Source: Pseudomonas sp. StFLB209
Lineage (GTDB): Bacteria; Pseudomonadota; Gammaproteobacteria; Pseudomonadales; Pseudomonadaceae
DNA: 64,000 nucleotides
Reading direction: 5' to 3'
NCBI RefSeq assembly: GCF_000829415.1
Contig: NZ_AP014637.1
Span: forward strand, 1,438,001 to 1,502,000
Shown here: in pieces, positions 1-64,000 of the stretch
Position numbering within the stretch: position 1 is the first letter of the stretch
Layout: each line of letters begins with the position of its first letter
Position numbers and translations under genes: made by a program
Notes under the pieces: generated by a model
The model's input: only the letters and a program-made list of their open reading frames with translations
Database searches by the model: none
What the model was told of the DNA's origin: nothing

Positions 1-41
1 GGCATCGCCAGCAGAGACAACAGCACGAGAGTGTTCTTCAC
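1..41 (-). CDS. 5' end of a secreted-protein gene (partial)
   Basis: Read leftward from a GTG at 41, the first residues are VKNTLVLLSLLAM, a Lys followed by a hydrophobic run as in a signal peptide. An AAGGAG ribosome binding site lies about 8 bases before the GTG. Only 13 codons are inside the window, so the product cannot be named. The strong ribosome binding site and the signal-peptide character are the only support. Confidence 0.45.
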   Translation of the reverse strand, partial: MKNTLVLLSLLAM

Positions 42-203
42 TTGGAGGACTCCTTAGAGTATCGGGCGCCCGGTTGGCGTCCGGTTTTAGACAGCAGCGC
101 CGTGCTTGGTTCGCCGACCGGAAACATTTGTCAGCATCTGTTTCATTGGCGCGTCAGACCGGGCTATTTATCATGACTGACCGCCAATATCCCAGAGATG
201 CCT

Positions 204-1100
204 ATGCGCCGCGCCCTCACCGGCTGTTTCGTCACCCTCTTGCTGCTGCTCAACACCCTGATCCTGATCGGGCCGCTGCTGGCATTCGCCCTGCTCAAGC
301 TGATCTTTCAGGGCGACATGCGCGACCACTGCTCCAGGGCCGTGATGTGGATCGCGGAAACCTGGGCAGAGATCAATAAACGCATTTTCGCACTCACCCT
401 GCCCACCCAATGGGACATTCGTGGCGCCGCACAACTGCGCCGTGATACTTCCTATCTGGTGATCAGCAATCATCAGTCCTGGGTGGATATTCCGGCGCTG
501 GTTCAAGCGCTGAACCGCCGCACGCCATTTTTCAAGTTCTTCCTGAAAAAGGAGCTCATTTGGGTGCCGTTTCTGGGGCTGGCCTGGTGGGCGCTGGATT
601 ATCCGTTCATGAAGCGCTACAGCAAGGCTTTCCTGGCCAAAAAACCGCAACTCAAAGGCCAGGATCTGGAAATCACCAAGGCGGCCTGCGAGCTGTTCAA
701 GCGCCAGCCGGTAACCATCGTCAATTATCTGGAAGGTACCCGCTTTACCCAGGCCAAACACGCCGCCCAGCAGTCGCCGCATCAATACCTGCTCAAGCCC
801 AAGGCCGGTGGCGTGGCCTTTGTGCTGGCGGCGATGGGTGAGCAACTCGATGCGATCCTCGATGTGACCGTGGTCTACCCCGGCAGCCCGCCGCCCGGTT
901 TCTGGGATTTGCTGTGCGGGAGCGTGCCCAAGGTGGTTGTCGATATCCAGACCCGCGCGCTCGACCCCGCACTGTGGCAGGGCGACTACGAGAACGATCC
1001 TGAATTTCGTGGCCAGGTCCAGACCTGGGTCAACCAGCTATGGGTCGAGAAGAATGCGCGGATCGCGCAGTTGAAGCAGGAAATGAATCGCGGTGAATGA
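204..1100 (+). CDS. 1-acyl-glycerol-3-phosphate acyltransferase-like membrane protein (YihG-type)
   Basis: This 298-residue protein belongs to the PlsC/LPLAT acyltransferase superfamily, whose members transfer acyl chains to lysophospholipids at the inner membrane. An N-terminal hydrophobic segment (about residues 8-32) is followed by the catalytic HX4D motif in NHQSWVD and a substrate-binding EGTRFT motif further on. Length and motif layout fit the YihG-like branch. I prefer the ATG at 204 to the one at 198, because the AGAG at 194-197 is then 6 bases from the start instead of abutting it. It stands alone, followed by a REP pair. The acceptor and acyl donor cannot be read from sequence. Confidence 0.85.
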   Translation: MRRALTGCFVTLLLLLNTLILIGPLLAFALLKLIFQGDMRDHCSRAVMWIAETWAEINKRIFALTLPTQWDIRGAAQLRRDTSYLVISNHQSWVDIPALVQALNRRTPFFKFFLKKELIWVPFLGLAWWALDYPFMKRYSKAFLAKKPQLKGQDLEITKAACELFKRQPVTIVNYLEGTRFTQAKHAAQQSPHQYLLKPKAGGVAFVLAAMGEQLDAILDVTVVYPGSPPPGFWDLLCGSVPKVVVDIQTRALDPALWQGDYENDPEFRGQVQTWVNQLWVEKNARIAQLKQEMNRGE

Positions 1101-1168
1101 AGCGGATCGCGGCTGAAGCGGATCGCCGCCCGGCCGCTCCTACAGGTAGGAGCGGCTTCAGCCGCGAA
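1101..1168. repeat. REP doublet in inverted arrangement
   Basis: Two REP-type palindromes of the family AGGAGCGGCTTCAGCCGCG face each other between the acyltransferase and fdhA 3' ends. They can fold into one long hairpin and probably protect or end the convergent transcripts. Confidence 0.8.
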
Positions 1169-1173
1169 TTACA

Positions 1174-2373
1174 TCAAGCGGCGCTGAAGGTCTTGTGCGG
1201 GTCGATGACGAATTTCTTCGGCACGCCTGCATCGAACTCGCCGTAGCCAGCCGGTGCCTGATCCAGGCTGATCACCTGCACGCCAACGATTTCAGCGATG
1301 TTCAGACGGTCCCACATGATCGCCTGCATCAGCTGGCGGTTGTACTTCATGGTCGGGGTCTGGCCGGTGTGGAAGCTGTGCGACTTGGCCCAGCCCAGGC
1401 CGAAGCGGATGCTCAGGGCGCCGTTTTTGGCCGCCGCGTCTACTGCACCCGGATCTTCGGTCACGTACAGGCCCGGAATACCGATCTTGCCCGCCACGCG
1501 AGTCACCTGCATCAACGAGTTGAGCACCGTGGCCGGCGCCTCGTGCTTGGCACCTTCATGGCCGTGGCCACGGGCTTCGAAGCCCACGGCGTCGATCGCG
1601 CAGTCCACTTCCGGCTCGCCCAGCAGCGCGGCGATCTGTTCATGCAGCGGGGTGTCGGTCGACAGGTCGGCGATTTCAAAACCCTGGGCCTTGGCATGCG
1701 CCAGACGCGCAGGGTTCAGGTCACCGACGATCACCACGGCAGCGCCGAGCAGGCGCGCCGAAGCGGCAGCGGCCAGACCCACAGGGCCGGCACCGGCGAC
1801 ATAGACCGTGCTGCCTGGGCCAACGCCAGCGGTCACCGCTCCGTGGAAGCCGGTAGGCAGAATGTCCGACAGGCAGGTCAGGTCACGGATCTTTTCCATG
1901 GCCTTGTCGCGGTTCGGCAGTTTCAGCAGGTTGAAGTCGGCGTAGGGCACCAGCACGTACTCGGCCTGGCCACCGGTCCAGTCGCCCATGTCAACGTAAC
2001 CGTAAGCACCGCCCGGACGGGCCGGGTTGACGGTCAGGCACACGCCGGTGTGCATCTCTTTGCACGAGCGGCAACGACCGCACGCCACGTTGAACGGCAC
2101 CGAGACCAGGTCACCGATTTTCAGGCTCTCGACGTCCGAGCCTTTCTCGATCACTTCACCGGTGATCTCGTGGCCCAATACCAGACCGATCTGCGCCGTG
2201 GTACGGCCACGCACCATGTGCTGGTCGGAACCACAGATGTTGGTGGCGACCACCTTGAGGATCACACCGTGCTCAATCTTCTTGCCGCGCGGGTCCTGCA
2301 TTTTCGGGTAATCGATTTTTTGTACTTCGACCTTGCCAGCGCCGAGATACACCACACCGCGATTTCCAGACAT
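1174..2373 (-). CDS. fdhA: Formaldehyde dehydrogenase, glutathione-independent
   Basis: This 399-residue zinc-dependent medium-chain dehydrogenase oxidises formaldehyde to formate with NAD+ without glutathione. The catalytic zinc site is in CGSDQH and the following GHE. The structural zinc cysteines are in CGRCRSCKEMHTGVC, and the nucleotide-binding glycines in GAGPVGLAAA. A GAGAGGTG ribosome binding site precedes ATG 2373. It is the last gene of the glyA-sox-purU-fdhA set. Its role there is to remove formaldehyde released when sarcosine is demethylated without tetrahydrofolate. The 345-bp gap upstream suggests it can also be transcribed on its own. Confidence 0.95.
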   Translation of the reverse strand: MSGNRGVVYLGAGKVEVQKIDYPKMQDPRGKKIEHGVILKVVATNICGSDQHMVRGRTTAQIGLVLGHEITGEVIEKGSDVESLKIGDLVSVPFNVACGRCRSCKEMHTGVCLTVNPARPGGAYGYVDMGDWTGGQAEYVLVPYADFNLLKLPNRDKAMEKIRDLTCLSDILPTGFHGAVTAGVGPGSTVYVAGAGPVGLAAAASARLLGAAVVIVGDLNPARLAHAKAQGFEIADLSTDTPLHEQIAALLGEPEVDCAIDAVGFEARGHGHEGAKHEAPATVLNSLMQVTRVAGKIGIPGLYVTEDPGAVDAAAKNGALSIRFGLGWAKSHSFHTGQTPTMKYNRQLMQAIMWDRLNIAEIVGVQVISLDQAPAGYGEFDAGVPKKFVIDPHKTFSAA

Positions 2374-2718
2374 CTTGTCACCTCTCTAGTTTTTTTTAAC
2401 GAGGAGTCGCCGCACGCTTGGTGCTCAGTGTCGAATCTGGCCAGGCATCGGCCCGCCACTGAACCTGCCACGCACAACGTGTCGCTTGCAGCTAAGGATG
2501 CGCCGATTCAAACCGGGCTTTTTCGGTCACACCGCCCTCAGCTATCTCAAAAACGACAAGCACAGAAATAAGCCGCGATTTTGTCCGGACCTGAATTTCA
2601 GCCAGGCCAAAACGCCGGAATTGAGCATAGAAGCTCATCCGGGATTTGCGTGTTTAAAACGACAGAGCCTCAGCCCGCAAAGCGGACTGAGGCACGGAGG
2701 TAAACCTGAGAGGCCGGG
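2374..2718. other. Intergenic region between fdhA and purU
   Basis: This 345-bp gap has no convincing gene. It holds the purU terminator at 2667-2693 and presumably an fdhA promoter, for which I cannot pick a clear sigma-70 box. Confidence 0.6.
2660..2694 (-). terminator. Intrinsic terminator after purU
   Basis: On the minus strand GCCTCAGTCCGC and GCGGGCTGAGGC form a stem around a TTTG loop, followed by a T-containing tail (TCTGTCGTTTT). It sits just past the purU stop. Confidence 0.75.
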
Positions 2719-3576
2719 TTACAGAACGACGGTGCGGTTGGCGTTGAGAAACACCCGCCGCTCGATGTGATAACCCACAGCCCGCGCCAGCGTCAGGCAC
2801 TCGATATCGCGGCCCCTGGCGATCAGGTCTTCGGGGTAGTACGAGTGGTCGACCACTTCCACGCCCTGGGCAATGATCGGCCCTTCGTCGAGGTCGTTAT
2901 TGATGTAGTGCGCCGTGGCGCCAACCATCTTCACGCCCTTGTTGTAGGCCTGGTGATAAGGCTTGGCGCCCTTGAAACCCGGCAACAGCGAGTGGTGAAT
3001 GTTGATGGCCTTGCCATCGAGCTTGCGGCACAACTCCGGCGACAGGACCTGCATGTAACGGGCAAGAATCACCAGCTCTGCGCCGGACTCTTCGACCACC
3101 TGCAGCACCTTGGCTTCCTGACCCGGCTTGTCGTTCGGATCCAGCGGGAAGTGATAGTAGGGAATCGAATGCCAGGCGGCCAACGGCTCCAGATCCGGAT
3201 GGTTGGAGACCACCGCGACCACGTCCATCGACAACTGATTGATCCGCTGGCGGTACAGCAGATCGTTGAGGCAATGATCGGCCTTGGAGACCATGATCAC
3301 GACTTTGGGGCGGTAGTTGGGGGCCGTCAGCTCGAAGACCATCCCGAATCCCGCGCCACGCTCGGCAAGGCCACTGCGAAAGGCAGCCTCGTCAAAGCCA
3401 TCTGGCTGGCGGAATTCGACACGAATGAAAAAGCGCGCGGACAACCGGTCATCGAACGAATGATGCTCGGTGACATAGCAGCCCTGCTCGAACAGGTAGC
3501 GCGTAACCGCATCAACAGTACCCAAGACGCTGGGGCAGTCGGCGGTGAGAATCCAGGTATCGGGGGCACGGCTCAT
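2719..3576 (-). CDS. purU: Formyltetrahydrofolate deformylase
   Basis: The 285-residue product hydrolyses 10-formyl-THF to THF and formate, balancing one-carbon pools. An N-terminal ACT domain (about 1-85, beginning WILTADCPSVLGTV) is followed by a formyltransferase-fold catalytic domain with NIHHSLLPGFKGAKPYHQAY and a GPIIAQ segment. ATG 3576 is preceded by AAGGATGACTC. It lies in the same direction as the sox genes and upstream of fdhA, consistent with disposal of one-carbon units formed by sarcosine and glycine catabolism. A REP hairpin separates it from soxG. Confidence 0.95.
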   Translation of the reverse strand: MSRAPDTWILTADCPSVLGTVDAVTRYLFEQGCYVTEHHSFDDRLSARFFIRVEFRQPDGFDEAAFRSGLAERGAGFGMVFELTAPNYRPKVVIMVSKADHCLNDLLYRQRINQLSMDVVAVVSNHPDLEPLAAWHSIPYYHFPLDPNDKPGQEAKVLQVVEESGAELVILARYMQVLSPELCRKLDGKAINIHHSLLPGFKGAKPYHQAYNKGVKMVGATAHYINNDLDEGPIIAQGVEVVDHSYYPEDLIARGRDIECLTLARAVGYHIERRVFLNANRTVVL

Positions 3577-3606
3577 GAGTCATCCTTTTTGCAGATGTGA
3601 AACCGG

Positions 3607-3665
3607 CAGGAGCGGCTTTAGCCGCGAAAGGGTCAGGCCCGATCGCGGCTAAAGCCGCTCCTGCG
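3607..3665. repeat. REP doublet between soxG and purU
   Basis: Facing copies of GGAGCGGCTTTAGCCGCGAA and its complement surround a short spacer. It lies inside the sox-purU transcription unit, where such a hairpin can stabilise the upstream mRNA. Confidence 0.85.
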
Positions 3666-3674
3666 ACAGATCAA

Positions 3675-4307
3675 TCAGCCCTTGATACCCAGGCCGTATT
3701 CCGCCGAAGCATCCTGCAGCCACAGCCACCAGTAGTCGGAGAAGCTGCGGCGCACCAGCAGCTCCCAGGTTTCTTCGCCGGTGCGGCGAATCACCAGTTG
3801 CGACTTGGCGAACACCGTACCCACGGCCTTGCAGACCGGGAAGTTGCTGGGGTGAACATCGTAGCTGGTGGATTTTTTCAGCACATCGACCACGTTCGGG
3901 CCGCTCAGCTCAAGAATCGACCAGCCGCCGCTGACGTTGACGATAGCAATATGCTGACCGTCCAGCGCAGCGCGCAGCTTCTGCTCGGTTTCCAGTTCGG
4001 TCCCGGTCGGTACGATCAGTACCCACTCATCGGGGCCAAGCCATTGCAGCGAGCGCTCGCCGTCGATCACCAAACCCAGCGGGCCTGGCAGTTCCAGACC
4101 CAAGGCTTTTTTAACGCCGGTTGCGAAAGCCTTGTCATGACCATTACCACGAATGGTCAGGTGACCCAGCAGGTTCTTGTCGCGCAGCGACACGCCAGGG
4201 TTGGTGTTGCCTTTACCAACCAGTTTGTCCAGGCCCGCGTGGAACAGCGGTTGCTCGGCCTTGGCACCGGTGGTTGGACGTTGCTGGTATACGTTGACTG
4301 TAGTCAT
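3675..4307 (-). CDS. soxG: Sarcosine oxidase, gamma subunit
   Basis: This 210-residue protein is the gamma subunit of the cytoplasmic heterotetrameric sarcosine oxidase. ATG 4307 (MTTVNVYQQRP) is chosen because it has AACAGGTG just upstream; the longer reading from 4337 adds an unlikely basic extension. The C-terminal part (LVIRRTGEETWELLVRRSF) is the conserved GcvT-like region of this family. It follows soxA after a REP hairpin of about 50 bp. The subunit shares the fold of the alpha C-terminal domain; its own function in the complex is largely structural. Confidence 0.93.
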   Translation of the reverse strand: MTTVNVYQQRPTTGAKAEQPLFHAGLDKLVGKGNTNPGVSLRDKNLLGHLTIRGNGHDKAFATGVKKALGLELPGPLGLVIDGERSLQWLGPDEWVLIVPTGTELETEQKLRAALDGQHIAIVNVSGGWSILELSGPNVVDVLKKSTSYDVHPSNFPVCKAVGTVFAKSQLVIRRTGEETWELLVRRSFSDYWWLWLQDASAEYGLGIKG

Positions 4308-4351
4308 GACGCACCTGTTATCAATTCTGTTGTACAACCGGGCTTCGACTC

Positions 4352-4404
4352 TGTAGGAGCGACCTTGGTCGCGAAGGTCTTCGCGAGCAAGGCTGCTCCT
4401 ACAG
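4352..4404. repeat. REP-like hairpin between soxA and soxG
   Basis: GTAGGAGCGACCTTGGTCGC and a facing copy ending AAGGCTGCTCCTACAG form a long hairpin. The inner stem differs from the GGAGCGGC type but keeps the outer GTAGGAGC. Confidence 0.8.
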
Positions 4405-4412
4405 ACCTCCCA

Positions 4413-7400
4413 TTACTCGATGTTCTGGCGCTCGTTCTTCGGATCGAAGAACACGGTCGAAACGATCTCGGCCTCGATCACGCTGCCATCGGCCAGCGGT
4501 GCGTAGACCTTCTCGCCCATACGGTTGATACCGCCTTTGACCACGGCCAGGGCAAACGAATAGCCCAACGAGTTGTGCGCGTAGCTGGAGGTCACGTGAC
4601 CGACCATCTTCATCGGGATCGACTGGTTAGGATCGAACACCAACTGGGCACCTTCCGGCAGCCAGCGTTTCGGGTCCAGCGGCTTGAGACCGACCAGTTG
4701 CTTGCGCTGCTCGCGCACGCAGTCTTCGCGGTTCATGCCACGCCAGCCGATCCACGAGAACGGTTTGGTGCGGCCCACACACCAGCCCATGTTCAGGTCG
4801 TCCGGGGTCATCGAGGAGTCAGTGTCCTGGCCTACGATGATGAAGCCCTTCTCGGCCCGCAGCACGTGCATGGTTTCGGTGCCGTACGGGGTCAGGTTGT
4901 ACTTCTTGCCGGCCTCGGCGATCTTCTCCAGCACACCCATGGCGTAGTCAGCCTGGACGTTGACTTCGTACGACAGCTCGCCGGTGAACGAAATCCGGAA
5001 GATCCGCGCCGGTACGCCGGCCACTTCGCCTTCTTTCCAGGTCATGAACGGGAACGCTTCACGGCCCAGGTCGATGTCGGTCAGTTCCGACAGCAGTTTG
5101 CGACTGTTCGGGCCCGACAGGGTCAGGGTCGCCCAGTGGTCGGTCACGGAGGTGAAGTACACCTTCAGGTCCGGCCATTCGGTCTGCTGATACAGCTCCA
5201 GCCACTGCAGAACGCGCGCCGCGCCGCCGGTGGTGGTGGTCATCACGAAATGGTTGTCGCCGACACAGGCGGTCACGCCGTCGTCGAATACCATGCCGTC
5301 TTCTTTACACATCAGGCCGTAACGCGCCTTGCCCACATCCAGTTTGGTCCAGGCGTTGGTGTAAACGCGGTTGAGGAACTCGCGGGCATCCGGGCCCTGG
5401 ATGTCGATCTTGCCGAGGGTCGAAGCGTCCAGCAGGCCGACGCTGTCACGCACTGCCTTGCACTCACGGGCCACGGCCGCGTGCATGTCTTCACCACCTT
5501 TGGGGAAGTACCAAGGGCGCTTCCACTGGCCGACGTCTTCGAACTCGGCGCCGTTTTTCACGTGCCAGGCGTGCAGTGCGGTGAAACGCACTGGCTCGAA
5601 GAGGTGACCGCAGTGACGGCCGGCGACCGCACCGAAGGTCACCGGTGTGTAGTTGGGGCGGAACATGGTGGTGCCCATCTCGGGGATGGTCACGTTCAGC
5701 GAACGGGCGGCGATGGCCAGACCGTTGACGTTACCCAGTTTGCCCTGATCAGTACCGAAGCCCAGCGCGGTGTAGCGCTTGACGTGCTCGACCGACTCGA
5801 AGCCCTCACGGGTTGCCAGTTCAATGGCCGCTGCGGTGACGTCGTTCTGCAGGTCGACGAACTGCTTCGGCGCACGGGCGGTGCCCTTGTCGTGCGGCAC
5901 CTGGAACAGCGCGACAGTCGGCTCTTCGGTACGACTTACGGTTTTCGGCAGCACGCCTTCGACCGCCTGGAAACCGGCTTCGCTGGCCGCACGCACGCCA
6001 CCTTCGAAACCATCGGCCAGGGTGTCGCCCAGGCTGTAAACGCCGTTCAGACCACCGACGCAAACACGCTTCTGAGGGGCATCGCCGGCCACGAAGCCAA
6101 GAATGTCTTCACGCCATACCGGCCGGCCGCCCAGGTGCGAAGCCAGGTGCACGACCGGGCTGTAGCCGCCGGAGCTGGCGATCAGGTCAGCATCGAGCCA
6201 TTCACCAGGGCTGGTGACTTTCATGCTTTTCAGGTCGATGGCCGCCACGCGGGCACCGGTCACACGCTTGGTGCCACGGGCTTCGATCACCGCACTGGAG
6301 GTCAGGATGCGCAGGCCTTTGGCACGCGCCTCTTCAACCAGCGAACCACGCGGGTTATGACGGGCATCGGCAATCGCCACCACTTGCAGTCCGGCATCCA
6401 GCCAGTCCAGCGCCACGCGGTAGGCATAATCATTGTTGGTCGACAGCACCAGCTTCTTGCCCGGTGCCACGCCATAACGACGCACGTAGGTCGACACGGC
6501 ACCGGCCAGCATGTTGCCCGGTACGTCGTTGTTGGCGTAAACCAGCGGCCGCTCGTGGGTACCGGTGGCCAGCACAACCCGCTTGGCACGTACACGGTGC
6601 ACACGGTGGCGAACCTGGCCGATCGGCGCACGGTCACCCAGGTGGTCGGTCAGACGCTCGTGAATGGTCAGGAAGTTGTGGTCGTGGTAGCCGTTGACCG
6701 TAGCGCGAGGCAGCAGCACGACGTTCTTCAGGCCCGCCAGTTCGGCAACCACGCTGGCAACCCATTCGGTGGCCGGCTTGCCGTCCAGGCTTTCGCGGGT
6801 GTCGAGCAGGCTGCCGCCGAACTCTTCCTGTTCGTCAGCCAGGATCACCCGGGCACCGCTGCGCGCAGCGGCCAGGGCTGCGGCCAGACCGGCAGGGCCG
6901 GAACCGACCACCAGCACGTCGCAGTGCTGGTTGTAGTTGTCGTAACGGTCAGGGTCGTTTTCCAGAGGAGAACGGCCGAGACCTGCGGCCTTGCGGATGT
7001 ACTTTTCGTAAGTCATCCAGAACGACTGCGGGTACATGAAGGTCTTGTAGTAGAAGCCCGGTGGCATCATCTTGCCGCCGACTTTACCCAAGATACCCAT
7101 CACGTCGGTGTTCACGCTTGGCCAGCCGTTGGTGCTGGTGGCGACCAGCCCGGTGTACAGCGCCTGTTGTGTGGCCCGCACGTTCGGAATCTGGGTGGCC
7201 TCGGTGGCACCGAGTTGCAACACAGCGTTCGGCTCTTCGGCACCGGCGGCAAAGATGCCGCGCGGGCGCGAGTACTTGAAGCTGCGGCCGATCACATCAA
7301 CGCCGTTGGCCAGCAGAGCGGACGCCAGAGAGTCACCGGCAAAGCCTTGGTAGGTCTGACCGTTGAAGGTGAAGTTCAGCACCTTGCTACGGTCGATACG

Positions 7401-7433
7401 GCCGCCATTGGGCAGACGATTGGTCTGGCTCAT
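4413..7433 (-). CDS. soxA: Sarcosine oxidase, alpha subunit
   Basis: The 1006-residue alpha subunit works with SoxB, SoxD and SoxG to oxidise sarcosine to glycine, H2O2 and formaldehyde or 5,10-methylene-THF. An N-terminal ferredoxin-like domain (FTFNGQTYQGFAGDSLASAL) is followed by an NAD-binding domain with VVGSGPAGLAAALAAARSG near residue 175. The folate-binding GcvT-type domain fills about residues 610-1000. ATG 7433 (MSQTNRLPNGG) is preceded by GGGAGAAAAGGT and overlaps the soxD stop as ATGA, so the longer reading to 7556 is rejected. Full length for the family. Confidence 0.96.
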   Translation of the reverse strand: MSQTNRLPNGGRIDRSKVLNFTFNGQTYQGFAGDSLASALLANGVDVIGRSFKYSRPRGIFAAGAEEPNAVLQLGATEATQIPNVRATQQALYTGLVATSTNGWPSVNTDVMGILGKVGGKMMPPGFYYKTFMYPQSFWMTYEKYIRKAAGLGRSPLENDPDRYDNYNQHCDVLVVGSGPAGLAAALAAARSGARVILADEQEEFGGSLLDTRESLDGKPATEWVASVVAELAGLKNVVLLPRATVNGYHDHNFLTIHERLTDHLGDRAPIGQVRHRVHRVRAKRVVLATGTHERPLVYANNDVPGNMLAGAVSTYVRRYGVAPGKKLVLSTNNDYAYRVALDWLDAGLQVVAIADARHNPRGSLVEEARAKGLRILTSSAVIEARGTKRVTGARVAAIDLKSMKVTSPGEWLDADLIASSGGYSPVVHLASHLGGRPVWREDILGFVAGDAPQKRVCVGGLNGVYSLGDTLADGFEGGVRAASEAGFQAVEGVLPKTVSRTEEPTVALFQVPHDKGTARAPKQFVDLQNDVTAAAIELATREGFESVEHVKRYTALGFGTDQGKLGNVNGLAIAARSLNVTIPEMGTTMFRPNYTPVTFGAVAGRHCGHLFEPVRFTALHAWHVKNGAEFEDVGQWKRPWYFPKGGEDMHAAVARECKAVRDSVGLLDASTLGKIDIQGPDAREFLNRVYTNAWTKLDVGKARYGLMCKEDGMVFDDGVTACVGDNHFVMTTTTGGAARVLQWLELYQQTEWPDLKVYFTSVTDHWATLTLSGPNSRKLLSELTDIDLGREAFPFMTWKEGEVAGVPARIFRISFTGELSYEVNVQADYAMGVLEKIAEAGKKYNLTPYGTETMHVLRAEKGFIIVGQDTDSSMTPDDLNMGWCVGRTKPFSWIGWRGMNREDCVREQRKQLVGLKPLDPKRWLPEGAQLVFDPNQSIPMKMVGHVTSSYAHNSLGYSFALAVVKGGINRMGEKVYAPLADGSVIEAEIVSTVFFDPKNERQNIE

Positions 7434-7726
7434 ACCTTTTCTCCCTCGGCGGTGAACTGTGGCTTGGCGCCAATCGGATAGGTTTCGAGAATTTCGTAGG
7501 TCACGGTATTGCGGGTGACGTTGAAGTACTGACGGCAGCCGGCAGCGTGGTCCCACAGTTCATGGTGAATACCGCGCGGGTTATCACGGAAAAACATGTA
7601 GTCGCCCCACTGCTCGTCGGTGCAGGCATTGGGGTCCAGCGGGCGCGGAATGTGCGCCTGGCCGGCCGAGTGGAATTCCTCTTCGGAGCGCAGCTCGCCA
7701 CAGTGAGGACAGAAGATTTGCAACAT
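7430..7726 (-). CDS. soxD: Sarcosine oxidase, delta subunit
   Basis: The 98-residue small subunit binds zinc. It starts MLQIFCPHCGELRSEEEF; the CPHCG pair supplies half of the zinc site. ATG 7726 follows AGGAGAGTCCGAAC. It sits between soxB and soxA as in all soxBDAG operons, and its last codons overlap the soxA start by four bases, which implies translational coupling. It is needed for assembly of the tetramer rather than for catalysis. Confidence 0.95.
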   Translation of the reverse strand: MLQIFCPHCGELRSEEEFHSAGQAHIPRPLDPNACTDEQWGDYMFFRDNPRGIHHELWDHAAGCRQYFNVTRNTVTYEILETYPIGAKPQFTAEGEKV

Positions 7727-7741
7727 GTTCGGACTCTCCTG

Positions 7742-8992
7742 TTAGTGAGCGACGGCAGCAGCGCCGTGTTCGTCGATGAGGGCACCGTTGTGGAAACGGT
7801 CGATGGAGAACGGTGCCGCCAACGGGTGCATCTCGCCCTTGGCAAGACTGGCGGCAAACACGTTGCCCGAACCCGGCGTGGCCTTGAAGCCACCGGTCCC
7901 CCAACCGCAGTTGAAGAACATGTTCGGCACCGGTGTCTTGGAGATGATCGGGCAGGCATCCGGCGAAGTGTCGACGATCCCGCCCCACTGACGGTTCATG
8001 CGCACCCGCGACAGGATCGGGAACATCTCGACGATGGCCTGGATGGTGTGCTCGATCACCGGGTACGAACCGCGCTGGCCGTAGCCGACCCAGCCGTCGA
8101 TACCGGCACCGATCACCAGGTCGCCCTTGTCGGACTGGCTGATGTAACCGTGTACGGCGTTGGACATGATCACGCTGTCGATGATCGGCTTGATCGGCTC
8201 GGAAACCAGCGCCTGCAGCGGGTGCGATTCCAGCGGCAGACGGAAGCCCGCCAGTTTGGCCATGTGCCCGGAGTTACCGGCAGTGACCACCCCGACGCGC
8301 TTGGCGCCAATGAAGCCCTTGGTGGTTTCGACACCGATGCACACGCCGTTCTGCTTGCGAAAACCGGTCACTTCGGTCTGCTGGATCAGGTCGACGCCCA
8401 GGGCGTCGGCGGCACGGGCATAGCCCCAGGCCACAGCATCGTGACGAGCCACGCCGCCACGGCGTTGTACGGTGGCGCCGAGGATCGGGTAGCGGGTGTT
8501 CTTCGAGCAGTCCAGGTACGGAATCTCGGCCGCGACCTGTTCAGTGTTGAGCAGCTCACCGTCCACCCCGTTGAGGCGGTTGGCGCTGACCCGACGCTCA
8601 GAATCACGGATGTCCTGCAGGGTGTGGCACAGGTTGTAGACGCCGCGCTGGGAGAACATCACGTTGTAGTTGATGTCCTGCGACAGGCCTTCCCACAACT
8701 TCATGGCGTGCTCGTACAGGTGGGCCGATTCGTCCCACAGGTAGTTGGAGCGCACGATAGTGGTGTTACGGGCGGTGTTGCCGCCGCCCAGATAACCCTT
8801 CTCGATCACCGCCACGTTGGTGATGCCGTGTTCCTTGGCCAGGTAGTAGGCGGTCGCCAGACCATGGCCGCCACCGCCGACGATGACCACATCGTAGACC
8901 TGCTTGGGCGTTGGCGTGCGCCACATGCGCTGCCAGTTCTCGTGGTGGCTGAGGGAGTGCTTGAAAAGGCCGAAGCCCGAATAACGTTTCAT
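7742..8992 (-). CDS. soxB: Sarcosine oxidase, beta subunit
   Basis: The 416-residue beta subunit carries the FAD/FMN chemistry of sarcosine oxidase. An FAD-binding Rossmann motif ([18 protein letters not shown]) lies near residues 33-50, and the C-terminal IGPCxS-like half follows the DAO family fold. ATG 8992 ([12 protein letters not shown]) has CAGGAGTCGCC upstream; the 15 extra residues of the longer reading lie over the glyA stop region. It is the first sox gene, 17 bp after glyA, so glyA and soxBDAG almost certainly share a message. Confidence 0.96.
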
Positions 8993-9009
8993 GTAAGGCG
9001 ACTCCTGAC

Positions 9010-10263
9010 TCAGCGGTAAACCGGGAAATCGGCGCACAGGGCGGCAACATGGCTGGCGACGTTAGCCTCGACATCGGCATCGCCGAGGTTGTCGAGGATG
9101 TCGCAGATCCAGCCGGCCAGCTCGATGCATTGGGTTTCTTTGAAGCCACGGCTGGTGACAGCCGGGGTGCCGATCCGCAGGCCCGAAGTCACGAACGGCG
9201 ACTGCGGGTCATTCGGTACGGCGTTCTTGTTGACGGTGATGTGCGCGCGGCCCAGGGCCGCGTCAGCATCTTTACCGGTCAGGCCCTGACGGATCAGGCT
9301 GACCAGGAACAAGTGGTTGTCAGTACCGCCGGAGACCACGTCGAAGCCGCGGTCGATAAACACCTTGGCCATGGCCTGGGCATTATTGATGACCTGCTGC
9401 TGGTAAGCCTTGAAGCCTGGCTCCAGCGCCTCTTTGAAGCACACGGCCTTGGCGGCGATGACGTGCATCAGCGGGCCGCCCTGAGCGCCGGGGAATACGG
9501 CGGCGTTGAGTTTTTTCTCGATCTCTTCGTTGGCCTTGGCCAGGATCAGGCCGCCACGTGGACCGCGCAGGGTCTTGTGGGTGGTGGTGGTCACCACGTC
9601 AGCGAACGGGATCGGGTTGGGGTACAGGCCCGCTGCGACCAGACCGGCCACGTGGGCCATGTCGACGAACAGCAGCGCACCGACCTTGTCAGCGATGGCG
9701 CGAAAGCGCGGGAAGTCCAGGGTCTTGGAGTAGGCCGAAAAACCGGCAACGATCATCTTTGGCTTGTGCTCGACGGCCAGGCGCTCGACTTCGTCGTAGT
9801 TGATCAGACCGGTGTCGGTGTCGATCCCGTACTGCACGGCGTTGTACAGCTTGCCCGACGAAGAAACCTTGGCACCGTGGGTCAGGTGACCGCCATGGGC
9901 CAGGCTCATGCCCAGGATGGTGTCGCCGGCTTGCAGCAGCGCCAGGTAGACCGCCGAGTTGGCCGAGGAGCCGGAGTGCGGCTGGACGTTGGCGTAATCA
10001 GCGCCGAACAGTTCCTTGGCGCGATCGATGGCCAGTTGCTCGACCTTGTCGACGTGCTCGCAGCCGCCGTAGTAACGCTTGCCCGGATACCCTTCGGCGT
10101 ACTTGTTGGTCAGGCCACTGCCCTGCGCTTGCATGACGCGCTTGCTGGTGTAGTTTTCAGAGGCGATCAGTTCAATGTGGTCTTCCTGACGCTGCTCTTC
10201 GGCATTGATGGCCGCCAACAGTGCATCGTCATAACCCTGAATCTGGTCTTGTTTGCTGAACAT
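9010..10263 (-). CDS. glyA: Serine hydroxymethyltransferase
   Basis: This 417-residue PLP enzyme interconverts serine and glycine with THF and 5,10-methylene-THF. The PLP lysine lies in [13 protein letters not shown], and [10 protein letters not shown] is the usual N-terminal signature. ATG 10263 ([13 protein letters not shown]) follows GGGGAGACCGCG; the upstream 67 codons of the open frame have no family counterpart. It heads the sarcosine operon, so this copy is probably the catabolic SHMT that consumes glycine and methylene-THF produced by SoxBDAG. In P. aeruginosa the equivalent operon is controlled by GbdR and SouR (family knowledge). Confidence 0.96.
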
Positions 10264-10607
10264 CGCGGTCTCCCCAGCGGCGTCGCGGCGCCATTCATTA
10301 TTGGATAGGGTGGGTTCATCACCCAGTGGCTGAGATGGTAGGCCGGCGGCGTCCTGCCCAGATGCCTGCACACGCCACGCAAAGGTGCTTTTACGACATG
10401 GATTTGACGGCGTGGAACATTCCGCCATGCGCCGTCGTCGCGGCGCCCCTGAAAAGCCCTGCAAGTGACGCGCAAAGCCCTGTAAACCGTGCCTTTGCGC
10501 GATCAGCAGGCGAGCCGCAGCAACCGAGGGCTGCGGCGGTTTTACCGGGAAAAAGAGGGGAATCGGGAGAGGAGAATGGCGTATTCAGACAAGTGACGCG
10601 GGTCATT
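10264..10607. other. glyA upstream region
   Basis: About 340 bp of promoter region between glyA and the REP after alaC. No gene is supported. A strong palindrome lies at 10406-10436. Confidence 0.6.
10406..10436. promoter_or_regulatory. Candidate operator palindrome upstream of glyA
   Basis: GACGGCG at 10406-10412 and CGCCGTC at 10430-10436 are perfect 7-bp arms. Between them lies the smaller palindrome GGAACATTCC. The site is about 145 bp upstream of the glyA start. It is a plausible regulator site for the sarcosine operon; the regulator is not identifiable from sequence. Confidence 0.4.
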
Positions 10608-10650
10608 GCAGGAGCGGCTTTAGTCTTCGCGGATAAATCCGCTCCTGCAG
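10608..10650. repeat. REP hairpin after alaC
   Basis: GCAGGAGCGGCTTTAG faces AAATCCGCTCCTGCAG, forming a hairpin just past the alaC stop. It may serve as the alaC transcript end. Confidence 0.7.
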
Positions 10651-10660
10651 GCAACGGCTA

Positions 10661-11881
10661 TCAGGCGTCCGGCTTGCCCGGTGCCTGTGCATCAGCACGG
10701 AACATGGCGCGGATGCCGCGCACCGCCTGACGGATCCGGTCCTGGTTCTCGATCAGGGCAAAACGCACATGGTCGTCACCGTATTCACCAAAACCGATAC
10801 CCGGCGAGACGCACACCTTGGCCTCGGCCAGCAGCTTCTTGGCGAATTCCAGCGAGCCCAGATGGGCATAAGCCTCGGGGATCTTCGCCCAGACGTACAT
10901 CGAGGCCTTGGGGTTCTCGACCATCCAGCCCAGCTCGTGCAGGCCCTTGACCAGCACATTGCGGCGCTGGCGATACTGTTCGGCGATATCCAGCACACAC
11001 TGCTGGTCGCCTTCCAGTGCCGCGATGGCTGCTACCTGCAGCGGCGTGAAGGTGCCGTAGTCGTGGTAGCTCTTGATTCGCGCCAGGGCGCCGACCAGTT
11101 CCGGATTACCGACCATAAAACCAATCCGCCAGCCGGCCATGTTGTAACTCTTGGACAGGGTGAAGAACTCCACCGCAATGTCCTTGGCACCCGGAACCTG
11201 CATGATCGAGGGTGCCTGCCAGCCGTCGTAGACGATGTCGGCATAGGCCAGGTCGTGAACCACCAGCACGTCGTACTGCTTGGCCAGCGCAACCACGCGC
11301 TCGAAGAAATCCAGCTCAACGCATTGCGCGGTGGGGTTGGACGGGAAGCCGAGGATCATCATCTTGGGCTTGGGAATCGAGCCACGAATGGCCTTTTCCA
11401 GCTCGGCGAAAAAGTCCACGCCCGGCACCAGCGGCACCGAACGCACCTGGGCGCCGGCAATCACGGCACCGTAGATGTGGATCGGGTAACTGGGGTTGGG
11501 CACCAGCACCGTATCGCCCTGGTCGAGGGTGGCGAGCATCAGGTGCGCCAGGCCTTCCTTGGAACCGATGGTGACAATGGCTTCGCTTTCCGGGTCGATA
11601 TCGACTTCGTAGCGCTTTTTGTACCAGTTGGAAATCGCCCGACGCAGGCGTGGAATACCCCGTGAAGTGGAGTAACCGTGGGTGTCTTCGCGCTGGGCGA
11701 CGGTGACCAGCTTTTCCACGATGTGCGGTGGCGTAGCCCCGTCGGGGTTACCCATGCTCAGGTCGATGATGTCTTCACCGCGACGACGAGCAGCCATTTT
11801 CAGCTCGGCGGTGATATTGAAGACGTACGGGGGGAGTCGATCGATGCGCGCAAAGCGGCGCGGCGAACCTTGGTCAGCCAT
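10661..11881 (-). CDS. alaC: Alanine transaminase (class I/II aminotransferase)
   Basis: The 406-residue PLP enzyme resembles AlaC/YfdZ, which forms alanine from pyruvate and glutamate. It opens [20 protein letters not shown], the typical start of this subgroup. The PLP lysine is in [17 protein letters not shown] and the substrate-binding region in [16 protein letters not shown]. It is leftward, with a REP hairpin downstream and about 180 bp before the amine oxidase 3' end. Some related enzymes are annotated as aspartate or LL-DAP aminotransferase; the SNPTA motif and overall similarity favour AlaC. Confidence 0.88.
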
Positions 11882-12062
11882 GAGAATCTCGCAAACGTAA
11901 GCGCCCGGAACCGTCCGAGCGACGCAGGCCGCATGAGGCGGCCTGCGCGCAAGATAAGCGCAGTGCCAGTATCTTGTCTACACCCTTGGGTTTCGAACGC
12001 TGGTTGCCAGCAGCGCAGTCCCCACCCAGAGCGGTGGCAGCCTTTGACTGCTGGTCAGCGCT

Positions 12063-13865
12063 TCAGGCCCCGGCGGCTTCGGCCTTGTCCTTGACCGGGG
12101 CTTTTTTCGCCGGTTCGGTCTTGGCGGGTGCCTTGTTGGCCGGTTCCTTTTTCGCAGGTTCTTTCTTTGCCGGTTCTTTCTTTGCTGGCTCTTTCTTGGC
12201 CGGTTCCTTGTGCGCTGGCGCCTTATGAGTGGCCTCTTTACTGGCCGGCTCTTTCTTCACCGCGTCCTTGGCTGGCTCGACCTTGGCCGGAACCACCGGT
12301 GCAGGTGCTGGCTCCGGCGCCACGACAGGTGCAGGTGCTACCGGTGCAGGAGCGGCTGGAGCTGGCGCTTTCTCGGCAGGTTTGTCTTCGCCACCAAACA
12401 TCCGCGAGAAGAAGCCCGGTTGCTCGTCCTTTTTCGCCGGCGCCACTGCCGGAGCCGGTGCCGGCGGGATCACTTTCGGCTCGAACGACTTGCCGGCCGC
12501 CAGATCCTGCACCTGGCTGGCTGCGCGCTGGCCGCTGCGCAGCGCGCCTTCCAGGGTGCCGGGGTACAGGGTGTCGGTGTGCTCACCGGCAAACGCGACG
12601 CGCTGCACCGGTTTTTCCCAGACCCGCCAGAACTTGCTGATCTGCCCCGGACCATAGGCCAGGTACGAACCGCCCATCCCCGGATCGACGCTGTAGCGGC
12701 GGATTTCATAACCGGTATAGGCACCGCGTGCCTGTGGATAGAACGCATGCAGGCGGATCAGCACCTGATCGACCAGTTGCTTGTCACCAAACGCCTGCAT
12801 GATCCGCGCGTTGTCGCCCGACAGGTTGATCACCACGTTGGCGCCGCCTTTGAGCGCCGGTTCGATCCACAGCATGCCAAGCCCGGTATTGCTGAAAATC
12901 TCGCCCGACAGGCGCGCCTTGCTATCCCATACCGGGGTTTTGAACTTGAGCATGATCTGGTCGCGCCAACCGTAGTTGGTGCTGCGCAGCGCGCCCAGGT
13001 ATTTGTCGCCCAGCGCCGGGGTCATCTGGATTTTCGCCAGCGCCCGCAGCGGCACGGCCAGCACCACGTAATCGGCGCTGTAGCCGACGCTGCCAACCTT
13101 GACCGTCACGCTGTCCTTGTCCTGAATAATCGCCGACACCGGCGACTGAGTCTTGATCGATTTCAACTGCCTGGTAAACGCCTCGGTCAGCACCGCGCTG
13201 CCACCGGGCAACCGCGCCGCACGACGGTCGCGGTCATCGACGCCACGGTACACCCGGGTCTGCTGGGCAAAGTACAGCAGCGACAGGCGCGAAGGCTCGT
13301 CGTAGCGGGTACGGATTTGCTGGTTGATCAACTGCCGGGCGGTTTCTGGCAGATTCTGCCGGTCCAGCCAGTTGGACACGTTGATCTGGTCCAAGGCAAA
13401 CAGCGTGCTGTTGGCTGCCGGGTTCTCCGGGTCGTCGATGGAGCGCGCCAGATTATCCAGCGTCTCTTCGTAACGCTTGAGTGCCTCGGCAGTGGCAGGC
13501 TGCTTGACGGCCAGGTCTGCGGCGCTGAAGTGCACGCCGTCGATCAGGTAGCTGGGCGTGCGGACAAACTCCGGCGCAGCAACGCTGGTCAGCTTGAAGG
13601 TGTTCAGGTACTGGTTGAGCAATGGCTGAACCTTGTTGCTGCCGATCCACTCGCTGGTGGCCAGGCCCGAACGCCCGCCGGTGCTGCCTTTGGCCTCCAG
13701 CACAGTGACCTGCCAGCCCTTGGCCTGCAGTTCATAGGCGGCCGTCAGCCCCGCCAGTCCGCCGCCGACCACGATGGCGGTCCGGGGTTTGTCGCTGGCC
13801 AGTGCATTAAAGCTGACCAGCCCTATCACCAACAGCGCACAGCCGCGTAGCAAAGCGAAACGCAT
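12063..13865 (-). CDS. Exported flavin amine oxidase with Lys/Ala/Pro-rich tail
   Basis: This 600-residue protein starts with a signal peptide (MRFALLRGCALLVIGLVSFN...ALA). The FAD-binding motif VVGGGLAGLTAAYELQAKG follows, with the rest of an amino_oxidase domain to about residue 460, including the C-terminal GALRSGQRAA flavin motif. The last 130 or so residues are low complexity: first Ala/Pro/Val, then repeated KKEPA units. The tail resembles AlgP or histone-H1-like tails and is not part of the enzyme fold. ATG 13865 has CGGAGTTTGCG upstream. The substrate is unknown. It is divergent from bioA. Confidence 0.82.
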   Translation of the reverse strand: MRFALLRGCALLVIGLVSFNALASDKPRTAIVVGGGLAGLTAAYELQAKGWQVTVLEAKGSTGGRSGLATSEWIGSNKVQPLLNQYLNTFKLTSVAAPEFVRTPSYLIDGVHFSAADLAVKQPATAEALKRYEETLDNLARSIDDPENPAANSTLFALDQINVSNWLDRQNLPETARQLINQQIRTRYDEPSRLSLLYFAQQTRVYRGVDDRDRRAARLPGGSAVLTEAFTRQLKSIKTQSPVSAIIQDKDSVTVKVGSVGYSADYVVLAVPLRALAKIQMTPALGDKYLGALRSTNYGWRDQIMLKFKTPVWDSKARLSGEIFSNTGLGMLWIEPALKGGANVVINLSGDNARIMQAFGDKQLVDQVLIRLHAFYPQARGAYTGYEIRRYSVDPGMGGSYLAYGPGQISKFWRVWEKPVQRVAFAGEHTDTLYPGTLEGALRSGQRAASQVQDLAAGKSFEPKVIPPAPAPAVAPAKKDEQPGFFSRMFGGEDKPAEKAPAPAAPAPVAPAPVVAPEPAPAPVVPAKVEPAKDAVKKEPASKEATHKAPAHKEPAKKEPAKKEPAKKEPAKKEPANKAPAKTEPAKKAPVKDKAEAAGA

Positions 13866-14019
13866 TGCGCAAACTCCGATAAAAAATGTGGGAAAGTTCA
13901 GGAAATGTCGCGAAGAGCCGCGAGCATACGTGACTGACGAAAGGCCTGCCAGCGATCAAAGGTTGTCCCTGAGCCGGGCATTCACTAGGCTTGCGCGATT
14001 CGCTTAATGGAGAGCGCCC

Positions 14020-15426
14020 ATGGGCCTGAATGATCAGTGGATGCAACGTGACCTCAAGGTCTTGTGGCACCCCTGCACGCAGATGAAAGATCACGAACAA
14101 CTGCCGCTGATTCCGATCCGCCGTGGCGAGGGTGTGTGGCTGGAAGACTTCGAGGGCAAACGCTACCTGGACGCGGTCAGCTCCTGGTGGGTGAATGTGT
14201 TCGGCCACGCCAACCCGCGCATCAACCAGCGCATCAAGGACCAGGTCGATCAGCTCGAACACGTGATCCTGGCCGGTTTCAGCCATCAGCCGGTCATCGA
14301 ACTGTCGGAGCGGCTGGTCAAGCTGACCCCGGAAGGCCTGACCCGCTGCTTCTATGCCGACAACGGATCGTCGTGCATCGAAGTGGCCTTGAAGATGAGC
14401 TTTCATTACTGGCTCAACCGCGGCCAGCCCGACAAAAAACGCTTCGTGACCCTGACCAACAGCTACCACGGCGAGACGGTGGCGGCGATGTCAGTAGGCG
14501 ATGTGGCGTTGTTTACCGAGACCTACAAGTCGCTGCTGCTCGACACCATCAAGGTGCCCAGCCCGGACTGCTATCACCGCCCCGAAGGCGTGAGCTGGGA
14601 GCAACACTCGCGCACGATGTTCCAGGCCATGGAGCAGACCCTGGCCGAACATCACGCCAGCGTCGCGGCAGTGATCGTCGAGCCGCTGATTCAGGGTGCC
14701 GGTGGCATGCGCATGTACCACCCGGTCTATCTCAAGCTGTTGCGCGAAGCCTGCGACCGCTACGGCGTGCACCTGATCCACGACGAAATCGCCGTGGGCT
14801 TTGGCCGCACCGGGACGATGTTCGCCTGCGAACAGGCCGGTATCCGGCCGGATTTTCTCTGCCTGTCCAAGGCGCTGACCGGCGGCTACCTGCCGTTGGC
14901 GGCGTGCCTGACCACCGATGAGGTGTACAGCGCGTTCTACGACGAATACCCGACCCTGCGCGCCTTCCTGCACTCGCACAGCTACACCGGCAACCCGCTG
15001 GCCTGCGCCGCCGCGCTGGCAACGCTGGATATCTTCGAACAAGACAATGTGATCGAGGCCAACAAGGCCCTGGCCCAGCGCATGGCCAGCGCCACCGCGC
15101 ACCTGGCCGACCACCCGAATGTCGCCGAAGTGCGCCAGACCGGCATGGCCCTGGCCATCGAGATGGCGCAGGACAAAGCCGGCAAGACCGCCTACCCGTG
15201 GCAGCAGCGTCGGGGCCTGAAGGTGTTCCAGCATGCCCTGGAGCGTGGCGCGCTGCTGCGCCCGCTAGGCAACGTGGTGTATTTCCTGCCGCCTTATGTA
15301 ATCACCCCGGAGCAGATCGACTTTCTGGCCGAAGTGGCCAGCGAAGGCATCGACATCGCCACGCGTGAAACCATCAGCGTGGCAGTACCGGAAGGCTTCC
15401 ACCCGGACTTTCGCGACCCCGGCTGA
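14020..15426 (+). CDS. bioA: Adenosylmethionine-8-amino-7-oxononanoate aminotransferase
   Basis: The 468-residue class III aminotransferase converts KAPA to DAPA in biotin synthesis, with S-adenosylmethionine as amino donor. WHPCTQMKDHE near the N-terminus is characteristic of BioA. SSWWVNVFGHANPRIN, DEIAVGFGRTGTMFACEQAG and the PLP lysine in LSKALTGGYLPLAACL are all intact. ATG 14020 follows GGAGAGCGCCC. It is separate from the other biotin genes, as in other pseudomonads. It ends at a REP doublet and is followed by rsmE. Confidence 0.94.
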   Translation: MGLNDQWMQRDLKVLWHPCTQMKDHEQLPLIPIRRGEGVWLEDFEGKRYLDAVSSWWVNVFGHANPRINQRIKDQVDQLEHVILAGFSHQPVIELSERLVKLTPEGLTRCFYADNGSSCIEVALKMSFHYWLNRGQPDKKRFVTLTNSYHGETVAAMSVGDVALFTETYKSLLLDTIKVPSPDCYHRPEGVSWEQHSRTMFQAMEQTLAEHHASVAAVIVEPLIQGAGGMRMYHPVYLKLLREACDRYGVHLIHDEIAVGFGRTGTMFACEQAGIRPDFLCLSKALTGGYLPLAACLTTDEVYSAFYDEYPTLRAFLHSHSYTGNPLACAAALATLDIFEQDNVIEANKALAQRMASATAHLADHPNVAEVRQTGMALAIEMAQDKAGKTAYPWQQRRGLKVFQHALERGALLRPLGNVVYFLPPYVITPEQIDFLAEVASEGIDIATRETISVAVPEGFHPDFRDPG

Positions 15427-15439
15427 ACCCGACTAGCCC

Positions 15440-15511
15440 CGTAGGAGCGGCTTTAGCCGCGAAGCTTCACGGATCGCGGCTAAAGCTTCGCGGCTAAAGC
15501 CGCTCCTACAG
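15440..15511. repeat. REP doublet between bioA and rsmE
   Basis: GTAGGAGCGGCTTTAGCCGC and its facing copy GCGGCTAAAGCCGCTCCTAC flank a spacer that itself contains a partial third copy (GATCGCGGCTAAAGC). Confidence 0.85.
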
Positions 15512-15548
15512 CCGCAAATAGCTGCCCAGAATATCCAGAGATCCCCCC

Positions 15549-16280
15549 ATGAGACTGTCCCGCTTCTTCATCGATGCCCCACTGAGCCTGGGCGAACACA
15601 CCTTGCCAGAAGCCCAGGCCCATTACATTGGCCGGGTGTTACGCATGACCGAAGGTCAGGCACTGCAACTGTTCGACGGCTCGGGCAGCGAATATCGCGC
15701 CACCCTGCTGGAGGTCGGCAAAAAGCAGGTGCGCGTGCAACTCGATGAGTCATTTGCCGGGCAGCCCGAATCGCCGTTGCGCATTCATCTGGGCCAGGGC
15801 CTGTCGCGTGGCGAGCGCATGGACTGGGCGATCCAGAAAGCCACTGAGCTGGGCGCCACAGAGATCACGCCGATTGTCAGCGAGCGCTGCGAGGTGCGCC
15901 TCAAGGACGAACGTGCCGAGAAGCGTCAGGCTCACTGGCGGCAGATTGCAATCAGCGCCTGCGAGCAATGCGGCCGTTCGGTGGTGCCGGTGATTCATTC
16001 GCCTATACCGCTGGGCGAATGGCTTAAAACCACTCAGGCCGACCTCAAGCTGGTACTGCATCCGGTTGCCGCGCCGCTGACCAGCCATCCAGCGCCGCAG
16101 AGCCTGGCCTTCCTGATCGGCCCGGAAGGCGGCCTGAGCGATGCCGAGGTCGAGCAAGCCAAAGCCAGCGGTTATCACGCCGCCCGCCTCGGCCCCAGGG
16201 TCTTGCGCACCGAAACCGCCCCGGTGGTGGCCTTGAGCGTGGCGCAACAGCTATGGGGCGATTTTCTGCAGGGCAATTGA
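15549..16280 (+). CDS. rsmE: 16S rRNA (uracil(1498)-N3)-methyltransferase
   Basis: The 243-residue SPOUT-class methyltransferase modifies U1498 in the decoding region of the 30S subunit. An N-terminal PUA-like domain (MRLSRFFIDAPLSLGEH) precedes the knotted catalytic domain. The latter carries GPEGGLSDAEVEQAKASGY and LGPRVLRTETAPVVALS, which form the SAM pocket. Length is normal. It is probably expressed independently, since a REP doublet separates it from bioA and a REP-like hairpin follows. Confidence 0.95.
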   Translation: MRLSRFFIDAPLSLGEHTLPEAQAHYIGRVLRMTEGQALQLFDGSGSEYRATLLEVGKKQVRVQLDESFAGQPESPLRIHLGQGLSRGERMDWAIQKATELGATEITPIVSERCEVRLKDERAEKRQAHWRQIAISACEQCGRSVVPVIHSPIPLGEWLKTTQADLKLVLHPVAAPLTSHPAPQSLAFLIGPEGGLSDAEVEQAKASGYHAARLGPRVLRTETAPVVALSVAQQLWGDFLQGN

Positions 16281-16607
16281 AGACCCGTAGGCCCTGCTTC
16301 AGTAGGGAAGCCTTCGCGGCTGAAGCCGATCCTACGGATTAAATACAAGCCAGATGCTTCACGATGGGTAGCCGCGCCGCTGTGGTGCGCGATAAGCGTG
16401 CATAAATGCACGGCCTCAACCGACGGTATCGAACGGCGCAGGCCAACACGCCTTCATGCGACGGCTGCAAAGCCAGTACCACAAGGGCCTGCGAGGCTTT
16501 CACAAAATAGAAAGCGGGTTTCCACAAAACTGGCACGCGACCTGCAATATCTCTTGTACCTACCAGTTTTGGGGGCCTTGGTACAGGCAGGCCGGGGATT
16601 CCCCTTT
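16281..16607. other. Intergenic region with degenerate REP
   Basis: About 330 bp between rsmE and a leftward hypothetical gene. It holds a degenerate REP-like hairpin at 16287-16336 (GTAGG...TTCGCGGCTGAAGCCGATCC). I see nothing else. Confidence 0.5.
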
Positions 16608-17048
16608 TTATTGCTCACGGAGGCTGACTTTCAGCCTCCAGCGCCCGTCCACCTCGTCAGTGTGCCAGTCACCCTGCAACGGACGGGCCGCCAGCAGCGT
16701 CAGCACCAGTCCTTTATCCCCCCGCTCGATGCGCCAGCGCGCCACTTTGTTGTCCATGCGCAACTGGCCGTTCCAGGGCCGTCCGTACGCCAGCAGATGC
16801 AACACCACGGCGCCGTCCACGGTATCGCCTTCTACTGTGGGTTCTTCGTCGAACCACAAGGCCAGCCCGGTGGGCAGCTCTTCGATCTGCACCAGTTCAA
16901 CCGGCTCAGGCTGGGTCAGACGACCGATCATCATGCCCACCGAAAACCCGACAATCGCCATCGAGCCCAACACCCGCGGCCAGAACTTCGGCCTGGGGTC
17001 TTCTTCAGGAGTAGAATGCATCCCGTCATTTCGTTCGGAGCCGTGCAT
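16608..17048 (-). CDS. Hypothetical membrane-anchored protein
   Basis: A 146-residue protein of unknown function. A single hydrophobic helix (about residues 27-42, VLGSMAIVGFSVGMMIG) near the N-terminus is followed by a soluble beta-rich domain of about 95 residues ending DGRWRLKVSLREQ, which would sit in the periplasm. Two starts are possible: ATG 17048 with a distant AAGGA, or ATG 17021. It is divergent from trmL, and with the first start the two initiation codons overlap. I do not recognise the family. Confidence 0.6.
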   Translation of the reverse strand: MHGSERNDGMHSTPEEDPRPKFWPRVLGSMAIVGFSVGMMIGRLTQPEPVELVQIEELPTGLALWFDEEPTVEGDTVDGAVVLHLLAYGRPWNGQLRMDNKVARWRIERGDKGLVLTLLAARPLQGDWHTDEVDGRWRLKVSLREQ

Positions 17049-17502
17049 GTTTCACGTCATCCTTTTTCAACCAGAAATTCCGCCGAATACCGGCAATGTC
17101 ATCAGGCTCTGCGCCAATAGTGGCTGCACCCTGCATTTGATCGAACCGTTGAGTTTCGAGCTGGACGACAAACGGCTGCGCCGCGCCGGGCTCGACTACC
17201 ACGAGTATGCCACGCTGCAAACCCACCCAAGCCTGGCCAGTTGCCTGGAAAAACTCGGCCACCCGCGGCTGTTCGCTTTCACCACCAAGGGCTCGCAGCC
17301 ATTTCACGACGTCAGCTTTCAGCCTGGCGATGCGTTTATCTTCGGCCCGGAAAGCCGTGGCCTGCCCACCGAAGTGCTCGACACCTTCAGCCCGGACCGG
17401 CGCCTGCGCCTGCCCATGCGTGAAGGCTGCCGCAGCCTGAACCTGTCCAATACCGTGGCCGTGGCGGTGTATGAGGCGTGGCGGCAGCAGGGTTTTGCCT
17501 GA
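17047..17502 (+). CDS. trmL: tRNA (cytidine(34)-2'-O)-methyltransferase
   Basis: This 151-residue SPOUT enzyme 2'-O-methylates the wobble base of leucine tRNAs. The start ATG 17047 (MFHVILFQPEIPPNTGNVI) follows CGGAG; the longer open frame from 16456 is not coding. The knotted SAM site is seen in FGPESRGLP, LRLPM and CRSLNLSNTVAVAVYEA. Length fits TrmL (about 150-160 residues) rather than the larger TrmH or RlmB. It ends just before a long palindromic repeat. Confidence 0.93.
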   Translation: MFHVILFQPEIPPNTGNVIRLCANSGCTLHLIEPLSFELDDKRLRRAGLDYHEYATLQTHPSLASCLEKLGHPRLFAFTTKGSQPFHDVSFQPGDAFIFGPESRGLPTEVLDTFSPDRRLRLPMREGCRSLNLSNTVAVAVYEAWRQQGFA

Positions 17503-17509
17503 AGTGCAC

Positions 17510-17637
17510 CTCTAAAAACTACCTGCGTTGCCATCACTGCGTTAAAAACAGGCTCACAATGCTCATTGACAACTGGTCAACTCCGCTTGCTCGCCTGTTT
17601 TTGCCATGCGCTGGCTGCCTCGCCTACGTTTTTAGAG
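17510..17637. repeat. Long imperfect palindromic intergenic repeat (copy 1)
   Basis: Perfect arms CTCTAAAAAC (17510-17519) and GTTTTTAGAG (17628-17637) enclose a second palindrome centred on AATGCTCATTGAC. The same core occurs at 24224-24365 with different outer arms. It lies between trmL and secB and has no coding potential. Confidence 0.75.
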
Positions 17638-17670
17638 GCCCTCTGAAGGACACCTTGAACACCGCTGCAT

Positions 17671-17699
17671 AAAAAAAGCGCCTGCAAAGGCGCTTTTTC
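17671..17699. terminator. Bidirectional terminator between trmL and secB
   Basis: A stem AAAGCGCC/GGCGCTTT around TGCAAA has A-run and T-run flanks, so it can stop transcription from both sides. Confidence 0.85.
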
Positions 17700-17712
17700 A
17701 TGAGCGGTGCGA

Positions 17713-18198
17713 TCAGGCCGAAGGCGCTTCGCCCGACTCTTGCAGACGCTGCAGCTCTTGGGCATACAGGGCGTCGAAGTTCACTGGCGAGAGCATCAGC
17801 GCCGGGAACGAACCACGCACCACCAGGCTGTCGATGGCTTCGCGCGCGTACGGGAACAGAATGTTCGGGCAGAACGCACCCAGGGTGTGGCTCATGGACG
17901 AAGCATCCAGACCCTTGATCAGGAAGATGCCGGCCTGTTGCACTTCAACGATGAAAGCAGTCTCGTCACCGTTGTTCACAGTAACCGACAGGGTCAGTAC
18001 AACTTCGTAGAAGTCGTTTTCCAGCGCTTTCTGGCGGGTGTTGAGGTCCAGGCTGACCGAAGGGGTCCACTCCTGACGGAAGATGGCCGGGCTTTTCGGT
18101 GCTTCAAACGACAGGTCACGAACGTAAAGACGCTGCAGCGAGAATTGTGGTGCGTTGTCTTCGTTGGCAACAGCGCCGTTGGTGGTTTGTTCGGTCAT
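17713..18198 (-). CDS. secB: Protein-export chaperone SecB
   Basis: The 161-residue tetrameric chaperone keeps preproteins unfolded and hands them to SecA. The conserved start [18 protein letters not shown] and the central region FLIKGLD and PFARE-like segment ([16 protein letters not shown]) are present. An acidic C-terminus follows. ATG 18198 has GAGAAGGATCCGAC upstream. It is the third gene of a leftward rhodanese-grxC-secB set, the usual order in gammaproteobacteria. Confidence 0.96.
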
Positions 18199-18239
18199 GT
18201 CGGATCCTTCTCGAAATTAGGGTTTGCAATAAAGTTGAG

Positions 18240-18494
18240 TCAGGCCTGAAGCAGCTCATCGAGTTCGCCGGCACGCTCCAGAGCAAACAGGTCATCACAG
18301 CCGCCCACATGGGCGTCGCCGATCCAGATCTGTGGCACCGAAGTACGCCCGGCCTTCTGGGCCATGGCTGCGCGCACCTGGGGTTGGCCATCGACGCGAA
18401 TTTCTTCGAAGGCTACGTTCTTGCTCTTGAGCAACTGCTTGGCGCGGATGCAATAAGGGCAATAGTCACTGGAATAGACGAGGACATCGGCCAT
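18240..18494 (-). CDS. grxC: Glutaredoxin 3
   Basis: An 84-residue dithiol glutaredoxin with active site CPYC at residues 12-15 and the TSVPQIWIGDAHVGGCDD cis-proline/glutathione-binding region. It reduces disulfides with glutathione in the cytoplasm. Its ATG directly follows the stop codon of the rhodanese gene, so the two are translationally linked. Full length for the family. Confidence 0.96.
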   Translation of the reverse strand: MADVLVYSSDYCPYCIRAKQLLKSKNVAFEEIRVDGQPQVRAAMAQKAGRTSVPQIWIGDAHVGGCDDLFALERAGELDELLQA

Positions 18495-18908
18495 TTACTT
18501 CACCAATGGAAGGTTGTCGGCACGCCAGGTGGAAATACCGCCCGACAGCTTGGCCGCCTTGAAGCCAGCCTTGATCAGCTCGCCGGCGGTGCTGCCTGCA
18601 TGCTGCCCCATGGCGTCGACCAGAATCAACGTCTTGTCCTTGTATTTGTTCAGCTCCGAAGTACGGCTCAGGACTTTGTCCTGCGGGTAATTGAGCGCGC
18701 CAACGATGTGGCCTGCGGCGTAATCCTTGGCGGAACGAACATCGATCACCACGCCCTGGTCGCTGTTCACCAGCGCGGTCAGTTGGCCAGTGCTGATACC
18801 GCGGGCACCTTTGCTCACTTCATAAGCGATCAGCAACGCCAGCAGAATCACGAAAGCGCCGGTGATCAGATAGTGGTTTGTGATGAATTCAAGCAGTTGA
18901 GCAACCAT
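18495..18908 (-). CDS. Membrane-anchored rhodanese-like protein (YibN-type)
   Basis: A 137-residue protein with one N-terminal transmembrane helix (about 14-30, ITGAFVILLALLIAYEV) and a rhodanese domain (VVIDVRSAKDYAAGHIVGAL). The place where rhodaneses have the active-site Cys reads LVDAMGQHAG, and the whole protein has no cysteine, so sulfur transfer is unlikely. ATG 18908 is preferred to the upstream 18950. It precedes grxC and secB. A YibN role linked to membrane protein insertion has been proposed in E. coli; I infer only family membership. Confidence 0.85.
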   Translation of the reverse strand: MVAQLLEFITNHYLITGAFVILLALLIAYEVSKGARGISTGQLTALVNSDQGVVIDVRSAKDYAAGHIVGALNYPQDKVLSRTSELNKYKDKTLILVDAMGQHAGSTAGELIKAGFKAAKLSGGISTWRADNLPLVK

Positions 18909-19102
18909 CTTTAGGTTCCAGGGCGTTAAAATGCCGGCCAGTATACACACCCCCCAAGGACCACCAAAGGGTGCACGGCAGTGACGCCGGGGGAACTTGT
19001 CCCTAAAATGCCGATCTTTTCCCTACTTCCCATTTTGCAAAGCAGGCCGTTCGAAACCGGGACGACGTTCCCGACTGAAGCGGCCGGCAAACGAGGGTTT
19101 CT

Positions 19103-20635
19103 ATGACTGCTGCGCCCAAACCTCTGGTTCTGATCATTCTCGACGGCTTCGGCCACAGCGAGAACCCCGAAGGCAACGCCATCATGGCGGCCCGGATGCC
19201 AGTCATGGAACGTCTCTACGCCAGCAAGTCCCACGGGCTGATTTCCGGCTCCGGCATGGACGTCGGCCTGCCCGACGGGCAGATGGGCAACTCGGAAGTC
19301 GGTCACATGAACCTCGGCGCCGGCCGGGTGGTATACCAGGACTTCACCCGGGTCACCAAGGCCATCCGCGACGGCGAGTTCTTCGAAAACCCGGCCATCT
19401 GCGAGGCAGTCGACAAGGCCGTTGGTGCCGGCAAGGCCGTGCACATCATGGGCCTGCTGTCGGACGGCGGGGTGCACAGCCACCAGGATCATTTGGTCGC
19501 CATGGCCGAACTGGCAGCCAAGCGCGGCGCCGAGAAAATCTACCTGCATGCGTTCCTCGATGGCCGCGATACGCCACCGCGCAGCGCCGAAAGCTCGCTG
19601 CAACTGCTCGACGACGCGTTTGCCCGGTTGGGCAAGGGCCGCATCGCGACGATCATCGGCCGGTTCTTCGCCATGGACCGCGACAATCGCTGGGATCGCG
19701 TTTCGGCGGCCTATAACCTGATTGTTGACGGCACTGCCGAATTCACCTCAGACAACGCCGTAGCCGGTCTGCAGGCGGCCTATGCCCGTGACGAGAGCGA
19801 CGAGTTCGTCAAACCCACGGCCATTGGCGAGAAAGTCACCGTTGAAGACGGCGACGCCGTGGTATTCATGAACTTCCGCGCCGACCGCGCCCGCGAACTG
19901 AGCCGGGTGTTCGTCGAGGATGACTTCAAAGAGTTCGCCCGCGCCCGCCAGCCCAAGACCCATTACGTGATGCTGACCCAGTACTCGGCCAGCATCCACG
20001 CCCCGGCCGCTTTCGCGCCGGGCAGCCTGAAAAACGTGCTGGGCCAGTACCTGGCCGACAACGGTAAAACCCAACTGCGCATCGCCGAAACCGAGAAATA
20101 CGCCCATGTGACGTTCTTCTTCTCCGGCGGCCGCGAAGAGGAATTCCCTGGCGAAGAGCGCATCCTGATCCCGTCGCCCAAGGTCGCCACGTACGACCTG
20201 CAGCCAGAGATGAGCGCACCGCAAGTCACCGACCGCATCGTCGATGCCATCGAAAACCAGCGTTATGACGTGATCATCGTCAACTACGCCAACGGCGACA
20301 TGGTTGGCCACAGCGGTGTGATGGCCGCGGCGGTCAAGGCCGTGGAGTGCCTGGACGAGTGCCTGGGGCGCATCACCACCGCGCTGGACAAGGTCGGCGG
20401 CGAAGCGCTGATCACCGCCGACCACGGTAACGTCGAGCAAATGACCGACGACCATACCGGCCAGGCGCACACGGCGCACACCTCGGAACCGGTGCCGTTC
20501 ATCTATTATGGCAACAAGCCTTTGAAGGTCCGTGAAGGCGGTGTCCTGGCCGACGTGGCCCCGACCCTGCTGCTGTTGCTGGGCCTGGACAAGCCCGAAG
20601 AAATGACCGGCCATTCGATTCTGGTGGCCAAATAG
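19103..20635 (+). CDS. gpmI: 2,3-bisphosphoglycerate-independent phosphoglycerate mutase
   Basis: The 510-residue Mn-dependent enzyme interconverts 3- and 2-phosphoglycerate in glycolysis and gluconeogenesis. The phosphatase-like domain is marked by LIILDGFG at the start, the phosphoserine site in [20 protein letters not shown], and the metal ligands in ADHGNVEQM near the C-terminus. GAGGGTTTCT precedes ATG 19103. It is divergent from the rhodanese gene and heads a run of envelope genes (envC, ctpA, yibQ), though a REP hairpin and 140 bp separate it from envC. Confidence 0.96.
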
Positions 20636-20644
20636 CATCTCAAT

Positions 20645-20690
20645 CGTAGGAGCGGCTTCAGCCGCGAATGCCGTGAAAGGCCGCTCCCAC
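20645..20690. repeat. REP hairpin after gpmI
   Basis: CGTAGGAGCGGCTTCAGCCGCG faces GGCCGCTCCCACC. It lies immediately after the gpmI stop. Confidence 0.75.
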
Positions 20691-20776
20691 CTACCAGCTT
20701 CATTTGTTTTACCGGATAGCGCGGGCATACTAAGCCTGTCGTTCCATTCACCCATTGCCCGGTATCGCCCATTCAC

Positions 20777-22090
20777 ATGCTCCGCGCCCTGACCGCCCTT
20801 GTTCTGATCTGCCTGCTCAACCCGGCATTCGCCGAGGATGAACGCGCTCAGACACAAAAACAGATAGAGGCTGCCCGCCAGGACATTGCCGAGCTGCAAA
20901 AGACCCTGAGCAAACTGCAGGCCGAAAAGAGCGGGGTCCAGAAGGACCTGCGCGCCACTGAAACGGAAATGGGAAAGCTTGAAAAGCAGGTCGAGGTCCT
21001 GCAGCTGGAACTAAAAAAGACCGAAGCCGAGCTGCACAAGCTCGACCATGACAAGAAACAGCTCAACAACGCCAAGGTCGATCAGCAACGCCTGATCGCC
21101 ATCCAGGCCCGTGCTGCCTACCAAGGCGGCCGCCAGGAATACCTCAAGCTGCTGCTCAATCAGCAGCACCCGGAAAAATTCGCCCGCACCCTCACCTATT
21201 ACGACTTTCTCAGCAAAGCGCGTCTGGCCCAGCTTGAGCAATTCAACGAAACCCTGCGCCAGCTGGCCAATGTCGAAAAAGACATCGACCGCCAGCAGGC
21301 GCAACTGCTGGTCCAGAAAAGCGACCTTGAGCGCCAGAACAACGAACTGGCCAAGGTCCGCGAAGAACGCCAGAAGGTGCTGGCTACCCTTAATCAGCAG
21401 ACCAGGGCCAGCGATCAGAAACTGGCGGCCCGCCAGCAGGACCAGGCCGAGCTGAACAGCGTGCTCAAGACCATCGAGGAAACCCTCGCCCGTCAGGCCC
21501 GTGAAGCCGAAGAAGCACGCCAGAAAGCCCTCGCCGCCGCCCGTGAGGCCGAGGCCGCCGCCGAGCGTCAGCGCCAGCAGGCACTGGCCCGCAACAATCG
21601 CAGTGACGATGAAGAGCCTGCGCCCAGGCGCCCGGCCAGAACCCCCGGCATTGCCGTGTCCAGCGACGGCGCGGTGTATGGCGGCGTTTTTGCTGAGGCC
21701 AGGGGTAAACTTCCATGGCCGATCAATGGTCGATTACTTGCACGGTTCGGCGAAGCCCGCGGCGACGATGAACGCTCACGCTGGGATGGCGTAATGATCA
21801 GCGCTGCCGCTGGCAGCCAGGTCCGCGCTGTCCATGGTGGCCGGGTGGTTTTCGCTGACTGGTTGCGTGGCGCCGGACTTCTGGTCATTCTCGACCATGG
21901 CAACGGTTATCTGAGCCTGTATGGCCACAATCAGAGCCTGCTCAAGAAGGCCGGTGATATCGTCAAGGCCGGTGAAGCGATCTCCACAGTAGGTAGTAGT
22001 GGCGGTCAGGACACCGCAGCGCTGTACTTTGCCATTCGTCAGCAGGGTCGTCCGACCGACCCGGCCCAATGGTGCCGTTCTCAAGGATAA
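20777..22090 (+). CDS. envC: Murein hydrolase activator EnvC
   Basis: This 437-residue periplasmic protein activates amidases that split septal peptidoglycan. A signal peptide (MLRALTALVLICLLNPAFA) is followed by a long coiled coil rich in Glu/Gln/Lys (about 22-270). A C-terminal LytM domain occupies about 310-437. The LytM metal ligands are replaced: the HxxxD site reads RWDG and the HxH site reads LYFAI, as in EnvC-type activators without hydrolase activity. ctpA follows 32 bp later in the same direction. Confidence 0.93.
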   Translation: MLRALTALVLICLLNPAFAEDERAQTQKQIEAARQDIAELQKTLSKLQAEKSGVQKDLRATETEMGKLEKQVEVLQLELKKTEAELHKLDHDKKQLNNAKVDQQRLIAIQARAAYQGGRQEYLKLLLNQQHPEKFARTLTYYDFLSKARLAQLEQFNETLRQLANVEKDIDRQQAQLLVQKSDLERQNNELAKVREERQKVLATLNQQTRASDQKLAARQQDQAELNSVLKTIEETLARQAREAEEARQKALAAAREAEAAAERQRQQALARNNRSDDEEPAPRRPARTPGIAVSSDGAVYGGVFAEARGKLPWPINGRLLARFGEARGDDERSRWDGVMISAAAGSQVRAVHGGRVVFADWLRGAGLLVILDHGNGYLSLYGHNQSLLKKAGDIVKAGEAISTVGSSGGQDTAALYFAIRQQGRPTDPAQWCRSQG

Positions 22091-22122
22091 GTCGGCACCA
22101 CTCAAGATCAGGAGCTTGTCAC

Positions 22123-23451
22123 ATGCTGCATTTGCCCCGCCTTACCTCGCTGGCCCTGGCGATTGCCCTCGTGATCGGGGCACCGCTGACTCAGGCCGCC
22201 GAGCCAGCCCCTGCCGCCCGAGCGGCGGAGCCTGCCGCTGCGGCCAACGCCAAGGCACCGTTGCCGCTGGACGAGCTGCGCACCTTTGCCGAGGTACTGG
22301 ACCGGGTCAAGGCTGCCTACGTCGAGCCCGTGGACGACAAAACCCTGCTGGAGAATGCGATCAAGGGCATGCTCAGCAACCTTGACCCGCACTCTGCCTA
22401 TCTCGGCCCGGAAGACTTCCAGGAGCTGCAAGAGAGCACCAGCGGTGAGTTCGGCGGCCTGGGCATCGAAGTGGGTGTCGAGAACGGCATGGTCAAAGTG
22501 GTCTCGCCCATCGACGACACCCCGGCCTCGCGCGCCGGCATCGAAGCCGGTGACCTGATCGTCAAGATCAACGGTGCACCGACCCAGGGCCAGACCATGC
22601 AGGAGGCCGTGGACAAGATGCGCGGCAAGGTCGGCGAGAAGATCACCCTGACCCTGGTGCGCGATGGCGGCAACCCGTTTGACGTGACCCTGTCGCGGGC
22701 CATCATCCAGGTCAAGAGCGTCAAGGCGCAGCTGCTTGAAAGCGGCTATGGCTATGTGCGCATCACCCAGTTCCAGGTCAAGACCGGCGACGAAGTGGGC
22801 AAGGCGCTGACCAAGCTGCGCAAGGACAACGGCAACAAGAAACTCAGCGGCATCGTCCTGGACCTGCGCAACAACCCAGGCGGCGTGCTGCAATCGGCGG
22901 TCGCCGTGGCCGACCACTTCCTGACCAAAGGCCTGATCGTTTACACCAAAGGCCGGATCGCCAACTCCGAACTGCGCTTCTCTGCCGACCCGGCCGATGC
23001 CAGCGAAGGCGTGCCACTGGTGGTGCTGATCAACGGCGGTAGCGCGTCGGCCTCGGAAATCGTCGCCGGTGCCTTGCAAGACCAGAAGCGCGGCATTCTG
23101 ATGGGCACCGATACCTTCGGCAAAGGCTCGGTCCAGACCGTGCTGCCGCTGAACAACGACCGCGCCCTGAAGCTCACCACCGCGCTGTACTACACCCCTA
23201 ACGGTCGCTCAATCCAGGCGCAGGGCATCAACCCGGACATCGTGGTGCGCCGTGGCAAGGTCACCAGCGAAGCCGATGGCGAGAACTACAAGGAAGCCGA
23301 CCTGTACGGCCACCTGGGCAATGGCAACGGCGGGGCCGACAGGCCGACCGTCAAGGGCAGCGCAGCCAAGAGCCGTCCGCAGGATGAAGACTATCAGCTC
23401 AATCAGGCGCTCAGCCTGCTCAAGGGCCTGAGCGTCACCCGCGGCAACTGA
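22123..23451 (+). CDS. ctpA: Carboxyl-terminal processing protease (S41 family)
   Basis: A 442-residue periplasmic serine protease. A signal peptide with ALAIALVIGAPLTQAAEP is followed by an N-terminal helical region and a PDZ domain (about 95-165, GGLGIEVGVENGMVKVVSPI). The catalytic domain has its Ser in NGGSASASEIVAGALQD and its Lys in GTDTFGKGSVQT. ATG 22123 is chosen because CAGGAGCTTGTCAC precedes it. CtpA of Pseudomonas degrades peptidoglycan cross-link hydrolases with its partner LbcA. It overlaps the next gene by one base. Confidence 0.94.
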   Translation: MLHLPRLTSLALAIALVIGAPLTQAAEPAPAARAAEPAAAANAKAPLPLDELRTFAEVLDRVKAAYVEPVDDKTLLENAIKGMLSNLDPHSAYLGPEDFQELQESTSGEFGGLGIEVGVENGMVKVVSPIDDTPASRAGIEAGDLIVKINGAPTQGQTMQEAVDKMRGKVGEKITLTLVRDGGNPFDVTLSRAIIQVKSVKAQLLESGYGYVRITQFQVKTGDEVGKALTKLRKDNGNKKLSGIVLDLRNNPGGVLQSAVAVADHFLTKGLIVYTKGRIANSELRFSADPADASEGVPLVVLINGGSASASEIVAGALQDQKRGILMGTDTFGKGSVQTVLPLNNDRALKLTTALYYTPNGRSIQAQGINPDIVVRRGKVTSEADGENYKEADLYGHLGNGNGGADRPTVKGSAAKSRPQDEDYQLNQALSLLKGLSVTRGN

Positions 23452-24224
23452 TGCGCGGGTTCCTTCACCTTGGGCTCGCTCTGGTGCTGGCGGCTGTGTC
23501 TTGCGCAGCCGCTGCCACTGAGGCGCCGAAAGCCTACCTGAGCCTGATCATCGACGATCTGGGCCAAAACCCCAGCCGCGATAGCCGGACCCTGGCCCTG
23601 CCGGGGCCGGTGACCCTGGCGATCATGCCTGACACACCGCATGCCACCGACTTCGCCCGGCAGGGCCATAAGGCCGGCAAGACGGTGATCCTGCATATGC
23701 CCATGGACCCGGCCACCGGCCCCTACGCCTGGCATCCTGGCCTGCCCACCAGCGAGCTGGAAAGCCGCCTCAACGCGGCATTGCTCAAGGTGCCCTACGC
23801 CGCCGGCATCAACAACCACATGGGCAGCCGCATGACCGCCGAGCCTGAGGCCATGAGCTGGCTGATGGCCGAACTGCAACGGCGCCACCTGTTCTTTGTC
23901 GACAGCCGCACCAGCGCCCGCACCGTGGCCGCCGCCAAGGCTCAGGAACTGGGCCTGGCGAGTGTCTCGCGGGATGTGTTTCTCGACGACGAGCGCACTG
24001 CCGAGGCCATCACCCGGCAACTGCACAGCGCCGTGCGCCTGGCCCGCGAGAAAGGCACTGCCGTGGTGATCGGCCATCCTTACCCGGTGACCCTCGACGT
24101 CCTGGAACGCGAAATGCCCAGGCTCAAGGCCCAGGGCGTGGAATGGATCGAGTTGCGCCACATGATCAGCCTGCGCGGCAACAAGGCCATGCCGGCTCAT
24201 GGCAAAAATGGTGTGTATCGCTAA
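23451..24224 (+). CDS. yibQ: Divergent polysaccharide deacetylase family protein (YibQ)
   Basis: A 257-residue secreted protein with a signal peptide (MRGFLHLGLALVLAAVSCAAAA) and the YibQ domain. LSLIIDDLGQN and INNHMGSRMTAEPEAM correspond to the deacetylase-fold metal region, although the family's activity is unproven. Its ATG shares a base with the ctpA stop (TGATG), so envC-ctpA-yibQ read as one cell-wall operon. The stop codon TAA is also the first bases of a long palindromic repeat, which probably ends the transcript. Confidence 0.88.
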   Translation: MRGFLHLGLALVLAAVSCAAAATEAPKAYLSLIIDDLGQNPSRDSRTLALPGPVTLAIMPDTPHATDFARQGHKAGKTVILHMPMDPATGPYAWHPGLPTSELESRLNAALLKVPYAAGINNHMGSRMTAEPEAMSWLMAELQRRHLFFVDSRTSARTVAAAKAQELGLASVSRDVFLDDERTAEAITRQLHSAVRLAREKGTAVVIGHPYPVTLDVLEREMPRLKAQGVEWIELRHMISLRGNKAMPAHGKNGVYR

Positions 24225-24365
24225 GAGGGTGCCTACAAAATGGCTGCACTCGGCAATACTGCGTTGAAATCGACCTCAAAATGCTCATGTACTTATGTAC
24301 ACTGCGCTTTTTCGCCCGATTTCGCCTTGTCTTGCCTTCGTTCGCCTATTTTGTAAACACCCTCT
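24224..24365. repeat. Long imperfect palindromic intergenic repeat (copy 2)
   Basis: AGAGGGTGCCTACAAAAT (24224-24241) pairs with ATTTTGTAAACACCCTCT (24348-24365), with two mismatches. The core contains AATGCTCATGTAC and a facing GTACACTGCGCTT, the same core as copy 1. A third partial arm (AGAGGGCGCCTACAAAT, from 24368) runs into the end of the next gene. Confidence 0.75.
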
Positions 24366-24375
24366 GAGAGGGCGC

Positions 24376-25134
24376 CTACAAATACTGATCGGTGATCTTG
24401 TCGATCAGCCCTTCACGGCGAATCTGATCGAGGGCTTTTTGCAGCCGCTCGACGATCGGCTGCGGGGTGTCTTTATTCAAGGCCAGGTACAGCTCGGCCC
24501 TGTTGAAGCGCAGTACGCTCTTGAGGCCGGTGATGCCGTCCTGACGCGCCAGCCAGCGCCCGGTCGGGTCGGCGGTGGCCCACAGGTCGATCTGGCCGCT
24601 GACCAGCCGGCGCGGGTTGTCCTGGTCGCGCAGCATCAATACCGGATCAAAGCCTTTGAGCAACAGATGCTCGGCCACCGCATCGCCTTTGTAGGCGCCG
24701 ACCCGGTAGCTTTTCGCCTGTTCCAGGCTGCTGAGCGAGACAATCGGGCTGTCGCCACGGGCCAGCAGGACCCATTGGACCGTCGAGATCGGCCCAACCC
24801 ATTTGAACAGGGGCTCGCGTTCCGGGGTGCGGACGGTGGAGAACACCGCATAGCCAGGCTTTTCCAGCGCCAGCTTGTAGACCCGTTCCCAGGGAAAGCG
24901 CAGGGTCAGGTTGTACTCGACACCGGCACGCTTGAAGGTTTCGCGCATCACCTGCACGGCGATGCCGTCGAGGTTGTCGCCCTGAGCGAAGTTCTTGCCA
25001 TCCAGGGCCATGTTGTACGGCGGGTAGTTCTCGGTCAGCAGGACGATCTTGCGCACTGCCGCTTCGCTGCCAGACACCAGCGGGCTGAGAAACGGGATGA
25101 GGCCAATCAGTACAAGCAGAAGACCCTTGAACAT
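24376..25134 (-). CDS. Periplasmic solute-binding protein, amino-acid type
   Basis: A 252-residue exported protein of the bacterial SBP family 3 (PF00497 type). A signal peptide (MFKGLLLVLIGLIPFLSPLVSGSEA) is followed by KIVLLTENYPPYNMALDGKN, the usual first strand, and a two-lobed domain. ATG 25134 is chosen since the 78 residues of the longer reading are not protein-like. No permease or ATPase gene is adjacent, so it may be an orphan receptor or a signalling input. The ligand is unknown. The last codons overlap a repeat arm. Confidence 0.83.
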   Translation of the reverse strand: MFKGLLLVLIGLIPFLSPLVSGSEAAVRKIVLLTENYPPYNMALDGKNFAQGDNLDGIAVQVMRETFKRAGVEYNLTLRFPWERVYKLALEKPGYAVFSTVRTPEREPLFKWVGPISTVQWVLLARGDSPIVSLSSLEQAKSYRVGAYKGDAVAEHLLLKGFDPVLMLRDQDNPRRLVSGQIDLWATADPTGRWLARQDGITGLKSVLRFNRAELYLALNKDTPQPIVERLQKALDQIRREGLIDKITDQYL

Positions 25135-25234
25135 ATTCCGGGACTCGAACAAGACGACCGATGCAGAGTGCCGTGAAGCGGGTGGACTGTCTACCGGGAT
25201 GACTACTTTTGATACATCCCGGCAGAAAATCGTT

Positions 25235-26005
25235 TCAGCGCACCACAATGCCCCGTGCGGCCATGTAGGCCTTGGCTTCGGGAACCGTGTATTCACCGAA
25301 GTGGAAGATGCTCGCCGCCAGCACCGCACTGGCGTGGCCTTCCAGTACACCGGCTGCCAGGTGCTCAAGGTTGCCGACGCCGCCTGAGGCGATCACCGGA
25401 ATACCCAGCGCATCGCTGATGGCGCGGGTGACGCCCAGGTCGAAGCCGTTCTTCATACCGTCCTGGTCCATGCTGGTCAGCAGGATTTCTCCGGCGCCCA
25501 GATCTTCCATTTTCTTCGCCCACTGGACCGCATCCAGCCCGGTCGGCTTGCGCCCGCCATGGGTAAAGATCTCCCAGCGCGGCGCTTCGCCCGGCCCGCT
25601 CACCTTCTTGGCATCAATGGCAACGACGATACACTGCGAACCGAAACGATCGGCCGCTTCACCGACGAACTCGGGGTTGAACACCGCTGCTGTGTTGATC
25701 GACACCTTGTCGGCGCCAGCGTTGAGCAGGTTACGGATGTCCTGAACCGTGCGTACACCACCGCCGACGGTCAGCGGAATGAACACCTGGCTGGCCATGC
25801 GCTCGACAGTGTGCAGCGTGGTGTCACGGCCATCGACGCTGGCCGTGATGTCCAGAAAGGTGATCTCGTCCGCGCCCTGCTCGTTGTAACGCCGGGCGAT
25901 TTCCACCGGGTCACCCGCATCGCGGATATTTTCGAATTTCACACCCTTGACCACCCGACCGTTGTCGACGTCCAGGCAAGGGATGATGCGTTTGGCTAGA
26001 GCCAT
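25235..26005 (-). CDS. hisF: Imidazole glycerol phosphate synthase, cyclase subunit
   Basis: The 256-residue TIM barrel takes ammonia from HisH and converts PRFAR to IGP and AICAR. The catalytic Asp pair lies in [17 protein letters not shown] and in VVAIDAKK. Phosphate-binding loops GGGVRTVQD and [11 protein letters not shown] are intact. GGAGATCAGACCCA precedes ATG 26005. It is the last gene of hisB-hisH-DUF2164-hisA-hisF, separated from hisA by a REP doublet. Confidence 0.97.
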
Positions 26006-26024
26006 TGGGTCTGATCTCCGATTC

Positions 26025-26114
26025 TCGTAGGAGCGGCTTTAGCCGCGAAGGCCGCGAATGGTCATGAATAGCCACGACCTGGCCAGCCTGCTTCGCAGCT
26101 AAAGCTGCTCCTGC
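26025..26114. repeat. REP doublet between hisA and hisF
   Basis: CGTAGGAGCGGCTTTAGCCGC faces CAGCTAAAGCTGCTCCTGCC. The second copy has the CAGC/GCTG version of the stem. Confidence 0.8.
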
Positions 26115-26122
26115 CGGGTCTG

Positions 26123-26860
26123 TCAATTGCCGTAGTTATCGCAGAAGGCCTGGGCCTCGGCGACGTCGAGGGTGCCTTCGTAGATCGCCCGGCCAGTGAT
26201 GGCGCCGATGATGCCGGGGGTTTTGGCGTCCAGCAGGGCCTGGATGTCGCCCAGGTTGTGGATGCCGCCCGAAGCGATCACCGGAATTCGCGTGGCCTGG
26301 GCCAGTGCGGCGGTGAAAGGTACGTTGCAGCCCTGCATCATGCCGTCTTTGGCGATGTCGGTGTAGACGATGGCCGACACACCATCGGCTTCGAAGCGCT
26401 TGGCCAGGTCGATGACCTGTACGGTGCTGACTTCAGCCCAGCCGTCGGTGGCGACGAAGCCGTCTTTGGCGTCCAGACCGACAATCACTTTGCCAGGGAA
26501 CGCGCGGCAGGCTTCAGCCACGAACTCGGGCTGCTTGACCGCCTTGGTGCCAATGATCACGTAGCTCACACCGGCCTTGACGTAGTGCTCGATGGTTTCC
26601 AGCGAGCGAATACCGCCGCCGATCTGGATCGGCAGCTGTGGATAACGCTTGGCGATGGCGGTGACCACCTCACCATTGACCGGCTGACCTTCAAAGGCGC
26701 CGTTGAGGTCAACCAGGTGTAGGCGGCGGCAGCCACCGTCGACCCACTTGGCCGCCATGCTCACCGGATCGTCGGAGAACACCGTGGAATCTTCCATACG
26801 GCCCTGGCGCAAGCGAACACAGGCACCGTCTTTGAGGTCGATTGCAGGAATAATGAGCAT
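26123..26860 (-). CDS. hisA: Phosphoribosylformimino-5-aminoimidazole carboxamide ribotide isomerase
   Basis: A 245-residue TIM barrel that isomerises ProFAR to PRFAR. The catalytic Asp residues lie in [17 protein letters not shown] and in [22 protein letters not shown] and [11 protein letters not shown] bind the phosphates. ATG 26860 follows AAAGGAAAAAAGC; the longer open frame runs through a REP and is rejected. Between hisH and hisF with the DUF2164 gene just upstream. Confidence 0.97.
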
Positions 26861-26876
26861 GCTTTTTTCCTTTGTC

Positions 26877-26938
26877 GTAGGAGCGGCTTTAGCCGCGAAT
26901 CGCAGTGTCTGTTTCGCGGCTGAAGCCGCTCCTACAGG
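26877..26938. repeat. REP doublet upstream of hisA
   Basis: CGTAGGAGCGGCTTTAGCCGC and GCGGCTGAAGCCGCTCCTAC form a near-perfect inverted pair inside the his operon. Confidence 0.85.
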
Positions 26939-26951
26939 GTCATCACGATCG

Positions 26952-27212
26952 TTAATCTTTTTCCAGTGCCCACAGGTCGCTTTCAACGGCTTCGAAGCGT
27001 TCCTTGAGCAACTGCTGGGCATCGAAAATCGCCCGGTTGTAGTAGTACGGGGCGATCTCGCGCCCGAACAGCTCCAGTACCTCGGCCACCTCAAAGGTGC
27101 CCAGCTCCAGCTCGAAGCGCTCGGCGAACAGGCGCTTGAGCTTGTGGGTCGCTTCCTGCTCCTGTTCCGGGGTCAGCTTGAGAATCGGCGCGCGGGTTCT
27201 GGAGCGGCTCAT
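26952..27212 (-). CDS. DUF2164 family protein in the his operon
   Basis: A small 86-residue protein starting [20 protein letters not shown]. It is mostly helical, with [20 protein letters not shown] and a [18 protein letters not shown] segment typical of DUF2164. Function unknown. The gene starts 4 bp after the hisH stop, so it is cotranscribed. It does not belong to the histidine pathway in other bacteria but is kept at this place in pseudomonads. Confidence 0.85.
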
Positions 27213-27216
27213 GGTC

Positions 27217-27855
27217 TTACCAGCGCCCGTCCCAGGCCACGAAGTTCTGCAGCAGTTGCAGGCCGTGGGTATGGCTCTTCTCGGGGTGGAACTGCACGGC
27301 GAAGCGCGAACCGTCGGCCAGTGCTGCGGCGAAGTCCACGCCGTAATGACCACGGCCCACCACCTGACCGGGTTTGCCGGCTTCGATGAAGTAGCTGTGT
27401 ACGAAGTAGAAGCGGGCCAGATCCGGAATGTCGTGCCACAGCGGGTGGTCGACACTCTGGCTGACTTCGTTCCAGCCCATGTGCGGCACCTTGAGGTGTT
27501 CGCCGCCTTCGCTCAGATCCTTGCCGAAGAACCTGACCTGGCCGGGAAACATGCCGATGCAGTCAACGCCGTCGTTTTCTTCACTGCGATCGAGCAATGC
27601 CTGCATGCCGACGCAGATCCCCAGAAACGGACGGTCCTTGCTGACTTCCTGCACCAGGCTGTCAAAACCCAGCCGGCGGATCTCGGCCATGCAGTCGCGG
27701 ATCGCGCCGACACCGGGAAACACCACGCGGTCGGCTTCACGGATGACCTTGGCGTCGCTGCTGATCAGCACCTTGCCGGCGCCGACGTGCTCAAGCGCCT
27801 TGGCAACCGAGTGCAGGTTGCCCATGCCGTAGTCGATGACCGCAACGGTCTGCAT
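27217..27855 (-). CDS. hisH: Imidazole glycerol phosphate synthase, glutaminase subunit
   Basis: A 212-residue class I glutamine amidotransferase. The nucleophile is in [12 protein letters not shown], and the His-Glu of the triad is in [12 protein letters not shown]. It feeds ammonia to HisF. Its ATG shares a base with the hisB stop, and the DUF2164 gene follows after 4 bp. Full length. Confidence 0.97.
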
Positions 27856-28448
27856 CAGAGCACCCCCTTGGTGGAAGGCATCTGCCCGGCCATACGCTCA
27901 TCGAGCTCGACAGCCATGCGCAGTGCGCGGCCGAAGGCCTTGAACACGGTTTCGATCTGGTGGTGGGTATTGGTGCCGCGCAGGTTGTCGATGTGCAGGC
28001 TGACCAGCGCATGGTTGACGAAGCCCTGGAAGAATTCCTGAAACAGGTCGACATCGAACCGGCCGACCACCGCACGGGTGTAGGGCACGCGCATCTGCAG
28101 GCCGGGGCGGCCGGAGAAGTCGATGACCACCCGCGACAGCGCTTCGTCCAGCGGCACATAGGCATGGCCATAGCGACGAATGCCTTTCTTGTCACCAATG
28201 GCCTTGGCAAACGCCTGACCCAAGGTGATGCCGACGTCCTCCACGGTATGGTGGTCGTCGATGTCCAGGTCGCCCTTGCACTCGATATCCAGGTCGATCA
28301 GCCCGTGCCGGGCGATCTGGTCAAGCATGTGCTCAAGGAAGGGAACCCCGATATCGAATCGGGCCTTTCCGGTGCCATCCAGGTTGATCGAGACCTTGAT
28401 CTGGGTTTCCAGAGTATCGCGCTCGACGGATGCCTTACGTTCGGCCAT
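27855..28448 (-). CDS. hisB: Imidazoleglycerol-phosphate dehydratase
   Basis: A 197-residue monofunctional dehydratase, without the phosphatase domain found in enteric HisB. Metal-binding motifs are in [16 protein letters not shown] and [18 protein letters not shown] 28448 ([19 protein letters not shown]) is the family start; the 21 upstream codons are not used. First gene of the his operon here. Confidence 0.96.
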
Positions 28449-28577
28449 CACCAGCTCCGCAAAATCAGTAGCGAAAAAGGCGAGCATTATAGGCGCAGAA
28501 GCGCCCGGCATGAAGTAAAGAGGCGACGAGAAGGCAAGATGATAGCGACCAGGCTGCTCAGAACTACCTGAAACCGC

Positions 28578-28967
28578 TCAACCGATGGGCGAACAAAGCT
28601 CTACCAGCGTGCCGTCCGGGCAGCGCACATACGACACCGTTTGCCCCCAGGGCTTGGTCTGCGGGCTGGCCAGTTCGGTTGCACCGGCCTGCACGGCACG
28701 CGCGTGAGCCGCCGCAACATCGTCGGTGACCAGCGCGACTTCCATGCCCAGCGGTTTGCTGGAACTGTGTGCGGCAACGTGACCGGTGCTGAAATTTGAT
28801 TGCGCCAGTTCATCGGCAGCAAAGGCCAGCGCGGTTGCACCGGTTTCCAGCTCGCCGTAGGTGCCGGACTCATGGACAAAGCGGGTTGCCAGGCCGAACG
28901 CCTGGTTGAAGAACGCCAGGGACGCGGCAACGTCGGGGACGTAAATGATGGTGTAGCCGAATTTCAT
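28578..28967 (-). CDS. VOC family protein (glyoxalase fold)
   Basis: A 129-residue single-domain VOC protein. It starts MKFGYTIIYVPDVAASLAFF and ends SYVRCPDGTLVELCSPIG, which gives the paired beta-alpha-beta-beta-beta modules. AAGGAGTCCAGCGC precedes ATG 28967. Glu/His metal ligands are only partly recognisable, so an enzymatic role is uncertain. It stands between hisB and the aminotransferase and has its own start region with a REP doublet upstream. Confidence 0.85.
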   Translation of the reverse strand: MKFGYTIIYVPDVAASLAFFNQAFGLATRFVHESGTYGELETGATALAFAADELAQSNFSTGHVAAHSSSKPLGMEVALVTDDVAAAHARAVQAGATELASPQTKPWGQTVSYVRCPDGTLVELCSPIG

Positions 28968-29027
28968 GCGCTGGACTCCTTGTCTGGATGCAATGGTATT
29001 CGTATCGCGACATCGGCAACGACACCC

Positions 29028-29081
29028 CGTAGGAGCTGCTTTAGCAGCGAGCCCTTTCGCTGCTGAAGCAGCTCCTACGGG
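29028..29081. repeat. REP doublet, GCTGC version
   Basis: CGTAGGAGCTGCTTTAGCAGCG faces GCTGCTGAAGCAGCTCCTACG. Here the stem is GCTGC/GCAGC instead of GCGGC/GCCGC, a compensated change. Confidence 0.85.
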
Positions 29082-29107
29082 CGAGGCCAGGTGTCGGGCC
29101 GCAATGC

Positions 29108-30304
29108 TTACGCGAACAGGCTGGCGATGGCGTCGGCGACTTTGTCGACGTTGCTGTCGTTCAGGCCGGCCAGACACATCCGGCCGCTGCGGATCAGGTA
29201 AACGCCGTGTTTGTCGCGCAGTTCATCGACCTGTTCGGCGCTCAGGCCGGTATAGCTGAACATGCCGCTCTGCTCCAGGATGAAGCTGAAGTCCTTTTGC
29301 GGCGCCTTCTGCGCCAGCACCTCTACCAGGCGTTGGCGCATTTCAATGATGCGCACGCGCATGGCCTCAACTTCGGCCAGCCAGTCAGCACGCAGCGCCG
29401 GGCTATTGAGTACCCGCGCCACGATCTGCGCGCCATGCACCGGCGGGCTGGAGTAGTTGCGGCGCACGGTGGCTTTCAATTGGCCCAGCACTCGCTCAGC
29501 CAGTTCGGCGCTTTCGCAGACGATCGACAGGCCGCCGACCCGCTCGCCATACAGCGAGAAAATTTTCGAGAACGAGTTACTGACGATGGTGGTGGCGCCC
29601 GCCTCGGCCATGGTGCGGATCGCGTAGGCATCCTGCTCCATGCCTTTGCCAAAGCCCTGATAAGCAATGTCGAGGAACGCGATCAGTTCGCGGCCTTTGA
29701 CCACCTCAACCACCTGATCCCACTGCGCTGGCGTCAGGTCGGCGCCCGTCGGGTTATGACAGCACGGGTGCAACAGCACGATGCTGCGCGCCGGCAGGCC
29801 TTGCAGCGTGCCGAGCATGGCCGCGAAGTCGACACCGCCGGTACGTTTGTCGAAGTACGGGTAGCTGTTGACCTTGAAGCCCGCACCGCCGAACAGCGCG
29901 ATGTGGTTTTCCCAGGTCGGGTCGCTGACCCACACCTGAGAATCCGGGAAGGCGTATTTCAGGAAGTCCGCGCCGACCTTCAGCGCGCCCGAGCCGCCCA
30001 CGGTCTGGATGGTCGCCACACGGCCAGCCTTGAGCAGCGGGTTCTCGGCGCCGAACAGCAGGTTCTGAATCGCCTGACGATAAGGTGCCAGGCCCTCCAT
30101 CGGCAGGTATACGCAAGCGCTCTGCTCACCGGCATCGATCTCGTGCTGGGCGCGGACGGCGGTGTCCAGGCGTGGAATGTGACCCACGGCGTCATAGTAG
30201 AGGCCAATACTCAGATTGACCTTGTCAGTGCGCGGATCCTTGCCAAAGGTTTCCATCAAGGAAAGGATCGGGTCACCGGCGTACGACTCCACGTGGGCAA
30301 ACAT
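29108..30304 (-). CDS. tyrB: Aromatic amino acid aminotransferase
   Basis: A 398-residue class I aminotransferase of the AspC/TyrB group. It opens [20 protein letters not shown]. It has [15 protein letters not shown], the PLP lysine in [16 protein letters not shown], and the substrate carboxylate Arg region near the C-terminus. CAGGAGTTTGTCCGC precedes ATG 30304. Distinguishing tyrosine from aspartate specificity by sequence alone is not secure. The neighbouring AroP-like permease and Lrp regulator favour aromatic amino acids. Confidence 0.85.
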
Positions 30305-30332
30305 GCGGACAAACTCCTGAAAGTAAGGGAAA

Positions 30333-30956
30333 TCAGGCCGAGTAACGGTCGGCCCGGTGGTTCTGCGCAATGATGAAGTTCAGCAGTATGGCGCCCAGCA
30401 CCGAAACGCCCAGCACCGGCAAACTGATGAACGCCAGGGACGCGATCAGCACGCTGATGTCCACGCCCATCTGCAACCAGCCAGCCTTGAAGCCATACCG
30501 GTCCTGAACATACAGGGCAAGGATGTTAACACCACCCAGACTGGCCTTGTGACGGAACAACACCAGGAACCCGACGCCCAGCATCACGTTGCCCACCAGC
30601 GCGGCATAGAACGGCTGCAACTGATCAATGTGGATAAACAGCCCGTGGCGATCAGAGAAGTACGACACCAGCCCCACCGCACAAAAGGTCTTGAGGGTGA
30701 ACACCCGCCCCATGCGCCGCAACGCCAGATAATAGAACGGCAGATTGAGCATGAAGAAGGCAGCACCGAACGGTAAGGCCCAGGCGTAATGCAGGTACAG
30801 CGCAATGCCCGCCGTGCCGCCAGTCATCACCCCTGCCTGACGCAGCAGCATGACGGCGAAGGAAATCATCGCGGTCGCGATAACAATCGCAAAGATGTCT
30901 TCCTGGAGCGAGTGGCGGGTATCGACAGGTTTGGCGGCGGCAACGGTCGTGGTCAT
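30333..30956 (-). CDS. YitT family membrane protein
   Basis: A 207-residue inner-membrane protein with about five hydrophobic segments, for example [17 protein letters not shown] and [16 protein letters not shown]. The conserved [14 protein letters not shown] and [16 protein letters not shown] belong to the YitT (DUF161) fold. In-frame alternatives at 30986 and GTG 31001 are possible, since none has a good ribosome binding site. It lies upstream of tyrB in the same direction. A transport function is suspected for the family, but the substrate is unknown. Confidence 0.8.
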
Positions 30957-31139
30957 GGGTGTCGCTCGGGCAGGATCGGGGCTCATAAGGACGTACGCCA
31001 CACAGCGCGCGCCTCACACAATGAGCGCCAATACTATCCACAACATCAATTTTGCGCGAATAAATAACGATAAACGCACAAACAAGACACAAAACAAATA
31101 ATAAATGCACTAATTACGCGCAAAATTGATTTTCATGCA

Positions 31140-31631
31140 TCAACACAGCGCAGTCTTGCCCCCGACCAGCGCGGTGACCTCGCTGTTTTCCTTCAGGCGC
31201 TCCAGCACCACTGCGGTCTTGATATGCGCCACCGCATCGCTGGCGGTGATCAGCTCCATCAGGCGATTGAGGCTGTCCAGATTGTCGACCGCGACCTTGA
31301 GGGTGTAGTCCGCATCGCCGGTGGTTTTGTAGGCATCGATGATCGAATCAAGGGTCGTCACCAATGAGTGAAATTGTTCGCGATGCTCGGTGCGGTGGCT
31401 GGTCAGGCGCACCTCGATCATCGCCAATACCTCGCGGCCCATGGCCTGCGGGGCAATGCGGGCGTGATAGCCCTGAATCAACAGGCTCTGCTCCAGGCTG
31501 ATACGGCGCCGTGAGCATTGCGAAGCGGACAAGCCGACCAGATCGCTCAACTCCTGATTGGTCAGGCGGCCATTGGCTTGCAAGAGCGTAAGGATTTTCA
31601 GATCAAAGTCGTCGATTTCATTCATTTTCAT
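31140..31631 (-). CDS. Lrp/AsnC family transcriptional regulator
   Basis: A 163-residue regulator with an N-terminal helix-turn-helix (LQANGRLTNQELSDLVGLSASQ and following, about 14-45) and a C-terminal RAM domain that binds amino acids (about 75-150). It is divergent from the aromatic permease gene and upstream of YitT and tyrB, so these are its likely targets. No strong ribosome binding site is seen before ATG 31631; ATG 31625 is an alternative. Confidence 0.9.
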   Translation of the reverse strand: MKMNEIDDFDLKILTLLQANGRLTNQELSDLVGLSASQCSRRRISLEQSLLIQGYHARIAPQAMGREVLAMIEVRLTSHRTEHREQFHSLVTTLDSIIDAYKTTGDADYTLKVAVDNLDSLNRLMELITASDAVAHIKTAVVLERLKENSEVTALVGGKTALC

Positions 31632-31736
31632 TGTGGTAATCGCCCAGGCTTTAAATGTTTCCAGGCCGCGCAGCCTATCAGCTTAAATGACCTATCCGCG
31701 AACCCGCTCAGAGTGCAGAATCACGCCCCTGAAAAA

Positions 31737-31751
31737 TGGCACCGCATTTGC
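31737..31751 (+). promoter_or_regulatory. Sigma-54 (-24/-12) promoter for the AroP-like permease
   Basis: TGGCACCGCATTTGC has the invariant GG and GC with exactly 10 bases between, and it matches the TGGCAC-N5-TTGC consensus closely. Initiation would fall near 31763, about 55 bp before the permease start at 31820. An enhancer-binding activator would be needed. Confidence 0.75.
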
Positions 31752-31819
31752 TGTGTCAGCGCCTTACAAGAGCCCGGCTGCAAGCGGGCCATTTGTCATT
31801 CATTGCTATGGAAAATCCA

Positions 31820-33181
31820 ATGACCCAAGCAACGCTGCACCGCGGCCTGAAAAACAGGCACATCCAGCTGATCGCCCTGGGCGGTGCCATCGGTACCGGG
31901 CTGTTTCTGGGCGTCGCCCATACCGTCAGCATGGCCGGCCCGTCGGTCATCCTCGGCTACGCCATCGCCGGCCTGATTGCCTTCTTCATCATGCGCCAGC
32001 TCGGCGAAATGGCCGTCGAAGAGTCGGTGGCCGGGACCTTCAGCCACTTTGCCAACACCTACTGGGGGCCGCTGGCCGGTTTTATGTCGGGCTGGAACTA
32101 CTGGGTGCTCTATGTGCTGGTAGGCATGGCAGAACTCACTGCCGTGGGCCTGTACGTCCAGTACTGGTGGCCAGAGATTCCGACCTGGATGTCGGCGGCA
32201 GCGTTCTTCGTGATCATCAACCTGCTGAACCTGAGCAGCGTGAAAACCTACGGTGAGACAGAATTCTGGTTCTCGATCATCAAGGTGGCCGCGATCATCG
32301 GCATGATCGTGTTCGGCGCCATTCTGCTGGCCAGCGGCAACGGCGGCCCGCAAGCCTCAATCAGCAACCTGTGGCAGAACGGCGGCTTCTTCCCCAACGG
32401 GGTCAAAGGCCTGCTGATGGCAATGGCCTTCATCATGTTTTCGTTCGGCGGTCTGGAACTGATCGGCATCACCGCCGCCGAAGCCCAGGACCCCAAGCGC
32501 AGCATTCCCAAGGCCACCAACCAGGTGATCTACCGCATCCTGATTTTCTATGTAGGCGCGCTGACCATTCTGCTGAGCCTCTACCCGTGGGAAAAGGTCG
32601 TCACCGGCGGCAGCCCGTTCGTGCTGATTTTCCATGACCTGGACAGCAACATCGTCGCCACCGTGCTCAATATCGTGGTGCTCACCGCCGCGCTGTCGGT
32701 CTACAACAGTTGCGTGTACAGCAACAGCCGCATGATGTTCGGCCTTGCTGCGCAGGGCAACGCGCCCAAGGCGATGCTCAAGGTCAACGCCCGTGGCGTG
32801 CCGGTCAACTCGCTGGCCGTGTCGGCCACAGCCACCGGCCTGTGCGTACTGATCAACTACCTGATGCCCGGCGAAGCCTTCAAGTTGCTGATGGCCCTGG
32901 TGGTCGCCTCGCTGGTGATCAACTGGGTGCTGATTACCATCACCCACCTGAAATTTCGCGCCGCCAAGCGTGAGGCCGGCCAAGTCACTCAATTCCAGAG
33001 CATTGGCTACCCGTTCACCAACTACCTGTGCCTGGCATTTCTGCTCGGCATCCTGGTGATCATGTACCTGACGCCAGGCATCAGCAGTTCGGTGGTCATC
33101 ATGCCGTTCTGGCTCGCCTTGCTGATCGCGGCCTACAGGCTCAAGTGCAAGAGCGCAGCACAGCTGTCCAAGTCGTCCTGA
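31820..33181 (+). CDS. Amino acid permease, aromatic (AroP/PheP) type
   Basis: A 453-residue APC-superfamily transporter with 12 predicted membrane segments. GGAIGTGLFLGVAHTVSMAGPS is the first-helix signature, followed by EMAVEESVAGTFSHFA and FSFGGLELIGITAAEAQDP. ATG 31820 has ATGGAAAATCC before it; ATG 31808 is possible. The longer frame from 31736 starts upstream of the sigma-54 promoter and cannot be the product. A hairpin terminator follows. Aromatic specificity is inferred from similarity and from tyrB nearby; proline or histidine permeases are close relatives. Confidence 0.85.
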   Translation: MTQATLHRGLKNRHIQLIALGGAIGTGLFLGVAHTVSMAGPSVILGYAIAGLIAFFIMRQLGEMAVEESVAGTFSHFANTYWGPLAGFMSGWNYWVLYVLVGMAELTAVGLYVQYWWPEIPTWMSAAAFFVIINLLNLSSVKTYGETEFWFSIIKVAAIIGMIVFGAILLASGNGGPQASISNLWQNGGFFPNGVKGLLMAMAFIMFSFGGLELIGITAAEAQDPKRSIPKATNQVIYRILIFYVGALTILLSLYPWEKVVTGGSPFVLIFHDLDSNIVATVLNIVVLTAALSVYNSCVYSNSRMMFGLAAQGNAPKAMLKVNARGVPVNSLAVSATATGLCVLINYLMPGEAFKLLMALVVASLVINWVLITITHLKFRAAKREAGQVTQFQSIGYPFTNYLCLAFLLGILVIMYLTPGISSSVVIMPFWLALLIAAYRLKCKSAAQLSKSS

Positions 33182-33196
33182 GTTTTACAGCGCCCA

Positions 33197-33230
33197 CAAA
33201 AAAGCGCCTGCATGCAGGCGCTTTTTTTAT
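33197..33230 (+). terminator. Intrinsic terminator of the permease gene
   Basis: AAAAAAGCGCCTG and CAGGCGCTTTTTTT form a stem with a T run, 20 bp after the stop codon. Confidence 0.9.
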
Positions 33231-33254
33231 AACTTCTGACTGATCGGTATATCT

Positions 33255-33346
33255 GTAGGAGCAGCTTTAGCTGCGAAGCCTTCGTCGTATTCGCGACAAA
33301 CGTGCCGAGGCTACAGACCTCTTCGCGACTAAAGTCGCTCCTACGT
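33255..33346. repeat. REP doublet, GCAGC and GCGAC versions
   Basis: TGTAGGAGCAGCTTTAGCTGCG faces CGCGACTAAAGTCGCTCCTACG. The two copies carry different but self-complementary stem arms. Confidence 0.85.
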
Positions 33347-33349
33347 GGA

Positions 33350-35011
33350 TCAGTTAAACAGTACCGCTGTTTTCTGCAGGGTCACCCACACACCCCACGC
33401 CAACGGGATGCCCACGGCCAGCCAGGCCGCGATCACAAACGGCGTGGTACCGGCAGCGGCTTTCCATTCCAGCACGGTAGTGCCTTCGCTGCTCTTGTCG
33501 TGACCGATGGCGCGCTCGGCGGCCAGTTCGGCGTCGGTCATGAAGTACTTGTCGGCCACCGGACGGATCATCAGGTTGCAGATAAAGCCCAGCACCAACA
33601 GACCGGCAAGGATGTACAGCGTGATGTCATAGGCATCGGCCCGCGCCACACCGTGGCTGAGCTGGTACTCACGCAGGTAGTTGACCAGTACCGGACCCAG
33701 CACACCGGCTGCCGCCCAGGCGGTCAGCAGACGACCGTGGATCGCACCGACCATCTGGGTACCGAACAGGTCAGCCAGGTAAGCCGGCACAGTGGCAAAG
33801 CCGCCGCCGTACATCGACAGCACCACACAGAAGGCCGCCACGAACAGCGCGATGCTGCCCCAGTGACCCAGCGTTGGCACCGAGGCGTACAACACGAAGC
33901 CCAGCGCGAAGAAGATGAAGTAGGTGGCTTTACGGCCCAGGTAGTCCGAGCACGAGGCCCAGAAGAACCGGCCACCGATGTTGAACAGGCTCAGCAGACC
34001 GGTGAAGCCGGCGGCGATCGCCGCAATGGCCTTGAGCTGGTCAGCATTCAGTTCGCTGAAGGTCAGGTCATTGCCCAGCAGCTTGCCGGCGAACACTTCC
34101 TGCAGCAGCGGCGATGCCATGCCCAGGATGCCGATACCAGCCGAAACGTTCAGGCACAGCACCAGCCAGACCAGACGGAACTGCGGGGTTTTCCAGGCCA
34201 CACTGACATGCACGTGGCGGTCAGTGATCATCGCGTTGCTGGCTTTCTTGGCAGGCGCGGTCCAGCCTTCAGGCTTCCAGCCGGTTGGCGGTACGCGGTA
34301 GCCCAGAGCGCCACCCATCATGAACACGAAGTAGATCACCGCCATGACCGCGAAGCTCTGCCATACACCTACGCCGTCAGCGCTGGCGAAGTGGCTCATC
34401 AGTGCAGTGGCCAGCGGTGCACCCACCATCGCGCCGCCACCGAAGCCCATGATCGCCATGCCGGTAGCCATGCCGCGCTTGTCCGGGAACCATTTGATCA
34501 GGGTCGACACCGGAGAGATATAACCCAGGCCCAGACCGATACCGCCGATGACTCCGGAACCCAGCCACATCAGCCAGATCTGGTGGGTATAGATACCCAG
34601 CGCGGAAATCAGCAGACCGCCACACCAGCACAGTGCCGAGACGACACCGGCCTTACGAGGACCTGCGTGCTCCAGCCAGCCACCCCAGATAGCTGCCGAA
34701 CAGCCCAGGAAAATGAAGAACAGCGTGTAGATCCAGCCCAGCATGGAGATCTGCCAGTCACAGCTCGACGCAAACATCTGTGCGAAGAAACCCATGTCCG
34801 GGGTGCAGGCGACAGGAGCGGTGATACCGACAGCCTTGGACAACGGCAACCAGAACACCGAGAAGCCGTAAGCCATACCAATACACAGGTGGATGGCCAG
34901 AGCGGCGGGCGGAACGAGCCAGCGGTTGAAACCCGGCTTGGCAATAATGCGTTCTTTGGACAAGAACGCAGGCTGGGCAGATTGGCCACCCAACGCTGTG
35001 CTTGTACTCAT
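33350..35011 (-). CDS. MFS transporter, OFA (oxalate/formate antiporter) family
   Basis: A 553-residue major-facilitator protein with 12 or more hydrophobic helices. It is recognised by IHLCIGMAYGFSVFWLPLS and a long loop after helix 1 (GITAPVACTPDMGFFAQMFA). GYISPVSTLIKWFPDKRGMA and the LADLFGTQMVGAIHGRLLTA motif of the OFA family follow. The substrate is probably a small carboxylate. No biosynthetic or catabolic partner gene is adjacent. ATG 35011 has only a weak GGGG upstream. Confidence 0.87.
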   Translation of the reverse strand: MSTSTALGGQSAQPAFLSKERIIAKPGFNRWLVPPAALAIHLCIGMAYGFSVFWLPLSKAVGITAPVACTPDMGFFAQMFASSCDWQISMLGWIYTLFFIFLGCSAAIWGGWLEHAGPRKAGVVSALCWCGGLLISALGIYTHQIWLMWLGSGVIGGIGLGLGYISPVSTLIKWFPDKRGMATGMAIMGFGGGAMVGAPLATALMSHFASADGVGVWQSFAVMAVIYFVFMMGGALGYRVPPTGWKPEGWTAPAKKASNAMITDRHVHVSVAWKTPQFRLVWLVLCLNVSAGIGILGMASPLLQEVFAGKLLGNDLTFSELNADQLKAIAAIAAGFTGLLSLFNIGGRFFWASCSDYLGRKATYFIFFALGFVLYASVPTLGHWGSIALFVAAFCVVLSMYGGGFATVPAYLADLFGTQMVGAIHGRLLTAWAAAGVLGPVLVNYLREYQLSHGVARADAYDITLYILAGLLVLGFICNLMIRPVADKYFMTDAELAAERAIGHDKSSEGTTVLEWKAAAGTTPFVIAAWLAVGIPLAWGVWVTLQKTAVLFN

Positions 35012-35452
35012 TGTATTAACCCCAATGTATGCAATGCTCGCAGGACTTTTAACGCCGACCCACCCTCAGTCTTCCATGAACGAAAGCCCGGAGCTTTTAT
35101 ATTCAATAGGTTACGGTTATGTGGCAAAAAGCCGCACCTGATCAGCGATGGCGCAAGAGTAGCACTTACAAGAGGCAGTTAGTGTTTTGTTACAGGTTTT
35201 TTTCGACTTTTCTCAATAAGCTTTTTCTATGATGCAATAGATCTAACCGATCATAAAAAACATGCCCCATAGATCAATAAATCAGGGCGCTTAGTTGTCA
35301 CACAAAGTCCGTTGCTTCGTGCAATTTACCCGACCCAATCGGCGACCAGCCGGCAGACCGACCGCCATCCTGCCGGCTTGTGCGCCCGACAGCCTGACGA
35401 CAACGGTATACTCACTGACCCATTTCGAGCGACCGACCACAAGGACCCGCCC
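35012..35452. other. Divergent intergenic region OFA transporter / AsmA
   Basis: About 440 bp, AT-richer than the flanks. It should hold both promoters. I see no terminator, REP or RNA gene and cannot assign promoter boxes with confidence. Confidence 0.5.
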
Positions 35453-37687
35453 ATGAAAGCGTTCGGCAAAATCCTGGGACTGTTTATTCTCGGTTTGTTG
35501 CTGATCATCGTGGCTCTCGGCTTTGCCTTGACCCATCTGTTTGATCCCAACGACTACAAAGACGAAATCCGCCAACTGGCCCGCGAGAAGGCCAATGTCG
35601 AGCTGACCCTCAACGGCGATATCGGCTGGAGCCTGTTCCCCTGGCTGGGCCTGGAATTGCACGACGCCCGGGTCGCAACCCTCAATGCGCCAGACCAACC
35701 GTTTGCCGACCTGCAGATGCTTGGCCTGTCGGTCAGGGTGCTGCCGCTGATCCGGCGCGAAGTGCAGATGAGCGATGTTCGCGTCGAAGGCCTGAACCTG
35801 ACCCTCAACCGTGACAAGAACGGCCATGGCAACTGGGAGGACATCGGTAAACCGGCGACCCCGGCCAGTACCACGCCAACCGCCCCGGCCGGCGAGAGCA
35901 CTCCGCCAGCACAAGACACTGCGCAAAAACCTTCCAGGCCCGTCAAGCTGGATATCGACAGCCTGACCGTCAACAATGCCCGCGTGCTGTATACCGATGA
36001 AGCGAAGAACCAGACCTATACCGCCGAAAGCATCCAGCTGAGCACCGGCCCGGTTCGTGAGGGCAGCGACATCAGCCTGAAGCTCACCGCGTTCCTCAGC
36101 GGCAACCAGCCTGCATTGCGCGCCCGCACCGAACTGACCGGCAACCTGCGCCTGGATCGGGCCCTGCAGCGCTACCAGTTCGAAGACATGCGTCTGTCCG
36201 GTGAACTGGCCGGCGAGCCGCTGCAAGGCAAGACCGTCACCTTTGTTGCTCAAGGCCAGTTGCTGGCTGACCTGGCGGCCAATGTGGCCGAATGGAACAG
36301 CCTGAAAATCACCACCAATCAACTGCGCGCGCTGGGCGAACTGCGCGCCCGCGATCTGGACAAGACCCCGCAGCTCAGCGGCGGCCTGTCGGTGGCGCAA
36401 TTCAACCTGCGCACCTTCATGGACGGTATCGGCCAGCCACTGCCGACCATGGCCGAAGGCAGCCTGAGCAAGGTCGAGCTGGTCACCCGCCTGAGCGGCA
36501 CGCCGACCAGCCTGGTGCTCGATGAGCTGAACCTCAAGGTCGACGACAGCACTTTCAGCGGTCGCGTCGCCATAGAAGACTTCAGCAAACAGGCGCTGCG
36601 CCTGCAACTGAAGGCCGACAGCTTCGACGCCGACCGCTATCGCCCGGCCGCAACCGAGACCGAAAAAGGCGCCAAGGCGGCGCGCAAGTCCGAAGTACAG
36701 AACAGCGAAGCCACAGCCATCGCCGGCGCGGGCACCACCCCACTGCCCGAGCCGCCGACCAAGACCGCCTGGAGCACCGAGAAGCTGTTGCCGCTGGAGC
36801 GCCTGCGCAGTCTCGACGTCGAAGCCGAGCTGAGTTTCGGCAAACTGATCGTCAACAAGCTGCCGATCGACAATGCCGCGCTCAAGACCCAGGCCGCCGG
36901 CGGCGTGATCCGTGTCGACAGCCTGCGCGGCGGTTTGTACAACGGCGACTTCGAGATCAAGGGCAACCTTGATGCCCGCCAGGACATCCCGACCGCCAGC
37001 GTGCAGACCCGGGTCAACAAGGTGCCGGTCGAGCGCGTGCTCGATAGCCAGGGCCAGACCCCGCCCGTGCGCGGCCAGTTGATCCTCAACAGTGATCTGA
37101 GCGGCAAGGGCAACAGTGAGAAAGCGCTGATCGACAGCCTTAACGGCACCGCCAGCTTCGTCGTCAACAATGGCGTGCTGGTCAATGCCAACCTCGAACA
37201 GCAACTCTGCCAGGGCATTGCCCTGCTCAACCGCAAGCCGCTGACCGGCGAGCCACGCGGCAAGGACACCCCGTTCCGACAACTGAGCGGCAGCCTTGCC
37301 GTGCGTAACGGCGTGGCCAGCAACCCGGACCTCAAGGCGCAGATCCCCGGCCTGACCCTCAACGGTAAAGGCGATGTCGACCTGCGCGTGCTGGGCATGG
37401 ATTATCGCGTCGGCATCATCATCGAAGGCGACAAGGGCGAAATGCCCGACCCGGCCTGCCAGGTCAACGAGCGCTATGTCGGCATCGAGTGGCCGGTGCA
37501 TTGCCGTGGCCCGCTGGAGCTGGGTGCCAAGGCGTGCCGGGTCGACAAGGAAGGCATCGGCCAGGTCGCCGCCAAGCTTGCGGCCAATGAAGTGCGCAAC
37601 AAGCTCGATGAAAAGATCGAAGAAAAACTGGGCGACAAAGTCAGCCCTGAACTCAAAGACGCTCTGAAGGGGCTGTTCAAACGATGA
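35453..37687 (+). CDS. AsmA family outer-membrane assembly protein
   Basis: A 744-residue protein with an N-terminal membrane anchor (MKAFGKILGLFILGLLLIIV) and the AsmA domain beginning at LFDPNDYKDEIRQLAREKAN. A second conserved block near the C-terminus has IALLNRKPLTGEPRGKDTPF. AsmA-like proteins are bridge-like envelope proteins linked to phospholipid transport. ATG 35453 follows AAGGACCCGCC. The stop overlaps the mutY start as ATGA, so asmA-mutY-yggX form an operon. The middle has a low-complexity Pro/Thr/Ala segment (about 140-165). Confidence 0.9.
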   Translation: MKAFGKILGLFILGLLLIIVALGFALTHLFDPNDYKDEIRQLAREKANVELTLNGDIGWSLFPWLGLELHDARVATLNAPDQPFADLQMLGLSVRVLPLIRREVQMSDVRVEGLNLTLNRDKNGHGNWEDIGKPATPASTTPTAPAGESTPPAQDTAQKPSRPVKLDIDSLTVNNARVLYTDEAKNQTYTAESIQLSTGPVREGSDISLKLTAFLSGNQPALRARTELTGNLRLDRALQRYQFEDMRLSGELAGEPLQGKTVTFVAQGQLLADLAANVAEWNSLKITTNQLRALGELRARDLDKTPQLSGGLSVAQFNLRTFMDGIGQPLPTMAEGSLSKVELVTRLSGTPTSLVLDELNLKVDDSTFSGRVAIEDFSKQALRLQLKADSFDADRYRPAATETEKGAKAARKSEVQNSEATAIAGAGTTPLPEPPTKTAWSTEKLLPLERLRSLDVEAELSFGKLIVNKLPIDNAALKTQAAGGVIRVDSLRGGLYNGDFEIKGNLDARQDIPTASVQTRVNKVPVERVLDSQGQTPPVRGQLILNSDLSGKGNSEKALIDSLNGTASFVVNNGVLVNANLEQQLCQGIALLNRKPLTGEPRGKDTPFRQLSGSLAVRNGVASNPDLKAQIPGLTLNGKGDVDLRVLGMDYRVGIIIEGDKGEMPDPACQVNERYVGIEWPVHCRGPLELGAKACRVDKEGIGQVAAKLAANEVRNKLDEKIEEKLGDKVSPELKDALKGLFKR

Positions 37688-38769
37688 ATGCTGTACACGC
37701 CCTTGCGCCTGAGCAGTTCTCTCAGGCGGTGCTGGACTGGTTCGATGTCCATGGCCGCCACGACCTGCCCTGGCAGCAGGACATCAACCCTTACCGGGTA
37801 TGGGTTTCGGAAATCATGCTGCAGCAGACCCAGGTCAGCACGGTGCTCAACTACTTCGACCGGTTCATGACCGCCCTGCCCACCGTGCAGGACCTGGCTG
37901 AAGCAGCCGAAGACGAAGTGCTGCACCTGTGGACCGGGCTGGGCTACTACACCCGCGCGCGCAACCTGCAGAAGACCGCGAAGATCATCATGGCCGAACA
38001 CGGCGGTGAGTTTCCGCGCAGTGTCGAGCAGCTCACCGAACTGCCTGGCATCGGCCTGTCCACCGCCGGGGCCATCGCCAGCATCAGTATGGGCATTCGT
38101 GCGCCGATCCTCGACGGCAACGTCAAGCGCGTGCTGGCGCGTTATGTGGCGCAGGAGGGCTACCCCGGTGAACCGGCCGTGGCGCGCCAGCTATGGGCGG
38201 TTGCCGAGCGCTTTACCCCGCACGCCCGCGTCAACCACTACACCCAGGCGATGATGGACCTCGGCGCGACCTTGTGTACGCGCAGCAAGCCCAGCTGCCT
38301 GTTGTGCCCGCTGGAGCGCAGTTGTGAAGCGCACCTGCTGGGCCTGGAAACCCGCTACCCGGTGCCCAAGCCACGCAAGAGCATCCCGCAAAAACGCACC
38401 CTGATGCCGTTGCTGGCCAACGCCCAAGGCGAGATTCTGCTTTACCGCCGCCCGTCTACCGGACTCTGGGGCGGCTTGTGGAGCCTGCCAGAGCTGGACG
38501 CCTTCGATGACCTGCAGCACCTGGCCAGCCAGCACGCGCTGGAGCTGGGCAGCCACCACGAGCTGCCAGGCGTGCTACACACCTTCAGCCATTTCCAGCT
38601 CAGCATCGAACCCTGGCTGGTCAGGGTTCAGACGCCGGCCAGCCACGTGGCCGAGGCCGACTGGCTCTGGTATAACCTCGCCACCCCGCCGCGCCTGGGC
38701 CTTGCCGCCCCGGTGAAGAAGCTGCTCAAACACGCAGCCGACGTATTGAATGCAGGAGAGTCCTCATGA
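37684..38769 (+). CDS. mutY: Adenine DNA glycosylase
   Basis: A 361-residue base-excision repair enzyme that removes adenine opposite 8-oxoguanine. It has the helix-hairpin-helix ([18 protein letters not shown]) and catalytic Asp region ([12 protein letters not shown]). The 4Fe-4S cluster cysteines in [17 protein letters not shown] have C-X6-C-X2-C-X5-C spacing. A NUDIX-like C-terminal domain reads the 8-oxoG. It overlaps asmA upstream and yggX downstream by four bases each. Confidence 0.97.
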
Positions 38770-39038
38770 CCCGCACCGTAATGTGCCGCAAATACAAAGA
38801 ACAACTGCCAGGCCTGGAGCGCCCGCCGTACCCGGGTGCCAAAGGCGAAGACATCTTCAACAATGTCTCGCAGCAAGCCTGGGCCGACTGGCAGAAGCAC
38901 CAGACCCTGCTGATCAACGAGCGTCGGCTGAACATGATGAACGCCGAGGACCGCAAATTCCTGCAGACCGAAATGGACAAATACTTCTCGGGTGAGGACT
39001 ACGCCAAGGCTGAAGGCTACGTCGCGCCGGAAAACTGA
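38766..39038 (+). CDS. yggX: Fe(2+)-trafficking protein YggX
   Basis: A 90-residue protein of the iron-sulfur cluster protection family. It starts [20 protein letters not shown], and the conserved Cys is residue 7. Translation is coupled to mutY through an ATGA overlap, and AGGAGAGTCC precedes the start. YggX shields Fe-S proteins, including MutY, from oxidative damage, so the pairing makes functional sense. Confidence 0.96.
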
Positions 39039-39097
39039 TCATTTTTTGAACAAAACACGTAAGCATCGAAAAATATTCAGTTTTTTCTAAAAAAAAG

Positions 39098-39126
39098 TTG
39101 ACGCATCTCCGGAAAACGCTTTTAAT
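39098..39126 (+). promoter_or_regulatory. Sigma-70 promoter for tRNA-Phe
   Basis: TTGACG at 39098-39103 and TTTAAT at 39121-39126 are 17 bp apart. A GC-rich discriminator (GCGCCCC) follows, typical of stringently controlled tRNA promoters. The tRNA begins 11 bp further. Confidence 0.75.
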
Positions 39127-39136
39127 GCGCCCCGTA

Positions 39137-39212
39137 GCCCAGATAGCTCAGTCGGTAGAGCAGGGGATTGAAAATCCCCGTGTCGGCGGTTCGATTCCGT
39201 CTCTGGGCACCA
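39137..39212 (+). tRNA. tRNA-Phe (GAA)
   Basis: A complete 76-nt cloverleaf: acceptor arms GCCCAGA and TCTGGGC, D loop GCTCAGTCGGTAGAGC, anticodon GAA at 39170-39172, T arm GGTTCGATTCC, and an encoded CCA end. Confidence 0.98.
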
Positions 39213-39248
39213 TCTTCAAATCAGGTGGTGCACGCATCACCCGATCAG

Positions 39249-39279
39249 TAAAAAACCCGCCCAGTGCGGGTTTTTTATT
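39249..39279 (+). terminator. Terminator after tRNA-Phe
   Basis: AAAAACCCGC and GCGGGTTTTTT form a hairpin with a T run, 37 bp after the tRNA. Confidence 0.88.
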
Positions 39280-39710
39280 GCCTGCAGGAAATGCCTTTGG
39301 CAGCGTTGCGTTCGATTCGCCAGCATCCCGACCAACGATAACAGGCAGGCGGTTTGCCGAACGGGCGCGAAGACAACCGCAACCCGCTCTCAATGCGCAT
39401 CAAGGTTCAAACCAGGCAACCCTCAAACATCGGTAGGAAAAAAACCACCCGCGCGCTAATCATGAGTGAAATCAATATATTGAACTTTCAATTTCATACG
39501 ATTGAAACATCCCGTTCTTTATATATTCACCGCCATTACCGGACTCGCCACCAGCGCCTGTTTTCCGACTACCAGTCAAAGTAATGACACGCCAGGTAAA
39601 AACCCGACAAACCGCCAAAAATGGGCTACCAGCGGCCAACCGGCTGTTTCCGGGGCAGGTGCTGGCATAGTAGTATCGTATTAATACTTTCTTCTTTTGC
39701 GATGTTCGAT
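39280..39710. other. Intergenic region before the pilin cluster
   Basis: About 430 bp. It contains an inverted repeat TTTCAAT / ATTGAAA (39486-39492 and 39501-39507, 8-nt loop) and an AT-rich stretch before the pilin start. A 60-codon frame from TTG 39502 to 39684 begins with a lipoprotein-like leader, but no ribosome binding site supports it. Confidence 0.45.
39502..39684 (+). CDS. Possible small lipoprotein (doubtful)
   Basis: A 60-codon frame starting at TTG encodes a hydrophobic leader YIFTAITGLATSAC, reminiscent of a lipobox, then a short Ser/Thr/Gly-rich region. It lacks a ribosome binding site and starts inside an inverted repeat. It is recorded because it sits 26 bp upstream of the pilin gene and could be a leader. 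It may be chance. Confidence 0.2.
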   Translation: MKHPVLYIFTAITGLATSACFPTTSQSNDTPGKNPTNRQKWATSGQPAVSGAGAGIVVSY

Positions 39711-40166
39711 ATGCGTGCTACAGCCTGCAATAAACAAAGCGGTTTTACCCTCGTCGAATTGCTGGTGACCGTGGCTGTGGTCGGCATCCTGGCAGCCATC
39801 GCCATCCCCTCCTACGAGAGCTACGTGACCAAGAGCAAGATCAAGGGCGCGCAGTCCGATCTCGCCGCACTGAGCCTGGTGATGGAGAACTTCTACCAGA
39901 AGCAGCTCAAGTACCCGACCAACACCGCCAGCACCACTGCCGAGTCGCGCTGCGTGGCCGCCACCGGCACGACCACGTGTTCCGTGTCGGGCTGGCAGCC
40001 TAGCCAGGACGGGTTCATCTACAAGATCGTCACCGCCACCGCCAGCACCTACAAGCTTGAAGCGTTGGGCAGCAGCGGCAAAGTCAACGGCTGCAGCATC
40101 ACCCTGACCCAGGACAACGTGCGTGCCATCGCCAGTTGCAGTGGCTACAACGGCGGCTGGCAATGA
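39711..40166 (+). CDS. pilE: Type IV pilin-like minor pilin (PilE type)
   Basis: A 151-residue prepilin. The leader MRATACNKQSG is followed by the N-methylated helix FTLVELLVTVAVVGILAAIA with Glu at +5, then IPSYESYVTKSKIKGAQSDL as in PilE. Two Cys pairs lie in the C-terminal part (SRCVAATGTTTCSV and later). ATG 39702 is possible; neither start has a good ribosome binding site. Its stop overlaps the next gene. First of five pilin-like genes in one direction. PilE primes the type IV pilus together with other minor pilins. Confidence 0.85.
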   Translation: MRATACNKQSGFTLVELLVTVAVVGILAAIAIPSYESYVTKSKIKGAQSDLAALSLVMENFYQKQLKYPTNTASTTAESRCVAATGTTTCSVSGWQPSQDGFIYKIVTATASTYKLEALGSSGKVNGCSITLTQDNVRAIASCSGYNGGWQ

Positions 40167-40633
40167 ACCGCAGCCGTGGTTTTACCCTGATCGAGCTGAT
40201 GATCACGTTGGCGATTTTCAGTTTTCTGATCACCATGGGCTCGCAACTGACCAAATCCTGGACCGACAGCGCCAGGCAGCTAGAAGCGGCCAACCTGCTC
40301 AAGCAAGGCATCAGCCGCGCCAAGGCCACCGCCCTGCGCAACCCCGGCGCGGCCCAAAGCAACGCGCCAGCCGCCGCGCTGTGCAGCTCTGGCCAGACAC
40401 TCAAGCTGTTCAGCGTCGCCGACCTGGCCAGCATCAACTGCGCAGCCACCGACAACATTCTCTGGCAAGCCAACCTGCCCGGCTCCGCAACCCTGCAGAG
40501 CAGCGGAACCAATATCACCTGCATCGCGTTCAACAGCCGGGGCCTGCCAGTCACCGGCAGCAACTCGTGCACGACCAGCACCATCAACGTAACGGTTGGC
40601 AGCGAAGCGTCAGTCAATGTCGAGATCATTTAA
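40163..40633 (+). CDS. fimT: Minor pilin, FimT/GspH type
   Basis: A 156-residue prepilin with a short leader MNRSRG followed by FTLIELMITLAIFSFLITM; Glu5 is present. The C-terminal part shows the GspH/FimT pattern (ITCIAFNSRGLPVTGSNSC). ATG 40163 overlaps the stop of the preceding pilin. FimT-like pilins bind DNA in naturally competent species (family knowledge); whether this one does is open. Confidence 0.82.
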   Translation: MNRSRGFTLIELMITLAIFSFLITMGSQLTKSWTDSARQLEAANLLKQGISRAKATALRNPGAAQSNAPAAALCSSGQTLKLFSVADLASINCAATDNILWQANLPGSATLQSSGTNITCIAFNSRGLPVTGSNSCTTSTINVTVGSEASVNVEII

Positions 40634-41024
40634 GCCCGCACGCCACCGTCAACGTGGCGACATCCTGCTGGAATCGTTGATCGGCATCGTGCTGATGTCG
40701 ATCATCGGCCTGGGCATGACCTACGCCACCTCCCGCGCCGCCGTGGCCCAGCGCGACATGAAGGTGCAGAACATTGCGGTAAGCCAGATGCGGGATTTGA
40801 TCAGTCGGTATGGCAAGACGCTGTGTGCGGGCAATGCTGCCCTGGCGAAGATCACCGTACCGATGCAGACCGCAGCGCTGACGCTGGATGCCAGCTGCAC
40901 CAACACCGCCAGCATTACCGTGGACGGCATGACGATAGACACCTCTGGCGCCGTCGTCCTCACCACGCGCAGCAGCGACAGCACTGTGTTCGGCGGCGTG
41001 ATTCGGGTCGGTGACGAAACGTGA
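40617..41024 (+). CDS. pilV: Minor pilin, PilV-like
   Basis: A 135-residue prepilin-like protein. The cleavage region reads RQRG then DILLESLIGIVLMSIIGLGM: Asp replaces the usual Phe at +1, while Glu at +5 is kept. It overlaps the end of the preceding gene. Position and size fit PilV. The start within the overlap (ATG 40617) is the only reasonable ATG. Confidence 0.75.
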   Translation: MSRSFKPARHRQRGDILLESLIGIVLMSIIGLGMTYATSRAAVAQRDMKVQNIAVSQMRDLISRYGKTLCAGNAALAKITVPMQTAALTLDASCTNTASITVDGMTIDTSGAVVLTTRSSDSTVFGGVIRVGDET

Positions 41025-41713
41025 AACGCCCCCAGCGCGGGTTCAATCTGATCAGCTTGATGATTGGCATGACGCTGTCGCTGATCAGCATCCTGGCGAT
41101 GCTCGCGCTGTACAAGAACATGGTCGGCATCTCGGTGCGCTCGATTCAGGATGCGCAGCAGGACGGCCAGGTCAGCGCGGGTTTTCTGACCGCGCAACTT
41201 GAGATGCGCAATGCGGGATTTGGCATGGATTTACCCATTTCCAACAGCATCGTGCTGCTGGCTGGAGCGACACTGACAAACAACACTTTAAGGGCAACCA
41301 ACGAGTACCCCCAGCCGGTCGAGAACACAGGCAACGCTTTGGTCTGGGTTTCCCAGTTGTCGTCCACAGTCGCCCCCAGTTGCGCTGGATTACTAGCTCA
41401 GGATGGCCAACTGTTTTATCTAAAGGGCGCTAGTAGTTGTACTGAGATTGCACATTGGCGCACTACCAACTGGACGAGCACGGTATTAGTAGCCGCCCCC
41501 AAGAGCCCTACCGATGACAGCAATTACGGAAATCTCCAGCCCGCAGGCTTTTTCAAGACAGAATCCGCACCGTGCTGGCCATTCGGCAAGACCGAAACCC
41601 TGACCAACCGCCTGAAAGTCATCATGACAGCCTCAATCAGTGCCAAGGACTCAGCCGGTAACGCGGTAAAAAGCGTCAGTGAAATCTGCCTGCCCAACCT
41701 TCCCACCTCGTAG
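41021..41713 (+). CDS. pilW: Minor pilin, PilW-like
   Basis: A 230-residue prepilin-like protein starting at GTG 41021, overlapping the pilV stop. Leader MKRPQRG is followed by FNLISLMIGMTLSLISILAM; the +5 residue is Ser, not Glu. The length and the position between pilV and the pilX-like gene fit PilW. The DNA around 41270-41480 is less GC-rich than the flanks. Confidence 0.75.
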   Translation: MKRPQRGFNLISLMIGMTLSLISILAMLALYKNMVGISVRSIQDAQQDGQVSAGFLTAQLEMRNAGFGMDLPISNSIVLLAGATLTNNTLRATNEYPQPVENTGNALVWVSQLSSTVAPSCAGLLAQDGQLFYLKGASSCTEIAHWRTTNWTSTVLVAAPKSPTDDSNYGNLQPAGFFKTESAPCWPFGKTETLTNRLKVIMTASISAKDSAGNAVKSVSEICLPNLPTS

Positions 41714-41725
41714 CAGGATTGCACC

Positions 41726-43942
41726 ATGAGCCTTTCACGCCTGCTACCCGCCATGCCTCTGCCCACGCGACAACGCGGCATGGCCACGACCCTGATCATG
41801 ACCCTGACCGGCGTGGCCCTGACGGCCGCTACGGTGGGAATGATGTACAGCATCCAGGGCGCAGGGGAGCAACAGATGGCCAGCCACGCCAACGTCCCGG
41901 CCGAGTCACGCGCCTGGGAAGGGGTTGAAGTGCTGCGCAAGTACCTTGCCGAAAAGAACCCGGACGCACCCGCCTGCACTGACACCACCACACCGCGCAG
42001 CAAACTGATCGATACCCCGGCCATTGCTGCGACCATCGTGTGCAAGGAAACCGCGAACGGCAAAACCCTGTTCACGGCCAACATCACCGGCTACAGCAAC
42101 GTCAGCAGCCAGCGCGCCAAAGCCACCTCAACCCTGCAAGCGGTATACGAGAAAGGCGCGGGCGCCAGCCCGGCCGGGCAGACCCTGGGCAATGCCCTGA
42201 CCTTCAACGGTGACCTCAATTACAGCGGTGGCTCGCTGTCGATCGTCAACGGCCCCTACCTGGCTTACATCAACCTCAATGGCACGCTGAGAATCACCAA
42301 CGGTGCCAGAGCGTCAGTGTCCGGTTGCGCCAAGGCCGGTATCGAACTGTCCGGCGGCGGGGTCGCCGACAACGCGATCCTGCGCACCGAAGGCACCTTC
42401 AGCATGAGTTCGGCCAGCCCGCCCAACAACCTGACGCTGGGCGCCAAGAACATCAATATCACCCAGGATGGCGGCAGCTACATCTCGATCAAGGCCGGAG
42501 CCTTCAGTGCCGACGTGATGTCCGGCGGCAGCAAGATCGGCACGGCACTGGTCGGCGGCGTGATCAACACCGACACCGCCAGAACCATCACCCCTGTCAC
42601 AGAAGGCACCTCGCTGATAACCCTGAGCGGCTCACCTGCCACGGTGTATGCGCTGGACCTGAGCAAGATCAGCCTGTCGGGCAGTACCATCACCACCACC
42701 GCTGCGGGCGCGGCCAAAAAGATCTCCGGCGACGCCAGCCTGCCGGCGACGATCACCATGACCTACAACGCGGTGTATGGCGGCGAAGTTGCCTTCCGCA
42801 ACTCCACGGTCGGCACCTTCTGGGCCAACAACATCAACTTCACCGGCTGGAGTGCCAACTACTCGCTGCTCAAGGCCCACGGCAACGTCTCGATCCTGAC
42901 CGCGACAATTGGCCAGTTCCAGGGCGGCGGCAATCTGTCGGTAACCCAGTGGAATACCCCGACCTTCAGCAACGCCAGCCGGATCTCCGGCGCCATACTC
43001 AATAACAGCGGCGGCACGCCTTATACCGGCAACCCGATTGCCAACCTGAGTTTTGCCGTCCCCAATTCGTCTCCCGGCTTGCCCGGCGTGCCGTTCTGCG
43101 ACCTGACCCTCAGACCGGTCGATGTCTCAACCTTGCGCGACCAGGCCAACTACGTGTTCTATTTCGATGGCAACACGCCGATGCTGAGGATTCAGAACGT
43201 CAAAAGGGCCAACGGCACAGCGGTCGACCCAGGCCCGTATAACCTCACCACCTTTGACTTGCAGCGTATCGGGGGTGCCGATTTTCTGATCTGTAACTGG
43301 TACTACAACAGTGGTGGCAACAACACCTGCGGCAAGAATGCTACGCCCAGCAACGGCTGGGTATTCAACGGGATCATGGCATTCCCGCCCGGCGTCGCCT
43401 GGTTTCAGGGCAACGTGACCCTCGACGGCGTGCAAATGGCCCGCTTCAGCAATACCTTTCTCAGCACCGGTGACGTGACCTTGACCAGTTCGTCCAACGC
43501 ACCGATTTACGCGCCGAACTTTTCCGGCCCCAGCTTCACCTGCGGCGGCGCCTTCTATGCCACTAACCTGTGCAAGAGCACCACGGCCCTGGCGACCTGG
43601 ACCGACTCCACCGGCACCACCCGCACCGGCATGCCCATCGGCAATATCGCGGTCGAGGCCGAACGTGCGCTGTACACCAACGGCTGGACGATCTGGGGCA
43701 ACGTGATTCTCGGTGGTCTGGTCAATGCTTCTGGCGCGACCACCAACATCAAAGGCGGGCTGTCCACCGGCAACAACGGCGTGACCGCTACCACCATCGG
43801 TGCGGGCGGTATCGCGGTGGACGTATCCAACATGAGCAGTGACCAGAGCATCGTCGGCACCACCACCGCAGGCTCTGGCAGTACGACAGGCGGAACAGGC
43901 GGATCGGGCACCACAACCGTGAAATGGGTACGCCCTCTGTAG
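41726..43942 (+). CDS. Large PilX-like minor pilus protein
   Basis: A 738-residue protein in the pilX position of the minor pilin operon. A prepilin-like N-terminus (RQRG then MATTLIMTLTGVALTAATVG) is followed by a conserved PilX-like region to about residue 150. About 580 residues of Gly/Ser/Thr/Asn-rich, beta-rich sequence come next. They have many strand-like repeats (GGGSL, TLGAKNINI, GNVTLDGVQMARF) and a Gly/Thr-rich C-terminal stretch. Ordinary PilX is about 170-200 residues, so this is an extended version, perhaps with an adhesin-like exposed domain. No pilY1 follows. Confidence 0.75.
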   Translation: MSLSRLLPAMPLPTRQRGMATTLIMTLTGVALTAATVGMMYSIQGAGEQQMASHANVPAESRAWEGVEVLRKYLAEKNPDAPACTDTTTPRSKLIDTPAIAATIVCKETANGKTLFTANITGYSNVSSQRAKATSTLQAVYEKGAGASPAGQTLGNALTFNGDLNYSGGSLSIVNGPYLAYINLNGTLRITNGARASVSGCAKAGIELSGGGVADNAILRTEGTFSMSSASPPNNLTLGAKNINITQDGGSYISIKAGAFSADVMSGGSKIGTALVGGVINTDTARTITPVTEGTSLITLSGSPATVYALDLSKISLSGSTITTTAAGAAKKISGDASLPATITMTYNAVYGGEVAFRNSTVGTFWANNINFTGWSANYSLLKAHGNVSILTATIGQFQGGGNLSVTQWNTPTFSNASRISGAILNNSGGTPYTGNPIANLSFAVPNSSPGLPGVPFCDLTLRPVDVSTLRDQANYVFYFDGNTPMLRIQNVKRANGTAVDPGPYNLTTFDLQRIGGADFLICNWYYNSGGNNTCGKNATPSNGWVFNGIMAFPPGVAWFQGNVTLDGVQMARFSNTFLSTGDVTLTSSSNAPIYAPNFSGPSFTCGGAFYATNLCKSTTALATWTDSTGTTRTGMPIGNIAVEAERALYTNGWTIWGNVILGGLVNASGATTNIKGGLSTGNNGVTATTIGAGGIAVDVSNMSSDQSIVGTTTAGSGSTTGGTGGSGTTTVKWVRPL

Positions 43943-44017
43943 ACATCGCACTTGGGTTTTACCGCCGTCTGCGTTTCAATGGCGGCCCACGCCACACCGA
44001 CACCCAAGGACACCTTC

Positions 44018-44509
44018 ATGGCCTCCTCAGACAAGCAGCAAAAGCGCGCCCAACGCGCAAAACTCAAGGCCAAGCAGAATCGCTCCGGCCAGAAGCCGAA
44101 GACGTCGGTGCATTCGCTGTTCGATTCGCCGTTGGTCGATCAGCCGTTCGATGACGTGAAAATCGACCTGAGCACCTTTGACTTCCAGGACCTGGTCGAG
44201 AATGGCTTCGACCCGGCCGATTACGAAGACCTGTTCGAAACCATGCATCAGGCCGAGGCCATCAGCCAGATCGCGCTGTGCGCGGTATTCCTGCAATACC
44301 CGGTACTGGAACTGGTATTGGCCGAGCAGAACGACGAAGAAGCCACCGACTTCATGATGGGCCTGCTGATCACCTATCGCGCGATTTTCCATAATGAAGA
44401 CGAAGACACCGCGCTGGAATGGATCAGCACACCCGCATTCCAGGCTGCCTACCAGAAGGCTTCGGACCTGCTGGTGATGCGCAACGAAAGCCAACGCCGC
44501 GGGCGTTGA
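44018..44509 (+). CDS. Hypothetical acidic protein
   Basis: A 163-residue soluble protein of unknown function. A Lys/Arg-rich N-terminus (KQQKRAQRAKLKAKQNRSGQ) is followed by an acidic helical domain (DFQDLVENGFDPADYEDLFE and further). ATG 44018 has CAAGGACACCTTC upstream. It stands alone between the pilin genes and gabP. I do not recognise the family. Confidence 0.75.
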   Translation: MASSDKQQKRAQRAKLKAKQNRSGQKPKTSVHSLFDSPLVDQPFDDVKIDLSTFDFQDLVENGFDPADYEDLFETMHQAEAISQIALCAVFLQYPVLELVLAEQNDEEATDFMMGLLITYRAIFHNEDEDTALEWISTPAFQAAYQKASDLLVMRNESQRRGR

Positions 44510-44545
44510 GGCAATTCCTTTCAAGCCCTTGCCTGGGCTTTGTGA

Positions 44546-44734
44546 CTGACAGAAAGCAGGCAGTTGCGCCTTGATCGTCTGGCCGAAGAGCTTGCCGGGA
44601 AGCTGATGGCTTACCGGCAATAGTCAGAAGAAGCCGGCGAGACCGCTGCCGAGGCACGCGCGAGCGCAGAACAGTTCGCGCAGGACCTGATACGCGCCAC
44701 AGAGCGCTTGCTGGCTATATCACCGGCGCCCTGA
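44546..44734 (+). pseudogene. Decayed CDS fragment with in-frame stop
   Basis: One reading frame has protein-like, helix-forming content (RLDRLAEELAGKLMAYRQ, then TAG at 44621, then SEEAGETAAEARASAEQFAQ and RATERLLAIS) up to TGA at 44732. The stop in the middle and the missing start suggest the tail of a dead gene. The family is unknown. Confidence 0.4.
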
Positions 44735-44740
44735 GAAACC

Positions 44741-44824
44741 GCAGGAGCTGCTGTAGGAGCTGCTTCAGCAGCGAACAATACAACCTTGTTGCGGCTAATG
44801 TTCGCGGCTAAAGCCGCTCCTACG
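44741..44824. repeat. REP cluster after gabP
   Basis: GTAGGAGCTGCTTCAGCAGCG faces TCGCGGCTAAAGCCGCTCCTAC. A partial extra copy GCAGGAGCTGCT precedes it. Confidence 0.8.
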
Positions 44825-44862
44825 GGCCAGTCGGCCCCGATGCGCCGGGGCCGATCATGCGG

Positions 44863-46257
44863 TCAATTCAGCGCCGCAGCACCCTGCTCACCCGCCGCCT
44901 TGCGGCGCCGTGAAACCAGCAAACCGGTGGCAACCACACCCAGGCTCAGCAGTGCGGTGGCGACGATTTCCATGCGGTGTTTTTCCATGAACAGCATGGT
45001 GATCAGCACGCCGCTGATGAAGATGATCACCGCCCAGGTCAGCCACGGGAACAACCACATGCGGAAGGTCAGCGGCTCGCCGCTGGCGACCAGTTTGCGG
45101 CGCATGCGCAGTTGCGACACGGCGATCACCAGGTACACCAGCAAAGCGATGGCGCCGGAGCTGGCCAGCAGGAACTGGAACACGGCCTCTGGGGCGATGT
45201 AGTTGGCGATCACGGTCAGGAATGCCGCAGCGGTCGACAGCATCACCGCCCAGTAAGGCGTACCGGCCTGGGTGGTGCGCTTGGCAACGGCTGGTGCATC
45301 ACCGCGTTTGCCCAGCGAGTAGAGCATGCGCGAGGCGGTGTACAGCGCCGAGTTCAGGCAGCTGGTCACGGCGATCAAGACGATGATGTCCACCACCATC
45401 TTGGCGTTGGGAATGCCCATGCGCTCCAGCACGGTCTGGTAGGAACCAACCGAGGCCAGCAGCGGGTCGTTCCACGGCACCAGCGCGACCACGATGAAGA
45501 TCGACACCAGATAGAACAGGCAGATCCGCCAGATCACCGAGTTGGTGGCCTTGGTGATCTGTTTCGCCGGGTCTTTGGACTCGGCCGCTGCAATGGTGAC
45601 GATCTCGGTGCCCATGAACGAGAACATGGTGGTCAGAATCGCTGCGAGCACCGCACCCATACCGTTAGGCATGAAGCCGCCGGTGTCGAACAGGTGGCTG
45701 ACGCCGCTGACCTGGCTGGTCGGCAGAAAGCCGAAAATCGCTGCCAGGCCCAGCGCGACGAAGGCGACGATGGACAGCACTTTGATCAACGCGAACCAGA
45801 ACTCGAACTCGCCGTAGTTCTTCACACTGAACAGGTTGGTCGCGGTCAGCAGCAGGGTAATGACCAGCGAGTAGACCCAGAACGAGATGTTCGGCCACCA
45901 GGCATGCAGGATCGCTGCGGCCGCGTTGGCTTCCAGCGGGATCACCAGTACCCAGAACCACCAGTACAGCCAGCCGATGGTGAAGCCGGCCCAGCGACCG
46001 ATGGCGCGGTCGGCATAGGTCGAAAACGAGCCGGTGTCCGGAGAAGCCACGGCCATTTCGGCCAGCATGCGCATCACCAGCACCACCAGCGTACCGGCAG
46101 CGGCATAGGCCAGCAGCACGGCCGGGCCAGCGGCGGCGATGGCATGCCCGGAGCCGACAAACAAACCGGCACCGATTACCCCGGCAATCGACAGCATGGT
46201 GATGTGCCGAGGTTTCAACCCTTGGTCGAGGGTAGAGAAATTTGCGGAATTGCTCAT
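44863..46257 (-). CDS. gabP: GABA permease
   Basis: A 464-residue APC-family transporter with 12 hydrophobic segments. LKPRHITMLSIAGVIGAGLF is the first-helix signature. WVLVIPLEANAAAAILHAWW is typical of GabP, and FSFMGTEIVTIAAAESKDP is helix 6. AAAGGTGCTTTAA precedes ATG 46257. A sigma-54-type promoter lies upstream, as expected for nitrogen-controlled uptake of 4-aminobutyrate. Proline and other amino acids may also be substrates. Confidence 0.88.
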   Translation of the reverse strand: MSNSANFSTLDQGLKPRHITMLSIAGVIGAGLFVGSGHAIAAAGPAVLLAYAAAGTLVVLVMRMLAEMAVASPDTGSFSTYADRAIGRWAGFTIGWLYWWFWVLVIPLEANAAAAILHAWWPNISFWVYSLVITLLLTATNLFSVKNYGEFEFWFALIKVLSIVAFVALGLAAIFGFLPTSQVSGVSHLFDTGGFMPNGMGAVLAAILTTMFSFMGTEIVTIAAAESKDPAKQITKATNSVIWRICLFYLVSIFIVVALVPWNDPLLASVGSYQTVLERMGIPNAKMVVDIIVLIAVTSCLNSALYTASRMLYSLGKRGDAPAVAKRTTQAGTPYWAVMLSTAAAFLTVIANYIAPEAVFQFLLASSGAIALLVYLVIAVSQLRMRRKLVASGEPLTFRMWLFPWLTWAVIIFISGVLITMLFMEKHRMEIVATALLSLGVVATGLLVSRRRKAAGEQGAAALN

Positions 46258-46790
46258 TTAAAGCACCTTTGCGAGACGAGCCAGACACATCGGAGCGCTT
46301 CGTAAAAAGAATGCTACGGCGATGTTCTTTATTCTTTACGCAAATTCCGCGCCAGAATGTTCCAAAAACGACGTCGCTCAGGAACCACCTGACTTACAGA
46401 CGAAAAAACGATCGAGATCTTTTACGGGGCTGTTCGGGATTTGTTACCGAATACCACAAGCGAACGGGCGTCAACGCACCAGCGAGAAACACTCTGTAGT
46501 AACAGGCACTGTTATGGTGCACAGCAAAACGTAACCACCGGGCACAAGCGGCTTCCCTGTACCGACCAAAGCTGGCAACATCGCGCCTTTTTTGCGCAAG
46601 GCCGTCGGCAATGGGGCAATCCCCCGGCATGAACGGTTTCTGTTGCGGCGACAGTCCCCTGCATCCATGCGACACGCCGCCACATCCTGCACCTTTGGCA
46701 CTATGGTCCGATTCTGGCGCTATGCTAGCTTGGCGCACGCCAAGGAAGGCCACCAACAAGCAGGAGCGTATCTATCTATGAGGAACCCAC
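46258..46790. other. Divergent promoter region gabP / ABC transporter
   Basis: About 530 bp with no supported gene. It holds the gabP sigma-54 promoter (46339-46355). It also has a weaker match TGGCGCTATGCTAGC at 46715-46729 facing the ABC operon, with the right 10-base GG-to-GC spacing but a poor -12 box. Confidence 0.5.
46339..46355 (-). promoter_or_regulatory. Sigma-54 (-24/-12) promoter for gabP
   Basis: On the minus strand CTGGCGCGGAATTTGCG matches YTGGCACGrN3TTGCW at all but two positions, with GG and GC 10 bases apart. Start of transcription would be near 46329, about 70 bp before the gabP ATG. Confidence 0.8.
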
Positions 46791-47564
46791 ATGGCCGAGG
46801 CCACGCCCGCCCTGGAAATCCGCAATCTGCACAAGCGCTACGGCAAGCTTGATGTACTCAAGGGCGTCTCGCTGACCGCCCGCGATGGCGATGTCATCTC
46901 GATTCTTGGCTCGTCCGGCTCTGGCAAGTCGACCCTGCTGCGCTGCATCAACCTGCTGGAAAACCCGCACGAGGGCCAGATCCTGGTCGCCGGTGAAGAG
47001 CTGCGCCTGAAAGCTGCGCGCAACGGCGAGCTGGTGGCCGCCGATAACCGGCAGATCAACCGGCTGCGCAGCGAAATCGGTTTCGTGTTCCAGAACTTCA
47101 ACCTCTGGCCGCACATGAGCGTGCTCGACAACATCATCGAGGCGCCGCGCCGGGTGCTGGGCCAGAGCAAGGCGGAAGCCATCGAGGTGGCCGAAGCGCT
47201 GCTGGCCAAAGTCGGTATTGCCGACAAGCGCCACGCCTTCCCGACCCAGCTCTCTGGCGGTCAGCAGCAACGTGCGGCGATTGCCCGGACCCTGGCCATG
47301 CAACCGAAAGTGATCCTGTTCGACGAGCCGACTTCGGCACTCGACCCGGAAATGGTCCAGGAAGTGCTCAACGTCATCCGTGGCCTGGCCGAAGAAGGCC
47401 GGACCATGCTGCTGGTGACCCATGAAATGAATTTCGCCCGGCAGGTCTCCAGTGAAGTAGTCTTCCTGCACCAGGGGCAGGTCGAAGAGCAGGGCACACC
47501 CCAGCAAGTCTTCGAGGCCCCACGGTCGGTAAGGTGTCAACAATTCATGTCGAGCAATCGTTAA
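46791..47564 (+). CDS. Polar amino acid ABC transporter, ATP-binding protein
   Basis: A 257-residue ATPase of the HisP/ArtP/GlnQ type. Walker A GSSGSGKST, signature LSGGQQQR, Walker B VILFDEP and the switch His in LLVTHEM are intact. GAGGAACCCAC precedes ATG 46791. It heads an ATPase - binding protein - two permeases operon, probably importing basic amino acids (arginine, histidine or ornithine), judged from similarity only. Confidence 0.93.
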   Translation: MAEATPALEIRNLHKRYGKLDVLKGVSLTARDGDVISILGSSGSGKSTLLRCINLLENPHEGQILVAGEELRLKAARNGELVAADNRQINRLRSEIGFVFQNFNLWPHMSVLDNIIEAPRRVLGQSKAEAIEVAEALLAKVGIADKRHAFPTQLSGGQQQRAAIARTLAMQPKVILFDEPTSALDPEMVQEVLNVIRGLAEEGRTMLLVTHEMNFARQVSSEVVFLHQGQVEEQGTPQQVFEAPRSVRCQQFMSSNR

Positions 47565-47578
47565 ACGGAGCAACACCC

Positions 47579-48343
47579 ATGCAGACGTACAAGAAGTTAC
47601 TGCTGGCCACCGCTGCCACACTGGCAATCACCGGCAACGCGTTCGCCGAAACCCTCAAATTCGGTATCGAGGCAGCCTACCCGCCGTTCAACAACAAGGA
47701 CGCCAGCGGCCAGGTCGTGGGCTTCGACTATGAAATCGCCCAGGCCCTGTGCGCCAAGATGAAAGTCGAGTGCCAGGCGGTGACCTCCGACTGGGACGGC
47801 ATCATCCCGGCCCTGAACGCCAAGAAGTTCGACTTCCTGGTGTCGTCGCTGTCGATCACCGAAGAGCGCAAGGTGGCGGTGGACTTCACCGACCCGTACT
47901 ACTCCAACAAGCTGCAGTTCATCGCGCCGAAAAGCACTGAGCTGAAAGCCGACAGCGTCGCCACGATCAAGAAAGAGCTCGACGGCAAGACCGTTGGCGC
48001 CCAGCGCGCCACCCTGGCCGCCACCTGGCTGGAAGACAACCTGGGCAGCGACGTGAAAGCGACCCTGTATGACACCCAGGAAAACGCCTACCTGGACCTG
48101 ACCGCCGGCCGCAGCGATGCGATCCTGGCCGACAAGTACGTCAGCTACGAGTGGCTGAAAAGCAAAGACGGCGCGAACTTCGAGTTCAAGGGCAACCCGG
48201 TCGAAGAAAACGACAAGGTCGGCATCGCCGTCCGTAAAGGCGACGCACTGCGCGAGAAGCTCAACGTAGCCCTGAAAGAAATCATCGCTGACGGCACCTA
48301 CAAGAAGATCAACGACAAGTACTTCCCGTTCAGTATCCTCTGA
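47579..48343 (+). CDS. Basic amino acid ABC transporter, periplasmic binding protein
   Basis: A 254-residue SBP family 3 protein with a signal peptide (MQTYKKLLLATAATLAITGN, then AFA). Next come KFGIEAAYPPFNNKDASGQV and FDYEIAQALCAKMKVECQAV, typical of the arginine/histidine/ornithine group. The ATG at 47579 has ACGGAGCAACACC before it; the longer frame overlaps the ATPase gene. A 12-bp perfect hairpin downstream probably raises its mRNA level over the permeases. Confidence 0.93.
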   Translation: MQTYKKLLLATAATLAITGNAFAETLKFGIEAAYPPFNNKDASGQVVGFDYEIAQALCAKMKVECQAVTSDWDGIIPALNAKKFDFLVSSLSITEERKVAVDFTDPYYSNKLQFIAPKSTELKADSVATIKKELDGKTVGAQRATLAATWLEDNLGSDVKATLYDTQENAYLDLTAGRSDAILADKYVSYEWLKSKDGANFEFKGNPVEENDKVGIAVRKGDALREKLNVALKEIIADGTYKKINDKYFPFSIL

Positions 48344-48353
48344 TTCGCCCTGC

Positions 48354-48388
48354 GCCAGCCGCTGCCCCGCGAGGGCGCAGCGGCTGGC
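48354..48388 (+). promoter_or_regulatory. Stable intercistronic hairpin between binding-protein and permease genes
   Basis: GCCAGCCGCTGC (48354-48365) pairs perfectly with GCAGCGGCTGGC (48377-48388), and the loop can add CCC/GGG pairs. There is no T run, so it acts as an mRNA-protecting or partial termination hairpin rather than a full terminator. Confidence 0.75.
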
Positions 48389-48413
48389 CACGGTGGCCTG
48401 AAAAAGCCTGCCC

Positions 48414-49106
48414 ATGAACTTCGAACTCCACGAATTCGGCCCGGCCCTTGCGGCTGGCATGCTGATGACCGTCAAGCTCGCCCTCTCGGCCCTGTGCCTG
48501 GGGCTGGTGCTGGGTCTGCTTGGCGCCCTCGCCAAAACCTCATCGCACCGCGGCCTGCAATGGTTCGGCGGCGCCTATTCGACGCTGGTGCGCGGCGTGC
48601 CCGAGCTGCTCTGGGTGCTGCTGATCTACTTCGGCACGGTCAACGGCCTGCGGGCGCTGGGCGAGCTGATCGGTATTCCCGGCCTGGAACTCAACGCCTT
48701 CGCCGCCGGGGTCATCGCGCTGGGCCTGTGCTTCGGCGCTTACGCCACTGAAGTGTTTCGCGGCGCCCTGCTGGCCGTGCCCAAAGGTCACCGCGAAGCC
48801 GGGCTGGCGCTGGGCATGTCGCGGCCACGGATCTTCTTTCGGGTGGTGATGCCGCAGATGTGGCGCATCGCCCTGCCCGGTCTTGGCAACCTGTTCATGA
48901 TCCTGATGAAAGACACCGCGCTGGTGTCGGTGATCGGTCTCGAAGAGATCATGCGCCACGCGCAGATTGCCGTGAGCGTTACCAAAGAACCGTTCACCTT
49001 CTACCTGGCGGCCGCCTTCATGTACCTGGCGCTGACCGTAGTGGCCATGACCGGCATGTACTTTCTGGAAAAACGCGCCGCACGCGGCTTCACGAGGAGC
49101 GCCTGA
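48414..49106 (+). CDS. Basic amino acid ABC transporter permease (HisQ type)
   Basis: A 230-residue inner-membrane permease with about five membrane segments and the ATPase-coupling EAA loop (GHREAGLALGMSRPRIFFRVV). RGVPELLWVLLIYFGT and KDTALVSVIGLEEIMRHA are typical of the HisQ/ArtQ side. Its stop overlaps the next start by one base. Confidence 0.93.
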   Translation: MNFELHEFGPALAAGMLMTVKLALSALCLGLVLGLLGALAKTSSHRGLQWFGGAYSTLVRGVPELLWVLLIYFGTVNGLRALGELIGIPGLELNAFAAGVIALGLCFGAYATEVFRGALLAVPKGHREAGLALGMSRPRIFFRVVMPQMWRIALPGLGNLFMILMKDTALVSVIGLEEIMRHAQIAVSVTKEPFTFYLAAAFMYLALTVVAMTGMYFLEKRAARGFTRSA

Positions 49107-49795
49107 TGAACTGGGAAGTCATCATCAAGTGGCTGCCACGCCTGGCCCAGGGCGCGACCCTGACCCTGGAACTGGTGGCCATCGCGGTCATTGCCGGGCT
49201 GATCCTGGCCATCCCGCTGGGCATCGCCCGCTCATCGAAGCACTTGCCGATCCGCGCCCTGCCCTACGCTTACATTTTCTTCTTCCGTGGCACGCCGCTG
49301 CTGGTGCAGCTGTTTCTGGTCTACTACGGCCTGGCGCAGTTTGAGGCGGTGCGGCAAAGCGCGTTGTGGCCGTACCTGCGCGACCCGTTCTGGTGTGCAG
49401 TCATCACCATGACCCTGCACACCGCCGCCTACATCGCCGAGATTCTGCGCGGCGCGATCCAGGCCGTGCCACCCGGCGAAATCGAAGCCGCCCGCGCCCT
49501 GGGCATGTCGAAGAACAAGGCGCTGTTCTACATCATCCTGCCCCGCGCCGCGCGTATCGGCCTGCCGGCGTACAGCAACGAAGTGATCCTGATGCTCAAA
49601 GCCAGCGCCCTGGCCAGCACCATCACCCTGCTGGAACTGACCGGCATGGCCCGCACCATCATCGCCCGCACCTACCTGCCGGTGGAGATCTTCTTCGCGG
49701 CGGGGATGTTCTACCTGGTGATGTCGTTCTTGCTGGTGCAAGGCTTTAAATTGCTGGAGAAAGCGCTGCGGGTGGACATGACCCACGGGCGCTGA
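49106..49795 (+). CDS. Basic amino acid ABC transporter permease (HisM type)
   Basis: A 229-residue permease with RGTPLLVQLFLVYYGLAQFE and the EAA loop PGEIEAARALGMSKNKALFY. GAGGAGCGCCTG precedes ATG 49106. The HisQ/HisM pair forms the channel served by the upstream ATPase. A REP doublet ends the operon. Confidence 0.93.
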   Translation: MNWEVIIKWLPRLAQGATLTLELVAIAVIAGLILAIPLGIARSSKHLPIRALPYAYIFFFRGTPLLVQLFLVYYGLAQFEAVRQSALWPYLRDPFWCAVITMTLHTAAYIAEILRGAIQAVPPGEIEAARALGMSKNKALFYIILPRAARIGLPAYSNEVILMLKASALASTITLLELTGMARTIIARTYLPVEIFFAAGMFYLVMSFLLVQGFKLLEKALRVDMTHGR

Positions 49796-49818
49796 TCAAG
49801 CTGGCGGCACGCATACCC

Positions 49819-49875
49819 CGTAGGAGCGGCTTCAGCCGCGAAGCTTTTCGCTGCTAAAGCAGCTCCTACGGGGTA
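49819..49875. repeat. REP doublet after the ABC operon
   Basis: CGTAGGAGCGGCTTCAGCCGCG faces TCGCTGCTAAAGCAGCTCCTAC; the two copies have different stem arms. Confidence 0.85.
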
Positions 49876-49928
49876 TGCCACCGTACCCATCGCCCTCCAC
49901 CCTTCTCCCGCTGAGCGGCCCAACCACC

Positions 49929-51158
49929 ATGTCCACCTCCGACCTGCTCAGCCGCTTCCAGGCCCTGGACCGCTTCCTCATCGCGCACCAGGCACTTTGG
50001 CGACCCAAGCCCTTCACTGAACTGTGCCTGCCATGGGAAGCCACTTACCCACAGCTCTCGCAATGGCTGCGCAGCCGCACACTGGAGCAGGCCGAGGCCG
50101 CGCACAACCACCCCGAACACCTGCAAGCCCCGCCGCCGTTCAGCCAACTGGCCGCGCAAAGCGTTGCCTTGGCACGGGCTGACGAGTTGCCCAGCCAACC
50201 GCTAAACCCGGTGGAGCCACGCCTGAGCGTCGATGTACCCGGCCGCAAATGGCAACAGATCGAAGCCTTCGCCAGCCACCTGAACCTGCCGACAACCCCG
50301 ACCCGCTGGCTCGACTGGTGCGCCGGCAAAGGTCATCTGGGCCGCCGCCTCACTGGCCCCGATCAGCGCCTGACCTGCCTGGAGTACGACCCGGCATTAG
50401 TCGAGGCCGGTCGTGAGCTGAGCCTGCGCCATCGGGTCAATGCCCAGCATGTGCAGCAAGACGTGATGGCTGCCGAGACCGCCAGCCATCTGCACGCCGA
50501 TCACACCGCCGTCGCGCTGCATGCCTGCGGCGACCTGCATGTGCAATTAATGCGTCTGGCCAGCGCCACCGGCTGCCCGCAACTGGCGATTGCGCCGTGC
50601 TGTTACAACCGCACCGCCCATGCGCAATATCAGGCGCTGTCGCAAGCGGGGCAGATTTCGGCGCTGCAACTGTCTCGGGATGACCTTGGCCTGCCATTGA
50701 GCGAGACCGTCACCGCGCCCGCCCGGGTACGTCGCCAGCGCGACCTGTCGATGGCGCGGCGGCTGGGCTTTGATCTGCTCCAGCGCCGGTTACGCTGTGT
50801 GGACAACTATTTACCCACCCCTTCGCTGCCGGTCGCGTGGCTGGCGAAACCTTACGCCGATTACTGCCATGAACTGGCCGCCCGCAAACAATTGCCCATA
50901 CCAGGCCCGCAAGACTGGGCTGCACTGGAGGCACAAGGCTGGCAACGGCTGGCAGAAGTCCGGAATCTGGAGCTTCTACGCAATTTGTTCCGTCGGCCGC
51001 TGGAGATGTGGCTGGTGCTGGACCGGGCACTTTACCTGCAAGAACAGGGCTATAACGTGCAACTCGGCACCTTCTGTGCGCCTGAACTGACCCCGCGCAA
51101 CCTGCTGTTGATTGCCCGACAAATGACCGCACAACCTGTGGATAACTCTGTTGATTAA
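49929..51158 (+). CDS. SAM-dependent methyltransferase, unknown substrate
   Basis: A 409-residue protein with a class I methyltransferase domain in its middle third: motif I LDWCAGKGHLGRRL, an acidic ribose ligand in CLEYDPALVEAG, and ALHACGDLH and IAPCCYN further on. This pattern matches the Methyltransf_32 family. The N-terminal 120 residues and the C-terminal 130 residues are conserved with pseudomonad homologues but uncharacterised. ATG 49929 (MSTSDLLSRFQALDRF) is chosen over 49875, which overlaps a REP. Confidence 0.82.
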   Translation: MSTSDLLSRFQALDRFLIAHQALWRPKPFTELCLPWEATYPQLSQWLRSRTLEQAEAAHNHPEHLQAPPPFSQLAAQSVALARADELPSQPLNPVEPRLSVDVPGRKWQQIEAFASHLNLPTTPTRWLDWCAGKGHLGRRLTGPDQRLTCLEYDPALVEAGRELSLRHRVNAQHVQQDVMAAETASHLHADHTAVALHACGDLHVQLMRLASATGCPQLAIAPCCYNRTAHAQYQALSQAGQISALQLSRDDLGLPLSETVTAPARVRRQRDLSMARRLGFDLLQRRLRCVDNYLPTPSLPVAWLAKPYADYCHELAARKQLPIPGPQDWAALEAQGWQRLAEVRNLELLRNLFRRPLEMWLVLDRALYLQEQGYNVQLGTFCAPELTPRNLLLIARQMTAQPVDNSVD

Positions 51159-51343
51159 ATTCCGGAAGCTGGGGAAAACGTCTGTAGAAAGCGCCCGACA
51201 ATGCCGGGCTTTCGGCGTGTATCCAAAGTCAAGCCCGTTCTGGCTCAATGGTTTGCGGCCGGGCACTGCTCAGAACCCGGACCGCACATCAGAAAAATTT
51301 CATGTTTACGGAACTTGTGAATAAACCTGTAAACATGCCGCCA

Positions 51344-51661
51344 TCAGGGTTGCTCGACGCACGCCAGTGAGCGCTCCACCATCACTCTGGCCATCTCCGC
51401 CATGTGCATCGACGAGAACGCCAGGCTGCGCTGGGCACCGCTAAGCCCCTCGCCTAACTCACAGGACGTCGCCGCCGCGCAGCGCAGGAAATCCAGCGCG
51501 TGAAGCAGTGTGGTCTCAAGATGCGGAGGGATAGTGGCGGGGTTGTTTTCTACAACGTCGGTGGCGGGCAGGTAATGCGCCAGGGCGCGTTCTACGATGG
51601 ATTGATTCAAGACAGGAAGCAGCGTCTTGCTGCCGGGTTTATCGGAAGTATCGTTGACCAT
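51344..51661 (-). CDS. DUF3077/DUF6124-like small protein
   Basis: A 105-residue helical protein typical of pseudomonads and of unknown function. A polar N-terminus is followed by PPHLETTLLHALDFLRCAAA, then CELGEGLSGAQRSLAFSSMH and a final helix. ATG 51661 has a strong AAGGAGCTAAAGCAC; the M at 51691 is not used. The about 250-bp leader is highly structured (51662-51882) and contains a segment complementary to this ribosome binding site. The family assignment is from memory of similar sequences. Confidence 0.7.
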   Translation of the reverse strand: MVNDTSDKPGSKTLLPVLNQSIVERALAHYLPATDVVENNPATIPPHLETTLLHALDFLRCAAATSCELGEGLSGAQRSLAFSSMHMAEMARVMVERSLACVEQP

Positions 51662-51882
51662 GTGCTTTAGCTCCTTACAGTGAGCTGCCACCTGATCACG
51701 ACTAAACGATAGGGTGGCGGCTGTACGCAGGTTAGTCGTCCGGTGAGCTAAAACCGGTGCATCCGAAGATGCCCTGGCACAGCCGCCATAGAACGTTGGC
51801 CTTTGAACAAGCCAACGGAACGGCGGCGCTATGCGCTTTAACTCAATGCGGGCGACTAAACCCGTTCACCGGAAATCGGTGA
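51662..51882 (-). ncRNA. Structured leader RNA upstream of the DUF3077/6124-like gene
   Basis: Read on the minus strand the leader has four hairpins. They are TCACCG/CGGTGA (51866-51882); GCCGCC/GGCGGC enclosing CGTTGGC/GCCAACG (51782-51827); GCATC-UUCG-GATGC (51759-51772), a stable cUUCGg tetraloop only on this strand; and a CCGG/CCGG stem. TTAGTCG (51732) also matches CGACTAA (51853), and CCGGTGA (51740) matches TCACCGG (51866), in a crossed order that would make a pseudoknot. TTTTAGCTC in the leader (rc of 51745-51753) is complementary to GAGCTAAAG, which overlaps the ribosome binding site. No known Rfam family is recognised. Confidence 0.6.
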
Positions 51883-52016
51883 CTGGCGCAGACTAGAAGC
51901 GCATTGGGCGGGGCGCAAGCGGGTCGGGATTCTGTCGGAAATGTCTGTCAAAAGAAAGGGACGCATCCCGCAAAAACGTCCCGGAAACCATTGCAAATCA
52001 TCACCGCAGCCCGCGA
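51883..52016. other. Upstream part of the leader and promoter region
   Basis: Contains TTGACA on the minus strand at 51948-51953. No matching -10 hexamer lies at the right distance, so the promoter is not assigned. Confidence 0.35.
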
Positions 52017-53012
52017 TCAGAACTGATTGAGCTTGAGTTGCGTCGGTGCAAACGAGCGGCCTTTGAGCTTGCTCAGCGTCAGCCGGTAGACACTGGATTT
52101 CACCTGGCTGCCCATCGGCGTCTCTTCAAGCAGAATGCGGTTGGTGGCAAACACACAGCCGGTTTTGAGCATCTGGTACTTGAGCTGATAATAACCGGCG
52201 TCCATCCGGGCAAAACTGAACTGCTCACCCGGCGGCACATAGGCATGCCGAAACGCATTGCGCCCCACCGCATCAGTGACCTTGGCATACACCGCCGAAT
52301 CGCCACCGCGGTTATCCACCACAATCTGCGACCAGCCATTGCTCCTCATCAGCGGCATGCCTTGCAGGTAACCCGCATCCAGCGGCCACGCCGCCCCCAG
52401 CGGGTCCAGCGCCGGCACCGCACACTCAGGCTCGGCCGGCACAGGCGGCGACACCGGCAACACACGCTCGACCCGCTCCGGCTCCGACGCAGGCCGGACA
52501 TACACCGGCAACGCCTCGGTCGGCGTATACGACAGCCTGGCATTGTGGTCGTAGCCCATCCAGGCACCGGCCGCGCAGAAGGTCATGAACAACAACACCC
52601 AACGCACCAACGTGCGCCGCCGCCGACGCTTGGAAACCGGCTGCCCGCCACCCGCAGCCGAAGCAGGCCGCGCCTTGGCCGCCCGCGCAGCAGGCGCCGT
52701 CGCAGACGAACCCGCCTGAGCCGCCGCCGCATACACCGCCGCACCCTGGCGGCCCTGCACCACCACCGCCTGAGCCCTCTGCTGACGCCGCTCCTGCTCT
52801 AGCAGTTGCGCGTCATACAACAAGCGCCGCGCCGGATTGGCCAACACCTCATGCGACGCATTGACCCGGCTCATCAACTCCGACGCATCCTCAGCCGGAT
52901 TGCGATCAGGATGCAGCTGCTGCGCCAGCTTGCGATACGCCCGCTTGATCTGCTCAGGCGTCGCATCCCGCGCAACGTTCAACTGCTCGTAATGGGTGAG
53001 GGTATTCTGCAT
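52017..53012 (-). CDS. J-domain membrane protein
   Basis: A 331-residue protein. It has an N-terminal J domain (THYEQLNVARDATPEQIKRA, HPD in LHPDRNP), an Ala/Arg-rich linker, one membrane helix (about 138-152, WVLLFMTFCAAGAWMGY) and a C-terminal domain outside the cytoplasm (LPVYVRPASEPERVERVL to the end). The J domain would recruit DnaK to the membrane. ATG 53012 (MQNTLTHYEQL) has AGGTG upstream; the longer reading adds only WPWNAGA. The outer domain is unrecognised. Confidence 0.8.
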   Translation of the reverse strand: MQNTLTHYEQLNVARDATPEQIKRAYRKLAQQLHPDRNPAEDASELMSRVNASHEVLANPARRLLYDAQLLEQERRQQRAQAVVVQGRQGAAVYAAAAQAGSSATAPAARAAKARPASAAGGGQPVSKRRRRRTLVRWVLLFMTFCAAGAWMGYDHNARLSYTPTEALPVYVRPASEPERVERVLPVSPPVPAEPECAVPALDPLGAAWPLDAGYLQGMPLMRSNGWSQIVVDNRGGDSAVYAKVTDAVGRNAFRHAYVPPGEQFSFARMDAGYYQLKYQMLKTGCVFATNRILLEETPMGSQVKSSVYRLTLSKLKGRSFAPTQLKLNQF

Positions 53013-53137
53013 TGCACCTGCATTCCATGGCCACATGCCAGCTCGGCAACTGTATCGGCCTCAAACGCCAGAGCTTCAATGCCCGACGACCAGCGACACC
53101 ACATGGCGATTTTTTCAAGCTAATCAGGCAGGTAGGC

Positions 53138-53165
53138 TTTACAAGCGCGCCAGACTCTATATACT
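53138..53165 (+). promoter_or_regulatory. Sigma-70 promoter for tRNA-Thr
   Basis: TTTACA (53138-53143) and TATACT (53160-53165) are 16 bp apart, and the tRNA starts 11 bp later. Confidence 0.7.
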
Positions 53166-53176
53166 CCTTCGCCATT

Positions 53177-53254
<78 letters not shown>

Positions 53255-53295
53255 CAAGGTTGCAGAGAAGGCTTTGAAAATCTCTGGAATCCACG

Positions 53296-53322
53296 AAAAA
53301 CCCGCCTTCTGGCGGGTTTTTT
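53296..53322 (+). terminator. Terminator after tRNA-Thr
   Basis: AAAAACCCGCC and GGCGGGTTTTTT form a hairpin with a T run 43 bp after the tRNA. Confidence 0.88.
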
Positions 53323-53505
53323 CGTTTTGGGGTTTTGGTGGAATCCAACCGACTTAAGGGTAGGTTTTGGGGTAAAGATCACTTCGATGAAAGCGAGTAC
53401 CCTTATATCGCGCGCCACTGCCCCCTCTCTGATACAGCTCGCTGCTCAAGCAAGCCCACCGACCGTGCCTATAAGCTTTTCGATGCCGACTGCCTCTACC
53501 TCCTA

Positions 53506-54684
53506 GTGTGGTGTTTCACAAGTACCAATGAAAACCTGGTCTATGCTCATCTGAAAGCAACTCGTGAGAGCTGAGCATTTATATGGGCCGACCAGCGACT
53601 GTCATTGTCTTGTCTGAAGCCGAAAAATCAGAGCTTCTACGCCGCGTTAAACAGCGTAAGGGTGCGCAGGATGCCGGTGTTCGTGCCGAAATTATCCTGG
53701 CATGCGCAGAGGGAGAGTCTGGAAATGCCATTGCCCAGCGCCTCAACATCAGCAAGGACGTGGTCTCGCGGTGGCGGACGCGCTTTTCAAAGTGGGGGCT
53801 GATTGGCCTGAATGATGAGCATCGTTCGGGCCGCCCGCGGACAATCAGTGATGAACAAGTGCAGAAGGTGATTGATCAGGTTCTGAAGAGCAAACCCGAA
53901 GACGCCAGCCATTGGAGTACCCGGCAAATGAGCCGGGAGACAGGAATATCTCCGGCCAGCGTGATGCGTATCTGGCATGTCTTCGGGATCAAACCTCACT
54001 TGGAAAAAACGTTCAAGCTTTCTACCGATCCTCTTTTCGTCGACAAAGTGCAGGACATCGTGGGCCTTTATTTGAACCCGCCTGAGAGAGCACTGGTGTT
54101 ATGTGTTGATGAGAAGAGCCAGATACAGGCGCTGAACCGCACACAACCAGGGCTGCCTTTAGCGCCTAGAAATCCTGCGACACGCACGCATGATTGCAAG
54201 CGTCACGGAAGGACTTCTCTGTTTGCGGCTCTGGATGTAGCAACGGGCGAAGTCATTGGTCGGTTAAAGCGCCAGCATCGCAGTGTCGAATTTCTATCCT
54301 TTCTCAAAGAGGTTGATGCTTCGGTGCCGAGCGATGTGCCGATCCATCTGATTATGGACAACTACGCAACGCACAAGACCGACAAGGTCAAAGCGTGGCT
54401 AGCCGCGCGTCCTCGTTACAGCGTCCATTTCGCCCCCACGTCTGCCTCATGGATGAATCTGGTGGAGCGCTTTTCTCAACACTGAGAGAGAAATGGATCA
54501 AGCGCCAGGCTCATGTCAGCGTGAAGGGTCTGGAGGCCTCAATCGAGTACTACCTGGAAACCTACAACCAGAATCCGAAGCCATTTCGCTGGCATAAAAA
54601 AACGGACGAGATCTTGGGTTCCGTAGCTCGTGCAGCAAAAGCATTAGGTAAGTAGTTTTATTCCTTACTTGTGAAACACCACAC
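53506..54684 (+). mobile_element. IS630-family insertion sequence
   Basis: Perfect 19-bp terminal inverted repeats GTGTGGTGTTTCACAAGTA (53506-53524 and, complemented, 54666-54684) are flanked by a duplicated TA (53504-53505, 54685-54686), the hallmark of this family. The 1179-bp element carries one transposase gene that reads through a frameshift. Confidence 0.93.
53583..54655 (+). CDS. IS630-family transposase, frameshifted
   Basis: The first frame (53583-54485, 300 residues) has an N-terminal helix-turn-helix ([20 protein letters not shown]). It also carries all three catalytic acidic residues: Asp in [15 protein letters not shown], Asp in [10 protein letters not shown] and Glu in WMNLVERF. 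It ends early at 54483. A -1 shift near 54469-54474, in a TTTT run, joins it to [20 protein letters not shown]...KALGK, which ends at 54655 and is the normal C-terminus. Either one T was lost or the IS uses programmed frameshifting, which is known in this family. Confidence 0.88.
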
Positions 54685-54734
54685 TAGTTCAACCCAGTGG
54701 TCGTAAAGGCTGGCAGCTTCGCCAGGAAAAAAAT

Positions 54735-55037
54735 CTGAGGGGGGGACTGACGTCGTCACAAAACGATCCCGTCATAGGCTCCGCCTATGTGCGCCGCAAG
54801 CGTTTGGAGGTAATGGCAGACGGCAATGTCGGCCAAGTGGGCACTAGTCCACTCGGAGACTGTAATTAGCTACCTCACAGCCTACATGTCCACGCCGAAG
54901 GCGCACGCGTCATTGTTGATCTCAACACCCATGGCCTTGTGCAACCTGTAGAAGCGATCAAGAAGCGCGGAACAATCGACGTCGCTAAATGTACACAACT
55001 ACGTGTCAAGCATCATGCACGAGGCAAAGTGAGCTGA
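54735..55037 (+). pseudogene. Unidentified CDS remnants in frame with the integrase remnant
   Basis: The frame continues with protein-like sequence (DPVIGSAYVRRKRLEVMADG) to TAG 54867. It then goes on in the same frame (HVHAEGARVIVDLNTHGLVQ, IKKRGTIDVAKCTQLRVKHH) to TGA 55035. The composition is coding-like, but I do not recognise the source gene. It appears to have been fused to the integrase by deletion and then inactivated. Confidence 0.35.
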
Positions 55038-55259
55038 CGCCACCTATCTGACTGAACCGTCCCCTCCGCCCAGCTCCTTCATCACTGCCCCCCCTGCAAA
55101 ATCAAACATGCCAAGCAAGCCTCCACGCCAACGCAAAACATCTCAGCAGGCGACGGAGAAAAGATGGCAATATAGCATCATCGACTTGGCTGGTAGATCT
55201 GAAGTCGGTTTGAGGCCAGTACAACTCAACATCCATTTATGGACGCTAAGGGAGACCCA
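55038..55259. other. Upstream region of the NACHT gene
   Basis: About 220 bp. Base composition shifts towards AT as the NACHT gene is approached. The promoter of the NACHT pair should lie here, but no clear box can be named. Confidence 0.4.
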
Positions 55260-57386
55260 ATGAAAACCTTTGACATTGATGGCATAAAACAAACTTTTGA
55301 AAACTACGGTTTCGAGTTTCGCTCTGAATTTTCTAGTAATGACCTAATGATTTTTGCCATTAATCAAGGGATATTTGACAACGCTGTAATTTTACAGAGA
55401 TGCGATGTATCAGCCTCCACACTCAAAGAAGAGCTCTCAGAACTAGGATACCAAGTCAAGATATATAAATACATATCTCTTAAAGCGTTAGAGGACGAGC
55501 TATTTAACGGCTTCTTCTCGATTGCACGCACAAAAAGAAACTTCAAGTCCGACTATCATGATCACATCAGAAAAATAACTGAATCCTTCCCGGAAAGTGC
55601 CAGCGAATATAGCTATATATCTGCGCCATATGTAAAAAACTTTATCGAACATAGTCCTCATGAAGGATTGCTAGAAGATATCAACAAAGAGCTACAAATT
55701 TCTGGTCCAAGACTAATCCTGCTAGAGGCAGCAGCAGGTTATGGAAAGACTTGTACAGCTTACGAAATCGGAAATATGATTTCTGACGGTTCCAAGGAGA
55801 AAATAGTTTTATTTGCTGAGCTTTCACGAGATCGTAAGGCTAAAATTTTCAATCATGTACTTCATAAAGAGCTGGCGCGATCGTTCCCCGCCGTGGAAAC
55901 TGGCCTTGTCTTAAGAGAGATAAAAAACGGTAAAATCATCGTAATCCTCGACGGCTTTGACGAACTGCTTAAAGAAAGGGATGAAGAAGAAAATAGTTTT
56001 GAAAAGTCTCAAGCTATGCTTGAGACAATAGGTGAAATTCTCGATAGCCATGCAAAGGTAATTCTCACCACCCGAAAAACAGCAATTCTCCAAGGTGATG
56101 AATTTGATGACTGGGTGAGCTCTCACGAAAAAGACTTTGATTTCGTAAGGTATAGCTTAAGAGAACCGGAGATAAAACATTGGCTGACCTATGAACGCAT
56201 TGAAAAATTAGAGGCAGCGCGTATCAATGTCAGAAACCTCTCGAATCCAGTTCTTCTTACTTTCCTAAAGTCGGTATCCGATGAGGAGTTTGAAAATATC
56301 CTCGAGTCTCCAGACGGAATTGTAGATCGATATTTCTCATCTCTGTTCATGCGAGAAATCAAACGACAAGATATTAAAATAACTGCTACCGAGCAGTCAG
56401 ATTTATTAAAGCGCCTAGCTCAACACATGATGTATCATGACTACACAAGAACGAGTAAAGAAAGCATAATAAGCTATTTCTCCCATACAGAATCCAGCCT
56501 CATTGAAGTTTCTAGATCAAGATATAATGCTGAGATGCGTCCAAGCTACGACGAAATGGTAGATAGGTTTTCCAACCATGCACTATTGGACAGGTCAACT
56601 GCTGACAATAAAATAGGATTTATTAATGATTTTGTTCTGGGGCATTTTGTAGCATTAGATGTAAACACATCCAACAGTAGCGACTGGGTTGCCGAGAGTA
56701 TCTTTATCGAAGCTGCGGTCAACGCTTATTCATCTCGCTCGCTAGACTCTAGACAACACATTTGGTCGAGGCTTTCAGAAGCCTTGAAATTCATGAGCAC
56801 AGAAGAACGAGTAAGACTTGAATTGAGACTTCTCGACCGCGTTTCAGGCGATGTAGATTCAGTGCAATTTAACGGCTTTAATTTTGACACTGAAGATTTT
56901 TTCAATGAGGATGAAGTCTCTAAGTGCTATTTCATTGATTGCACATTTATTGCCAGCAATCTCAACTTTGACCAAATCAAAAACTGCGTATTCCTCTCTT
57001 GCTCCTTTTACAATTGCACCACAACAGGCGCTAACACAAGCAATGAATTTGTTTCGTGCGAGCATATTGGTGGAGATGTAATCTGCGAAGCCACTAGTGA
57101 AATAAAACTTGAGGCCGAAAACCCTGAGAAAACTGACACAATAAAATTAATTAAAAGCTATATACTTGAAAAATTTTGGCCCATTGGAAACAAAGGCGTG
57201 CCATTCGCGCATCGACCAATTTTCTTTTTCTATCGCGGTAGTCCCTATCCTTCGATGATGACCTCCAAGGCAATCGACGAACTTAGAAAAGATGGATTCT
57301 TAGTCGCCGCCAAAAAGAAAAACTGGATTGGACTTGACCTAACAAACCCAAATTTTGCACTCGTAAAAGAAATGCTGGGACGCTAA
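55260..57386 (+). CDS. NACHT-domain NTPase (bacterial NLR-like), putative anti-phage sensor
   Basis: A 708-residue protein. Residues 1-110 form an N-terminal alpha/beta domain I do not recognise. The NACHT domain starts near 150: Walker A EAAAGYGKTC (156-165), Walker B IIVILDGFDEL (226-236) with the DGxDE form diagnostic of NACHT, and a sensor VILTTRKT (267-274). A winged-helix-like part follows (ALLDRSTADNKIGFINDFVL, 441-460). Residues 556-605 have a Cys/Phe/Asn pattern like pentapeptide beta-helix coils, and a basic C-terminal segment ends the protein. ATG 55260 has AAGGGAGACCCA. The RelA/SpoT gene starts 1 bp after the stop. NACHT proteins of bacteria are phage sensors (family knowledge). 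Confidence 0.85.
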   Translation: MKTFDIDGIKQTFENYGFEFRSEFSSNDLMIFAINQGIFDNAVILQRCDVSASTLKEELSELGYQVKIYKYISLKALEDELFNGFFSIARTKRNFKSDYHDHIRKITESFPESASEYSYISAPYVKNFIEHSPHEGLLEDINKELQISGPRLILLEAAAGYGKTCTAYEIGNMISDGSKEKIVLFAELSRDRKAKIFNHVLHKELARSFPAVETGLVLREIKNGKIIVILDGFDELLKERDEEENSFEKSQAMLETIGEILDSHAKVILTTRKTAILQGDEFDDWVSSHEKDFDFVRYSLREPEIKHWLTYERIEKLEAARINVRNLSNPVLLTFLKSVSDEEFENILESPDGIVDRYFSSLFMREIKRQDIKITATEQSDLLKRLAQHMMYHDYTRTSKESIISYFSHTESSLIEVSRSRYNAEMRPSYDEMVDRFSNHALLDRSTADNKIGFINDFVLGHFVALDVNTSNSSDWVAESIFIEAAVNAYSSRSLDSRQHIWSRLSEALKFMSTEERVRLELRLLDRVSGDVDSVQFNGFNFDTEDFFNEDEVSKCYFIDCTFIASNLNFDQIKNCVFLSCSFYNCTTTGANTSNEFVSCEHIGGDVICEATSEIKLEAENPEKTDTIKLIKSYILEKFWPIGNKGVPFAHRPIFFFYRGSPYPSMMTSKAIDELRKDGFLVAAKKKNWIGLDLTNPNFALVKEMLGR

Positions 57387-57387
57387 A

Positions 57388-58259
57388 ATGCAAACATTTC
57401 AATCGAGCCAGACAACAATTCTCGTAAAAGAAGTTGAAAAAGCCGTTTCAAAAATCGGCATTATGTTTCGGCTTTTTTATCGCGAAAAGACAACTGAATC
57501 GCTATCCAAGAAAGCAACAAAAGTCCCTGGAAAATATGGGAAAGAAAAAAAATCCAAGACATTGTTGGAATCCGCATTGCACTATATTTCATAGACGACG
57601 TTATTGCCGCGCAAGAAATTCTTGAAAAGACTTTCGAGCACCTCAGTGAATTCTCACAAATCGACAAACTTGAAAACGAAAGCTTTAAAGCAATTCGCAG
57701 AAACCTAATATTCAAGCTTCCAGATTACTTCAACGAAAAGGCATTGGTCGGAGAGGAACACCACAACATAATCGATCACACTTTTGAAGTTCAAATTAGA
57801 ACAATTTTGTCGGAGGGCTGGCACGAAGTTGATCATGACCTACGCTACAAGTGCGAGGAAGATTGGATAGGGCTAGATTCAGAAAACAGGGCATTAAATG
57901 GTGTTTATGCGACACTGGAAACTAGTGAATGGACTTTATTGAAGCTTTTCGAAAACCTATCGTACACTCACTACAAATCTGGCAACATCAAGGCAATGTT
58001 ACAAAACAAATTCAGACTTCGCATGAAACATTCTTCAAAAGACTCTGAAATTATCGCCATCCTAAATAAACGCCCCGATTTGGTGAAATCTATATTCAGG
58101 TATGATAGATCTCGTTTCTTCAGTTGCATAGGCGCCCGCCCAGCAGTCCCCATCACTCTTGCCAATATAATCTACACAGTAAATCTCGACGAACTCAAAG
58201 ATCAGGAGTTATTAGACTTTATGCCGGAAACTTTTGCTAGATGGTGGAGCCAAGCTTAA
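57388..58259 (+). CDS. RelA/SpoT-type nucleotide synthetase, requires -1 frameshift at an A8 run
   Basis: The zero frame (57388-57594, 68 codons) encodes FRLFYREKTTESLSKKATK, the substrate-binding basic motif of RelA/SpoT synthetases, then ends. At 57545-57552 eight A residues give a slippery A AAA AAA. Slipping -1 joins it to IQDIVGIRIALYFIDDVIAA and the catalytic FEVQIRTILSEGWHEVDHDL, RYK. The full product would be about 290 residues and carries the motifs of a (p)ppGpp or (p)ppApp-type synthetase without hydrolase or TGS domains. A C-terminal helical part follows. It is one base after the NACHT gene. Programmed slippage or inactivation cannot be told apart here. Confidence 0.72.
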
Positions 58260-58368
58260 TCTGAATTTATTTCGACAGAAACAGTAACCACCTCACAAAC
58301 CCCACATTCAAAACCCTGCACTGATCCCCGATGCTGAGCTCCCGAACTCTTTCAGGAGCCAGCCGCTC

Positions 58369-58782
58369 ATGATGCGCCCCGACGCCAAAGTCGAAAAAGT
58401 CTATCTTTACCCCAAACCGGTGGACTTCCGAAAATCCATCGACGGGCTAGCCGCTCTGGTCGAACTGGATATCAAAGTGGCCGTGTTCGACCCGGTTCTG
58501 TTCGTCTTCCTCGATCGCCACCGTAACCGAGTGAAAATTGGGCTTCGTGACTCGATCTGCCAAGGGCGGAATTCTTCACTTACCCTCACCTATCCATGGA
58601 CGCACATAACGGCCGGACAGCCACCATTCGGCATGCAACCGATTGAGTCGCACAATTCAGAAGTTGTGCGACAAAGAGGATATGCAAGCGGCGCTCAAAA
58701 GCAGCGTATCGAATACGCCGCCATAGGCGGGTACGGAAATGGTCGAGCCAAAAAAATACGCATATTTGTCGGCTGGTCGTAG
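58369..58782 (+). pseudogene. IS66-family TnpB fragment fused to unrelated sequence
   Basis: The first about 57 residues (MMRPDAKVEKVYLYPKPVDF, RKSIDGLAALVELD, VFDPVLFVFLDRHRNRVKI) are a typical IS66 TnpB N-terminus. After that the frame has no resemblance to TnpB (which continues with a Trp/Tyr-rich region), and no TnpC is present. Upstream TCAGGAGCCAGCCGCTC matches the usual IS66 leader. The element is a remnant truncated on the right. Confidence 0.75.
58647..58672. repeat. Perfect 9-bp inverted repeat
   Basis: GTCGCACAA and TTGTGCGAC flank an 8-nt loop, just past the point where TnpB homology ends. It may be the end of a lost mobile element. Confidence 0.5.
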
Positions 58783-58799
58783 TCTTCAGATATGCGTAT
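58756..58799. repeat. Perfect 10-bp inverted repeat
   Basis: ATACGCATAT and ATATGCGTAT lie 24 bp apart, overlapping the end of the TnpB-fused frame. It lacks a T run, so it is more likely an operator or element end than a terminator. Confidence 0.45.
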
Positions 58800-59028
58800 A
58801 ACCACCTGCTTACAAGGAAGGTGCTTTAACTATTGAAATCAATAGATTAAAGATTTCCTAATTACGTGAAATCCCCCTTTAAACCAGCCAATTATCTATG
58901 ATCATAGAAGCTTATTACGTACCCATAACGCTCCACCTCCTAGGCACGCCTTGCCTATCCAATTCGATTTGGGTCAGATGCACTTACAGCTACTGCTCCG
59001 GAACGTACCCAACAGAATGTCGATAAAG
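58800..59028. other. Gap downstream of ptuB
   Basis: About 230 AT-rich bases without a gene; no terminator for the ptuAB message is evident. Confidence 0.4.
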
Positions 59029-59604
59029 TTATTTGTTTGCGGCCATTAAAGCAGCCGAAAATAAAGAAAACTCCTTCGAACTATCACTTTCGGCTTCCAA
59101 TGCGTGGAGCAGAATATTTTGCAGTGCTACGTTCGAGGTTCTATAGCACGCATCAAGCGCGTGTTGAAGATCCGCTAAGCGCATCGCCCTGCGTTCGATG
59201 AGCTCCGCACGATTTAAATCAGTTGTAATGATGGTGATGGCCCCTCGTTCACTTCCAGCTTTGTGACGCATGATCGTCCCAAATGCTATAAGGTGTTCAG
59301 AAGGGTCTTCAGAGTACGGGTCTATCAAAGGGCAGTTTTCATCAAATTGATCTTTTTTAGCATTATTGCACCGAGCACAACAAAATCCAAGATTGCTCCA
59401 TTCAAACTCTAAGTGCGGGAATCTATTTTCAGCTTTCGGTTTTATATGCTCTACATCTCCGAAATACACGTGAGACACATGACTTTCACAGTACATGCAT
59501 TTACCATTAGAAGCACCTTCCAACGCTGCTTTGTTCTCAGAGTTTTTATAGTTGGCCCGAAGAGCTATCGGGTTTGGACATGCCGGGCGATGAAGTCGTA
59601 TCAT
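59029..59604 (-). CDS. ptuB: HNH endonuclease, Septu PtuB-like
   Basis: A 191-residue nuclease. The HNH core reads GKCMYCESHVSHVYFGDVEH, IKPKAEN and GFCCARCNNAKKDQFDENCP, with two Cys pairs for zinc and the catalytic His in VEHIKPK. LIDPYSEDPSEHL follows, as in Septu PtuB. ATG 59604 overlaps the ptuA stop as ATGA and has GGGGATAATAA before it. In Septu the ATPase binds PtuB and licenses nuclease action against phage (family knowledge). Confidence 0.85.
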   Translation of the reverse strand: MIRLHRPACPNPIALRANYKNSENKAALEGASNGKCMYCESHVSHVYFGDVEHIKPKAENRFPHLEFEWSNLGFCCARCNNAKKDQFDENCPLIDPYSEDPSEHLIAFGTIMRHKAGSERGAITIITTDLNRAELIERRAMRLADLQHALDACYRTSNVALQNILLHALEAESDSSKEFSLFSAALMAANK

Positions 59605-60845
59605 TTATTATCCCCTGCAATAGTTGCAATTGCTTGGGGGAACAGCCGACCGAGCCCATTGCGCTCTAAGTCATCGCGCATATTAACCAAGGATTCAGCC
59701 GTGGGGTCGGCGTCGGCATACTTCCTTATTATGGAAGTAAGCTTAACTATTGCCCAGTCTGGAATCGTTGTCGAAACACCTAGAACCTCATCGAGAATAT
59801 CAACAGCATTTTTAACCTCACTTTTGAAATCCAGTAAATAGGAGCGGACTTTCTTATTCTCATCATAGCGAAGCGCATATACATGGGAGTTCTCGACCGA
59901 TGTCACGATCAGAGGGCTATGGGTCGTTACGATAAATTTAGCATGTGGGAACGCAGCCACCAAGCTGGGTAACAGAGTGCGTTGCATGCTTGGGTGTAAA
60001 TGGTTTTCGACCTCGTCAATTACAACCGCGAAAGGCTCTTTCGCGTCGTTGTCAAACATGTAGATCTGCCAGGCAATATCAATAAGCGCAGCGATTCCTC
60101 CCGACGCGGTTTCCAGCAGGAATTCATCTGCCCCTTTGTTGCAACAAAAAACGATTTCGTAATCCCTTACTTCGAGGTCTTCAAATCCGAGCGTTTTTGG
60201 AAGTATAAGTCTGAGCGCGTCCCGAAAACCCTCAAAATTTTTTATTTGTTGAGGGTCTGAGGGCATTATGACCTTGGTTTCGCTTTTGACACCATATCCA
60301 TTAATCATCCAGCTTAGCAAGGTGCTTTTCATTAGAAAACTCTGAGGCTCTCCCCCTGCACCTGCATGCCTGTTAATTAGGTTCGATTGGATTTCAGAAA
60401 AAGCGGTTTGCCGTTCTTTTCTTGTCGTAGCTATCTGCCCGACGCGGCGATAGGAAAAAACCTGTCGATGTGATGGTATGAAAAAGAAATTTGCATGTTG
60501 TTGATTTCTTATTTCTACCTGATATTGAGCGCCGCCGGCTTCGGGCGCTATTAGATCTGATGCTGCATTATTTGTGTATATTATTGAGCCAATATTCCGA
60601 TCGCTAGTCACGCTTTTGCTAAACATTCGCGTAAGAGAAAAATATTTAAGTGCTTTAGTTAAGATATCAGTTTTAGGTGTTGCTAGTGAGATATGGCTCC
60701 ACCCCATGTGTCGGGCGAGGAGCGACAATATCGTCGTTTTTCCGCTACCGTTGGATCCGGTAATTATTGTGGCTTGAGGATGAAATTTAATGTCGACTTC
60801 CCCAAACTGTTGCCAATCTTTCAATTTTAATCTATCGAAATCCAT
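59601..60845 (-). CDS. ptuA: AAA/ABC-type ATPase, Septu PtuA-like
   Basis: A 414-residue ATPase of the OLD/RecF-like ABC class. KLKDWQQFGEVDIKFHPQAT leads to Walker A GSNGSGKTTILSLLARH. The ABC signature region is LLETASGGIAALIDIAWQIY, and Walker B is FAVVIDEVENHLHPSMQRTL with the H-loop in FIVTTHSPLIV. It is the upstream partner of the HNH gene, the order of PtuA-PtuB. Other two-gene ATPase/HNH systems are possible, but the size and HNH type fit Septu best. The start ATG 60845 has a weak ribosome binding site. Confidence 0.83.
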   Translation of the reverse strand: MDFDRLKLKDWQQFGEVDIKFHPQATIITGSNGSGKTTILSLLARHMGWSHISLATPKTDILTKALKYFSLTRMFSKSVTSDRNIGSIIYTNNAASDLIAPEAGGAQYQVEIRNQQHANFFFIPSHRQVFSYRRVGQIATTRKERQTAFSEIQSNLINRHAGAGGEPQSFLMKSTLLSWMINGYGVKSETKVIMPSDPQQIKNFEGFRDALRLILPKTLGFEDLEVRDYEIVFCCNKGADEFLLETASGGIAALIDIAWQIYMFDNDAKEPFAVVIDEVENHLHPSMQRTLLPSLVAAFPHAKFIVTTHSPLIVTSVENSHVYALRYDENKKVRSYLLDFKSEVKNAVDILDEVLGVSTTIPDWAIVKLTSIIRKYADADPTAESLVNMRDDLERNGLGRLFPQAIATIAGDNK

Positions 60846-61403
60846 GTTCTTTACTCATTTAGTTATTAAATTCCGCACGGTGAAGAACATCCGTCCGTAT
60901 CCGATCCTAAACTATTGCTTCAAATTCTGCATCTGTGCCACTCTCTTATCTAAGAAATGCCAAATGCCTACGAGCAACCTCTATGAGTCATTGGTGCTGT
61001 TCGCGCCGAGGCTACCGGGACAGCAAGCGGTCGTAGGTCTGAAGTTCTTGAGGTACCTATAACGGGTGCTATGTTCAATCGCCCCCTCACAGACAAGCCC
61101 GCCTCGGTGGGTTTTTCTCTACCTGCTGGAAACCAGCGCTCCTATCTGAGACCTGCCGCTGCTTGTTTTCGCTGCCTGGCAGTGCAGACCATCAGGAGAA
61201 ACGTATGTCCTCACACATCATCGCCGGGTAACTGACCGCACTGCAGGTATTGCAATCAGGGGGCAGCGAGCTCGACGAGCTGGTAGTCCACGAGCACATA
61301 AAATATCCACACATACAACGGATATCTGGCCCAAATATCCTTATATGTTCGTTAAAAACAGATAGTTAAGACAACACCCCAATGTCCGCAGGACATTTTT
61401 ATG
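60846..61403. other. Right flank of the island
   Basis: About 560 bp. A hairpin CCCGCC/GGTGGG followed by TTTTT at 61097-61115 looks like a terminator copied from a tRNA 3' flank or lost gene. A short frame after CAGGAGAAACGT starts at ATG 61205 (MSSHIIAG), has TAA at 61229, and continues LTALQVLQSGGSELDELVVH, apparently a dead gene. No complete gene is seen. Confidence 0.45.
61097..61116 (+). terminator. Terminator-like hairpin in the right flank
   Basis: AGCCCGCC and GGTGGG with a TTTTT tail on the plus strand. No intact gene lies just upstream on that strand. Confidence 0.5.
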
Positions 61404-61452
61404 GACTTGTAATCAGTAGGTGCCGAGTTCGATTCTTGGTGCCGGCACCATA
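61404..61452 (+). repeat. Attachment site attR (copy of tRNA-Thr 3' end)
   Basis: Identical to 53206-53254 except one base, including the CCA end and following TA. Only the 3' part is present, so this is not a second tRNA gene. Confidence 0.9.
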
Positions 61453-61455
61453 TTC

Positions 61456-61480
61456 AAAAGCCCCGCTTCGCGGAGCTTTT
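61456..61480 (+). terminator. Terminator downstream of attR
   Basis: AAAGCCCCG and CGGAGCTTTT form a hairpin with a TTTT tail. Before island integration this was probably the tRNA-Thr terminator. Confidence 0.75.
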
Positions 61481-61730
61481 ACGTTTCCGAGACTCTCAAT
61501 TCTCTTCCCCTCCCTTCTCCAACGTCCACGTGCTGTCCACGCGCAGATCAAAATCCGACCTACCCAGCCTATTGCAATCAGCCTGCCCAATCGTCCACCC
61601 AAACGCGACAATCATTCCCATTCCAGCCGATTACTATCGCGGTAAACACTCTTTAAGCTCTCTCCCATCACATCGGCACCCCTCCACACCGAACCTGTTA
61701 CCCCTATCTCTCAGCTTAAGGAATCCAACC

Positions 61731-62183
61731 ATGTCTACCGCCCAACCAGCCCTGACCAAGAAAACCGCCAGTTTCGGTGTCGCCTGGGAAGGTCTTTACG
61801 GCTACGTCCAGGCTGTTCAGGTCAAAGACACTATTTACCTGTCCGGCCAGCTCAGTCATGACCGCGAAGGTAATCTGGTCGCTCCTGCGGCTCTGGACAG
61901 CTCCGGTAAGCCGGCTGACTTCTCCACGATGGAGGCGCAGATGCAGCAGACCTACGTAAACATCGTCGATCTGTTGGCGGAGTTTGGTGCGACGCTGGAT
62001 GACGTGGTGGAAGAGACGATTTTCGTCATTGATGTACCAGCGGCCTTTGCGGCTGCGGGCAAGGTGCGTAAGGCATTTTATGGCGCAGACATCCCGCCGG
62101 TGGCCAGCAACCTTATCGGCGTTTCCGGTCTGGCGTTCCCAGAGCAACTGGTCGAAATCACCATCCGGGCGGTGGTCGCGTAA
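61731..62183 (+). CDS. RidA family protein (YjgF/UK114 type)
   Basis: A 150-residue member of the RidA superfamily. KDTIYLSGQLSHDREGNLVA and PPVASNLIGVSGLAFPEQLV are the fold-defining segments. ETIFVID and the C-terminal VEITIRAVVA are as in the RutC/Rid group; the Arg near the active site of RidA itself is not obvious. TTAAGGAATCCAACC precedes ATG 61731. Reactive-enamine hydrolysis is the usual role; the specific Rid subgroup is not settled. Confidence 0.88.
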   Translation: MSTAQPALTKKTASFGVAWEGLYGYVQAVQVKDTIYLSGQLSHDREGNLVAPAALDSSGKPADFSTMEAQMQQTYVNIVDLLAEFGATLDDVVEETIFVIDVPAAFAAAGKVRKAFYGADIPPVASNLIGVSGLAFPEQLVEITIRAVVA

Positions 62184-62205
62184 ATTATCGATGCCCTCTC
62201 CCAAA

Positions 62206-62232
62206 GGCCGAGCGTTCGGACAACGCTCGGCC
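62206..62232. terminator. Hairpin after the RidA gene
   Basis: GGCCGAGCGTT and AACGCTCGGCC are perfect 11-bp arms around CGGAC. There is no T run, so termination would be weak or Rho-linked. Confidence 0.5.
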
Positions 62233-62401
62233 CTGCCGCGGTCTTCAGATGCGGCTTGAAGCTGCGCCTGATTTGATCACCCTACCCGCACTACACGCCC
62301 CCAAACCACCCATCCCGCCCCAGCACAACTCCGTTGAACTCGCGCCGCCCCACCCACTCCCTCTCTCAAGCAGCACCCAAAAATCCAAGAAGGAGTTCAC
62401 C

Positions 62402-62908
62402 ATGAAAAAGGTATTTCGCGCTGGCGCCCTGAGTCTGTTCGTGGCCATGGCCAGCACCACTGCTTTCGCCGCAAGCCCTGCGGCGTTTGTCGATGACGCC
62501 TCGGCCAAAAGCATTGCGGAGATCGAGAACGGCAAGCTGGCGGTGGAGAAGAGTCAGTCGGCTGATGTGAAGACGTTTGCCGAGATGATGATCAAGGATC
62601 ACACGGCGGCGAATGAGAAGCTCAAGGACATTGCTGCCACCAAAAAGCTGGAGATCAGCGACGACGCCGAGCTGATGGACAAGGCCAAGAAGATGATCCT
62701 TGAATACCGCGATGCATCCTTCGACAAGGCGTATGCCGAGAATCAGGTAACGGCGCATGAGCAGACCATCAAGCTGTTCGAGGATGAGGCCAAGAACGGT
62801 GACGATCCCGAGGTTAAGGCCTTTGCGGCAGAAACCTTGCCCAAGCTTAAAACCCATCTGGAAGCGGCCCGGAAGCTGGCGACCAGTCATGGCGGCAAGG
62901 CCGAATAA
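62402..62908 (+). CDS. DUF4142 family periplasmic protein
   Basis: A 168-residue protein with a signal peptide (MKKVFRAGALSLFVAMASTT, then AFA). A helical DUF4142 domain follows with KSIAEIENGKLAVEKSQSAD and VKTFAEMMIKDHTAANEKLK, a four-helix bundle related to ferritin-like folds. AGAAGGAGTTCACC precedes ATG 62402. It is often stress-induced in pseudomonads (family knowledge); the molecular role is unknown. Confidence 0.88.
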   Translation: MKKVFRAGALSLFVAMASTTAFAASPAAFVDDASAKSIAEIENGKLAVEKSQSADVKTFAEMMIKDHTAANEKLKDIAATKKLEISDDAELMDKAKKMILEYRDASFDKAYAENQVTAHEQTIKLFEDEAKNGDDPEVKAFAAETLPKLKTHLEAARKLATSHGGKAE

Positions 62909-62972
62909 TTCGGATTACCGCGCTTGAACCCAGCAGCCCAGTCTCATACCTGGGCTGCCCCTCCTCTGCCCC

Positions 62973-64000
62973 TCAAATCCAGCCCAGCCAGTTCCAGTAA
63001 GTGCTGGCGAATACCATCAGCAACACATAGCCCACCAGCGTGACGACGATGCCGACCCTGGCAAATTGCTTGGGGGTGAAGGTGTCGGTGCCCAGGCAGA
63101 CCATGTTCTGCGGGGCGTTGATTGGCAGGATAAAGCCAAAGCTCACCACAAAGCCGAGCAGCATGGTCATGCCGATGCGGCTGAAGTCGCCGGGCAGGGT
63201 CAGCAGCACGGCCATGAGGATCGGCAGCAGTGCCGAGGTCAGTGCGGTGGCGCTGGCGAAGCCCAGGTGGATGAGGATCAGAAAGGCGCTGAGGATGGCG
63301 AACACACCGAGCGGGCCGAGGCTGTCCAGGCCGGTGTGGGCAACCACTTGGGCGCCCAGCCATTGCCCGGCCTGGGTCGTGAGCAGTGCGGTGCCCAGGC
63401 TAATGCCGACCCCGAACACGATCACCGTGCCCCACGGGATGCGCGCTTGCAGGTCTTTCCAGGTCATTACGCCGAAGCGCGGCAGCAGCAGGATCACTAA
63501 TCCTGCGTAGGTGGTCGAGGTGGTGTCGAAGGCGTGCAACCGGCCTTCGCTGGCCCAGGCCAGTAACAGCAGCAGCGAGACGCTGGCCAGGCGTTTTTGC
63601 GCGCCGCTCATGGGGCCAAGGTCGGCCAGGCTTTGGTTTACCGCGGCCATGCCGCCGGGCACGCTGTCGCTCTCGGGCGGCAGCATTTTCAGGACCAGGA
63701 AGATCAGCACCAGCGACATGATCAGCGCCCACGGTGCGCCAGCGATCAACCAGTCGATCCACGACACTCGCTGGCCGAGCATTTTGTCCATGAAGCCAAC
63801 GGTCAACAGGTTCTGCGCGGCGGCGGTCTGGATGCCGACGTTCCAGATGCTGGTGCCGTGGGCGACGATGATCATCAGCCCGGCGGCGATATTGGAGCGC
63901 TGGGCGACGCCAAATGCGGCGATCACCCCGACCATGATCGGCACCACGCAGGCACTGCGCGCCGTGGCGCTGGGCACCAGCAGGCTGAGCAGGATGATCA
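62973..64000 (-). CDS. SLC13/DASS family anion transporter (partial)
   Basis: The gene runs off the right edge; 342 C-terminal residues are visible. Several hydrophobic helices and the SLC13 signatures are seen. PSATARSACVVPIMVG is the first; FILPINAPQNMVCLGTDTFT is the second, with the NAP-type hairpin near the C-terminus. It should be a sodium-coupled dicarboxylate or sulfate transporter in the inner membrane. The 5' end is outside the window. Confidence 0.85.
   Translation of the reverse strand, partial: IILLSLLVPSATARSACVVPIMVGVIAAFGVAQRSNIAAGLMIIVAHGTSIWNVGIQTAAAQNLLTVGFMDKMLGQRVSWIDWLIAGAPWALIMSLVLIFLVLKMLPPESDSVPGGMAAVNQSLADLGPMSGAQKRLASVSLLLLLAWASEGRLHAFDTTSTTYAGLVILLLPRFGVMTWKDLQARIPWGTVIVFGVGISLGTALLTTQAGQWLGAQVVAHTGLDSLGPLGVFAILSAFLILIHLGFASATALTSALLPILMAVLLTLPGDFSRIGMTMLLGFVVSFGFILPINAPQNMVCLGTDTFTPKQFARVGIVVTLVGYVLLMVFASTYWNWLGWI

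Follow-up and report, generated by a model that had tools for sequence, protein, structure and literature searches.

RelA-type enzymes already have a place in phage defence. CapRel, a phage-defence protein in which a toxic small alarmone synthetase (toxSAS) is fused to its own sensor, needs the tyrosine of its G-loop, Y155, as far as the account in PMC9712102 goes. In FaRel2, according to the relevant part of PMC11782079, the G-loop tyrosine Y128 coordinates the base; the same part places toxSAS toxins in two-gene operons and describes the partner ATfaRel2 as a small antitoxin whose YXXY motif is tied to blocking of the ATP site. The known RelA-type defence enzymes drawn in these sources thus carry either a sensor of their own or a small antitoxin. 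Among bacterial NACHT proteins, bNACHT25 has an N-terminal PD-(D/E)XK DNase in the same chain, the effector of clade 14 is not discernible, and the described NACHT defences are drawn there with the effector in the same chain (PMC12169576, in the portion concerned). In vWA-MoxR ternary systems, RelA is one of the less frequent nucleotide-generating domains and NACHT-clade NTPases are sporadic; a pair of NACHT and RelA/SpoT genes is not described in that part of the source (PMC7159879). The initial annotation of the locus studied here knew of no described system with this pairing, and none appeared among the titles and abstract openings that our literature searches listed. The NA-iREase names probably come from a study of bacterial NACHT proteins published in Cell in 2023, in which the pair may already be mentioned.

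The locus lies in a 64,000-nucleotide stretch (the window) of Pseudomonas sp. StFLB209, whose genome sequence is one contig of 6.33 Mb. The features to which the text refers are the following, in window coordinates.

53177..53252, + strand: tRNA-Thr (ARAGORN), left border of the island
53206..53254, + strand: attL-like 49-nt direct repeat over the tRNA-Thr 3' end
53583..54485, + strand: transposase ORF with a DDE_3 domain
55260..57386, + strand: NACHT protein, 708 aa, intact (ORF, domain searches, model)
55284..55637, + strand: N-terminal NA-iREase2 domain (PF22723, E 8.3e-26)
55710..56087, + strand: NACHT domain (PF05729)
56865..57068, + strand: pentapeptide-like beta region, candidate sensor
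57388..57594, + strand: RelA/SpoT gene, first frame, with ATP-site residues R-x-K, S and K; leaves the family frame at the A8 run
57545..57552, + strand: A8 run, place of the frame change
57546..58259, + strand: RelA/SpoT gene, second piece, out of frame with the first (PF04607 and C-terminal helical part)
58369..58782, + strand: IS66 Orf2 (TnpB) fragment (PF05717, residues 10-57 of 137)
59029..59604, − strand: PtuB-type HNH nuclease of Septu (PDLC00337, E 5.4e-66)
59601..60845, − strand: PtuA-type ATPase of Septu (PDLC00290, E 1.6e-150)
61404..61452, + strand: right border, attR-like, repeating the 49 nt at 98% identity

The AT-rich, tRNA-integrated setting proposed for the pair was borne out. 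The 49 nucleotides at the 3' end of tRNA-Thr recur on the far side of the genes, enclosing an island of 8.2 kb, and GC content falls to 40% at 56-58 kb against about 61% in the surroundings. The island holds a transposase remnant, the NACHT and RelA/SpoT pair, the IS66 fragment and the two Septu genes; the latter had been called Septu-like, and their profile matches supply both the PtuA ATPase and the PtuB HNH nuclease that define that system. We take the transposase to be of the IS630 type; by eye, an ORF at 54395-54655 in another frame appears to continue it. No integrase was found among the larger island ORFs that were scanned.

The first gene of the pair is a 708-residue ORF (715 aa from an alternative start at 55239) with the Walker A (GYGKT, K163) and Walker B (ILDGFDEL) motifs first reported for it. 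Its NACHT domain scores 30.8 bits against a curated PF05729 cut-off of 26.7, and K163, D231, D234 and E235 are invariant in 83 of 83 relatives, so that the protein has in common with bacterial NACHT/NLR-related proteins a central NACHT with invariant Walker motifs. The predicted structure (pLDDT 86.9, pTM 0.71) gives a list of fold matches led by NLRP3 and NOD2 and followed closely by ORC/Cdc6 and further AAA+ proteins. At the N-terminus is an NA-iREase2 domain that the initial annotation had not named, and through it this half of the system falls in a family already named in Pfam (PF22723). An active N-terminal effector in the same chain is typical of NACHT proteins without defining them; none was recognisable here, and across 83 sequences no D, E, H or K column of the NA-iREase2 region reaches 80% conservation. 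Judged from the alignment, this nuclease-like domain seems to be inactive and could act as an adaptor. The arrangement thus differs from that of bNACHT25, as far as the latter is described, both in a nuclease-like domain without a conserved catalytic-type residue and in an enzyme supplied by a second gene. Toward the C-terminus, weak matches to Pentapeptide_4 (E 0.41) and to the MCBG-like chain 2xt2 (E 8e-4) coincide with beta strands in the predicted structure, and this region may be the sensor.

The second gene encodes a RelA/SpoT-type enzyme, and its family was compared with classical synthetases at the two halves of the active site. The donor half is conventional. A SYNTH domain (RelA_SpoT) is present, the ATP-donor residues are retained in 87-88 of 88 sequences, the donor motif RxK...S...K is the one found in RelQ and RelP, and the donor residues and their spacing are also common to FaRel2 as described in part in PMC11782079. 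The acceptor half is not. Where the classical loop reads FGYxSxH (GYRSYH in RelQ), the family reads Fx[APV]xRxN, with arginine in 75 of 83 sequences; the tyrosine is kept in 0/83, the histidine in 0/83, and asparagine stands in place of the histidine in 83/83. Aligned with outgroup RSHs, the lost tyrosine corresponds to residue 102 of protein P0003, and although HMMER's own register differs by about a column at this loop, all 88 sequences lack tyrosine at each of positions 101, 102 and 103; column 105 is tyrosine in 32 of them. By sequence, then, the enzyme lacks both the G-loop tyrosine with its following S-x-H that mark RSHs and small alarmone synthetases and the G-loop tyrosine of toxSASs of the FaRel2/CapRel type, in a comparison drawn against loops of the RelQ, CapRel and FaRel2 type. 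A second, different RelA/SpoT-domain protein is encoded elsewhere in the same genome (G000:C1:4553560-4554051; E 1.6e-16 to the synthetase family).

Thus the substrate pocket of a RelA-like enzyme looks rebuilt. Because the acceptor tyrosine and histidine are gone while the donor site is kept, the enzyme should not yet be called an alarmone synthetase. The same two losses make a different acceptor probable; alternatively, the protein could be a non-catalytic ATP binder. An ordinary toxSAS, making (p)ppApp or (p)ppGpp or pyrophosphorylating the tRNA 3'-CCA end, with the NACHT protein in place of a fused sensor, we regard as doubtful: the tyrosine equivalent to Y128 of FaRel2 and Y155 of CapRel is missing from every one of the 83 loops, and the histidine has become asparagine in all of them. 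CapRel, as far as it is described, has its own sensor and keeps this tyrosine, whereas in the present family both residues are lost and sensing would fall to a NACHT ATPase encoded by another gene.

Is the pairing itself more than an accident of one island? Profiles of both proteins were built from protein hits, and the synthetase profile was followed through the best 80 of the 168 genome-contig loci that encode a relative. The two outcomes against which the proposal had originally been set, a pair that never recurs and a synthetase that is a dead remnant in relatives, were not seen: a NACHT gene lies directly upstream in 65 of the 80 loci, and the synthetase is one open frame in 65 of these 65 (cut by a contig end in L037). 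NACHT is one full ORF in 60 of them and split or cut in 5 (L011, at a contig end, L018, L034, L070 and L073). With start codons picked by script, all 67 pairs, two on plasmids included, have intergenic gaps between −11 and +17 nt, and no single ORF among the scanned loci matched both profiles as a fusion would. Paired loci span Pseudomonadota, Campylobacterota, Bacteroidota, Bacillota and Myxococcota. Twelve plasmid records had a match, and among the three regions opened the pair was intact in Klebsiella pneumoniae and lacked the NACHT 5' part in Yersinia hibernica.

Searches from the NACHT side gave the same picture. Within the genus, NACHT was found in 5 of 298 genomes, and the same 5 have an adjacent strong synthetase match (E < 1e-114) and NA-iREase2, which was present in 0 of 14 control genomes; 16 other genomes of the genus have only weaker synthetase matches (best E 1.2e-20 to 2.5e-11). 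Among 146 genomes of the class, the 2 that have the one gene are also the 2 that have the other, the window's genome being one, and among viral contigs both queries led to the same 7, with the genes adjacent in each (4 of the 7 are near-copies, and NACHT is split in two in one). All 13 NACHT-side finds, in 6 genomes and 7 viral contigs, carry the synthetase, that of the window being broken. Across 398 genomes of the phylum, NACHT appeared only in the window's genome, and a single weak synthetase match was seen (G465, E 3.7e-24 over 7-161 of 291). Phage records gave one weak, partial match (28.6% over 43% of the query). Chance neighbourhood was ruled out by this recurrence in genome contigs, same-genus and class genomes, and viral contigs. 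The pair is real and strongly conserved, near-obligate from the NACHT side, and separate adjacent NACHT and RelA/SpoT genes, as proposed from the one locus, are a recurring unit of other genomes, plasmids, islands and viral contigs. Distances between NACHT proteins track those between synthetases (Mantel r 0.907, 59 pairs; 0 of 2000 permutations as high), a correlation that is also expected from joint inheritance alone. Flanks were compared for 148 of 175 selected proteins around pairs and 59 of 59 around solo loci, the 25 commonest families being considered; known defence genes beside the pair were no more than moderately common, with type I specificity subunits accounting for 3 of the 148, and this counts against the defence reading. 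The synthetases of L010 and L011, from Pseudomonas borbori and an Undibacterium bin, are nearly identical, through recent transfer or a binning error.

Breakage of the genes in E. coli bears on how the two proteins relate. Among 5426 E. coli genomes, 66 have a match to the synthetase gene, which covers over 80% of the gene in 60 of them, and 60 have a match to the NACHT gene, with such coverage in 54; the matches are chromosomal. Three regions that were opened adjoin ssrA and an integrase gene, from which we infer islands integrated at ssrA. The intact pair is present in this species. Of the 60 synthetase matches listed out of the 66, 46 carry a full-length annotation, another 9 are broken and the other 5 consist of 3' remnants. 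Of the 60 NACHT matches, 39 are apparently whole and 21 interrupted, frameshifted or truncated. Seventeen of these 21 genomes keep an annotated full-length synthetase and 4 have both genes broken; in 6 others NACHT is whole and the synthetase broken.

These numbers speak to a toxin-antitoxin reading, with the synthetase as toxin and the NACHT protein as its antitoxin. Its appeal is the layout, a two-gene operon with a gap of a few nucleotides like those in which toxSAS toxins are described in part (PMC11782079). A free toxin would, however, be counter-selected if expressed, and a synthetase annotated as full-length seems to be tolerated without a working NACHT gene, which speaks for activation by NACHT rather than for neutralisation. 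The partner also differs from ATfaRel2 in being an ATPase of about 700 residues, and one whose loss can leave the enzyme with a full-length annotation. STAND ATPases usually act as activators. We therefore set the plain antitoxin aside and consider it improbable on the 17 of 21 result, with the proviso that, through translational coupling, a damaged NACHT gene might also shut off the synthetase, which would weaken this argument.

The lesions themselves are of several kinds. Ten broken synthetase copies comprise four with an insertion in a T8 run, two with a deletion in it, two with a deletion elsewhere and two with a nonsense change; L134 and L136 have several homopolymer indels each and may be assembly errors. 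The T8 run (in the gene at L107:13593-14498) is a possible mutational switch, or a site of assembly error. Twelve NACHT matches appear as two ORFs and may stem from one event, the deletion having been located in L139 only. IS elements interrupt or adjoin truncated NACHT genes in L109, L133 and L141; in L109 and L141 the synthetase is annotated as full-length.

We lean, by a little, towards a two-gene module in which a NACHT protein controls a pyrophosphotransferase, with phage as its probable target. Near-obligate pairing, co-divergence, conserved ATP sites in both proteins, the altered loop and the presence on plasmids and islands are what was observed. Going by its fold and by what is known of the family, the NACHT protein would be sensor and switch, a STAND-type ATPase; on sensing infection it would assemble, possibly with NA-iREase2 as its adaptor, and switch on, in trans, the RelA-like enzyme of the next gene. 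The latter, with its donor site intact, would take pyrophosphate from ATP. The acceptor to which it passes the group is probably not a guanosine nucleotide, and not a tRNA 3' end either, at least not one bound as in known enzymes; the product would arrest growth or block the making of phage. That an NLR-like NACHT switches on a RelA-fold pyrophosphotransferase with a new acceptor in trans, as a widespread immune module, is a more specific proposal that we put forward tentatively.

Signal-synthase and effector arrangements are common in defence. The order of events could accordingly be reversed, with the synthetase making a nucleotide signal for which the NACHT protein is receptor and effector; this seems to us unlikely, since no active effector domain can be recognised in the NACHT protein. 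In the preferred reading, where the NACHT protein acts first, the components are partly familiar: the NACHT family is in Pfam as PF22723 and RelA-type defence enzymes are known from CapRel, and what appears new is their pairing. A NACHT switch and a RelA-like enzyme split between two genes, found in five phyla and on plasmids and available as an intact E. coli copy, make a tractable system in which one can ask by what means an NLR-like ATPase activates its partner and what a RelA fold modifies after loss of the classical acceptor loop. If the proposal is true, it would add a new abortive-infection chemistry and, for bacterial NLR-like systems, a new arrangement of the effector.

In the window itself, the initial annotation read a stand-alone synthetase one base after the NACHT gene. 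The spacing stands, a single base separating the NACHT stop codon from the ATG at 57388, and so do the motifs, but the gene is not intact, for the motifs are split over two frames. The first-frame piece from 57388 contains YREKTTESLSKK and stops at 57594, while DIVGIRIA, FEVQIRT and HDLRYK all lie in the frame of the second piece, which runs to 58259 and matches PF04607 on its own (E 4.7e-12); intact relatives have about 290 residues. Three causes can be named: a recent break, an indel error of assembly at the homopolymer or, least likely, a gene read by slippage. With the synthetase broken there, the window's copy of the pair is probably inactive.

That this copy still works, whether through slippage at the A8 run that unites its halves or because assembly introduced the break, we consider possible but unlikely. 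Both halves retain key residues of the family (donor-site residues in the first, by eye against P0003, and in the second the invariant columns of alignment A1, in which that piece is itself one row). Runs of at least 7 A (7-9), a possible slippage spot, occur at the same place, at conserved Lys-Lys codons, in 21 of the 57 related loci where the place was found, and some E. coli copies vary by T8-run indels, several in doubtful assemblies. Against this, the paired relatives on genome contigs read the synthetase in one frame, and no unusual RNA structure was found downstream of the A8 run (z 0.27), on which ground a programmed frameshift with a stimulator was rejected.

Finally, the altered enzyme is also found by itself. 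In 15 of the 80 synthetase loci there is no NACHT gene upstream (L063 is at a contig edge), which means that the family of this enzyme extends beyond the pair and does not depend on NACHT only. Together with a Lachnospira eligens plasmid protein, these solo members form several branches: one Bacteroidales clade of ten (L055, L062, L068, L069, L072, L074, L076, L077, L083 and L084), two from Blautia, and others, with Lachnospiraceae among the taxa represented. All 16 lack the acceptor-loop tyrosine and histidine. Their flanks in the 15 loci hold ribosomal, transport and metabolic genes, with HATPase_c_2, SpoIIE, DAGK and ribosomal L13/S9 families, and nine PADLOC families, each in one protein. 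The L. eligens plasmid member (L087:5914-7743) is a gene of about 609 codons that begins 3 nt after an adenosine deaminase gene.
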